From: Polyangium fumosum | Lineage (GTDB): Bacteria; Myxococcota_A; Polyangia; Polyangiales; Polyangiaceae | Length of the DNA: 38,272 nt | Direction of reading: 5' to 3' | Assembly (NCBI RefSeq): GCF_005144585.1 | Contig: NZ_SSMQ01000071.1 | Coordinates: 1-38,272, forward strand | Shown here: one piece after another, positions 1 through 38,272 of the stretch | Numbering within the stretch: the stretch's first letter is position 1 | Layout of the letters: the number at the start of each line of letters is the position of its first letter | Position numbers and translations under genes: made by a program | Notes under the pieces: generated by a model | Databases searched by the model: none | Told to the model about the DNA's origin: nothing | Seen by the model: the letters and a program-made list of their open reading frames with translations, nothing else

Positions 1-2
1 CT

Positions 3-353
3 TCCGTCGCATCGTGGTACGGTACGAGCGCCACGTCGAAAACTTCCTTGGCTTTGTCCACCTCGGATGCATCGTCGTGTACCTCAGGAGACTCCTGGAA
101 GATTTATGAGATGACTTCTCGTGTCCTCGCCGTGGATCCACACGACGGCCGGCGGGTGTGGCTCGGGACCTGGGGTGAAGGGATCTGGCGCTCCGAGGAC
201 GCGGGGCGAACCTTCCAGAACCTCGCGCTCGAAGGGCTCGAGGTGCAGTCTCTGGTGGTCGATTTCGCGAAGAAGGAGGCCGGCGCCGAGGCGTGGGTCG
301 CAGCGACGAACCTCGCGATCCCGAGCGGCGTGTTCCATTACGGGACACGCTGA
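3..353 (+). CDS. BNR/Asp-box repeat protein, C-terminal fragment (5' end outside window)
   Basis: The frame is open from the left edge, so only the last 116 codons are present and the start lies upstream of the window. The visible part contains an Asp-box (S-x-D-x-G-x-T-F) in [11 protein letters not shown], preceded by [13 protein letters not shown], the usual strand-turn pattern of BNR / sortilin-type / YCF48-like beta-propeller blades. Such proteins are usually secreted propellers; no enzymatic residues can be judged from the fragment. It faces the minus-strand lipoprotein at 429-818 and the two 3' ends are 75 bp apart. A TTG at position 48 could be read as a start, but the codons before it are open and propeller blades rarely begin there, so a truncated longer gene is preferred. 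Family call is moderate; substrate unknown. Confidence 0.7.
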
Positions 354-428
354 GCGCATGGGCTTGCGGTCGCACGACCACGGAGATAGGGGTGAAGGGT
401 GAGCCTTCGAGAGCTTCGGGGGAAAGGC

Positions 429-818
429 CTATTGGCAACGTGCCGTCATTCCCTCGTCGACGCATGTCTGGTTTGAGTCCGCGCAGTCGAACGCCACCAC
501 GAAGCGGGAAACCCCCTCGGGGCTGATGAGCTTTGGACTGCACATCAGCCGGACCGTGCCGTCGCACGCGCCGTCGAAGGTGTCGTCACACGTGGTTTCC
601 GGCGCGCGCGCGCAGTAGGCCAAGCCCTCCGTGGGTTCGACGCAGACCTCGTTGGGCGCCTCGCAAGGCGTACTGCTCACCTTCCGGTTGACGACCTGGT
701 CCGGTCCTTCCCCGCAGATTTCCAGTACGTTGCCATTGCATTGTTCCTTGAAGCTGCACTCGTTGCCGCACCCGTTCAGTGCCAGGAACATCGCGGCTGC
801 CAGGAAGATCTTCCCCAT
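429..818 (-). CDS. Small Cys-rich lipoprotein, unknown function
   Basis: This is a 129-residue exported protein. The N-terminus MGKIFLAAAMFLALNGC is a short lipoprotein signal with lipobox L-N-G-C, so the mature chain would begin at Cys17 and be anchored to a membrane. The mature part carries about a dozen cysteines in a CxxxxxC spaced pattern (for example ECSFKEQC, TTCDDTFDGACDG), suggesting disulphide-linked extracellular repeats of the kind common in myxobacterial lipoproteins. No catalytic motif is visible. It is transcribed toward the left-edge gene and lies 116 bp from the end of the reductase gene on the same strand, so it may have its own promoter. Function is not recognised. Confidence 0.75.
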   Translation of the reverse strand: MGKIFLAAAMFLALNGCGNECSFKEQCNGNVLEICGEGPDQVVNRKVSSTPCEAPNEVCVEPTEGLAYCARAPETTCDDTFDGACDGTVRLMCSPKLISPEGVSRFVVAFDCADSNQTCVDEGMTARCQ

Positions 819-934
819 GGCCCCGAGTGATGGCCCGATGGGCGCCCGGACACAAGTCCTTTTGCACGCACGGCCGTGCTCGCACCTGGGCGCGCAGCAC
901 GGATGCTGGCCGAAGGCGCCCGGGCCGCCGGCGC

Positions 935-1828
935 TCAGCTCCGTGCAGGCACGAGAGCCGCGCGGTGCGCTTCGAGGAACGCGGCGACGGATTGCGGCGC
1001 GTGGCCGGTCAAATCCTTCACCACGCTCGTTGCCACCGCGAGCTCGCCTTTCTGCGCGGCGACGTCGAACGAGACGAGCAGCTTGGCCACGCCCGGCGGA
1101 AGGCCGTGCTGCACGAGCCCGGCCTCGAGCGCGTCCGGCGGCACGGACACGTGATTCACGGTGCGGCCCGAGAGCTCGCTCGCGATCGCTGCGATCTCTG
1201 CGCTCGTCACCGTGGCGGGCCCCGTCACGTCGAGCGTACGCCGTCCCGCAGCGGCCCCGGACAGGGCGGCCGCCGCCGCGCGCGCGCAGTCTTCGCGCGT
1301 GACGAGCCCAATCGCGCCTTCGCCGCGCGCATCGACGAGCTGCCCTGAAGCGATCGCCTGCGGAAGCGATTGAAGTAGCAGGTCCGCGTAGAGGTTGTTG
1401 CGCAGGATCGTGAAATCGAGGCGGGAGGCCGCGAGGGCCGCCTCGGTCTCGCGATGGTCCCCTGCAATGAGAACGGGCGAGCCGACGCGCGGGTTCGTGA
1501 GCGACGTGTAGACGACGTGCGTCACGCCAGACACCTCGAACGCGCGCAGCGCGGCGGCGTGCTGCGCGAGGCGGCGACCGGGACGATCGAGGGCGTCGGT
1601 GCTGATGAGCAGCGCGCGGCCCACGCCTCGAAAAGCGTCGGCGAGTCCTTTTTCGTCCTCGAAGTCGGCGCGCCGGACCTCGACCCCCTTCGCGGCGAAC
1701 TCCTTCAACGCTTCGGGCGTTCGTGTGGTCGCGACGATCGGCCCCACGCCCTGGGCGAGCAAAAGCTCGAGCACGCGCCGGCCGAGGTGGCCCGAGGCGC
1801 CCGTCACGAGAAACGCTTGATTCGACAT
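935..1828 (-). CDS. NmrA-like NAD(P)-binding reductase (quinone oxidoreductase QOR2/YtfG type)
   Basis: The 297-residue protein starts MSNQAFLVTGASGHLGRRV, with the Rossmann motif TGASGHLGRRV (GxxGxxG) at residues 9-19. The following features match atypical short-chain dehydrogenases of the NmrA/YtfG group: a conserved acidic segment (VRRADFEDEKGLADAF), VGRALLIST near residue 70, HVVYTSLTNP near 125 and FTILRNNLYADLL near 160. YtfG reduces quinones with NADPH; NmrA relatives only sense NAD(P), and the sequence alone cannot separate these. The start is well fixed: AAGGAGGA lies about 6 bases before the ATG. The gene is divergent from a LysR-type regulator, with 83 bp between the two chosen starts, the usual arrangement for a LysR target. 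Cytoplasmic. Confidence 0.9.
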   Translation of the reverse strand: MSNQAFLVTGASGHLGRRVLELLLAQGVGPIVATTRTPEALKEFAAKGVEVRRADFEDEKGLADAFRGVGRALLISTDALDRPGRRLAQHAAALRAFEVSGVTHVVYTSLTNPRVGSPVLIAGDHRETEAALAASRLDFTILRNNLYADLLLQSLPQAIASGQLVDARGEGAIGLVTREDCARAAAAALSGAAAGRRTLDVTGPATVTSAEIAAIASELSGRTVNHVSVPPDALEAGLVQHGLPPGVAKLLVSFDVAAQKGELAVATSVVKDLTGHAPQSVAAFLEAHRAALVPARS

Positions 1829-1853
1829 GCTCTCCTCCTTGAAAGACCCGCCG

Positions 1854-1882
1854 AATCTAAACTCGTGCTACGTTGAGGACAA
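1854..1882 (-). promoter_or_regulatory. Candidate promoter of the NmrA-like reductase with possible LysR site
   Basis: Read on the minus strand, TTGTCC (1877-1882) and TAGATT (1854-1859) are separated by exactly 17 bases and lie 26 bases upstream of the reductase ATG, a fair match to a sigma-70 promoter. A GAG-N6-CTC dyad (1875-1886) overlaps the -35 box and could be part of a LysR binding site. This is pattern matching only. Confidence 0.4.
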
Positions 1883-1911
1883 TCTCCGTTCTCGAGCGTC
1901 TGTGGTGCAAG

Positions 1912-2829
1912 ATGGCAACAATCGATCTGAACCTCGTCCGCGCCTTCATCGCCGTGCACGACACGGGCAGCTTTTCGAACGCCGCCGCGCGGCTCGGCGT
2001 GCCTCGCTCGACCGTGAGCCGGGCCGTCGCGGCGCTGGAAGAATCGCTCGGGCTCCTCCTGTTTCACCGGACGACGCGAAAAGTGTCGCCGACCACGGCG
2101 AGCGCGGCCCTTTATGATCGCGTGGCGCCTTCGCTCGCGGCGCTCGAGCTCTCCCTCGCGGATCTGCCGGAGCGCGAAAAGGCCCCGTCGGGTCTGCTCC
2201 GCGTGACCACGACCGTGGATCTCGGCGCCGCCGTCCTCGCGGAGGCCGTCACGCGGTTCACGACGCGGTATCCGAGCACCCAGGTGGAGGTGCACCTGAC
2301 CAACAAGCTGGTGGATCTCGCGGCGGAGGGGTTCGACCTCGCGCTGCGGGTCTTCGTCGGGCCTTTGCGAGATTCACCGCTCATCGCGAGGAAAGTCGGC
2401 ACCATCAACCTCCGGCTTTACGCGTCCCCTGCGTACGTCGCCCGGCGAGGCGCGCCTCGCACGCCGGAGGAGCTCGCGTCGTATGATTGGGTCGGGTTCG
2501 TCGGGACATCTCCCGTGTACCTCACGCAGCCGGGCTCCCGGACCGCCGTGGATGTGCGCACGCGCGTGGCGAGCGACGACATGTCCTTCCTGCGCGAGGT
2601 ATTGAAGCAGGGCGCGGGGATCGGGACGCTCCCGTCGTTCGCCGCGGACGCCGACGTCGCCGCAGGCACCCTGGTCCGCGTCCTGCCGCAATGGGTGGTC
2701 ACCACGGGGACGGTCTATTTGATGCATCCGGGCCGCAAGCACGTGCCACGCAAGGTGACCGCCTTTCGCGACCTGCTCGCCGAGATGTTGCGGCAGCGCC
2801 CGCTCTCCGCGGCGACCGACGAACCGTAA
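1912..2829 (+). CDS. LysR-family transcriptional regulator
   Basis: The 305-residue protein has the family's normal length. Residues 3-62 form the winged helix-turn-helix: LNLVRAFIAVHDTGSFSNAA, then RLGVPRSTVSRAVAALE and LLLFHRTTRKVSPT. The rest, from about residue 90, is the periplasmic-binding-like effector domain (LRVTTTVDLGAAVLAEAV, VEVHLTNKLVDLAAEGFDLALR, GIGTLPSFAAD). ATG 1912 is chosen because it places the helix-turn-helix at the usual distance from the N-terminus; a TTG at 1873 would add 13 residues with no family counterpart. No strong ribosome site precedes either. The gene is divergent from the NmrA-like reductase, which it probably controls. The effector is unknown. The 3' end is 33 bp from the convergent aminopeptidase gene. 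Confidence 0.93.
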   Translation: MATIDLNLVRAFIAVHDTGSFSNAAARLGVPRSTVSRAVAALEESLGLLLFHRTTRKVSPTTASAALYDRVAPSLAALELSLADLPEREKAPSGLLRVTTTVDLGAAVLAEAVTRFTTRYPSTQVEVHLTNKLVDLAAEGFDLALRVFVGPLRDSPLIARKVGTINLRLYASPAYVARRGAPRTPEELASYDWVGFVGTSPVYLTQPGSRTAVDVRTRVASDDMSFLREVLKQGAGIGTLPSFAADADVAAGTLVRVLPQWVVTTGTVYLMHPGRKHVPRKVTAFRDLLAEMLRQRPLSAATDEP

Positions 2830-2861
2830 GCGCTCGTTCGGCGAGCTTGCTCGCGTCTCCC

Positions 2862-4412
2862 CTACTCCGCCGGCTGCCCCAGAAGCGCCGTGAGCATCGC
2901 GACGGGGCTCCCGGTCGGCCGCCCGAATTGCCAATCCGGCGGATCCACCACCACGCCCCCGATATCGAGGTGCACGAACGGGATCCGCTCGCCCCGCAGG
3001 CCCGACGCGATATCGAGGAACGCAAACGGAAATTGATGCCCGCGCGGCGTGTTCACCGACGCCAATCGGTTCGAGCTGACGACGTCCTCCGCGCTCGATC
3101 GCGGCGCCACGAACGAGTAATCCTCCCGCCGCGGCCGCGACTTCTCCACCGGCTCCCCCCACGCCTCGCCCAGCCGATCCAGCAGATCGAGCGTCCCCGC
3201 CCGCTGCGCCGGGCCATTGCCGATCGCGCCGACGTAGGGCCCGAACGCGCGGTACACGTGGCCCGTGAGCGTCGCGATCGAGAACAACGTCGGCGAAGGC
3301 GTGCGCTCCGCGATCGTCTTCGCCTCGGCCAAAAGATCGGCCAGCACGAGCCGCCCCTCCGCGTCCGTGTTCCCGATGCGCACCCGCACGCCCGAACGCG
3401 CGCGGATGATCTCGTCGCTCACGAACGACTCGTCGCCCACGCTGTTCCGCACGAGCCCGAGCAGCCCCACCACGCGCACCGGCAGCTTGAGCAGCGAAGC
3501 CGCTAGCACGAGCCCCGCGACCGCGCCCGCGCCGCCTTTGTCGCGCGACATCCCGGCCATGTGCCCGTCCGTCTTCAGATCCGCGCCCCCCGTGTCGTAC
3601 GTCACGCCCTTGCCCACGAGCACGAGCGTCCGCGACGCCGGCGCCTCGGGCGTGTACGAGAGCCGCACCACGCACGGCCGGTGACGCTCGACCCCCATCG
3701 ACGCCCGCGCCACCGCGGCGAGCAGCGGATACCCCGACACGTCGTGCTCCACCTCGACGCGCACGCCCGTGCCGCGAAACGCGATCTCGCAAAGCTCCGC
3801 GATCCGGCGCGGCGCCATGCGCTCCGGCTCCGTGCCCGCGATGTCGCGGCAGAGCGCGCGCCCGTGATCGATCGCCGAGAGCGACCGCGCCCGCGCCTCG
3901 TCGAGGCCCACGATGCCCACGGCCTCGGCCGTGCGCGGCGCCTTGCTCGCCTCCCGCGCCTCGACCGGCGCCCACTGGCTGCCGAGCGCCGCGAGCGCCG
4001 CCACCTCCCGCGCGCGGGCAAACCGCGGCCCGGAAGGCGCATGCACCCACACGAGTGGCCGCGTCGCGCCCGCGTCCACCGCGCGGCTCGTCCCTGCGGC
4101 CACGGCCTCCGCCACGCTGCGCACGTCGTCCGTGTCCTCGCCGAGCGCGCCCATCGGCACCACCACGAGCCGCCCCCCGGGCAGCGCCGGCGCCGCGATC
4201 ACCGCCGGAGGCCGCGGGCCTCGCTCGAGCGCCGCGTCGGCCTTGAGCGCGCACGCGAGCGCCGCGGACACGGGGCCCGTGAGCGTCGCGCGCGTGCTCA
4301 TCGGCGAGGGCGCGACGAGGACCAGGGCGTCAAAGGGCAAACCTTCGAGGGAACTTTGGGCGAGCGCGTCCTCGGGTTGACCGAGGAGCAACGGCGGATC
4401 GTAGGAGGACAT
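2862..4412 (-). CDS. M17 family leucyl aminopeptidase
   Basis: The 516-residue protein has the two-part layout of cytosolic leucine aminopeptidases: a variable N-terminal macro-like domain (about 1-180) and a C-terminal di-metal catalytic domain. All key residues can be lined up: Lys268 and Asp273 in VGKGVTYDTGG, catalytic Lys280 in ADLKT, Asp291 in SRDKGGAG, and Asp350, Glu352 and Arg354 in the family signature NTDAEGRL (348-355). These match the metal ligands and catalytic Lys/Arg of bovine lens aminopeptidase. It would release N-terminal residues from peptides in the cytoplasm. The N-terminal domain has little recognisable similarity to PepA, which is common. It is divergent from selO, with a 328-bp intergenic region holding a tandem hairpin repeat. 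No signal peptide. Confidence 0.92.
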   Translation of the reverse strand: MSSYDPPLLLGQPEDALAQSSLEGLPFDALVLVAPSPMSTRATLTGPVSAALACALKADAALERGPRPPAVIAAPALPGGRLVVVPMGALGEDTDDVRSVAEAVAAGTSRAVDAGATRPLVWVHAPSGPRFARAREVAALAALGSQWAPVEAREASKAPRTAEAVGIVGLDEARARSLSAIDHGRALCRDIAGTEPERMAPRRIAELCEIAFRGTGVRVEVEHDVSGYPLLAAVARASMGVERHRPCVVRLSYTPEAPASRTLVLVGKGVTYDTGGADLKTDGHMAGMSRDKGGAGAVAGLVLAASLLKLPVRVVGLLGLVRNSVGDESFVSDEIIRARSGVRVRIGNTDAEGRLVLADLLAEAKTIAERTPSPTLFSIATLTGHVYRAFGPYVGAIGNGPAQRAGTLDLLDRLGEAWGEPVEKSRPRREDYSFVAPRSSAEDVVSSNRLASVNTPRGHQFPFAFLDIASGLRGERIPFVHLDIGGVVVDPPDWQFGRPTGSPVAMLTALLGQPAE

Positions 4413-4520
4413 CAGGGGCCCATCCTAAGGGAAGCCGCCCGGGCGCCGCAACCGAGGGCGTCAAGCTTCGGACGGCACGCTTGTGCTGGCCAGCGGGGCC
4501 GAGGTGCTTTAGATGACTCC

Positions 4521-4733
4521 CGTTTTCCGATTGGGGGTTACGCTCGGACGAGCCGAGCTACGCCCCCAAACCCTCGTTTGCCGATGGGGGCTACGCTCGG
4601 ACGAGCCGAGCGTAACCCCCAAACCCCCGTTTGCCGATGGGGGCTACGCTCGGACGAGCCGAGCGTAACCCCCAAACCCCCGTTTGCCGATGGGGGCTAC
4701 GCTCGGACGAGCCGAGCGTAACCCCCAAACCCC
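4521..4733. repeat. Four tandem ~53-bp hairpin repeats upstream of selO
   Basis: Units lie at 4521-4574 (54 bp, degenerate), 4575-4627, 4628-4680 and 4681-4733 (53 bp each). The last three are essentially identical. Each unit holds a 35-base hairpin: arm GGGGGCTACGCTCGG, loop ACGAG, arm CCGAGCGTAACCCCC, with one mismatch at the sixth arm position (hairpins at 4533-4567, 4586-4620, 4639-4673, 4692-4726). The first unit has GGGGGTTACGCTCGG, which would pair perfectly with the right arms of the other units, but its own right arm is altered. The array lies between the divergent aminopeptidase and selO and stops 7 bases before the selO ATG. Nothing else was seen in 4413-4520. It could be a REP-like element or a structured leader. 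Confidence 0.9.
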
Positions 4734-4740
4734 CGTGCCC

Positions 4741-6168
4741 ATGCCGATCACCCCCCGCTACCGCCCCGCGCCCCGCATCTCCTTGCTCGGCGACGGCTTC
4801 GCCGACGTCGTCACGGCCGCGCGATTCCCGACCCGCACACTTCGCTTCCGCAACCAGCGCTGGGCCAGCCGCCTCGGCCTCGGCGAGCTCGACGCGGAGG
4901 AATGGGAGCGCCATTTCGGTCGCCTCGAGCCCCTGCCGGAGAACCTGCCCGCGCCGCTCGCCTTGCGCTACCACGGGCATCAGTTCGACGTGTACAACGC
5001 GTACCTCGGCGACGGCCGCGGGTTTCTCCTGGCTGAGCTCGAAGATCCCGAGGACGGAAGGCTCCTCGATTTCGGCACGAAGGGCAGCGGGACGACGCCG
5101 TATTCGCGCGGCGGGGACGGGCGGCTCACGCTGAAGGGCGGCGTGCGCGAGGTGCTCGCCGCGGAGATGCTCGAAGCGCTCTCCGTGCCCACGTCAAAGG
5201 CGTTTTCCTTGTTCGAAACGCACGAGGCCTTGTTCCGAGGCGACGAACCCTCCCCCACCCGCTCGTCCCTCCTCGTCCGCCTCTCACACAGCCATATCCG
5301 CTTCGGCACGTTCCAGCGGCACGCCTACCACCGCGATGTCGCGCGTTTGTCGCAATTGCTCGACTTCTGCATCACCCATTACGTGCCCGAGGCTGCCGGC
5401 GGCCCGGATCCGGCGGTCCGGTTCGTCGAGGCCGTGGCGCGGCGCTCGGCCCGGCTCGTCGCCGCGTGGACCGCCGCCGGGTTCGTCCACGGCGTCTTGA
5501 ACAGCGACAACATGAACATCACGGGCGAGAGCTTCGATTATGGGCCATATCGCTTCCTGCCCACGCTCGATCCCTCGTTCATCGCGGCCTATTTCGATCA
5601 CACGGGCCTGTATGCCTTCGGGCAGCAGCCGCGCGCGGTGGCGCTCAACCTGACGCGCCTCGCCGATGCCCTGCGCCTCGTCTCCCCCTCGGCCGCCTTC
5701 GCCCCCGCGGTGCGCGCATTCGAACCGGGGCTGCGCGAGGCGCGCGCAGCCGCGTTCCTCGCGCGGATGGGCCTCTCGCCCTCGGATCCGGACGTCGACG
5801 CGAGCCTCACCGAGGCCATCGAGCTTTTCCTCGAAGACAGCCAGGTCCCCTTCGATCGATTCTTCTTCGACTGGTACGGCGGTGTCCAGAGCGAGGCGCG
5901 CGCACGAGCGAGCGAGGCATCGAGGTTTTACCAAGGAGAACGATTTGATGCGCTGCGGAGCTTGTTCGAGCTCTACACGCCCGCCCGCCCCGACGCGCTC
6001 TCGCACCCGTATTTCCAGGGGGATGCCCCGTGCTCGTTGCTCATCGACGAAATTGAATCGCTCTGGCACGCGATCGATGCGCACGAGGACTGGGCGCCGT
6101 TCGAGGAGAAGGTGGCGGAGATCCGTCGCATGGGAGAGGCGCTCGGCGCGAAGGCGCCGGCGGGGTGA
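4741..6168 (+). CDS. selO: SelO family protein adenylyltransferase (YdiU)
   Basis: SelO is a pseudokinase-fold enzyme that transfers AMP to Ser, Thr or Tyr of proteins and is linked to redox stress. The 475-residue length fits bacterial YdiU/SelO (about 480). Seen in order: YHGHQF (77-82, usually YRGHQFG), KGSGTTPYSRGGDGR (114-128) with the ATP-binding Lys114, HIRFGTFQ (about 185), HGVLNSDNM (250-258) and DYGPY (266-270). Asp256, Asn257 and Asp266 keep the spacing of the family's catalytic and metal-binding residues. The C-terminus (GEALGAKAPAG) has no Cys or Sec redox motif, unlike eukaryotic SelO. ATG 4741 is chosen because homology begins near PRYRPAPRISLLGDGF; no good ribosome site precedes it, and in-frame ATG 4690 would translate part of the hairpin repeat. 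Cytoplasmic. Confidence 0.93.
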   Translation: MPITPRYRPAPRISLLGDGFADVVTAARFPTRTLRFRNQRWASRLGLGELDAEEWERHFGRLEPLPENLPAPLALRYHGHQFDVYNAYLGDGRGFLLAELEDPEDGRLLDFGTKGSGTTPYSRGGDGRLTLKGGVREVLAAEMLEALSVPTSKAFSLFETHEALFRGDEPSPTRSSLLVRLSHSHIRFGTFQRHAYHRDVARLSQLLDFCITHYVPEAAGGPDPAVRFVEAVARRSARLVAAWTAAGFVHGVLNSDNMNITGESFDYGPYRFLPTLDPSFIAAYFDHTGLYAFGQQPRAVALNLTRLADALRLVSPSAAFAPAVRAFEPGLREARAAAFLARMGLSPSDPDVDASLTEAIELFLEDSQVPFDRFFFDWYGGVQSEARARASEASRFYQGERFDALRSLFELYTPARPDALSHPYFQGDAPCSLLIDEIESLWHAIDAHEDWAPFEEKVAEIRRMGEALGAKAPAG

Positions 6169-6187
6169 AATCGGCACCCGGGACGAT

Positions 6188-7303
6188 TCAGGGCGAAAGC
6201 AGGGTGGCGCAGCAGACCGTCGTGGGCCCTGAGGTCTTCACCGCGCCTTCGCCCTTGGGCATTGGACAAGCCTCGGGGCCGAGCTGCGGCGTCGGGGGCT
6301 TGACCTCGACCGAGCCGCCCAGGCCGACACCAACGCAGGTATTCGGCAGGATCTTGTTGTCGCCGCTGCACCCGAGCTCGAATGGCGTCGTCAGGAACAC
6401 CCCATCCACGGGGCAAACCACCTTGCTCGCATCACACGTGCAGCTCGTACACGACCGGCCCTCCGCGAACTGCTCGTACGCCATGAATCGCTCGAACGTC
6501 CAGCCCTCGGGACACTCCACCTCGGCGGCTTTCGTAATGCAAATGGAATCGCTATAGAATCCCGCCTGCGGCGTCACGCACGAGCCCCCGCCCGCGCAAT
6601 CGGAGGCGGCGGACGCGTCGCATAGGTAGACGTTGGTTTGCCAGAGGTGCTTGTACTTGAGGCCGCCACCTTCGCCGGTCGGCTCACACGCGGCCTCCAC
6701 GCCCACCTTGGGTTGGGGCAAACCCGTCACCTTGCAGGACGAGCCGAGCGCGCCCCCCGGCAGGCTGGCGCCCCCGGTGCATCCGCTCGGGATGTCCTTG
6801 GGCGTGCCGGAGTTGCACCCGGCGCCCGCCCAGCACGAAAGCAAGGCGCCGCTGCACCCGACACCTTCAGACACCGTGCATTCGCAGGCATTGCATTCGC
6901 TCGGCGAGGGGTCGGCGTGCAGGACGTCGGGCGGCCCGCCGCTCGGGCACGGCTGAGGGCCCGTCTGGTGATCGGTCGCGCGCCCCAAAAAGGGCCCGAT
7001 CCAACCATCCCCCGTGGGCACCGGCGGGACACAAACCGACCCGGTCGAACAGAGCGCGCCGCCATTGCCGCCCGAACCGCCCGCAGCCCCAGCGCCGCCG
7101 CTGCCGCTGCCGCCTGGACCCGGCATCCCGCCCGCGCCCCCGGTGCCACTCGTACCGCCGGTTCCGCCCTCGCCGCCGGTCGACGCGCCGGTATTCGCGG
7201 TCGGGGGCTGGTAATCCGTCAGGGCACACGACGCGATACCGATCGCCGCGAACGCACCCATCGTCGCCCCCACGAGCGCGCCGCGCATCGTCCAACCGCT
7301 CAT
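6188..7303 (-). CDS. Secreted Cys-rich lipoprotein with GGxG linker, unknown function
   Basis: The 371-residue protein starts MSGWTMRGALVGATMGAF and has a lipobox I-A-S-C, so it is an exported lipoprotein. After the Cys comes a low-complexity Gly/Ser/Thr linker (about residues 35-75, GGEGGTGG-type repeats) of the sort common between anchor and domain in myxobacterial surface proteins. The remainder has many Cys pairs (CNACEC, CTSCTCDASKVVC) and short conserved-looking blocks, but no known catalytic motif. The start is fixed by AGGAGG 7 bases before the ATG. It converges on selO, with 19 bp between stop codons, and is divergent from the TIR-like gene across 199 bp. Role unknown; an extracellular, disulphide-bonded protein is the safest description. 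Confidence 0.85.
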   Translation of the reverse strand: MSGWTMRGALVGATMGAFAAIGIASCALTDYQPPTANTGASTGGEGGTGGTSGTGGAGGMPGPGGSGSGGAGAAGGSGGNGGALCSTGSVCVPPVPTGDGWIGPFLGRATDHQTGPQPCPSGGPPDVLHADPSPSECNACECTVSEGVGCSGALLSCWAGAGCNSGTPKDIPSGCTGGASLPGGALGSSCKVTGLPQPKVGVEAACEPTGEGGGLKYKHLWQTNVYLCDASAASDCAGGGSCVTPQAGFYSDSICITKAAEVECPEGWTFERFMAYEQFAEGRSCTSCTCDASKVVCPVDGVFLTTPFELGCSGDNKILPNTCVGVGLGGSVEVKPPTPQLGPEACPMPKGEGAVKTSGPTTVCCATLLSP

Positions 7304-7310
7304 CGTTCGT

Positions 7311-7316
7311 CCTCCT
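7311..7316 (-). promoter_or_regulatory. Ribosome binding site fixing the start of the GGxG lipoprotein
   Basis: AGGAGG on the minus strand lies 7 bases before ATG 7303. It excludes an upstream in-frame start near 7366, which would also add residues before the signal peptide. Confidence 0.8.
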
Positions 7317-7502
7317 GAAAAATAAGAAAGCCGGCTCGCTCCCGGCACGGATGGCGTCCGGGCCACCTCTCGCGGGCGGCCCGCCTGCCCGGAAACACGA
7401 TATCCGAACGGCGGACGCCCGTCATCTGCGCTCGCCGCCGCGGCAGCGACGATTCAATGCTGTTCAAACGTGCCATCTCTTGGTTTGATGCGCCGAGCCA
7501 TC

Positions 7503-8423
7503 ATGCACGACGCATCGCCGGCCGAGCTCCTCGTCGTCGCTGCCCCGAGCCAGGACGGCCGCGCCTCCCGCATCACCGAGCGCCTCGAAGAGCGCGGCCT
7601 GCGCGTGAAGCGCTGGCCCGAAGAGGACGACAGCGCCGATCCCGCCCGCTCGTTCGGCCGCGCCGCGAAGTCCGCCGCCGCGATCGTCCTCTTCGTCGAT
7701 CGCAGCGTCGCCGCCGGCAAGATCGGCGCACCCGAGGAGCTCCTCCCCGCGCTCGTCAAAGTGATCGACAAGCTCCTGCTCGTCGCCGTCGATCGGCCCG
7801 CGCTCGCCCCGTTCGTCGATCTGCGCGCCGACATCCTGCCCGCGCGCGGGGACCTCGCCGAGCTCGACGAGGGTTCGGCAGGGGACGTCGAGCGCCACGT
7901 CGTGCACGAGATCCTCGCCGAGGTGGATGCGTCCCACGCGCCCGTGCGCACGGACGCCTTCGACGAGTACCGCCTGCTTCTCGACAGCACCGAGCGCGTC
8001 GTCGAGCGCAGGCGCGGCACGACGCAGACGTTCCTCACGGTGAACGCGGGCCTCTCGGCGGTCGTCGCCTTCCTGATCAAGGACCTCGCGCTCACGGGCA
8101 CGCGCCTCGCGTTCGTGACGATCCCGCTCTTCGTGATCGGCATGCTCGCGTGCCACCTCTGGAAGCGCACGATCCTCCAGTACGAAGCCCTCGTCGACTG
8201 GCGCTACCGCCAGCTCCGACGCATGGAGCGGCGGCGCTTCGTCGGCAGCTACCGCGTCTTCACGCGCGAGTGGGAGGGGCTCTACGCGCCACGCGGCAAG
8301 AAGCGCTTCGGCTTCTCGGGGCTCGAGGCCACGGTGCCGGCCACCTTCTTCGCGCTCTACGCTCTCGGCCTGGCGTTCGCGCTGGCCTCGCTCGTCGGTC
8401 TGCTCGATCGGCTGCGACCTTGA
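7503..8423 (+). CDS. TIR-like domain fused to RipA/SLATT-like membrane protein
   Basis: The 306-residue protein has two parts. Residues 6-115 look TIR-like: a beta-strand ELLVVAAPSQD, a helix ending LEERGLRVKRWPEED, strand AAAIVLFVDRSVAAG, and PEELLPAL, where Glu78 or Glu79 is near the place of the catalytic Glu of NADase TIR domains. Residues 150-306 resemble the RipA-family octameric membrane proteins and SLATT effectors: DEYRLLLDSTERVVERRRGT, helices at about 176-194 and 203-220, then YEALVDWRYRQLRRME, REWEGLY and a third helix at about 278-301. The fused pair recalls membrane effectors of immune systems, but no sensor gene is adjacent. Starts GTG 7470 and ATG 7488 are also open; none has a clear ribosome site. 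Existence of the gene is firm, the domain names are moderate. Confidence 0.8.
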   Translation: MHDASPAELLVVAAPSQDGRASRITERLEERGLRVKRWPEEDDSADPARSFGRAAKSAAAIVLFVDRSVAAGKIGAPEELLPALVKVIDKLLLVAVDRPALAPFVDLRADILPARGDLAELDEGSAGDVERHVVHEILAEVDASHAPVRTDAFDEYRLLLDSTERVVERRRGTTQTFLTVNAGLSAVVAFLIKDLALTGTRLAFVTIPLFVIGMLACHLWKRTILQYEALVDWRYRQLRRMERRRFVGSYRVFTREWEGLYAPRGKKRFGFSGLEATVPATFFALYALGLAFALASLVGLLDRLRP

Positions 8424-8443
8424 GCGCGCCGGACGCACACCGT

Positions 8444-8458
8444 CCCCTGCCGCAGGGG
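8444..8458 (+). terminator. Candidate terminator after the TIR-like gene
   Basis: CCCCTG-CCG-CAGGGG forms a tight 6-bp hairpin 21 bases after the stop codon. It is followed by GCGGAATTT, with no long T run, so termination is only plausible. The rest of 8424-8703 holds no other feature I can support. Confidence 0.35.
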
Positions 8459-8690
8459 CGGAATTTCAGCGCCTTCACGGGCCCTTGGAAGAGTCCGTAG
8501 AGCCGGACCTCGGCGAGGGTTGTGGAGAGTCCGGCGGGAGCGGTATAGTTCGGCTGGATCCGCGTGCCCGGCTCGGGCGTACCCTTCGCTTCCTCATGCC
8601 GCCTTCGTCCCAACACCCGCCCGCGTCCGCTCGACCGCCGAGCAGCGCCGCGATCACGGGCGCAGCGGAGAACCCCGATCCCTCGGAGGC

Positions 8691-8695
8691 GGAGG
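8691..8695 (+). promoter_or_regulatory. Ribosome binding site fixing the kinase start
   Basis: GGAGG lies 8 bases before ATG 8704. It favours this start over ATG 8596 and over more distal in-frame codons, which would only add Pro/Ser-rich residues without family support. Confidence 0.65.
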
Positions 8696-8703
8696 CGCGA
8701 GCC

Positions 8704-10278
8704 ATGGCCGACACGCAGGACGCGCCCCGCTCCGGAATGCCGCGCTCCACGCCGCCGCGCTCCACGCCGTTCGAGGCCTCGCCCGCCGCGAGTTACCTCG
8801 CCGGGGACGTGATCGCCGGCAAGTACCGGCTGTCGAAGGTCCTCGGCGAGGGCGGCATGGGCGCGGTGTGGCTCGCGAAAAACCTCACGCTCGACATCGA
8901 CGTCGCCGTCAAGCTCATCCGCCGCGACTTCGCCACGGCCGAGGCGTCGCAGCGCCTCCTGCAAGAAGCGCGGGCCGCGGCGCGCATCGGGCATCCCTCG
9001 ATCGTGCGCGTGTTCGACTTCGGCACGACGGAGCAGAAGGACCCCTTCATCGTGATGGAGGTCCTGCACGGCGAGTCGCTCGGGCAGACGATCTCGCGCC
9101 GTCGCAGGCTCTCGCCCGCGGCCGCCGTGCGCACGCTCCTGCCCGTCGCGAGCGCGCTCGCGGCCGCGCACGCGAAGGGCATCGTCCATCGGGATCTCAA
9201 GCCCGACAACGTCCTGCTCGTGACCGACGATCGCGGCGCTGTCGTGCCCAAGATCGTCGACTTCGGCATCGCGAAGCTGCACCACGAGGAGGTCGTGCGC
9301 ACGACGACGCAGGCGGGCGTGATCCTCGGCAGCCCGCACTACATGTCGCCCGAGCAAGCGTGTGGCCGCAGCGACGTCGATCATCGCACCGACATCTGGG
9401 CGTTCTGCGTGATGCTCTACGAGGTCACGACGGGCCTCAAGCCCTTCGACGGGGGGAACTACAACGCGCTGCTCAGCGCGATCTTGCTGCGCGATCCGGA
9501 GCCCTGGTCCGTGCACGAGATCGACGACGAGGAGCTCTGGTCGATCGTGCAACGAGGCCTCATGAAAGAGGCCGACGATCGCTGGCAGTCGATGCGCGAG
9601 CTCGGCGCCGCGCTCGCCGCGTGGGCGCAGAGCCACGGCGTGGAGACCGACGCCGCGGGCAACTCGCTCCGCGCCCACTGGCTCGAACCCGAGGAGCATC
9701 GGCCGCTCTCCGATAGGCCGCCGATGTCCGCCCTGCAGCCCTCGTCGCCGCGGCCGCGCATGATCTCCGAGCGCGAGATCGCTCCGCTGCGCTTGCCGTC
9801 GGACGTCGACGGCGAGGCGGCCGATCCCGCGACGCAGAGCGCGGAGGGCGACGCCGAGACGAGCGGTTCCATCCGCCCTCCTTCGAGCGTCCCCTCGCCG
9901 ACGACGAGCACGCGCCCGCCCGAGCGACGCTCGCCTGCGCTCTGGATCGGGCCGATCGCGCTCGCGGTCGGCGCCGCCTCGGCGGGCGCGTGGATCTACC
10001 TGCAGGGAGATACGTCCACGCAGACCGATGCGAGCGCGCGCGCGCCCGCGGCCCTGACCGCGCCGCTGCCGAGCGAGATCAACACGAAGGCCGCGATCCT
10101 CCCCGCGATGCCCTCCGCGGCGCCGCCCCCGAGCGCCGCGCCTGCATCGAGCGCCAGCAGCGACGCCTCCGCGCAGCCGGTCGCGCCGGGCACGAACGCG
10201 CCGAACGTCACGAAGCCCCTCGGCGGCAAAAAGGGGCCGGGTCCGAACATGCCTGTCCCCACCGAACCCAACTTCTGA
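8704..10278 (+). CDS. Membrane-anchored Ser/Thr protein kinase (PknB-like)
   Basis: The 524-residue protein has a complete Hanks-type kinase domain at about 40-310: glycine loop GEGGMGAVW (48-56), VAVK with Lys70, catalytic loop HRDLKPDN (162-169), DFG (187-189), activation end GSPHYMSPEQA (209-219) and TDIWAFCVMLYEVTTG. All catalytic residues are present, so it should be active. An acidic, Pro/Ser-rich linker follows, then one membrane helix (ALWIGPIALAVGAASAGAWIYL) and a Pro/Ala/Ser-rich extracytoplasmic tail of about 80 residues with no folded domain visible. The kinase faces the cytoplasm. The next gene, a Kelch lipoprotein, starts 4 bases after the stop, so the two are co-transcribed. 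The downstream TPR-PEGA protein and S9 peptidase may belong to the same unit. Substrates unknown. Confidence 0.95.
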   Translation: MADTQDAPRSGMPRSTPPRSTPFEASPAASYLAGDVIAGKYRLSKVLGEGGMGAVWLAKNLTLDIDVAVKLIRRDFATAEASQRLLQEARAAARIGHPSIVRVFDFGTTEQKDPFIVMEVLHGESLGQTISRRRRLSPAAAVRTLLPVASALAAAHAKGIVHRDLKPDNVLLVTDDRGAVVPKIVDFGIAKLHHEEVVRTTTQAGVILGSPHYMSPEQACGRSDVDHRTDIWAFCVMLYEVTTGLKPFDGGNYNALLSAILLRDPEPWSVHEIDDEELWSIVQRGLMKEADDRWQSMRELGAALAAWAQSHGVETDAAGNSLRAHWLEPEEHRPLSDRPPMSALQPSSPRPRMISEREIAPLRLPSDVDGEAADPATQSAEGDAETSGSIRPPSSVPSPTTSTRPPERRSPALWIGPIALAVGAASAGAWIYLQGDTSTQTDASARAPAALTAPLPSEINTKAAILPAMPSAAPPPSAAPASSASSDASAQPVAPGTNAPNVTKPLGGKKGPGPNMPVPTEPNF

Positions 10279-10282
10279 GCTC

Positions 10283-11827
10283 ATGAACGCTCGTGGCACG
10301 CCGCTCACGCTCCTCCTCCTTCCCCTGCTGATCACGCCCGTCGCGTGCTCGCTGCTCGCCGAGTCGGAGCTCGCGGGCAAACCCCTCGAAAACGTCGGCG
10401 GAGCCGGGGCCACGGGCACGGGCGGCAGCGGGAACGACGGGGGCGGCGGCGCTCCGCCGTGCAACAACGCGTGCAGCGCGAGCGAGGCGTGTTGCGCCGA
10501 CGCGTGCGTCGATGTCACGGCGAACGTCGAGCACTGCGGAGGCTGCGGGCAGGCGTGTGCGGCCGGCGAGCGCTGCTGCGGCGACGCGGGCTGCGCGGCG
10601 TGCTGCGAGACGGCGAACTGCCCCGCGGATCACGAGTGCCTCGGCAACACGTGTGTCCTCCAGTGTGGCGGGGAGACGCAGGCCTGCGGCGAGGTCTGCG
10701 CGCTCCTGGATTCGAACCCGCAGCACTGCGGCACATGTTTCAAGGACTGCCTCGCGGGGCATGCGTGTGCGAGCGGAGTCTGTCAGCCCGGCTGGGTGGA
10801 GATGACCCCCATGAACGCGCCCACGCCGCGGCAACGCGCCGCGGCCGCGTGGGCGGGCACGAAGCTCTTCGTGTGGGGCGGCCAGAACGCGCAGGGCGCG
10901 CTCGGCGATGGCGCGCTCTACGATCCCAAGACCGACACGTGGACGGCCGTCAGCGCCATGGGCGCGCCCGAGCCGCGCGTCGACGCCGTCGCGGTGTGGA
11001 CCGGCGAGCGTGTCCTCGTCTGGGGCGGCGGCCCCGCGAACGGCTCCACCGCGCTGAACACCGGCAAGCTCTACGATCTCACGACCGACACGTGGAGCGA
11101 CGTCGGCATCGCGCCCATCGGCCGGCGCACGCCCGTCGCGTTCTCCACGGGCAGCCGCGTGCTCATCTGGGGCGGCAGCAGCGGCGGCTCGCCCATCGCG
11201 GGCGGCGCGCTCTACGACCCCGCCATGAACAAGTGGAGCTCGATGAGCACCGCCAGCGCGCCGAACGCCCGCACGAACACCGGGTGGGTCTGGTCCGGCA
11301 CGGAGATGCTCCTCTTCGGCGGCCGCCCCTTCGCCGCCGGCGCGTCGAACGAGGGTTTTGGCTACGATCCCGTGATGAACAAGTGGCGCAGCCTTTCCAC
11401 CCTGAACGCGCCCACCGCGCGGTATGATGCGTTCACCGTGTGGATGAACGGCACGATGCTCGTGCACGGCGGGCGCGACGTGGCCGGCGCCGCCTTCGAA
11501 GACGCTGCGATCTACGACCCGATGAGCAACGTCTGGAGCTCCACGACCACGAACGGAAAGCGCTCCGCGCCGATGGGCCGGACCGGCGTCGCGGGCTACG
11601 CCGGCACCCGTGCCGTCCTCGCCGGCGGCCTCGACACGACGCAGAAGATCGCGCTCGACGGAGCCGCGTACGACGTCACGAACGCGTCGTGGAGCGCGAT
11701 CCCGCCCTGGCCCTCGATGGCCGATCACGAGTACGGCGTCGCCGTCTGGACCGGCGAGGAGATCCTCCTCTGGAGCGGGCTCGACAACGGCACCTTGATC
11801 TCCGCGGGGGAGCGCTACCGTCCTTGA
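10283..11827 (+). CDS. Kelch-repeat lipoprotein with Cys-rich N-terminal region
   Basis: The 514-residue protein begins with a lipoprotein-type signal (LLLLPLLITPVAC, Cys22), then a Gly-rich linker (GGAGATGTGGSGNDGGGG). Residues 60-170 hold about 24 cysteines in repeated CxxC-type blocks (CGGCGQAC, HCGTCFKDC), resembling the stigma-type Cys repeats of myxobacterial surface proteins. From residue 175 there are at least six Kelch-like blades, each with a LFVWGG-type strand, an ALYDP turn and W-S/T ends (KLFVWGGQNAQG, RVLVWGGG, RVLIWGGS, EMLLFGGR, TMLVHGGR, EILLWSGL), forming a beta-propeller likely to bind protein or glycan outside the cell. It starts 4 bases after the kinase stop and its stop overlaps a possible TTG start of the next gene. 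Ligand unknown. Confidence 0.92.
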   Translation: MNARGTPLTLLLLPLLITPVACSLLAESELAGKPLENVGGAGATGTGGSGNDGGGGAPPCNNACSASEACCADACVDVTANVEHCGGCGQACAAGERCCGDAGCAACCETANCPADHECLGNTCVLQCGGETQACGEVCALLDSNPQHCGTCFKDCLAGHACASGVCQPGWVEMTPMNAPTPRQRAAAAWAGTKLFVWGGQNAQGALGDGALYDPKTDTWTAVSAMGAPEPRVDAVAVWTGERVLVWGGGPANGSTALNTGKLYDLTTDTWSDVGIAPIGRRTPVAFSTGSRVLIWGGSSGGSPIAGGALYDPAMNKWSSMSTASAPNARTNTGWVWSGTEMLLFGGRPFAAGASNEGFGYDPVMNKWRSLSTLNAPTARYDAFTVWMNGTMLVHGGRDVAGAAFEDAAIYDPMSNVWSSTTTNGKRSAPMGRTGVAGYAGTRAVLAGGLDTTQKIALDGAAYDVTNASWSAIPPWPSMADHEYGVAVWTGEEILLWSGLDNGTLISAGERYRP

Positions 11828-11829
11828 CC

Positions 11830-12786
11830 GTGATCCCGAGGCGTATCGTCTCCTCCCTCGTCCTCGTTGCGATGCTCTGGAGCCATGGGCTCGCGCATGC
11901 GCAGAGCCCTGCGGACGTCGCCCTCGCGCGTGAGCTCTTCCGCGACGGCGCCAAACTCGCGCAGGAGGGACGCTGGGCCGAGGCGCGCGAGCGATACATG
12001 CGCTCGCTCGCCCTCCGGCGCGCGCCGCTCACCCTCTACAGCCTCGGCGTCGCGAACCGCGAGATCGGCCGCCTCGTCGACGCCCTCGAGAGCTTCCGCG
12101 CCTTCCTCGTCGAGGCGGATCTGCAGAACGCAGCCAACAAGCCGTACGAGCAGCCGGCGCGTGAAGCCATCGCCGCGCTCGAGCTGCGCGTCGGCCGGCT
12201 CGACATCCACATCGCCCCCGCCGCGCCGCCCGCGCTCAGCATGCGCGTCGACGGCGCCGAGGTCCCGCAGGCGGCGCTCGGCTTGCCGCGCATCGTCGAT
12301 CCGGGCGAGCACACGATCGTCGTGCGCGCGCAGGGCTACCGCGAGGCCACGACGCGCGCCAAGGTCGGCGAGGGCGAACAGAAGGCGATCACGGTGACGC
12401 TCGTGCCGCTCGGCCCGAAGGGACCCGGCCCCGGCCCCTTGAAGCCGCCCGGCGGTGGCACGCCGCCGCTCCCGCCCGAGCAGCCCATCGTGCCGATCTT
12501 CCTCCTCGCCGGCGGCGCCGTCGCCCTCGCGTCGGGCCTCACGGTCGGATTGATTGGTGTTCAAAAGGCCTCCGATGCCCCCGTGCAGGACGGGCCCGAG
12601 GCCGCGCAAGCGCGCAGGTTCGCGCTCGCGGGGGACATCGTCGGCAGCGCCGGCGTCCTCGCCGCGGGTGCGGGGCTCGCGATGCTGCTCCTCGGCAAGC
12701 CGCCCGACCCGCCGACCGATCCCTCCGAGGTCTCGGTGCGGCCGTTCGTCTCGCCGACCGGGATCGGCCTCGTCGGCCGTTTCTGA
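11830..12786 (+). CDS. TPR-PEGA domain protein with two C-terminal membrane helices
   Basis: The 318-residue protein has a signal peptide (IVSSLVLVAMLWSHGLAHA, cleavage before QS), a short TPR-like helical region (about 28-115: ALARELFRDGAKLAQEGRWA, LTLYSLGVANREIGRLVDAL), then a PEGA-like beta domain (122-194; IVDPGEHTIVVRAQGYRE), a Pro/Gly-rich linker and two hydrophobic helices (about 221-244 and 269-288). The C-terminal VSVRPFVSPTGIGLVGRF ends in Phe, like many outer-membrane-associated proteins of this group. Such TPR-PEGA proteins commonly follow Ser/Thr kinases in myxobacteria; their role is unclear but envelope location is likely. GTG 11830 is chosen; TTG 11824, overlapping the previous stop as TTGA, is an alternative and better spaced from GGGGGAG at 11806-11812. 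Confidence 0.88.
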   Translation: MIPRRIVSSLVLVAMLWSHGLAHAQSPADVALARELFRDGAKLAQEGRWAEARERYMRSLALRRAPLTLYSLGVANREIGRLVDALESFRAFLVEADLQNAANKPYEQPAREAIAALELRVGRLDIHIAPAAPPALSMRVDGAEVPQAALGLPRIVDPGEHTIVVRAQGYREATTRAKVGEGEQKAITVTLVPLGPKGPGPGPLKPPGGGTPPLPPEQPIVPIFLLAGGAVALASGLTVGLIGVQKASDAPVQDGPEAAQARRFALAGDIVGSAGVLAAGAGLAMLLLGKPPDPPTDPSEVSVRPFVSPTGIGLVGRF

Positions 12787-12814
12787 TCGCGCCGCGTCTG
12801 GTAGCATCGCGCGC

Positions 12815-14851
12815 ATGCGCCTTCCGCGACTCGCCCTCCTCGTCGCCACGGGCCTCGCCTCCTGCGCCTCGCCGGAGCCGCCGAAGCCCGTGCCGGTCCC
12901 GCCGGCCGCCCTCGTCCCTCCCACGTTCGGCCCCTCGCCGGAGACGACGCCCGCGCCTCCTGCCGAGGCCGCTCCCTCTTCGGGCATCACGCTCGAACAG
13001 CTCCTCGACGTGCACCGCGCGACGGCCCCACGCGCGCTCGGCCGCGAGAAATTCCTGTTCCTCTCGGATGCCCCGGGCACGATGCAGATCTTCTCGGCCT
13101 CGCTCGACGCGGCGCCCACGGCCGAGCCGCAGGCCCCGGTGCAGCTCACCAAGTTCCCGGACCGCGTCTCGGATTTGCGCGTCGCGCCCGGCGGCGCGGG
13201 CGCCGTGTTCCTCAAGGACAAGGGCGGCGACGAGAACGATCAGATCCACTGGCTCGACCTCGCGGCGGGCGACAAGCCCGAGGCCACGCAGGCGCTCACG
13301 GACGCGCCCAAGGTCAAGCACACGCTCCCCGTCTTCGACGACGCCGGCAAGCGCTTCGCGTTCACCTCGAACGCGCGCAACGGCAAGGACATGGACCTCT
13401 ACGTCGAGGCGCTGCCCGCGAAAAAAGACACGTTCGGCAAGAAGCCCATCGCCGAGCTCTCGGGCAGCCACGCCGTCGCTGATTTCGACGGCGATCGTGT
13501 CGTCGTCGTCGAGGTCCGCTCCGGCTTCGATCAAGACCTCTGGCTCGTCGACACGAAGACCGGCACGAAAAAGCTCCTCACGAAGCACAAGGGTGACGAG
13601 CGCTGGGGCGCCCCGCGCTTCACGCGCGACGGCAAGTCCTTGCTCGTGCTCACCGATCGCGGCCGTGAGTTCCTCTCGCTCGTGGCGCTCGACATCACCA
13701 GCGGCAAGATCACCCCGATCTTCGAACCCGATCACGACGTGCAGGACGTCACCGTCCCCGCGTACACGAGCCCCAAGGCCGAGGCGTCCCAGCCCGAGGA
13801 CATCGTCGCGCTCACGGTGAACGTCGGCGGCGTGGAGGAGGTGCACGTCGTCACGCTCGACGCGAAGCGGAAGATCGTGGCGAAGAAGAAGGCCGACCTC
13901 GGCGGCGTGGTGACGAGCGTGAACCTCGCCCCGACCGGCGACGCGGCCTTCGTCGGCCTCGAGCGCCCGAACCTCCCGACCGAGGTCTATCGCGTCGACG
14001 TCGCGACGGCCGCGGTCACGCGCGCGACGAAGAGCCACCACGCGGGCATCGACACCTCGAAGCTCGTCTCGCCGGAGCTCCTCACGATGAAGACCTCCGA
14101 CGGCCGCGCCGTCTCGTTTTTTTATTACCAGACGACGCCCGCGGCCGGCGAGAAACGGCCCGTCGTGATCTCCGTGCACGGCGGCCCCGAGGGACAGGCC
14201 CAGCCCACCTTCAGCCCGCTCGTGCAATCACTCGCGCTCGCCGGGTATGCGGTGGCGACCCCGAACGTGCGCGGCTCGACGGGCTACGGCAAATCGTTCT
14301 CCCACCTCGACGACAAGGAGAAACGCGAGGACTCGGTCCGGGATCTCTCCGAGGTCGGCAAGTTCATCGCGGCCCGCCCCGACGTCGATCCCACGCGGAT
14401 CGCGCTCATGGGCGGCAGCTATGGCGGATACATGGTCCTCGCCGGGCTCACGCTCTACCCCGATCAATGGGCGGCCGGCGTCGACATCGTGGGCATCGCC
14501 AATTTCCGCACCTTCCTCGAACAAACCGCTCCTTATCGCCGGGCCCTGCGCGAAGCCGAATACGGCTCGCTGGCGAAGGACGGCGCCTTCCTCGACCGCG
14601 TGAGCCCCATCCACAAGGTCGACCGCATCAAGGCCCCGCTCATGGTCGTGCACGGCACCCGGGATCCCCGCGTCCCCATCGGCGAGGCTCGCCAGATCGC
14701 CGAGGCCGTCAAGAAGCGCAACTTGCCCGTCGAGCTCATGACCTTCGAGGACGAGGGCCACGGCATCGCCAAGCGTAAGAACCGACTCGTCGCGTTCCCC
14801 GCGATGATCCAGTTCCTCGACAAACACGTGAAGGCGAAGGCCGCTCCCTGA
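12815..14851 (+). CDS. S9 family prolyl oligopeptidase-type peptidase, lipoprotein
   Basis: The 678-residue protein begins MRLPRLALLVATGLASC, with lipobox L-A-S-C (Cys17), so it is exported and lipid-anchored. A Pro-rich linker leads into an N-terminal beta-propeller (about 70-410) with TolB/DPP-like blades (FLFLSDAPGTMQIFS, LRVAPGGAGAVFLKD, GAPRFTRDGKSLLVLTDRG). The C-terminal alpha/beta hydrolase has the S9 catalytic triad: Ser535 in GGSYGGY, Asp617 in HGTRDPRVP and His649 in DEGHG. SVHGGPEGQ near 455 supplies the oxyanion-hole strand. It would cleave peptides, likely after Pro or Ala, outside the inner membrane. It starts 28 bp after the TPR-PEGA gene and may share its transcript. A strong hairpin follows its stop codon. 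Confidence 0.95.
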   Translation: MRLPRLALLVATGLASCASPEPPKPVPVPPAALVPPTFGPSPETTPAPPAEAAPSSGITLEQLLDVHRATAPRALGREKFLFLSDAPGTMQIFSASLDAAPTAEPQAPVQLTKFPDRVSDLRVAPGGAGAVFLKDKGGDENDQIHWLDLAAGDKPEATQALTDAPKVKHTLPVFDDAGKRFAFTSNARNGKDMDLYVEALPAKKDTFGKKPIAELSGSHAVADFDGDRVVVVEVRSGFDQDLWLVDTKTGTKKLLTKHKGDERWGAPRFTRDGKSLLVLTDRGREFLSLVALDITSGKITPIFEPDHDVQDVTVPAYTSPKAEASQPEDIVALTVNVGGVEEVHVVTLDAKRKIVAKKKADLGGVVTSVNLAPTGDAAFVGLERPNLPTEVYRVDVATAAVTRATKSHHAGIDTSKLVSPELLTMKTSDGRAVSFFYYQTTPAAGEKRPVVISVHGGPEGQAQPTFSPLVQSLALAGYAVATPNVRGSTGYGKSFSHLDDKEKREDSVRDLSEVGKFIAARPDVDPTRIALMGGSYGGYMVLAGLTLYPDQWAAGVDIVGIANFRTFLEQTAPYRRALREAEYGSLAKDGAFLDRVSPIHKVDRIKAPLMVVHGTRDPRVPIGEARQIAEAVKKRNLPVELMTFEDEGHGIAKRKNRLVAFPAMIQFLDKHVKAKAAP

Positions 14852-14860
14852 TACCCCAAA

Positions 14861-14905
14861 AAACGCGGCGCCCGGGCCGAGAGGCCACGCGCGCCGCGTT
14901 TCTCT
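14861..14905. terminator. Bidirectional terminator after the S9 peptidase gene
   Basis: AAACGCGGCGC (14861-14871) pairs perfectly with GCGCCGCGTTT (14891-14901), with an inner GGCC-GAGA-GGCC hairpin in the loop. A-rich sequence precedes and TTTCTCTTT follows. It sits between convergent genes and could serve both. Confidence 0.75.
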
Positions 14906-14930
14906 TTCGAATCGGGGGACGAGCGCCCGT

Positions 14931-15491
14931 TCAGGGCAGGAGCCTCGAGAGGAAGCTCCACTTCGTCGACTGTCCCGACTTCATCGCCAGAATCGCTGTG
15001 ATACCAATCACGCCTGCCGTGCACGCCAGGTTGATCGGTCCCATCACGTTCAACAACCGCATGAACCCCCTTGCCTCCTCGGGCGTCTGGGCCGACGGCT
15101 CGCTCCCCGATTGCACGGGCACGGCGCCTTCCGGGGCCTGCTTGCCGAGCTCTTGACCGCTCAGGATGTTCGCCGCGCCCGTGAGGACGGCGGCGCCGAG
15201 CAGGATGTCCTTCGCGAGGACGAGCCCGCGTGTCTCCTCGTCGATCGAGCGCCCCGAGATCGCCGCGCGGCCGATGAACCAGGTCAGCGCCGCGACGCCC
15301 AGGCTCGCCGCGGTCACCACGTTGTAGTTGCTCCATGCGTCGTGGAGGACCTGTCCTCGCTCCTGCTCGGAGCCGATGTCCTGGACCGCGCGCGAAAGCG
15401 CGAGCTTGCCGAAGAGCGGTCCACCGAAGCCGGCGGCGAGGCCGAGATCATGCAGCACCCAGGCGGACGTCGAGAGCACGGCCATGGTCAT
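14931..15491 (-). CDS. Four-helix membrane protein, unknown function
   Basis: The 186-residue protein is hydrophobic, with about four membrane helices: near residues 5-30, 58-77, 91-108 (LAKDILLGAAVLTGAANIL) and 150-170 (LLNVMGPINLACTAGVIGITAILA). Between the third and fourth is a Pro/Ser/Glu-rich loop. No known motif is recognised. Two ATG codons 6 bases apart are possible; a GGGAG stretch is better spaced for the inner one (15485). The gene is convergent with the S9 peptidase gene across a terminator and divergent from the gene at 15643. Small membrane proteins like this are frequent in large myxobacterial genomes; I cannot assign a role. Confidence 0.75.
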   Translation of the reverse strand: MTMAVLSTSAWVLHDLGLAAGFGGPLFGKLALSRAVQDIGSEQERGQVLHDAWSNYNVVTAASLGVAALTWFIGRAAISGRSIDEETRGLVLAKDILLGAAVLTGAANILSGQELGKQAPEGAVPVQSGSEPSAQTPEEARGFMRLLNVMGPINLACTAGVIGITAILAMKSGQSTKWSFLSRLLP

Positions 15492-15642
15492 TCTCCCTTC
15501 CTGACGAATGCGATCGGCCCCCCGGGGGAGACCGGTCTTTGCTCACCGCTTCCATGTCTGCACGCGCGATGCCGCGAAAGGCCGCCCCCGCCCGCACGCC
15601 CATCGTTGAAATCCCTCGCCCGACCCCTGTAGAACATCCCAC

Positions 15643-16596
15643 GTGAACCGGATCGATCCCTCCGACAAGACCCTCGTCGAGCAGCTCCGCGCCCTCGCCG
15701 GCGTCTCGGCCGACACGAATGCGTTCGACATCGTCAGGGAGGACGGCCGGACCATCCACGTCCGCTTCAGCCCCGGCTCGACCGACTCTCTCGACGTGAA
15801 GACCGCCATTCTGGAGCACGGCTCCCCGCCGCGCGCCGTCCTGGCGGGGTATCGCAATGGCCGCCGTGAAGGACCGCTGCTCGTCCCGAGGCCCATGCGC
15901 CTCCTGCTCCGCAAAGAGACCGCGTCGAATCGTGAGGGCAAAAAGAGCGGCGTGGATCACGAGATCCAGACCGGCGACCCCTCCTTCGACGACGAGGTCT
16001 TCATTGATACGTTGATCAACGATGATCTCGTCCGCGCCATCCTCGCCTCGCCCGACGCCCGCGCCGCGATCCTCTCGCTCCTCCGCGACAAATGCCACAC
16101 GGTCCGTATCGACGAAACGAGCGCCGGCGAGATCTCGCTCGATCTCGTCGAGTTCACCCAACCCGCGCCCGATCAGGCGCGCGGCGCGCGTATCGTCGAC
16201 GCCCTCGTCCGCCTCGCCGCGTCCTTGCCTCCCCTCCGGGCGAGCGGCGAGGCACCCCCGATGGATCACCAGGCCGCGGCGTCCACGGCCGGCTGCGTTT
16301 TTGGCTTCCTCGGCCTCATCGTGACCCCGCTGGTCATGTTCGGCCTCGCGCCGAGCCACTGTGTCGAATCGGACGGGGAAGGATCGAGCCTCGTGTGCAG
16401 CGCGGGCCCGGAGTGTTGCGAGCCGCTCTGGGTAGGTTTTTTCGCGGGGATCTTCCTGAGCCTGCCGATGATGCTCCTTCTCCACCGAATGGTGCGCGGG
16501 AAGCCGAACTCCTCGACAAACCGGTTCATCTTGCAATGCGCCACCCTCGTCGTGTTCGCCGAGCTCGGGATCATCGTCGCGCGCCTATGGCGTTAG
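15643..16596 (+). CDS. Membrane protein of unknown function
   Basis: The 317-residue protein has a cytoplasmic-looking N-terminal part of about 210 residues and two or three C-terminal membrane helices (GCVFGFLGLIVTPLVMFGLA near 227-245, LWVGFFAGIFLSLPMMLLL near 268-286, and CATLVVFAELGIIVARL at the end). Between the first two is a short loop with paired cysteines (HCVESDGEGSSLVCS, ECCEPLW). The segment TGDPSFDDEVFIDT recalls a block of DUF3137-like membrane proteins, but this is a weak resemblance. The start is GTG 15643 with no clear ribosome site. It is divergent from the four-helix membrane protein, and the next gene starts 34 bp after its stop on the same strand. Confidence 0.75.
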   Translation: MNRIDPSDKTLVEQLRALAGVSADTNAFDIVREDGRTIHVRFSPGSTDSLDVKTAILEHGSPPRAVLAGYRNGRREGPLLVPRPMRLLLRKETASNREGKKSGVDHEIQTGDPSFDDEVFIDTLINDDLVRAILASPDARAAILSLLRDKCHTVRIDETSAGEISLDLVEFTQPAPDQARGARIVDALVRLAASLPPLRASGEAPPMDHQAAASTAGCVFGFLGLIVTPLVMFGLAPSHCVESDGEGSSLVCSAGPECCEPLWVGFFAGIFLSLPMMLLLHRMVRGKPNSSTNRFILQCATLVVFAELGIIVARLWR

Positions 16597-16630
16597 GCTC
16601 GGCGACGCGCTACCCGGAGGAACTCTCCGC

Positions 16631-17869
16631 ATGGCTCTGCATCGAGTCAAAGCTCCTCTCGCCCTCGCGCTCGTCGTGGCCGTCGCCGCATGTGGGAACG
16701 ATTGCGGGGACACCACGAATCTCGCACCCGCGCCCGCCCCCGCGGCGCCCGCCCCGGCCCCCCCGAATGCCGGGCACGAGGCCACGCGCGACGCCGCGAC
16801 GCCGGATGCCCCCACGAACCCCCCTGCATTCGTCACCGTATTCGCCGCGGGCGACGTGAGCTTCGGCCGCCTCGTCGGCCAGATCCTCCTGCGCGAGCCG
16901 GACCGCGCCCTGTTCGCGCCGATGGAACCCCTCCTCCGCGCGGCGGACGTGCGCTTCGTCAACCTGGAGGGGCCGATCAGCGATCAGGGAACCGAGACCG
17001 TCTCCCCCGAGAACAACCTCGTCTTCAATGGCCCGCCCGCCTCGGCCGACGCCCTCGCGCGCGCCGGGATCGACGTCGTCTCCACGGCGAACAACCACGC
17101 CTGGGATTACGGCAAATCGGCCCTGCTGGAGACGCTCGATCACCTCGATCGTGCCTCCGTCCTGCACGCGGGCACGGGCGCGACCCTCGAAAAGGCCTTC
17201 GAGCCCGCCATCGTCACGCGGCGCGGGTTTCGCCTGGCCTTCCTCGCGGTCACCGACGTCTGGAACCAGGGCGCCCTTTCCAAGCACCCGGGCCGCGCCC
17301 ACGTCGCCAGTGCCGATCGCGAGGCCCTCGTCCGCGCCGTGCGGGCGCTCCGCGCACGAGGCGACCTCGACGGCATCCTCGTCAGTCATCACGGCGGCGA
17401 GGAATACCGCGAAGATCCGCTCCCCGGCACGCGCGCCCTCGCCGAGGCCGTCCTCGACGCGGGCGCCGACGCCTTCCTCGGCCACCACCCGCACGTCGTG
17501 CAAGGCGTCTCGTTCCACGCCGGAAAGCCCATCGTCTACAGCCTCGGCAACCTGCTCATGCGCATGCACAGCGGCCATCCCTGGACCGAGATGGGCCTCG
17601 CCGTGAAAATCGAGCTCGAAAAGGGCGCCCCGCCCCGCCTCTTCGCGTGCCCCTTCCGCATTCACGGCATCGAGCCGATCCCCCTCGCCCGCGACCCGAG
17701 GCGCAAGGCCTACGACTCCCACTTCTTTGGTCGATTCCAGGCCTTGTCGCGCCGCGTCGGGGGCGCGATCCTCGGCCCCGCCGGCGAGGACGGATGCGCG
17801 CCCGTCAAACCGCCGACGCGCGCCGAAACACCGAGATCCTCAGATTCTCTTGCACCGAACTTTCCGTAG
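16631..17869 (+). CDS. CapA-like metallophosphatase-fold lipoprotein
   Basis: The 412-residue protein has a signal with lipobox A-A-A-C (LALALVVAVAAC) and an Ala/Pro linker, then a CapA/YwtB-type domain: GDVSFGR (about 75), NLEGPIS (about 115), ANNHAWDYG (about 156), SHHGGEEY (about 257), GHHPHVVQG (about 290) and YSLGNLL (about 309). These are the conserved His/Asp/Asn blocks of the family, related to metallophosphatases. In Bacillus CapA acts in poly-gamma-glutamate capsule synthesis; many relatives have no capsule partner, and no CapB/CapC gene is nearby, so the substrate is open. GGAGGAA lies 8 bases before the ATG. A beta-propeller gene follows 26 bp downstream, probably in the same operon. 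Confidence 0.92.
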   Translation: MALHRVKAPLALALVVAVAACGNDCGDTTNLAPAPAPAAPAPAPPNAGHEATRDAATPDAPTNPPAFVTVFAAGDVSFGRLVGQILLREPDRALFAPMEPLLRAADVRFVNLEGPISDQGTETVSPENNLVFNGPPASADALARAGIDVVSTANNHAWDYGKSALLETLDHLDRASVLHAGTGATLEKAFEPAIVTRRGFRLAFLAVTDVWNQGALSKHPGRAHVASADREALVRAVRALRARGDLDGILVSHHGGEEYREDPLPGTRALAEAVLDAGADAFLGHHPHVVQGVSFHAGKPIVYSLGNLLMRMHSGHPWTEMGLAVKIELEKGAPPRLFACPFRIHGIEPIPLARDPRRKAYDSHFFGRFQALSRRVGGAILGPAGEDGCAPVKPPTRAETPRSSDSLAPNFP

Positions 17870-17895
17870 TCCCCGCCGGGCATTACCCTTCCTCC

Positions 17896-19017
17896 ATGTT
17901 CACGCGAAAGCTCCTCCTCGGCCTCGGCGCCTCGTGCGTCGCGGTCGCACTCGCATTCGCAGCCGCCGGACCCGAGGGCGCGACGCCCGCGCACGCCGCA
18001 GCGCCGCCCGAAGTCCGGGGGCCTCGCGTGGCCGTCCTGGCCACGTTCCCGGGCGCCGAGGTCACCTCGCTTTATCTCGTCCAGGCCGGCGGAGGCGCGG
18101 ATCCCGCCCCTGTCGCCACGTTCGCGCACCTGCCCGACGCCGCCGTGCGCGCCGCCGTCGTCCCGGGCACGCCGTACGTCCTCGCCACGGCCGATACCAC
18201 GCCCTCGCGCGACGCCTCCTTTAATGCCTCGCTCTTCCGCCTGCGGCCCCACGCGCCGCCCGAGGCGCTCGTCGCCGGGGTCGTCCACGCGAGCCGCCCC
18301 CTCGTCACTCCGGCCGGCCGCGTCTTCGTCTCCCGCGGCCGCGCAGGCACCGAAATCGAGGGCCGATTGCGCGTCGATCCCCTCACCGTCGACGAGGTCG
18401 ACCTCGCGACTGGAAACACCCGCGCCGTCCACGCCGAGCACGGCCACCTCCTTTTCCTCGCGGGCGCGGCCGGTAGCGAGATCCTCCTTTATCGTGTCCT
18501 GCCCGATCACGCCGACATCGTCGCCGTGGATCCCGACAGCGGCGCCGTACGTCCCATCGTCGACGACCTCCCGGCCTTCGCCCGTGATTTTTCCGTCGAT
18601 GCCCGCGGGGAAAAACTCGTCTTCCAAGGACGCCACGAGACGAACAGCCGCACCTGGGTCGTCGACGAAATCGACCTCGCCTCGGGCCGCGCGCGCCGGC
18701 TCTTTTCGAGCCCCAACATGAACCTCGCCCCCGCGGTCCTCCCGAGCGGCGGCGTCCTTTACAATCCGCCGGGCCGTGGCCTCTCCACGCTCGACGCCGA
18801 GGCGCAGCTCGCCGGCCCCCTCGGCCCCGGCGTCGACATCGTCGCCGCCACGACCGCCGATTCCCGCTGGATCGCCGCCTTGCACACGCAACCGAGCGCG
18901 CTCGCCGTGCCTTTCCTCGTCGACACGGAGACCGGCGCCGCCGCTGTCCTCCCTGCGCCCCGCGGGAGCCGCGTGGCCGTGGCCGGGTTTTACCTCGAGA
19001 ATGGAGGTGCGCTTTGA
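17896..19017 (+). CDS. Exported TolB/WD40-like beta-propeller protein
   Basis: The 373-residue protein starts MFTRKLLLGLGASCVAVALAF and has a signal peptide ending near AHAAA. The mature part has repeated four-strand blades typical of TolB-like or YVTN propellers: SLYLVQAGGGADPAPVATF, GVVHASRPLVTPAGRVFVS, EILLYRVLPDHADIVAVDPD, FSVDARGEKLVFQGRHE, SRTWVVDEIDLASGRARRL, PAVLPSGGVLYNPPGRG. No catalytic residues are apparent; such proteins usually bind partners in the periplasm. It follows the CapA-like gene by 26 bp, and its stop codon overlaps the TTG start of the next gene (TTGA), so the two are translationally coupled. Upstream open codons back to 16690 are a shadow of the CapA frame. Confidence 0.85.
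   Translation: MFTRKLLLGLGASCVAVALAFAAAGPEGATPAHAAAPPEVRGPRVAVLATFPGAEVTSLYLVQAGGGADPAPVATFAHLPDAAVRAAVVPGTPYVLATADTTPSRDASFNASLFRLRPHAPPEALVAGVVHASRPLVTPAGRVFVSRGRAGTEIEGRLRVDPLTVDEVDLATGNTRAVHAEHGHLLFLAGAAGSEILLYRVLPDHADIVAVDPDSGAVRPIVDDLPAFARDFSVDARGEKLVFQGRHETNSRTWVVDEIDLASGRARRLFSSPNMNLAPAVLPSGGVLYNPPGRGLSTLDAEAQLAGPLGPGVDIVAATTADSRWIAALHTQPSALAVPFLVDTETGAAAVLPAPRGSRVAVAGFYLENGGAL
19003..19007 (+). promoter_or_regulatory. Ribosome binding site fixing an overlapping TTG start
   Basis: GGAGG lies 6 bases before TTG 19014, inside the end of the upstream propeller gene. It supports the rare TTG start and coupled translation. Confidence 0.7.
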
Positions 19018-20195
19018 GCCTTAAGCTTCCCCTCGCCGCCGCCGCCTCGCTCGCCCTCCTCGCCGCGAGTGGCGGCGCCGCTGCGTATTGCCCCTCCTAC
19101 ACCGCGTCGAGCCCCGCGAACGATCAAGGCTGCGCCATCGAGGCCGTGGCCGGGACGAACCCCACGAACGACGAATGGAACGACATCTTCGACATCGTCT
19201 CGCAGGGCCCCGCGGCCTGGGGGAATGACGGCCCCTCCGTCGCCGACATCGGCCAGGGCTGCGGCAACCCCGAGCCTTACCAATCCGTCTCCGCGCGGTT
19301 CCCTTGCGAATTGCTGAAGGCCCTCACGAAGGTCGAGTCCGGCTGGCGCCAGTTCTGCGTCCCCACGCTGCCGTCGGATCAGGTCGGCGGCGCATCACGC
19401 ACGATCATCTCCTTCGATTGTGGCTATGGCATCGGCCAGGTCACGAGCGGGATGCACGTCGGTGAGACCCCGGATTTCGACCGCGAGCGCGTGGCCTCCG
19501 ATCCTTTCTACAACCTCGCCACGAGCACCCGCATCCTCGCGGCGAAATGGAAGGCGACGAAATGCGTCGGCGACAACCAGCCCAAGATCGTCGAGCACTG
19601 GTACACGGCCACGTGGGCCTACAATGGCCTCGCCTACGTGAACAACCCGAACAACCCGAACTACGACCCGAACCGCGGCGTGTGGAAGCCGTCCGTGGGC
19701 GGCGCCGCGCCCTACCAGGAGAAGGTCTTCGGGTTCATGGAATTCAATAGCCAGTGGGAGACGATCGAGCCGGCCTACCCGAACCCCGGCGACATCGGCG
19801 GAGGCACGAGCCCGCCCGCGCTCTCCGATCCCGATTGCGCCTCCCCCACGGATTGCGAAGCCAAACGCCCGACCCACGTCACCACGTGCAGCGGCGCGGT
19901 CGGCGGAAGCGGCGGCGCGGGCGGAAGCGGCGGCGCAGGCGGAAGCGGAAACGGCGGCGCAGGCGGGAGCGGCGGCGGCGGTGGCAACGGCGGCGGAGCA
20001 GGCGCAGGCGGAGACGCAGGCGGAAACGGCGGCGCGGGCGGAGCCGGCCCCGACGACGACGGCAATGGCGCGGTCCGCGGCGTCATCACCTGCCAATGCC
20101 GCGCCGCCGGCACCCACGAAACGATCCCCGGCTGGCTCGGCCTCGCGACGATCGCCGCCTTGGGTGGGCTCGGCGCGCGCCGCCGCCGCCGGTAA
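19014..20195 (+). CDS. Lytic-transglycosylase-like protein with MYXO-CTERM sorting tail
   Basis: The 393-residue protein has a signal peptide (LPLAAAASLALLAASGGAAA). Residues 95-215 resemble a lysozyme-like SLT domain: LLKALTKVESGWRQF with the likely catalytic Glu108, then CGYGIGQVTSGM (136-147), matching the usual E-S-x-x and G-x-x-Q-x-x-x pattern, and ATWAYNGLAYVN. It should cleave peptidoglycan. A long GGxG linker (about 293-345) follows, and the end CQCRAAGTHETIPGW plus a hydrophobic stretch and RRRRR is a MYXO-CTERM-like tail, known in myxobacteria to be processed at Cys for surface anchoring. TTG 19014 overlaps the previous stop and has GGAGG 6 bases upstream. Third gene of the 16631-20195 run. 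Confidence 0.88.
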   Translation: MSLKLPLAAAASLALLAASGGAAAYCPSYTASSPANDQGCAIEAVAGTNPTNDEWNDIFDIVSQGPAAWGNDGPSVADIGQGCGNPEPYQSVSARFPCELLKALTKVESGWRQFCVPTLPSDQVGGASRTIISFDCGYGIGQVTSGMHVGETPDFDRERVASDPFYNLATSTRILAAKWKATKCVGDNQPKIVEHWYTATWAYNGLAYVNNPNNPNYDPNRGVWKPSVGGAAPYQEKVFGFMEFNSQWETIEPAYPNPGDIGGGTSPPALSDPDCASPTDCEAKRPTHVTTCSGAVGGSGGAGGSGGAGGSGNGGAGGSGGGGGNGGGAGAGGDAGGNGGAGGAGPDDDGNGAVRGVITCQCRAAGTHETIPGWLGLATIAALGGLGARRRRR

Positions 20196-20211
20196 TCCCA
20201 GGGGCCGACGG

Positions 20212-20237
20212 GGGCCGGGGACGCGTCGCCCCGGCCC
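20212..20237. terminator. GC-rich hairpin between convergent genes
   Basis: GGGCCGGGG (20212-20220) pairs perfectly with CCCCGGCCC (20229-20237) around ACGCGTCG. It lies between two convergent stops. There is no T run, so intrinsic termination is only likely. Confidence 0.5.
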
Positions 20238-20263
20238 TCCCCGGCTTCACGCGTGGGCCCGCA

Positions 20264-21463
20264 TCACGGGCAGGCGAGCGACCTCATTTCCTGCACGCGG
20301 AACGGCAGCTCCTTTTGCAGGATGAAATCCGAGATGCGCGTCTCCGGGCCGCTGCGGCTCCGCGACACGTGAAGAAAGTTCGTGCTCGTCTCGCCCGCGT
20401 GGCAACCATTGCACGTCCCGACCGAGAACTTCTGCCGAAGATCGTCTGCCACGTCGGGGATCTCCCAGATGAAGGTGTTCGTCGGCACGCGGGCCGATCC
20501 ACCGTTGAATGGCTGGCCCTTGAACCGGGCCCCCACCTTGTACGTCCCGTCCAGGATCTTGCGCTCGTTCTGCCGCACGAACTCGGTGAGGAGCGGCGTC
20601 TTGTTGTGGACGAGGTCCGGCGTCAGCCCCACGCTCGCCGGCAAGAGCCTGCCGCGCGAGTCGATCTCGAATTGCCGCAGCTCCCACAGGGGCGTCGCGT
20701 CGCCGGAGGTCAAGGCGATCTCGTTCGTCCGGAGCTGGTTCAGCACGCTGCCCGCGGGCATCCCTTGCCACGACTTCGCGCTCACGAATTTCTCGGTCAG
20801 CGCTTCGAGCTTCGCGTTGTAATCGGGCCCGAACGGCAGCGCCCCGAGCGCGTGGAACTCGCGCGCCCACGACTCCGGCGTCTGGCCCCGGTTCGCCGGC
20901 AGCTTGTATTCGAAGATCATGGTGAACGGCAGGGCACGCCCGTCGGGCCCGTGCACCTGGTATACGAGCCGCCCCTCGCCCACCCCCTCGCCCACGTTGA
21001 GCCGCTTGCGCAGATCGAGCCGATACACGATGGCGAGCAGAGACATCGGCGCCTTGTCGAGCTCGTACGTCTTGCCGTCCGCGCTCTTCGCCCGCCAGGG
21101 CGCGAGCACGAGCTCCTCCATCCGCGGGCGCGCCTTGATCGTGAGCCCGTCGACGGTCTGGTCGGTGAGCCACGATTCCATGAATCTCTTGATGAACTCC
21201 TGCTCGGCGTGGCCCTTCGTCATTTCCTGGACTGCGTACCCGAACGACCATTTTCCGAATCCACGCGCTCGATCGTCCTGGATCACCGAAAGATCCGTGA
21301 TGAAAAGCTCCTTCGTGGCATCGACCAAGCAATTGGTGAGCGCCTCCTCGTTTTCCCCGAGGGGCTCCGCCTCTCCCATCTCGGAGACCGACGTCTCACC
21401 GCAGCCCGCTCCCAGCACGAGCGCCAGAGCGACCGTGAACAACCCATGCATGTCACGCTTCAT
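20264..21463 (-). CDS. Lipoprotein with a single CxxCH haem-binding motif
   Basis: The 399-residue protein starts MKRDMHGLFTVALALVLGAGC with lipobox G-A-G-C. Most of the chain is alpha/beta-looking with no familiar motif (KRFMESWLTDQTVDGLTIKA, SLLAIVYRLDLRKR, YKLPANRGQTPESWAREF). Near the C-terminus, CNGCHAGETS is a classical c-type haem attachment site, about 45 residues before the end. The axial Met is unclear. A fused domain plus a small cytochrome-like tail would place it in the periplasm or at the outer surface with an electron-transfer or structural haem. ATG 21463 is preferred because it gives a compact signal peptide; an upstream start at 21535 would add 24 polar residues. It is convergent with the MYXO-CTERM gene. 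Confidence 0.82.
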   Translation of the reverse strand: MKRDMHGLFTVALALVLGAGCGETSVSEMGEAEPLGENEEALTNCLVDATKELFITDLSVIQDDRARGFGKWSFGYAVQEMTKGHAEQEFIKRFMESWLTDQTVDGLTIKARPRMEELVLAPWRAKSADGKTYELDKAPMSLLAIVYRLDLRKRLNVGEGVGEGRLVYQVHGPDGRALPFTMIFEYKLPANRGQTPESWAREFHALGALPFGPDYNAKLEALTEKFVSAKSWQGMPAGSVLNQLRTNEIALTSGDATPLWELRQFEIDSRGRLLPASVGLTPDLVHNKTPLLTEFVRQNERKILDGTYKVGARFKGQPFNGGSARVPTNTFIWEIPDVADDLRQKFSVGTCNGCHAGETSTNFLHVSRSRSGPETRISDFILQKELPFRVQEMRSLACP

Positions 21464-21678
21464 GACAATCCCCGCCCCCTCCGCGGAGGCGCGCCCGGTG
21501 TTATCGCCGTACGCGGTTTGTCCCGGACGCGTCACCGCGGGGTCCGATGGCTTTTCAGCGCGGCCGTACCCAGCGTCTCGCGCCGAAAACCTGCTCCCTA
21601 CGCAACAGCCACCAATATCATGCGGGCATGGTGCGTCGGCCAGTCCCCCCGCACCAAGCTTTTGCCCGGGAAACGATT

Positions 21679-22812
21679 TTACGTCCGCTCGCGCCGCGCC
21701 GCCTCGATTCCGTCGCGCAGGCTCCGGAGCAAAAGGATCTCCCCGAGGTCCACATTGGCATGGACCAACGTCCGCGCGAGCTTCGACGTGATGCCCGTGG
21801 CGATTGGCCGCGCCCCGAGCAGACGAATCGCATGTCCGAGGCGCGCCACTTGCTCGGCCGTCTCCGCCGTGAGCGCGTCCGCGCCGGTCAGATCCAGGAT
21901 CACGTGCTCGGCGCCGCGCGCCGAAACGGCCCCGAGGATCCGGCCTTCCATCTCCGCCGCGCGCGCCGCATCAAGCGCCCCGATGATCGGCAGCGCGATC
22001 GTGCGGGCCGAGACTTCGAGCACCGGCGCCGAGAGGGCGAGGATCTCCTGCTTCTGCCGCTCCACGAGCGCGAGCGTCCCCCGCAGCGCCTCCGCGAGCT
22101 GCCCCTCCTCGGCCGCCCGCCGCTCCGCCCCACGCCGCGCCGTCTCGTCGGTGTGGTGCACGAGGATCACCGTCTGCCCCGTCGCGGGATCCGGCAGCGT
22201 ACGCGCCTCGATTGCGTGCCAGCGCTCGCCCGATTCCGTGCGCACGGCGGTCTCCAGCAAAAATACCTCCCCGTCCCGCGCCGCCGCGAGCAACGTCTCC
22301 GGGACCACGTCGTCCGGGAAGCGCGCATGAAATGGGGCCGAGGCCCCAAACGCCCGCTGGGCCGCAGGGTTTTGCAGGACAATCTCCCCCGCCATGTCGA
22401 GCAGCGTCACCATCACCGACGTGTGCCGCAGCGCCTCGATGCTGCGCACGAGATCCGGGCTCGGCGCCTTCTCCTTGACGAACCCCTGGATCAGCACGCC
22501 CGTCCGGCCGTCGTCGAGCGGCACGCCCGTCATGAAGAGCTTCACCGTCACGGGCTCGCCCTTCGGATAGAGCGTCCATTCCTCTTCGGCCGTCCGCCCT
22601 ACGCGGAATCCATCGATGTACCCGCGCATCCGCGCTCGCGTCGACTCCGACATATCGGAGTAATCGCGGCCGTAGAGCTCCTCCGCGGTGCTCGCACGCC
22701 AAAGCTCGAGGGCGGGTTTGTTCGCCCAGCGCTGCCGGAAAAAGTCGAGATCGAACACCCAGGTCGGGACCGGGGAGGATTCCAGGGCGGCGAGCCGTTC
22801 GTGAAGCTTCAT
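21679..22812 (-). CDS. PAS-STAS protein related to RsbR stressosome proteins
   Basis: The 377-residue protein has two PAS-like regions (about 10-115, PVPTWVFDLDFFRQRWANKPA; and about 125-228, HTSVMVTLLDMAGEIVLQN) followed by a coiled linker (RRAAEEGQLAEALRGTLALVERQ) and a C-terminal STAS domain (about 258-372). In the STAS domain, HVILDLTGADALTAETAEQ matches the RsbR block with a phosphorylatable Thr in DLTG; the next block, ARPIATGITSKLARTLV, has GITSK where RsbR has GIRPE. Such proteins sense signals through PAS and pass them on by STAS phosphorylation. No RsbT kinase or RsbX phosphatase gene is adjacent, so it may act with a distant partner. Cytoplasmic. 215 bp with nothing recognisable separates it from the haem lipoprotein. 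Confidence 0.88.
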   Translation of the reverse strand: MKLHERLAALESSPVPTWVFDLDFFRQRWANKPALELWRASTAEELYGRDYSDMSESTRARMRGYIDGFRVGRTAEEEWTLYPKGEPVTVKLFMTGVPLDDGRTGVLIQGFVKEKAPSPDLVRSIEALRHTSVMVTLLDMAGEIVLQNPAAQRAFGASAPFHARFPDDVVPETLLAAARDGEVFLLETAVRTESGERWHAIEARTLPDPATGQTVILVHHTDETARRGAERRAAEEGQLAEALRGTLALVERQKQEILALSAPVLEVSARTIALPIIGALDAARAAEMEGRILGAVSARGAEHVILDLTGADALTAETAEQVARLGHAIRLLGARPIATGITSKLARTLVHANVDLGEILLLRSLRDGIEAARRERT

Positions 22813-22881
22813 GGGTCGGGCTTCGCAGGCGACGCGTGACGTCGCTGGGGGACCTCGTCTAAGACGGAAACCGCGCGATGT

Positions 22882-23907
22882 CTACCCCGCCGCGCGCCTC
22901 TCTCCCAGGCCCGGCTCGTGTTGTTCCACGGGCAATCCCGCAATCTCGCGAAGCACGAGCGGAAAAAAGCTCTCGTTATCCATCGCCCCCGGCGCGCTGC
23001 CCGGATAGCGGCGCTCGATCGAGCGCTTTCCCCGCATCGGATCGATCCTGCGGATCACGACCGTCCCGCCCTTCACGTCGATCTCGTCCACCTCGATCGC
23101 GCTCCACCGTTCCACACGTTCGCCGTCGAAAAGCTCAATGAATCCGAGCCCTATCCGCGCGCGCCTCGAAGGGTCCCGTGCATCGCGCCCGATCTCGATC
23201 GCGCCGTGTGCTTCCACATCCTCTCGCGCCTTTCGAAGGAGCCAGTCGTTCCAGGCTCGCTCGGCCGCCACGGCGAAAAGATACGGTTGGTGCTCCAGCT
23301 TCACCCCCACGCTCGGTTTTTCCCCGTCGTAATGACCGTGGATCCGGAACGCCGCGCCGACGCTCCGGCGCCCCATCCAGCGCAGGTCGAATTCGACGCG
23401 GCTCGTCTCGCCTTTTGGGCGGGTGCGCACGGTCTTTACCAGGGCGCGCGCGTCCTCGAAGCGGAGCACCACGCGCGGCAGCGGATCCCCCCACGTGTAC
23501 TGCGCGAGCCCGTCCTTGCCGACGTACGTGCACAACGCGGTCGGGCCATTCACCTTCCACGCGATCGGCGCCGCGAACCAGGCCCCCGCGGCGGCCGCGA
23601 TCACGGCGAGCGCGCCTGCGATCGACTCCGTCCACGGAGAGCCGAGGCCGAACGTCTGCCGCAGCAGCCATACCAGGATGCCGATGGGCACGAACGAGAC
23701 CAAGCCCACGGCGACCGCGGCGAGCCCCGCGAGCACGGACGTCCGCGCGACGCGCAGCGAGAGCGTCACCGGCTTCTCGCCGGCCTGCACCGTACTTCCG
23801 ACCGAACGTACGTCCCCGATTTCCGGCGGAGGCAAGGCGAACACCCGCATCCCGTCGGCCAGACGATCCCCTGCGTGTGACGTCGCCAAAGGCGCGATCC
23901 GTGTCAT
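22882..23907 (-). CDS. Membrane protein of unknown function with two helices
   Basis: The 341-residue protein has two adjacent membrane helices (about 55-82, SVLAGLAAVAVGLVSFVPIG; and about 95-118, AGALAVIAAAAGAWFAAPIAW) and a soluble C-terminal region of about 220 residues rich in beta-strand patterns (ALCTYVGKDGLAQYTWGD, RFEDARALVKTVRTRP, GFIELFDGERVERWSAIEVD). The layout suggests a cytoplasmic PH-like or beta domain anchored by a hairpin, but I do not recognise a family. ATG 23907 is preceded by GCGGGACGGC, a weak ribosome site. It is divergent from the small protein gene at 24006 across 98 bp and upstream of the PAS-STAS gene on the same strand (69 bp). Confidence 0.75.
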   Translation of the reverse strand: MTRIAPLATSHAGDRLADGMRVFALPPPEIGDVRSVGSTVQAGEKPVTLSLRVARTSVLAGLAAVAVGLVSFVPIGILVWLLRQTFGLGSPWTESIAGALAVIAAAAGAWFAAPIAWKVNGPTALCTYVGKDGLAQYTWGDPLPRVVLRFEDARALVKTVRTRPKGETSRVEFDLRWMGRRSVGAAFRIHGHYDGEKPSVGVKLEHQPYLFAVAAERAWNDWLLRKAREDVEAHGAIEIGRDARDPSRRARIGLGFIELFDGERVERWSAIEVDEIDVKGGTVVIRRIDPMRGKRSIERRYPGSAPGAMDNESFFPLVLREIAGLPVEQHEPGLGERRAAG

Positions 23908-24005
23908 GCCGTCCCGCAGGCGAGGATACCCTCCCCCGCCGCGTTTCGCGAGCCCGTCCTCTTCGGCCTTTGCTTCGCGAGCCTCCCGGATTACGCTCTC
24001 GCCGC

Positions 24006-24596
24006 GTGTCGGGCCCTCAGAGATCCTTCAGCGCGGAGCGTATCGGCGCGTGGGCGTACGCGAATGGCTTCACGTGGAGCCCTTTCCCCGGGGAGAGCTG
24101 GTTCCGCCCGTGGGAGCCACACGACAACATCGCGCCCCCGGGCCAGTACCTCCACGCGGTCACGCGCCATACGCCGCACGGCCCGTACGTGCTCGTCGAG
24201 CCCTGGTACGCCACGGATCTCGACACCGAGCCGCTCGAACGAACCGTCTTCGCGTACGCGACGCACCCGCGCCTCGTGCGCCGCGCGGCCATGCGGGTCG
24301 GCGAGCACTTCGTCACGCGCGTCGCTTACCTCGAAAGCGCGCCGCCGCCGAAGGTCGAGATCGGGGACAAACTCTGGGATGAGCACGTCACGACGTTCGC
24401 CGTCTCGCCCGCCGAGGCCGCCGCCGCGTTCCCTTCGCGCTTGCGCTCCATGCTCGCGAGCTGGGGGTTTCAGGGCCACCTGGAGATGCGCCCCGGCGGC
24501 CTCGTGATGTTCATGGCGGGCCTGCGCCCCGTGCCCGAGCATTACCAGCGCTTGCTCGGCGCGACGCGCGAGGTGCTGCACGCGGCCGTGGGTTAA
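24006..24596 (+). CDS. Conserved-looking small protein, unknown function
   Basis: The 196-residue soluble protein begins at GTG 24006 (VSGPQRSFSAERIGAWAYAN). It is rich in aromatic residues early on (WSPFPGESWFRPWEPHDNI) and has no signal peptide or membrane helix. Coding is supported by strong GC bias at third positions and by convergence with the beta-barrel gene. The open frame extends far upstream, but that part overlaps the opposite gene at 22882-23907 and is taken as its shadow. Its stop codon lies in the left end of the MITE-like element. No family recognised. Confidence 0.65.
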   Translation: MSGPQRSFSAERIGAWAYANGFTWSPFPGESWFRPWEPHDNIAPPGQYLHAVTRHTPHGPYVLVEPWYATDLDTEPLERTVFAYATHPRLVRRAAMRVGEHFVTRVAYLESAPPPKVEIGDKLWDEHVTTFAVSPAEAAAAFPSRLRSMLASWGFQGHLEMRPGGLVMFMAGLRPVPEHYQRLLGATREVLHAAVG

Positions 24597-24722
24597 CAGC
24601 CTGTGGACTTATCTGCTGCGCGCCCCGAATCGTCGGTCGACATCACTCGAAATCCTTGAGGATTCCTCGCTCCGTCGCCCTAGCTTCGGGGCGCTCGCGA
24701 CGATAATTCCACAGGCTGTTAA
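24593..24722. mobile_element. MITE-like element between overlapping stop codons
   Basis: The ends TTAACAGCCTGTGGA (24593-24607) and TCCACAGGCTGTTAA (24708-24722) are a perfect 15-bp inverted repeat. Complementarity continues further in (TTATC / GATAA and GCGCCCCGAA / TTCGGGGCGC), giving imperfect arms of about 37 bases, and the centre has a small AATCC-TTGA-GGATT hairpin. If TA is the duplicated target (24594-24595 and 24720-24721), the element is 24596-24719, 124 bp, with no coding capacity: features expected of a MITE of the Tc1/IS630 type. A structured bidirectional terminator is the alternative. The inserted DNA leaves both flanking stop codons intact. Confidence 0.65.
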
Positions 24723-25714
24723 AAGACGAACGGCACGTCGATCTGCACGATCTTGTACTCGAGGCCGCCCGAGGAGAATCCCGTCGGCAGATCGAGGCCC
24801 ATCGTCAGGGAGACACCGGGACGTAGCCACATCTTGTCGTTCAGCTTGAAGTGCCCGCGGGGGCCGAAGCCGAGCGTCCAGTTGTCGATCCGCGTGGGAT
24901 CCGGGCCCTTCTCGATCGTCCCGTTCGAGACCCACAACTGGTAACGCAGCTCGGTGCCGAACGAGAGCTGCGGAAGGACGAACCAGCCGAAATGCAGGCC
25001 CGCCGTGAGGTTCGTCCGCGCCGCGTCCTTGTCGAGCGTGGCGCCCCGCACGCGGAGGAGCTGGAGGAGCGTCACCTCGGCCTGCAGCGTGATCCCGTTC
25101 GCGATGTAGCCGATGCCCGCGCCGACGATCGGGGTCATGTAGTTGATCTGGAAGAGCGCGTTGTCCATCGAGGCGCGCGCATAAATCCCGTCGAGGTTCG
25201 CCGTGCGGGTCGCCGCGTCGGGTTTGTCGCCACCGCCCGTGCCCACGGGGATCGTCGTGGCCGCGAAGAGGCCCACTTTCCACGACTCGCCGAGCGGAAT
25301 CGAGTAAAGCGCGCCGATCGCGGGGTTGATGAACGACGTGGCCTTCGTGCCCTCGGGCCCCTGCGTCTCGCTGTGGATCATGCCGAGCCGCACGATGGCC
25401 GCGAGGTTCGGCAGGATCTTGTAGCTCCCGAGCAGGAGCACCGGGACCGTGGTCTTTGTCGTCGAGAACGCGAGCGTCGTGTCGAGACGAACCACGTTCC
25501 CCGCGGTCAGGGGCCGAAGCATGAAGGGCAAGGAGTACGGCGCCGGCGTCTTTTTCGCCGGCGCGGCCTCGGGCGTGGCCTCGGGCGCAGCGGGCGGCGC
25601 CTCCGCCGGGGCGTTTTCCGCGCGCGCCGGAAGGACAGCCGAAAGGCCGCCGAAGGCAAATCCTAACGCAACGAAACGTGATGCCTTTCGACGAACCCCA
25701 ATTGCGTTTTTCAC
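24719..25714 (-). CDS. Outer-membrane beta-barrel protein candidate
   Basis: The 331-residue protein begins at GTG 25714 with a signal peptide (ASRFVALGFAFGGLSAVLPARA), then an Ala/Pro/Glu linker. From residue 60 it shows alternating amphipathic strands with aromatic ends: NVVRLDTTLAFSTTKTTVPV, LGSYKILPNLAAIVRLGMI, GIGYIANGITLQAEVTLLQL, TNLTAGLHFGWFVLPQLSFG, ELRYQLWVSNG, GPRGHFKLNDKMWLRPGVSL. The last residues IVQIDVPFVF end in Phe, the usual outer-membrane barrel signature recognised by the BAM complex. It resembles uncharacterised porin or transporter-like barrels; substrate unknown. Its TAA stop lies in the right end of the MITE-like element and converges on the gene ending at 24596. Confidence 0.85.
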   Translation of the reverse strand: MKNAIGVRRKASRFVALGFAFGGLSAVLPARAENAPAEAPPAAPEATPEAAPAKKTPAPYSLPFMLRPLTAGNVVRLDTTLAFSTTKTTVPVLLLGSYKILPNLAAIVRLGMIHSETQGPEGTKATSFINPAIGALYSIPLGESWKVGLFAATTIPVGTGGGDKPDAATRTANLDGIYARASMDNALFQINYMTPIVGAGIGYIANGITLQAEVTLLQLLRVRGATLDKDAARTNLTAGLHFGWFVLPQLSFGTELRYQLWVSNGTIEKGPDPTRIDNWTLGFGPRGHFKLNDKMWLRPGVSLTMGLDLPTGFSSGGLEYKIVQIDVPFVF

Positions 25715-25828
25715 GACCCTACCCTCTCCTCTCCGAGCCCAACGTATCCGAGAGCAAGCGCGAGGTGCGAAAAAATCCGAGGGGGTTTCGTGCGCGGCTT
25801 GGCAGGCCAGACCACGACGGGCGCCGAC

Positions 25829-26959
25829 CTATCCCATGTCCCAGCGATACGCGCCCACGATCCCCGCGTGATCACTCACGCGCGGGTGCAGCCCGTCCTC
25901 GGGCCCGGCGCCGTCGAACACCCGGACGAACGCCTCGATACGCGCCGCGCGCCGGCCCGCCGTGGCCCGGAGCATCTGGTAATCGATCCGGCTCGTCAGC
26001 GTCTTCTCGCCGAACGTGGGCCACACGTTCCGCGTGGCCATTCCCACGTCGGTATACCCTCGCTCCACGAAGAGCGCGACCTGCCGATCCTCGGGGCTTC
26101 CATTGAGATCACCCGCCAAGAGCGTCGCGGCGTGATCCCCGCCCGGCAGCCGGGCGGCCTCAGCAAGCAGACGCGCGACCTGCGTCCCGCCGTCCGATCC
26201 CCACGACACGTGCGTCGTCCCCACCCGGATTTTGGTCTCTTTGATCGTCGTCCGCGCGATCAGCGCGATGCGGGCGAGCGGGCCTTCGCTGAGCTGCAAG
26301 ACCGCCACGTCCTCGATCGGGCCCGACGACAGGATCGACAGCCCCTCCCGGTACACGTCGAACCCGATGTGGGCCTCTCTCCACACGTGCTCCCAGCGCC
26401 GCCGCGTGAACCGCTCGAGGTGCTCCTGCAAGATCCGCCCGGCGTTTGGCTCGGCCGGGTTCGACACGTGCTCGCCGACCTCCTGCAAGAGGAGCACGTC
26501 GATCCCCATCGCCGCCACGCCGAACGCGATCCGCTCGATCTTCGGGATCGAATCGTTCACCACCACGCCGTCCCGCAGGCCTCGCTCCTGGTAGGTGTGC
26601 AGGTTGAGCGAGAGCACGCGGATCGCCGCGGGATCCCCGAGATCACGCCCTCCCACGACGAACGCCGCGTTCCGCCCCCCGAGCCCGTCGTCGACGTCGA
26701 GCGGGTTTGCCGGGTCCGCGGTCCATCGACCATCCACGACGAGCTTGTACGCGTGCACGCCGCGGGGCAGCGGCCGCGTCGTGAGGACCCAGAGATCGGT
26801 GCCTTCGCGCTTCACGAGCGGGATCGGGTCCTTGCCCCAGCCGGTGAAATCGCCGGCCACGAGCACGCTCGAAGCGCGTTCGTCGCGGTAGACGAAGGAC
26901 ACGGAGCCGTCGTGCGCCACGTGCGAGCCGGGAGAAGGGACCACGTCGGGGCGGGTCAT
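25829..26959 (-). CDS. CBM48-like domain fused to endonuclease/exonuclease/phosphatase domain
   Basis: The 376-residue protein has an N-terminal early-set beta domain (about 15-103) resembling CBM48/AMPK glycogen-binding modules: VSFVYRDERASSVLVAGDFT, then GWGKDPIPLVKREGTDLWVL and GVHAYKLVVDGRWTADP. The C-terminal domain (about 112-376) is an EEP-fold hydrolase: LSLNLHTY (Asn119), VLLLQEVGEH (Glu160), GTTHVSWG, AGDLNGSP (Asp284, Asn286), RIDYQML and VSDHAGIV (Asp363, His364). These match Mg-dependent nucleases and phosphodiesterases of the DNase I/ExoIII group. No signal peptide, so probably cytoplasmic. The carbohydrate-type module attached to an EEP enzyme is unusual. It is divergent from the ATP-grasp gene across 80 bp, a possible shared promoter region. 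Confidence 0.88.
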   Translation of the reverse strand: MTRPDVVPSPGSHVAHDGSVSFVYRDERASSVLVAGDFTGWGKDPIPLVKREGTDLWVLTTRPLPRGVHAYKLVVDGRWTADPANPLDVDDGLGGRNAAFVVGGRDLGDPAAIRVLSLNLHTYQERGLRDGVVVNDSIPKIERIAFGVAAMGIDVLLLQEVGEHVSNPAEPNAGRILQEHLERFTRRRWEHVWREAHIGFDVYREGLSILSSGPIEDVAVLQLSEGPLARIALIARTTIKETKIRVGTTHVSWGSDGGTQVARLLAEAARLPGGDHAATLLAGDLNGSPEDRQVALFVERGYTDVGMATRNVWPTFGEKTLTSRIDYQMLRATAGRRAARIEAFVRVFDGAGPEDGLHPRVSDHAGIVGAYRWDMG

Positions 26960-27039
26960 CGCCCCCTTCGGTTATGCTTGCGCGCGGGGCGTGTCAAAAG
27001 GATTTCCGGGGCGGCCCTCTCGCCTGTAGTCTGCCGGCC

Positions 27040-28257
27040 ATGCGCAACGTGGTCTTCGTCCTGCCGTTCGTCACGGAGGGCGCCCTCAAGTTCGTCTCCG
27101 GAACCGCGAACGTGCCCGGGGTTCGCCTGGGCGTCCTCGCCCAGGATCCGGCGGACAAGCTCCCGCCTTCGATCAAGGATCGCCTCGCCGGCCATTGGCA
27201 GGTGCAAAACGCCTTCGATCCGCGCCAGATCGCCGAGGGCGTCCAGGGGATCGCGGGGCAGATGGGGCCCATCGATCGCCTCATCGGCTCGCTCGAGCCG
27301 CTCCAGGAGCCGCTCGCCGAGGTCCGCGCCGCGCTCGGCCTGCCGGGCATGTCGCCCGAGGTCGCGCGGAACTTCCGCGACAAGGCTGTGATGAAGACCA
27401 TCTTCGAGAGCAAAGGTGTCCCCTGCGCGCGCCACCGCCTCGCCCACCGCCGCGAAGAGGCCCTCGACTTCCTCGCCGACGTCGGCCTCCCGGTCGTCGT
27501 CAAGCCCCCGGCCGGGGCTTGCTCCGTGGACACCTTCCGCCTGGAGACGCAGGACGACCTCGACGCATACCTCGCGCGGATGCAAGCCGAGAGCGGCCCC
27601 GTCCTGTTCGAGGAGTTTTTGCGGGGCGAGGAGCATTCGCTCGACGCGGTGACGGTGAACGGCCGGATGGTCTGGTATTCGATCTCGAAGTACTGGCCGT
27701 CGCCGCTCACCGTGATGGAAAACCCGTGGATGCAATGGTGCGTCCTGTCGCCGCGGCACGTGGATGTGCCGGCGTACGTCGCGATCCGGGAGACGGGCGA
27801 GAACGCGGTCCGCGCGCTCGGGCTCACGACGGGCCTGACGCACATGGAATGGTTCCAGCGGCCGGATGGAAGCGTGGCCGTCTCGGAGATCGGCGCGCGC
27901 CCGCCCGGCGCGCATTTCATGACGCTGCTCTCGCACGCGCACGACGTCGATTTCCACCATGCCTGGGCGAAGCTCATGGTGGACGACACGTTCGAGGTGC
28001 CAGAGCGGAAATACGCGGTGGGCGCGGCGTACCTGCGCGGCGCGGGGACGGGTCGGGTGAAGGCGGTGCACGGGATCGCCGAGGCGAACGCGGAGATCGG
28101 CTCGCTCGTGGTCGAGGCGCGCCTGCCCACGCCGGGGCAGCAGCAGGGCAATGCCTACGATGGGGTGGGGTTCGTGATGCTGCGGCACGAGGACACGGAT
28201 CTGGTCGCGCAGGCACTGCGGCAGGCGGTCGAGATTCTCCGCGTCGAGCTCGAATGA
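27040..28257 (+). CDS. ATP-grasp family ligase
   Basis: The 405-residue protein starts MRNVVFVLPFVTEGALKFVS with a pre-ATP-grasp domain (about 1-110). The ATP-grasp core follows: FRDKAVMKTIFESKGVP (112-128), LPVVVKPPAGACSVDTF with Lys155, VLFEEFLRGEEHSLDAV (188-204), and a metal-binding end HMEWFQRPDGSVAVSEIGARPPG (about 269-291) with Glu residues in SEIGARPPG. Such enzymes join a carboxylate to an amine or thiol with ATP; the closest layouts are carbamoyl-phosphate-synthase-like and L-amino-acid ligases. The substrate cannot be read from the sequence. ATG 27040 gives a normal N-terminus; 22 upstream codons would add a Cys-rich tail. Divergent from the CBM48-EEP gene. Confidence 0.9.
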   Translation: MRNVVFVLPFVTEGALKFVSGTANVPGVRLGVLAQDPADKLPPSIKDRLAGHWQVQNAFDPRQIAEGVQGIAGQMGPIDRLIGSLEPLQEPLAEVRAALGLPGMSPEVARNFRDKAVMKTIFESKGVPCARHRLAHRREEALDFLADVGLPVVVKPPAGACSVDTFRLETQDDLDAYLARMQAESGPVLFEEFLRGEEHSLDAVTVNGRMVWYSISKYWPSPLTVMENPWMQWCVLSPRHVDVPAYVAIRETGENAVRALGLTTGLTHMEWFQRPDGSVAVSEIGARPPGAHFMTLLSHAHDVDFHHAWAKLMVDDTFEVPERKYAVGAAYLRGAGTGRVKAVHGIAEANAEIGSLVVEARLPTPGQQQGNAYDGVGFVMLRHEDTDLVAQALRQAVEILRVELE

Positions 28258-28280
28258 ACGTCCGTCGTCCGCGGTGACGC

Positions 28281-28321
28281 TTGACACCTTCCTGCCCTTC
28301 CTGCCAGGATCGTTTGGCAGG
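28281..28321 (+). promoter_or_regulatory. Candidate promoter and inverted repeat before the lipoprotein gene
   Basis: A consensus TTGACA (28281-28286) is followed by CCTGCCA-N8-TGGCAGG (28300-28306 and 28315-28321), which covers the expected -10 position. A clear -10 box is missing. The dyad could be an operator or a weak terminator of the ATP-grasp gene. Confidence 0.35.
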
Positions 28322-28356
28322 ACGACTTTACATCCGAACTCTCGGTCCGGGAGAGT

Positions 28357-28362
28357 GGGAGG
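28357..28362 (+). promoter_or_regulatory. Ribosome binding site fixing a GTG start
   Basis: GGGAGG lies 7 bases before GTG 28370. It supports this start over ATG 28379, where the spacing would be 16 bases. Confidence 0.65.
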
Positions 28363-28369
28363 TTTTTTC

Positions 28370-29056
28370 GTGAACGACATGTGCTCGACGCGCCCAGCTC
28401 CGTCATCGACATTCCTTGGTCGGCTCCGGCGCGTGGCCTCTGCGCTGCTCCTTGCCTCGATGCCCGTCCTCGGGCTCGGCGCCCTCGCGGGCTGCGCATG
28501 GCAACCCACGATCCTCCGCGTGGATCCCGCGTTGACGTCCAAGGACCTCGTCGGCGGCAAAATCGCGATCATGCCCGTGAAGTTCGACGACGACAAGGTG
28601 GGCCCCCAGGAGCGCTCCTTGATGGCGGCCGCCTTCGTTCGTGCGGTCCTCCAAACACGCGAAGACATCCACCTCGCCAGCAGCGCCTCGCACGATCGGG
28701 CCCTCCAGGGGGCGCTCGAAGAGGAGGCCAAGTTCATGCGTGTCTATGAGGAGGGGGGCACCGAGCCGGCTCGACTCGCCGAGCTCACGGCGTCCCTGAA
28801 TGCTCGCTACTTTGCCCTGTCGCGCCTGCATTACGAGCAGGCCGTCCATGGCGGGGGGAACATGGCCGGCAATACCGTCCAATCCACGCTCTCGGGGCGG
28901 GTGTCGCTCGTCGATACGAAGTCGGGGGCGGTCGTGTGGGAGGGGGAATTCGTCAGCACGCGGAGCGGCGTGGACACGCAGGTGGATCCCCACCCCTCCA
29001 TGCATGCATTGCCGTTCTTCTCGACCTTCGTCCGCGGGTGGCCGAACCAGCCCTGA
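28370..29056 (+). CDS. Lipoprotein, possibly CsgG/LpoB-like fold
   Basis: The 228-residue protein has a long signal (RRVASALLLASMPVLGLGALAGC) with lipobox L-A-G-C (Cys43). The mature part begins with a beta-alpha pattern GGKIAIMPVKFDDDKVGPQE, then helices (SLMAAAFVRAVLQTREDIHLA), and later strands YFALSRLHYEQAV and TLSGRVSLVDTKSGAVVWEGEF. This IAIMPV...VSLVDTKSGAVVWEGEF pattern recalls the CsgG/LpoB/DUF799 lipoproteins, in which such domains support envelope assembly or penicillin-binding-protein activation. The resemblance is a guess from pattern. It converges on the TetR gene, with only 18 bp between the stops. Confidence 0.8.
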   Translation: MNDMCSTRPAPSSTFLGRLRRVASALLLASMPVLGLGALAGCAWQPTILRVDPALTSKDLVGGKIAIMPVKFDDDKVGPQERSLMAAAFVRAVLQTREDIHLASSASHDRALQGALEEEAKFMRVYEEGGTEPARLAELTASLNARYFALSRLHYEQAVHGGGNMAGNTVQSTLSGRVSLVDTKSGAVVWEGEFVSTRSGVDTQVDPHPSMHALPFFSTFVRGWPNQP

Positions 29057-29074
29057 CGCGGCGTCCTCGCTCGA

Positions 29075-29653
29075 TCAGCCCGTGCCCTCGTCGACGATCG
29101 CCTGGGTCGCGGCCTCCAGCCAGCGGCGGGTGGAGGCGATGCGCGCATCGGAGAGCGGCTCCAGGGGCAAGAGCTTCCAGCTCGTGAGGAAGCCGGTCCA
29201 GAGGATGTTGAGCCGCGCCGCGCGCTCCTCGGCGTTCGGGGGCCCGAGCCACGCGGCCAGCGGCACCATCACCTTCGTCTGGAGAAACTCGATGCTCGCC
29301 GCGTGCGCCGCGGGGTCGGCCGCCGAGAGGATCATCATCGCCAGCGGGCCCGATGCGTCCTGCGTGTCGCAGAAGATGGCCACCATGTCCACGCCGAAGC
29401 GGCGCCGATCCCCGTGGAGCATCGGGGAGATGTCGATGATCCGCTCCAGCGTCGCCCGGTAGAGCCCCTCTTTCGAGCCGAAGTAGCGGCCGACGAGCGC
29501 GGAGTTCACCCCGGCGAGCTCGGCCACCTCGCGCACGCCGGTGTTCGTGAAGCCTCGTGTCGAGAACAGGGTCCGCGCGGCGTCGAGGATCGCGGTGCGC
29601 GTGCGGTCCGCGTCGCGCTGCCGCGTCGGCTTCTTGGGCTCGGTGCGAGGCAT
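29075..29653 (-). CDS. TetR-family transcriptional regulator
   Basis: The 192-residue protein has the family's normal length. The helix-turn-helix is at about 18-65: [20 protein letters not shown], then [26 protein letters not shown] with the typical Y-F-x-S-K-E motif. The C-terminal two-thirds is the variable ligand-binding helical domain. ATG 29653 is chosen; GTG 29659 is also open, and neither has a ribosome site, so the mRNA may be leaderless or nearly so. The gene is divergent from the monooxygenase operon across about 100 bp that hold two palindromic sites, one overlapping its own start. It most likely represses both itself and the operon until a ligand, perhaps the ketone substrate, binds. 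Confidence 0.92.
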
Positions 29654-29672
29654 GTACACGGTTGTTTACTTA
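29651..29672. promoter_or_regulatory. Degenerate second operator overlapping the TetR start
   Basis: CATGTACAC-GGTT-GTTTACTTA has the same 9-4-9 layout as the core of the perfect palindrome 47 bp away; the left half is identical and the right half matches at 6 of 9 bases. It covers the TetR start codon, which would suit autorepression. Confidence 0.5.
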
Positions 29673-29692
29673 CGCCGAAGACAGAGGTATGT

Positions 29693-29724
29693 CCAGCCAT
29701 GTACACAGTCGTGTACATGGCTGG
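29693..29724. promoter_or_regulatory. Perfect 32-bp palindrome, likely TetR operator
   Basis: CCAGCCATGTACAC-AGTC-GTGTACATGGCTGG has 14-bp arms with no mismatch. It lies in the shared control region, 30 bases before the monooxygenase start. The size and the position fit a TetR-dimer operator. A TTTACT (29665-29670) and TATGTC (29688-29693) spaced by 17 could be a weak promoter just upstream. Confidence 0.75.
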
Positions 29725-29753
29725 TGGCTGTCGAGCCGAAAGGATGTGTGCGG

Positions 29754-31550
29754 ATGGATGCGACAAAGAAGGGTGAGGCCGCTTTTTCTCCGGAGGCGTT
29801 GCAGGAGAAGTACCGGCTTGAGCGGGAGAAGCGGCTGCGCCCCGACGGCAGCACCCAGTACCTCGAGCTCAGCAAGGTGTACGCGGACTTCGACAAGGAT
29901 CCCTACGTCGAGCCCGGGTTCACCCGTCCGGCGGTGACCGAGACGATCGACGTGCTCATCGTCGGCGGAGGTTTCGGCGGCATGCTCGCGGCGGTGCGGC
30001 TGCGCCAGGCGGGGGTTCATTCCTTCCGCGTGGTCGAGAAGGGCGGCGACTTCGGCGGCACCTGGTACTGGAACCGTTATCCGGGCGCCGCCTGCGACGT
30101 GGAATCCTACATCTACATGCCGCTGCTCGAAGAGACCGGCTACGTCCCGACGGAGAAGTACGCCAAGGCGACCGAGATCTTCGCCCACTGCCAGCGAATC
30201 GGCCGGCAATTCGACCTCTACAAGGCGGCGCTGTTCCAGACCGAGGTCGAGCAGATGGACTGGGACGAGGAGCAGCGGCGCTGGACGGTCACGACGAGCC
30301 GCGGCGACAAACTCGCGGCGCGGTTCGTGATCATCGCCGGGGGCATCCTCCACAAGGCGAAGCTGCCCGGCATCCCGGGGATCGAGACGTTCAAGGGGCA
30401 CAGCTTCCACACGAGCCGTTGGGACTATGCCTATACCGGCGGTGGCCCCGCGGGCAGCATGACCCGGCTCGCCGACAAACGCGTGGGCATCATCGGGACG
30501 GGAGCGACCGCGGTCCAGGCGATTCCCCACCTCGGCGCTTCGGCCAAGCAATTGTACGTCTTTCAGCGCACGCCCTCGGGCGTCGGCGAACGGAACAACC
30601 AGCCGACCGACGAGGCCTGGGCGAAGACGCTCGCGCCCGGCTGGCAACGGGAGCGCATGGTCAATTTCACCGCCATCGTCTCGGGTCGAAAGCAGGACGT
30701 CGACCTGGTGAAGGACGGCTGGACCTACATCTTCGACGACGCCGAGACCCGCCGCGCCCAGACCCCCGCGGAGGTGGCCGAGCTGCGCCAGCTCGCCGAT
30801 TACCGCAAGATGGAGGAGATCCGCGCGCGGGTGGACTCCATCGTCAAGGATTCCGCGGCGGCCGAGGCGCTCAAGCCCTATTACAACCAGCTCTGCAAGC
30901 GCCCCTGCTTCCACGACGAATACCTGGAGACGTTCAACCGCCCGAACGTCGAGCTCGTCGACACCGACGGAAAGGGCGTGGAGCGCATCACGCCCACCGG
31001 CGTGGTCGTGAACGGCAAGGAGTACCCCGTCGATTGCTTGATTTACTCCACGGGCTTCGAGGTCTCGAGCGAATACACCCGCCGGCTGGGCTTCGACATC
31101 CGCGGGCGCGGCGGCAAGTCCTTGCGCGAGAGCTGGGCCGAGGGCCCGACGACGCTCCACGGCATGCACACCCGCGGGTATCCGAACCTCCTGATCTTCA
31201 GCCCCACCCAGAGCGGCTGGGCGATCAACTTCGTCCACGTCCTCGACGAGCTGGCGCAGCACGCCGCCTACATCATCGAGCGTTGCCTCGAGCAAGGCGT
31301 CGAGACCATCGAGGCGACGGAGCAGGCGCAGCAGCAATGGTGGGAGGTGATCCTCGGCAGCCTCATGACGAACCCCATCGCCTTCGGCGGCCCCGAATGC
31401 ACGCCCGGCTACTACAACAACGAGGGCATCCTCGCGATGAGCCTCGCGCGCTTCGCCGCGTTCAACGGCGGCACGCTCGAGTTCTTCGAGATCCTGCAGA
31501 ACTGGCGCAAGGCCGACGATCTCGCGGGGCTGGAGCTGACGCATGGCTGA
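29754..31550 (+). CDS. Baeyer-Villiger flavin monooxygenase
   Basis: These FAD- and NADPH-dependent enzymes insert oxygen next to a ketone to give an ester or lactone. The 598-residue protein shows the first Rossmann motif GGGFGG (71-76), the family block [15 protein letters not shown] (101-115), the diagnostic fingerprint [12 protein letters not shown] (213-224, F-x-G-x-x-x-H-x-x-x-W-D) and the second Rossmann motif [11 protein letters not shown] (245-255). The ~65-residue N-terminal extension matches the larger class related to cyclopentadecanone and phenylacetone monooxygenases. Start ATG 29754 has AAAGGA upstream; in-frame GTG 29748 is an alternative. First gene of an operon; the TetR palindrome lies directly upstream. 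Cytoplasmic. The substrate is not predictable from sequence. Confidence 0.95.
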
Positions 31551-31591
31551 TCGGCAAGACGTGAACGCCTGAGCCCCCCGGAGGTCCCACC

Positions 31592-33283
31592 GTGTATCGA
31601 TTCCCCTTCCCATCCCTGATCGCCTGCTTGCTGCTGGGATGCCAGCCCCCGGCCGCGGCTCCCCCGGCTGCTGAGCCCCCGGCCTCGCCACAGACGCCTC
31701 CCCAGGGCCCTTCCCAGGCCTATCGCAAGGAGGTGGTCGTGGCCGGCTCGCCTTTCCAGGGCGTCCATGGGCTTTCCCTCGACGGCCATGGGCACCTTTT
31801 GGCCAGCAATCTGCTCGGCCACTCCGTCCATTCCGTCGATTTGCGCAGCGGCGCGGTCTCCACCCTGGTGGGGCCTCCCCTCGGCGGCGCGGACGACGTG
31901 ACCCTGGGGCCCGATGGATCCATCTACTGGACCGGCTTTTTCTCCGGCCGGTTGATGCGGCGCACGCCGGATGGAACGACGCGCGTCCTCGCCAAGGATC
32001 TGCCGGGCCTCAACTCGCTGGCCTTCCGCCGCGACGGCAGGCTCTACATCACCCAGCTCGGCCGGGGGGTCGATGCGCTGTCGGAAGTGGATCCGGACGG
32101 GAACAAGCCTCCGCGCCAGGTCCTCGCCAATCCCGGCTTCCTCAATGGGTTCGAGTTTGGCACGGACGACCGGCTGTACGGCCCGATCCTGCTCAAGGGG
32201 CAAATCGTCCGCTTGAACGTGGACACCGGCGCCATGGAGGTCGTGGCGCAGGGTTTTGCCATGCCGACCGCCGTCAACTTCGACGCGCGCCGCGAGAATC
32301 TTTACGTGGTCGACGCGGCGCGCGGTGAGCTGGTCCGCGTCCGGGCGGCCACGGGCGAAAAAAAGGTCGTCGCGAATCTGCCCACCGGACTCGATAACCT
32401 GACCGTCGGCCCCGACGACCAGGTGTACGTGTCCAACATGGTGGACAACGACATCCGCGTCGTGAATCCCGCCGACGGTTCCATCCGGACCCTCGTCGAG
32501 GCGCGCTTGACCGTACCCTCCGGCCTCGCGGTCGCGCCGGAGGATCCGGACGAGCGCCTGTACGTGGCGGATGTGTATGCCCTTCGCCGGGTGGGAGGGC
32601 GTGACGGGAAGATCTCCGAGACGACCCGTGTCCTCTCCACCCGGCTGAACTTCCCGATGCACGTGAGCCTGGGCGCGAAGCACATGGTGCTGAGCAGCGC
32701 CTATCTCGCGAGCGTGCAGGTGCTGGATCGGGCCTCCGGGGAAATCCTGCGGACCATTCCCAACACGAATGGCATCCAGGGCGCGCTCGAGCTCGCCGAT
32801 GGCACGCTGCTCGTCGCAGAGGCCCAAACGGGCAAGCTCGTGCGCGTCGAACCCACCGAACCCGCGAAGACCACGGTTCTGACCGAGGGATTGGAGGGTC
32901 CCGTGGGGCTCGTGGCCGACACGGAGGCGAAGGAGCCTGGGGTCTACGTCACCGAGGTGCGCTCGGGGCGGGTGACCCGGGTGCGTTTGTCGGATGGATC
33001 CAAGCAGACGGTGGCCAGCGACCTTCAGGCGCCCGAGGGCATTGCCCGGCACCCCGACGGCGGATTGATCGTCGCCGAGGTGGGCCGCAAGCAGCTTTTG
33101 CGTATCGATCCGGCCACGGGGCGCGCCACCGTGCTCGCGAGCGGCCTGCCCATCGGTTTGCCCGAGAGCGAGGGCCTGCCGCCGGGCTACGTCCCCACGG
33201 GCGTCGCCGTGGGTCGCTCGGGCACCATTTATCTATCGTCGGACATCGAGAGCGCGCTTTATCGATTCGTCCCAGCGCCCTGA
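31592..33283 (+). CDS. SMP-30/NHL-like beta-propeller lipoprotein
   Basis: The 563-residue protein begins at GTG 31592 (GGAGG 7 bases upstream) with lipobox L-L-G-C ([17 protein letters not shown]), so it is exported. The mature part has about ten repeated blades with the SMP-30/NHL look: [115 protein letters not shown]. That is enough for two propellers. SMP-30 relatives include lactonases, so it might hydrolyse the monooxygenase's product, but the lipoprotein signal would put it outside the cytoplasm. It lies 41 bp after the monooxygenase and 27 bp before the dehydrogenase. A pure binding role is equally possible. Confidence 0.9.
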
Positions 33284-33310
33284 AACCCCCTTGGGGAGGA
33301 GTGTACGGCC

Positions 33311-34120
33311 ATGAAGGTCCGAAACAAGGTCGTCGTCGTGACCGGCGGCGGAAATGGCATAGGCAGAGGGCTCGTCCTCGGGCTTCTGTCGAAGGGCGCG
33401 AGCGTCGCCGCCGTCGACATCGACGCGTCTGCCCTCGAAGAGACCCTCGCGCTTTCAGGGCGCGATCGGGACAGGCTTTCCACCTACATCGTGAACATCA
33501 CGGATCGGGACGCGGTGGATGCGCTCCCGGCCCAGGTCATCGCGCGCTTCGGGGCGGTGGACGGCATCATCAACAATGCGGGCATCATTCAACCGTTCGT
33601 CCGGCTACAGGATCTCGAGTATGCAGCGATCGATCGGGTGATGAACGTCAACCTGTTCGGGACGCTCTACATGACCAAGGCGTTCCTGCCGCACCTGCTC
33701 GCACGCCCGGAAGCACACATCACGAACATCTCCAGCATGGGAGGATTTCTTCCCGTCCCGGGACAAACGATTTACGGCGCCGCCAAGGCAGCCGTGAAAC
33801 TCCTGACGGAGGGCTTGAACTCGGAGCTTTTGGGGACGAACGTGAAGGTCACGGTGGTGTTTCCGGGCGCGATTGGCACGAACATCGCGGTGAACTCGGG
33901 CGTGATGGATACCCTGCAGGTGAAGGAGGGAGCGGCGCCGGTGCCCAAGATGCTGGCGCCCGGCACCGCCGCGCAGATCATCCTCGACGGGATCGAAAAC
34001 GACGCGTACCGCGTCCTGGTCGGGCCCGACGCCAGGCTCATGGATGCCATCTACAGGCTGCACCCCCAGCGCGCGGCGCGATTCATCTACGACCAGATGC
34101 GCGCGTTGTTGCCGAAGTAA
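33311..34120 (+). CDS. Short-chain dehydrogenase/reductase
   Basis: The 269-residue classical SDR has NAD(P) motif TGGGNGIGRG (11-20), an acidic Asp at the end of beta-2 (AVDIDAS) favouring NAD, NNAG (about 88-91), and the catalytic set NISSMGG Ser, Tyr in PGQTIYGAAKAA and the Lys four residues later. A GAIGTNI block follows. Such enzymes oxidise alcohols to ketones or the reverse. As the last gene of the monooxygenase operon it could supply the ketone from an alcohol. GGGGAGGAG lies about 10 bases before the ATG. Cytoplasmic. Confidence 0.94.
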   Translation: MKVRNKVVVVTGGGNGIGRGLVLGLLSKGASVAAVDIDASALEETLALSGRDRDRLSTYIVNITDRDAVDALPAQVIARFGAVDGIINNAGIIQPFVRLQDLEYAAIDRVMNVNLFGTLYMTKAFLPHLLARPEAHITNISSMGGFLPVPGQTIYGAAKAAVKLLTEGLNSELLGTNVKVTVVFPGAIGTNIAVNSGVMDTLQVKEGAAPVPKMLAPGTAAQIILDGIENDAYRVLVGPDARLMDAIYRLHPQRAARFIYDQMRALLPK

Positions 34121-34187
34121 CCGTCCTTTGGGGCAACTCTGGCCCCACGCCTCCCCCCGCTCGTCGAGCTGTCACATCGCCGCGACA

Positions 34188-34222
34188 GGTGTCATGGCCC
34201 GGTGTCATTCCGACGTGACACC
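34188..34222. promoter_or_regulatory. Three GGTGTCA motifs upstream of a lipoprotein gene
   Basis: GGTGTCA occurs at 34188-34194 and 34201-34207, and its complement TGACACC at 34216-34222. The last two form a palindrome with an 8-base spacer. They lie in the 255-bp gap between the dehydrogenase and the lipoprotein, about 155 bases before its start. A regulator site is plausible; nothing else was recognised in the gap. Confidence 0.4.
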
Positions 34223-34375
34223 CTGGCGTCCACACGGCGCAAGCCACCGCAAGAATCCCGGCGGTTCGGCGCACCGCCCTCCGCACCGACGTGGCACGGC
34301 GATTGCCAAGGGCCAGGCAGGGCCATGCGCGCCGCCGATGAACGGCGGGAGCCACGGCCCAGGAGCCGGACCCCC

Positions 34376-35257
34376 ATGCGAATCGCATCCCTCATCGCCG
34401 GTCGATTGCTCGCCCCGAGCGTTCTCGTCGCCTCCGTCGCCCTCGGTGGCTGCGCCACCCTCGACGACGATGGAATCGCCGTCGAGGACAACAATGGTGC
34501 GGACCTCTCGGCGCAGGCCGACCTCGCGTCCCCCGACGGCGAGCTCGTGGCCACCCTACCTCTCCCCGACGGAGCCGAGGTACAGTTCTACGCGCACGAC
34601 GACGGCAGCTTCAGCGTCGCCGAGGTGGGGGACGCCCACCATCACACGGTCATGCAGCGCCCGGAGTTCGCCGAGGCGAACGCCTTCGACTTGTTCCGCG
34701 CCCTCGCAGCCCCGGAGCAGGAGATCCCCCGTCGCCTCGTCGCCTACCATGAGGCCATGCGCGCCGAAGGGACGCGGACGCCGACGGTCGACGGCACGCT
34801 CCCGCCGCAGGGCTGGCTCCTGAACGAGCTCAAGGCGACGCCCCAGCCCCAAAGCCTCCTCTCCGCCTGCGACGAGAGCATCCAGACCTTCGTGTGCGAC
34901 GATGGAGGGGCCTCCTATCCCAGCGGCCCGGGCTGCTTCGCTTCCTATACGGGCACCTTGTCGTGGTACGACAACGCCCAGGCGATTCGTCGCTACCGCA
35001 CCGGGTTCTGCACCACCGGCACCGTCGATGCGGACATCACGTATAGCTACGCAGGCCCCGGTGACTGCATCGTATTCAGACCGCTGTTCGGCCTTCGGTA
35101 TGGCCTCTACTCCAGCATCAACTGGCAATATTGGTGGAGCGGCCCCAGCGGGGCCACCCCCCGGACCTACTCCAACCGTGTCGAATACGTGTCGGGCGAC
35201 GGCTTCGCGTGGGGCGTGAGGGAGCAATACCACACGTCCTCGTCCTGCGATATCTGA
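34376..35257 (+). CDS. Secreted lipoprotein, unknown function
   Basis: The 293-residue protein has a lipoprotein signal (LLAPSVLVASVALGGC, Cys27) followed by an Asp/Glu-rich linker. A middle part (about 50-145) is acidic and helical. The C-terminal 130 residues (CDESIQTFVCDDGG to CDI) are rich in Tyr, Trp, Gly and Ser with five or six Cys (SYTGTLSWYDNAQAIRRYR, YSSINWQYWWSGPSG), suggesting a compact disulphide-bonded extracellular beta domain. No known family is recognised. ATG 34376 has AGGAG 10 bases upstream and starts the signal; the open frame from 34202 adds only Arg-rich sequence. Its own regulatory region is likely (GGTGTCA motifs). Confidence 0.8.
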   Translation: MRIASLIAGRLLAPSVLVASVALGGCATLDDDGIAVEDNNGADLSAQADLASPDGELVATLPLPDGAEVQFYAHDDGSFSVAEVGDAHHHTVMQRPEFAEANAFDLFRALAAPEQEIPRRLVAYHEAMRAEGTRTPTVDGTLPPQGWLLNELKATPQPQSLLSACDESIQTFVCDDGGASYPSGPGCFASYTGTLSWYDNAQAIRRYRTGFCTTGTVDADITYSYAGPGDCIVFRPLFGLRYGLYSSINWQYWWSGPSGATPRTYSNRVEYVSGDGFAWGVREQYHTSSSCDI

Positions 35258-35320
35258 GGCGAGGAGAACCCACCTCCACGAAGGGGTGACAAACGTCCTC
35301 CTTCCGAATAACGTCGCCGC

Positions 35321-37489
35321 GTGCGCTCCTCCCGCCCCCGCCTGGCCCTGCTCCTCCTCGCGCTCGCCGCGTGCAGCCGCCCCGCTGCATCCGGAAAAAC
35401 CCCGCCGCCGATCTCGCCCGCCGCATCGAAACCCGGGCCGACCGTCGCGACCGCCGCCCCCGTGGCCAGCGCCTCCCCTGCCGTCTCCCCCGCGCCCGTG
35501 AAGCTTGGTCAGGTCCGCCGCGTGGTCGCGGGGAGCAACCACACCTGCGCGCTCGGCGCCGAGGGCGTGGCCCGTTGCGTCGGGGAGAACGAGCACCAGC
35601 AGCTCGCCCCGGGATCCGCCGAAAATGCCCACGTCGCCGACGTCGTGCTCGGGGAGCGTATCGTCGATATCGCGGCCGGATCCGGCTTCACGTGCGCGCT
35701 CACCGAAGCAGGCGCCGTGTCCTGCTGGGGCTGGGTGTACACCGATCCGACGACGAAGCGCGAGCAGCCCATCACCGGGGCCACGGACGCGACGGGGATC
35801 GTCGTCCAGAAAACGGTGGGCTGCGCCATCCTTCGGAACGGAGACGCAGCCTGCTGGGGCGACGCGACGTGGCTCGACAAGAGCGGGAACCCCTCCGAAA
35901 CCTCGGCGATTCGGCTCGGGCTCAACGACGTCACGTCGATCGCTCCAGCGGAAAATTACGTATGCGTCACGCGGAAGGGCGGCGCGGCGCAATGCAAAGG
36001 AGACCTCCCGTGGAAGGAGGACACGGCGGCGACGTGGGTGCCCGTCTCCGCGAAAAAGGGCGCGGGCGCGGCGCCATTTCGGCGCGTCTCCGCCGCGGGG
36101 AGCCACGCCTGCTTCGAGACAGACGGCGCGCCGCTCTGCCTGGGCACCGATTTCCAGGGGACCCTCCTCCCCGAGCTCGACATGCCTGCGTTCGCGCGCG
36201 GCGCGCGCCGGGTGCAGGCGGGGGGCGGGCGCGTCTGCGCGATCGACGCGATCGGTCGCGTGGCTTGCTGGGGACATGCTTATCATGGCGAAACTGGCAT
36301 CGATCCGGACGCGCCGCTCGTGGGCGGCGCCGTGCCCGTCGTGGGCGTGAGCGACGCCGTCGATCTCGCGCTCTCGGACGACCATACCTGCGCGCTCGAA
36401 TCGGACGGCGATGTGTTTTGCTGGGGCCTCCATCGAGAGGGCCAGCTCGGCGACGGCAAACCCCTCCACCGGGCGACCCCCGTGGATGTCGGCGTCTTTC
36501 GGGGGGCGACGGACATCCAGGGTGGGTCGAGCGAGACGTGTCTCCTCGCCGACGGCGACATCTCCTGCTGGGGTGGCGACAACGACCCCGGCCCATGGCC
36601 GCAAAAGGCGAGCTTTCCCAACCGGGTCGTGGCCATGGACCTCGGGCAAATCACCGTATGCGGGCTCCTGCCGGGCGGCGACGTGCGTTGCGGGTTCTTC
36701 AACAAGGTCGACCGTTGCAAGGACCAGGACAACCGTCGGCATTGCACCCTCGCGTCGCGCTGGGACAGCGACCGGCTGCCGGCCTTGCCTGGCAAGGCGA
36801 CCGATTTCGCCACGGATCGCATCAACAACGTGTGCGCCCTCGTCGGCGGCGATGCGCATTGTCTGTTTTACCTCGGCGAGGCCGGCGGGTATCACGGCGA
36901 TACGTGGCAAAAGGTGCCGCGCGTGTCGGGCGCGGTCTCGATCGAGGCCACGGCCGAGTCGATGTGCGTGATTGAGGGCGCCGATCGCCACGTCGCCTGT
37001 TTCCACGATCATCGCTTCGATGCGGATCAGGATTTCGCCGAGGAACCGCCGAACCCGAAGGTCACGAAAATCGCGGGACTCACCGGTGTGACCGCCCTGG
37101 CCGGCGGCGCCTCGACGTTCTGCGCCCTGGCCGGCGGCGCGCTGCGCTGCTTCGAGCCGGCCATCGAGCGGGGTACACCGACGATCCGCCCGACCTCGGC
37201 CGTCGCGATCGACGGTCTCCCGCAGGCGGATGCAATTGCAGGCGCGAACGACATGTTTTGCGCGATCCACGCGGGAAAGGTCCATTGTTGGGAAATGTAT
37301 CACCCGGGGACCGTGAAGACGGTGCCGCTGCCGCGACCGGCGACGCGGATCGGCGTCGGATACGAGCACGCGTGCGCGCTCACGGACGACGAGCATTTGT
37401 GGTGCTGGGGGCGCGACGAAGGCGGGCAGCTCGGCGTGGGGCGCGTCGTGATGTCGTATCGGCCGATCCGGGCAGAGGTGTTGCGGTAG
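35321..37489 (+). CDS. RCC1-repeat lipoprotein
   Basis: The 722-residue protein starts at GTG 35321 with lipobox L-A-A-C (LALLLLALAAC), followed by a Pro/Ala/Ser linker (about 20-60). The rest is a run of RCC1-type blades, each with a C-A-L-x-x-x-G-x-V/A-x-C-W-G core: HTCALGAEGVARCVG, FTCALTEAGAVSCWG, VGCAILRNGDAACWG, RVCAIDAIGRVACWG, HTCALESDGDVFCWG, ETCLLADGDISCWG, HACALTDDEHLWCWG. More than ten such blades can be counted, enough for one seven-bladed propeller and more. Cysteine pairs in nearly every blade suggest extracellular disulphides. Such proteins are common in Polyangiales; ligands are unknown. A MITE-like element starts 8 bases after its stop. Confidence 0.93.
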   Translation: MRSSRPRLALLLLALAACSRPAASGKTPPPISPAASKPGPTVATAAPVASASPAVSPAPVKLGQVRRVVAGSNHTCALGAEGVARCVGENEHQQLAPGSAENAHVADVVLGERIVDIAAGSGFTCALTEAGAVSCWGWVYTDPTTKREQPITGATDATGIVVQKTVGCAILRNGDAACWGDATWLDKSGNPSETSAIRLGLNDVTSIAPAENYVCVTRKGGAAQCKGDLPWKEDTAATWVPVSAKKGAGAAPFRRVSAAGSHACFETDGAPLCLGTDFQGTLLPELDMPAFARGARRVQAGGGRVCAIDAIGRVACWGHAYHGETGIDPDAPLVGGAVPVVGVSDAVDLALSDDHTCALESDGDVFCWGLHREGQLGDGKPLHRATPVDVGVFRGATDIQGGSSETCLLADGDISCWGGDNDPGPWPQKASFPNRVVAMDLGQITVCGLLPGGDVRCGFFNKVDRCKDQDNRRHCTLASRWDSDRLPALPGKATDFATDRINNVCALVGGDAHCLFYLGEAGGYHGDTWQKVPRVSGAVSIEATAESMCVIEGADRHVACFHDHRFDADQDFAEEPPNPKVTKIAGLTGVTALAGGASTFCALAGGALRCFEPAIERGTPTIRPTSAVAIDGLPQADAIAGANDMFCAIHAGKVHCWEMYHPGTVKTVPLPRPATRIGVGYEHACALTDDEHLWCWGRDEGGQLGVGRVVMSYRPIRAEVLR

Positions 37490-37496
37490 CCGCCCC

Positions 37497-37798
37497 GGGG
37501 CTCCGCCCCGGACCCCGCGGGGGGCTGTCCGCCCCCTCGACCCCGGACCAGCGAGGCGCTGGACCCAGGGTTGAAAAACTGCGCGGTGTGCAGTTTTTCA
37601 AACAGGCCGACGAAGAAGCCTGGGCGCCAGCGGAACCCGCAGCGCGGCTGTCTTGATCGGCAACGCCGCTGCGCGTCTTGACCCGGGCCTGTTCGATGAG
37701 CTGCGCATCGCGCAGTTCATCGAGCTTGGGTCCAGCGCCTCGCTGGTCCGGGGTGCAGGGGGCGGACAGCCCCCTGCTGGGGCCTGGGGCAAAGCCCC
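37497..37798. mobile_element. MITE-like inverted repeat with nested hairpins
   Basis: The left arm (37497-37569) and right arm (37725-37798) are near-perfect inverted copies of about 73 bases, containing GGGGGCTGTCCGCCCCCT and CCCCGGACCAGCGAGGCGCT. The interior holds a 12-bp hairpin TTGAAAAACTGC / GCAGTTTTTCAA (37571-37582, 37590-37601) and a 14-bp hairpin TCGATGAGCTGCGC / GCGCAGTTCATCGA (37693-37706, 37710-37723; one G-T mismatch). No gene is inside. It fills the gap between the RCC1 gene and the response regulator. Target duplications could not be defined. It may also terminate the RCC1 transcript. The remainder of the gap, to 37872, holds nothing recognisable. Confidence 0.75.
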
Positions 37799-37872
37799 AG
37801 CGCCGCGCCCTCGCGAACCTGCCCCGCCCTTCCCAGTTGAACCCGCCCCCGAGCGGCGCGATACCTCCCCGC

Positions 37873-38272
37873 ATGCCGCACATCCTGATCGTCGAGGACG
37901 AGCCCGCGATCGCCGAGTCCCTCGCGTACGCCCTTCGTCGCGACGGCTTCGGCGTCACCCTCGCCGGCACCCTCGCAGGCGCCGAGCGCTCCCTCGACGC
38001 CGCCTCCCTCGTCCTGCTCGATCTCATGCTCCCCGACGGCAGCGGCTTCGACCTCATCGGCAAGGTCCGCAGGAGCGGCCTCGGCACGCCCATCATCGTC
38101 CTCACGAGCCGCGACGACGAAGCCGACCGCGTCGCCGCCCTCGAAACCGGCGCCGACGACTACGTCACCAAACCCTTCTCCACCCGCGAGATCGTCGCCC
38201 GCGTCCGCGCCGTCCTCCGCCGCGTCGCCCCGCCCACCCCCCTCAGCACCACGCCGCCTCCGGCGGCCGCGC
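37873..38272 (+). CDS. OmpR-family response regulator (3' end outside window)
   Basis: The frame opens at ATG 37873 and runs off the right edge, so only about 133 residues are present. It is a complete receiver domain: MPHILIVEDEPAIAESLAYA with the acidic pair Glu8/Asp9, phospho-acceptor Asp50 in VLLDLMLPDGSGF, Thr78 in IVLTSRDD and Lys100 in DDYVTKPF. EPAIAESLAYAL recalls CreB/PhoB-type regulators. After the receiver there is a Pro/Thr-rich linker (APPTPLSTTPPP); the DNA-binding domain must lie outside the window, and a sensor kinase may follow. A MITE-like element is directly upstream, so the promoter may lie in 37799-37872. Confidence 0.93.
   Translation, partial: MPHILIVEDEPAIAESLAYALRRDGFGVTLAGTLAGAERSLDAASLVLLDLMLPDGSGFDLIGKVRRSGLGTPIIVLTSRDDEADRVAALETGADDYVTKPFSTREIVARVRAVLRRVAPPTPLSTTPPPAAA

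Follow-up and report, generated by a model that had tools for sequence, protein, structure and literature searches.

Families of MITEs are usually recognized by their ends, and their interiors drift. Ypal elements reportedly lie near stop codons, as De Gregorio et al. are said to have noted in 2006. Small mobile repeats of bacteria, Ypal among them, are treated in parts of two accounts (PMC2229807 and PMC2759123); in the portion of the former that concerns Ypal, these elements are without a terminal TA, carry internal inverted repeats, and are flanked by duplications of 3 to 26 bp. CGTC REPs are without a dedicated transposase according to the section of PMC3733652 that deals with them, and its authors consider there that these repeats might be mobilized by transposases of many different kinds. 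The duplication that IS5 makes at its target is given as YTAR in the relevant passage of PMC10359306. In the open-access literature, searched by titles and the starts of abstracts, we found neither the element described below nor end swapping around a conserved core.

A MITE in the overlapping stop codons of two convergent genes

The window, i.e., the whole 38,272-nucleotide stretch analyzed here, is contig 169 of the 12.98-Mb genome of Polyangium fumosum (G000, the own genome in what follows). Between two of its convergent genes lies an inverted repeat (24593-24722), which we confirmed to be real. Its arms (24593-24613 and 24702-24722) are 21 nt long and 95% complementary, and the folding z-score of the hairpin is -7.3 on one strand and -9.9 on the other, with 0 of 200 shuffles folding as well in either case. 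The locus comprises the following features.

24597..24718, plus strand: MITE body, 122 bp, delimited by its copies and by empty orthologous sites
24593..24596: left copy of the target-site duplication, TTAA (YTAR), holding the TAA stop of the plus-strand gene
24719..24722: right copy of the target-site duplication, TTAA, holding the stop of the minus-strand gene (TTA on the plus strand)
24597..24613, plus strand: left terminal inverted repeat, CAGCCTGTGGACTTATC, 17 bp, identical to the left end of a 1.53-kb IS of the same-genus genome G004
24702..24718, minus strand: right terminal inverted repeat, CAGCCTGTGGAATTATC, 17 bp, one mismatch relative to the left repeat
24615..24703, plus strand: conserved hairpin core, common to elements with other ends; match of core model R2
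23178..24596, plus strand: plus-strand gene (longest ORF, start codon provisional), ending in the duplication
24719..25714, minus strand: minus-strand gene, ending in the duplication

The plus-strand gene, which has no Pfam match at an E value of ≤0.001, stops with TAA at 24594-24596. The minus-strand gene, with a weak outer-membrane beta-barrel match under the Pfam cut-off, also stops with TAA, read as TTA at 24719-24721 on the plus strand. Each stop thus lies inside one of the two TTAA copies. The own genome contains 15 copies of the element at ≥93% identity, the window copy included, as well as fragments.

We compared the locus with orthologous sites in five same-genus genomes. Three sites are empty and keep both stops, reading GGCTAAAAG in G004, GGGCTAAAAA in G003, and GGGCTAGAAC in G001. 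The fourth, in G005, is occupied by a diverged copy that is inverted relative to the element of the window; the fifth, in G002, holds a different insertion of ~344 bp. The latter (L108, on contig C55) is GC-rich, has several hairpins, and sits at the same convergent stop between orthologues of the flanking genes. Codons read by eye place the stop of the plus-strand gene, be it TAA, TAG, or TGA, at one and the same position throughout the six genomes. Because the closest orthologue, that of G004 (flanks 96 and 98% identical), is empty, the insertion in the window looks recent; with both G003 and G004 empty, the G005 copy would most simply be an independent insertion.

The element is therefore short, non-coding, and multi-copy, with terminal inverted repeats, a target-site duplication, and empty orthologous sites, as expected of a bacterial MITE. 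An initial annotation, made from the letters of the window, had proposed a MITE-like insertion in overlapping convergent stops that damaged neither protein. The multi-copy ends, the IS with the same left end, and the empty sites with both stops preserved support this proposal. The same annotation held that a single copy at an always-occupied locus would indicate a terminator, and the search it suggested for the ends and the empty site returned the 15 copies and three unoccupied orthologues instead. Its predicted empty site, GGGTTAAAAG, was right in outline when compared with the sites of the relatives; the duplication is 4 bp long, however, so that the body spans 24597-24718.

A likely autonomous partner in a same-genus genome

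Six copies of an element of ~1.53 kb in G004 start with CAGCCTGTGGACTTATC, i.e., the 17-bp left end of the MITE, and end with CAGCCCGTGGATCTACG. This IS encodes an intact 483-aa protein with DUF772 and DDE_Tnp_1. The transposase is closest to the IS1182 model and next to that of IS5, and it scores under both curated cut-offs (176.7 bits against 270 for the IS1182 family, NF033551; 104 bits against 140 for IS5 [IS5_4], NF033581). Relatives of the IS are present in five of the seven genomes searched, the own genome having only three pieces at contig ends. Among 12 IS copies from three genomes, eight have an equal YTAR on both sides, as described for IS5, and four (L075, L190, L195, and L213) have one or both outer bases unequal.

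The match between the MITE and the IS copies is confined to the ends, about 20 bp; both arms of the MITE resemble the left end of the IS, and the right end of the IS differs. The full-length transposase element that the initial annotation recommended looking for was thus found with the same left end but with a diverged right end. Judging from this identical 17-bp end, the 1.53-kb IS is likely the autonomous partner of the MITE.

A conserved core with different ends

The inner ~88 bp of the MITE are common to elements with more than a dozen different inverted-repeat ends. We refer to the window-type ends as F1; three other end types are as follows.

F2: AAGTGGTCTCATAAAC, duplication CTAG
F3: CAGGCTGTYGATAAAC, duplication YTAR
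F4: GAGGGTGTTCCACAGGC, duplication TNA (3 bp), a common type

Further end types occur in a Byssovorax MAG, Sorangium, Minicystis, and additional genera. At least four end types are found in the own genome, with cores 76 to 86% identical to that of the window. With filters tightened to allow for the number of genomes, hits to the core model were obtained in 46 of the 183 Polyangiales genomes (30 of the 111 better assemblies and 24 of 83 genera). Our catalogue of elements has 131 entries, 125 of them full-length. Among 68 genome stretches found with the core pattern, 57 have a full core, two (L126 and L176) have a weak or partial one, and nine have none. One of these nine, L151, retains F4 ends and represents a deletion derivative; the others (L136, L137, L138, L148, L159, L164, L170, and L175) were taken as chance matches, and a core-pattern match in one viral contig was likewise judged by eye to be due to chance.

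Core and arms differ in how well they are conserved. Between end types, mean identity is 0.75 in the core and 0.39 and 0.35 in the two arms (303 pairs from 27 of the 32 rows of alignment A2, five F3 variants being left out), compared with 0.93 in the core and 0.79 and 0.78 in the arms within end types (48 pairs). The extreme case is Sorangium versus Minicystis (arms 0.13, core 0.89), and types 1 and 2 of Byssovorax are poorly distinct (arms 0.60, core 0.91). These block identities replaced a single-linkage clustering of arms, in which F1 to F4 were chained into one group of 120 of 136 elements beside 13 other groups. The two arms of an element match each other: they pair well (score of ≥20) in 127 of 136 full cores, with a mean score of 28.8 versus 14.0 for pairing with the arm of another element and 9.4 for shuffled arms.

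We assessed the folding of the core in 32 diverse cores, for which a structure of 23 pairs is standard in 95.9% of cells. There are 89 cells with double changes, versus 29.4 (0 of 500) for shuffles; covariation is 0.324 versus 0.113 in shuffles and is lost when the partner is slid. The structure was derived from the alignment on which it was tested, which works in its favor. Two of five measures are not above shuffles, namely, pairs with a double change (10 versus 8.9; 136 of 500) and further pair types (16 versus 17.9; 480 of 500). The loops hardly vary: they read CGTCGGTCG and CTCCCTAGC, with G sometimes replacing the A of the latter and with CGCCCTAGC in F1 elements. Such stems and loops are what one would expect if selection acted on a folded RNA or on single-strand DNA; a mutational origin, through template switching in hairpins, is an alternative. 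Rfam 15 gave one match in the window (24000-25300; E value of 0.97, below the gathering score) and two microRNA models among 12 other loci, both below the gathering score. In one copy of the own genome (L082, contig C11, near 2892-2938), the right end runs past the shared stem into the left half of the core, which is a hairpin rearrangement.

A partial search for autonomous masters of the F2, F3, and F4 types found none. The exact F2 end pattern occurs, among six genomes, in the four F2 MITEs of the own genome only, and one additional F2 copy with mismatches is present in G004. Lone F3 ends proved to be partial or core-less forms, apart from a single full copy and a stretch of 88 bp common to L214 and L218. 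This stretch, 93% identical between the two loci, has an F3-like start and then departs from the core; it may represent one end of an as yet unseen F3 master. Lone F4 ends, one search for which left out G002, comprise deletion derivatives (L305, L309, L311, and L312) and single ends (L306, L307, L308, and L310). Two of the derivatives are without the core tip, and two, from G001, consist of the ends with a few bases between them. The single ends have no mutual similarity inside the end at an E value of ≤1e-3, which speaks against one common IS there. No match to any of five known end patterns, with up to one mismatch allowed, was found around the DUF772 transposases of G001 and two of those of G005. 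At L231 (G001) and, more weakly, at L236, candidate inverted ends that start with CTAGAGCG, again with CTAG at the edge, enclose a DUF772 transposase gene.

Target-site duplications and placement at stop codons

The bases flanking the elements agree more often than expected by chance. Across 35 F1 copies with parsable ends, from the own and same-genus genomes, the flanking 4-mers are equal in 21 (shuffle mean of 11.2; reached by 0 of 10,000 shuffles) and unequal in 14. They are equal in 12 of 34 F3 copies (shuffle mean of 5.8; p = 0.0003), and the flanking 3-mers (TNA) are equal in 11 of 19 F4 copies (shuffle mean of 7.3; p = 0.008). F1 copies besides that of the window duplicate CTAA, TTAG, or CTAG, and TTAA is also among the equal pairs; as all four are seen in this way, we read the duplication as YTAR. 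If CTAG/CTAG pairs are left out, equal 4-mers remain in only 7 of 21 F1 and 4 of 26 F3 copies, the F1 figure implying that many sites have decayed or that the outer bases are loosely kept. One copy of the own genome (L003, contig C140) is flanked on both sides by a direct repeat of ~20 bp, ggcgtggattgaacggtta.

Because YTAR reads as TAR on the plus and on the minus strand, it can hold a stop triplet in both directions. We counted how often the target is the stop of a gene, using only copies in which both ends match the end patterns, with flanks joined by script and genes called by a codon model built in-house and trained on 62 long ORFs. Where the two copies of a duplication differed, the class nearer a stop was taken. 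Exclusions amounted to 3 of 35 F1 copies (decayed), 18 of 34 F3 copies (12 with short flanks and 6 decayed), 1 of 19 F4 copies (short), and none of 5 F2 copies. The background for YTAR consisted of 259 sites in the window and in 68 loci, most but not all of the loci being from Polyangium; 56 of these sites are gene stops.

The target is a gene stop in 21 of 32 F1 copies (Fisher p = 3.4e-6 for stops versus other non-coding sites), and shared convergent stops account for 9 of the 32, versus 3 of 259 background sites (Fisher p = 1.3e-7). Against the same background, 4 of 5 F2 copies and 13 of 16 F3 copies, 3 of the latter at shared stops, are likewise at gene stops. Of 18 F4 copies, 16 are on a stop, 1 is inside a gene, and 1 is elsewhere, compared with 278 stops, 5,890 positions inside genes, and 3,077 others among 9,245 background TSA sites. 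Merging copies with shared flanks (71 copies into 66 groups) leaves the excess at stops significant for F1 and F3, with F1 at shared stops in 8 of 30 (p = 7e-7). In other genera, a gene stop coincides with an element end in 9 of 23 copies (8 left, 1 right) versus 40 of 4,600 random positions; this count left out L288, which repeats the F4 copy L157. F1 elements are oriented to genes equally in both directions (16 left, 16 right), so a sense orientation is not required. Two F4 copies, L172 in G002 and L264 in G004, have flanks and stop in common and the element in opposite orientations, reflecting either in-place inversion via the end repeats or repeated insertion; the situation parallels that of the window and G005 copies.

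The surviving copies are thus concentrated at gene ends, through target choice, selection, or both. The IS copies show a weaker bias, with 4 of 12 at a stop and one inside a gene, and this suggests that the bias of the MITEs may stem from selection rather than targeting.

Proposed mechanism and alternative explanations

We consider it very probable that the MITE is mobilized in trans by an IS1182/IS5-type DDE transposase that would recognize its CAGCCTGTGGA... ends and insert it into YTAR with a 4-bp duplication. Since YTAR holds TAR on both strands, insertion at a stop would leave that stop intact, the duplication rebuilding it, and overlapping convergent stops would both survive. Other accounts of the locus fit less well. 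The position between convergent genes and the strong fold on both strands would suit an old, native bidirectional terminator without any insertion, and the initial annotation had envisaged that the hairpin could terminate both transcripts. However, the element is multi-copy with duplications, three of five same-genus orthologues, the closest included, are empty, and a scan of both strands over 24400-24900 found no T-run after the hairpin; classical termination is accordingly not supported, and we regard a native terminator as extremely improbable. The duplication might instead be the TA dinucleotide only, as the initial annotation had assumed and as in IS630/Tc1-like elements, with the outer Y and R being variable ends. 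TA is indeed the center of the target, and the outer bases are unequal in 4 of 12 IS copies and in many MITE copies. Yet in F1 and F3 the outer bases agree above shuffles and do so as several different 4-mers, and the partner transposase, with DUF772 and DDE_Tnp_1, is of the IS5/IS1182 kind, and IS5 duplicates YTAR according to PMC10359306; a TA-only duplication is therefore very unlikely, and TTAA (YTAR) takes its place. We give hardly any credence to the idea that the element is a REP/RAYT-type repeat mobilized by a tyrosine transposase. Like REPs, the element is palindromic, high-copy, and often at gene ends, and its core contains CGTC and CTAG strings, but the REPs described in part of PMC3733652 are hairpins of 20 to 40 bp with GTAG or CGTC tags and CGTC stems of 8 to 9 bp, as opposed to a 122-bp element with IS-like ends, short fixed duplications, and a likely DDE transposase partner.

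The history of the core allows several readings. The core looks like a modular passenger carried by different transposases: the ~88-bp inner hairpin, itself conserved, would have acquired its various ends from different transposons, and we infer both the swapping of ends and some reason for the core to be retained. Alternatively, the ends may never have been swapped, a single ancestral element having had ends that tracked diverging transposases around a constrained core. That some end types grade together (the F3 variants; Byssovorax types 1 and 2) and that nearly all full cores examined (127 of 136) have their own well-pairing arms would agree with such a descent. It is harder to reconcile with arms that are so much less alike than cores between types, most of all in Sorangium and Minicystis, with duplications of different lengths (YTAR versus TNA), which point to different transposases, and with the presence of at least four end types in the single genome G000. 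Descent without swapping is possible, but we are inclined to doubt it. With similar reserve, we raise the possibility that the core is a conserved module of Polyangiales, either a structured RNA or single-strand DNA that folds. This module would ride on unrelated transposon ends and, being placed at stops, come to lie at the 3′ end of host messages; selection would keep the module and not the transposon end.

Comparison with known systems

In the present elements, it is the ends that vary, whereas the interior has been conserved throughout an order, which is the reverse of the usual MITE pattern. If the passenger reading is true, a non-coding sequence has outlived its transposases. The YTAR and TNA targets suggest a low-harm colonization of gene-dense genomes, because a stop codon can serve as the target (with YTAR, on both strands) and is rebuilt on insertion.

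Ypal/RU-2 of Yersinia are likewise palindromic mobile repeats, of ~168 bp, with target duplications, as the pertinent part of PMC2229807 describes them; the present elements, in contrast to Ypal, have duplications of 4 bp (YTAR) or 3 bp (TNA), and these are often the stop codon itself. Correia/NEMIS, RUP, and ERIC-type MITEs resemble the present elements in being small and non-coding, with IS-like ends, terminal TA, and duplications, but an order-wide core with unrelated ends is not described for them in that part of PMC2229807. REPs of the GTAG and CGTC super-families are also palindromic and mostly downstream of genes; they are much shorter, and the section of PMC3733652 concerned with them does not describe IS ends or fixed duplications. 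The closest counterparts are IS1182/IS5-type ISs with their MITEs, given DUF772 and DDE_Tnp_1 in the partner, the YTAR duplication, and the 17-bp left end in common. The present system differs from these in that the transposase scores under both family cut-offs and in that the interior of the MITE is unmatched in the IS and recurs with other ends.
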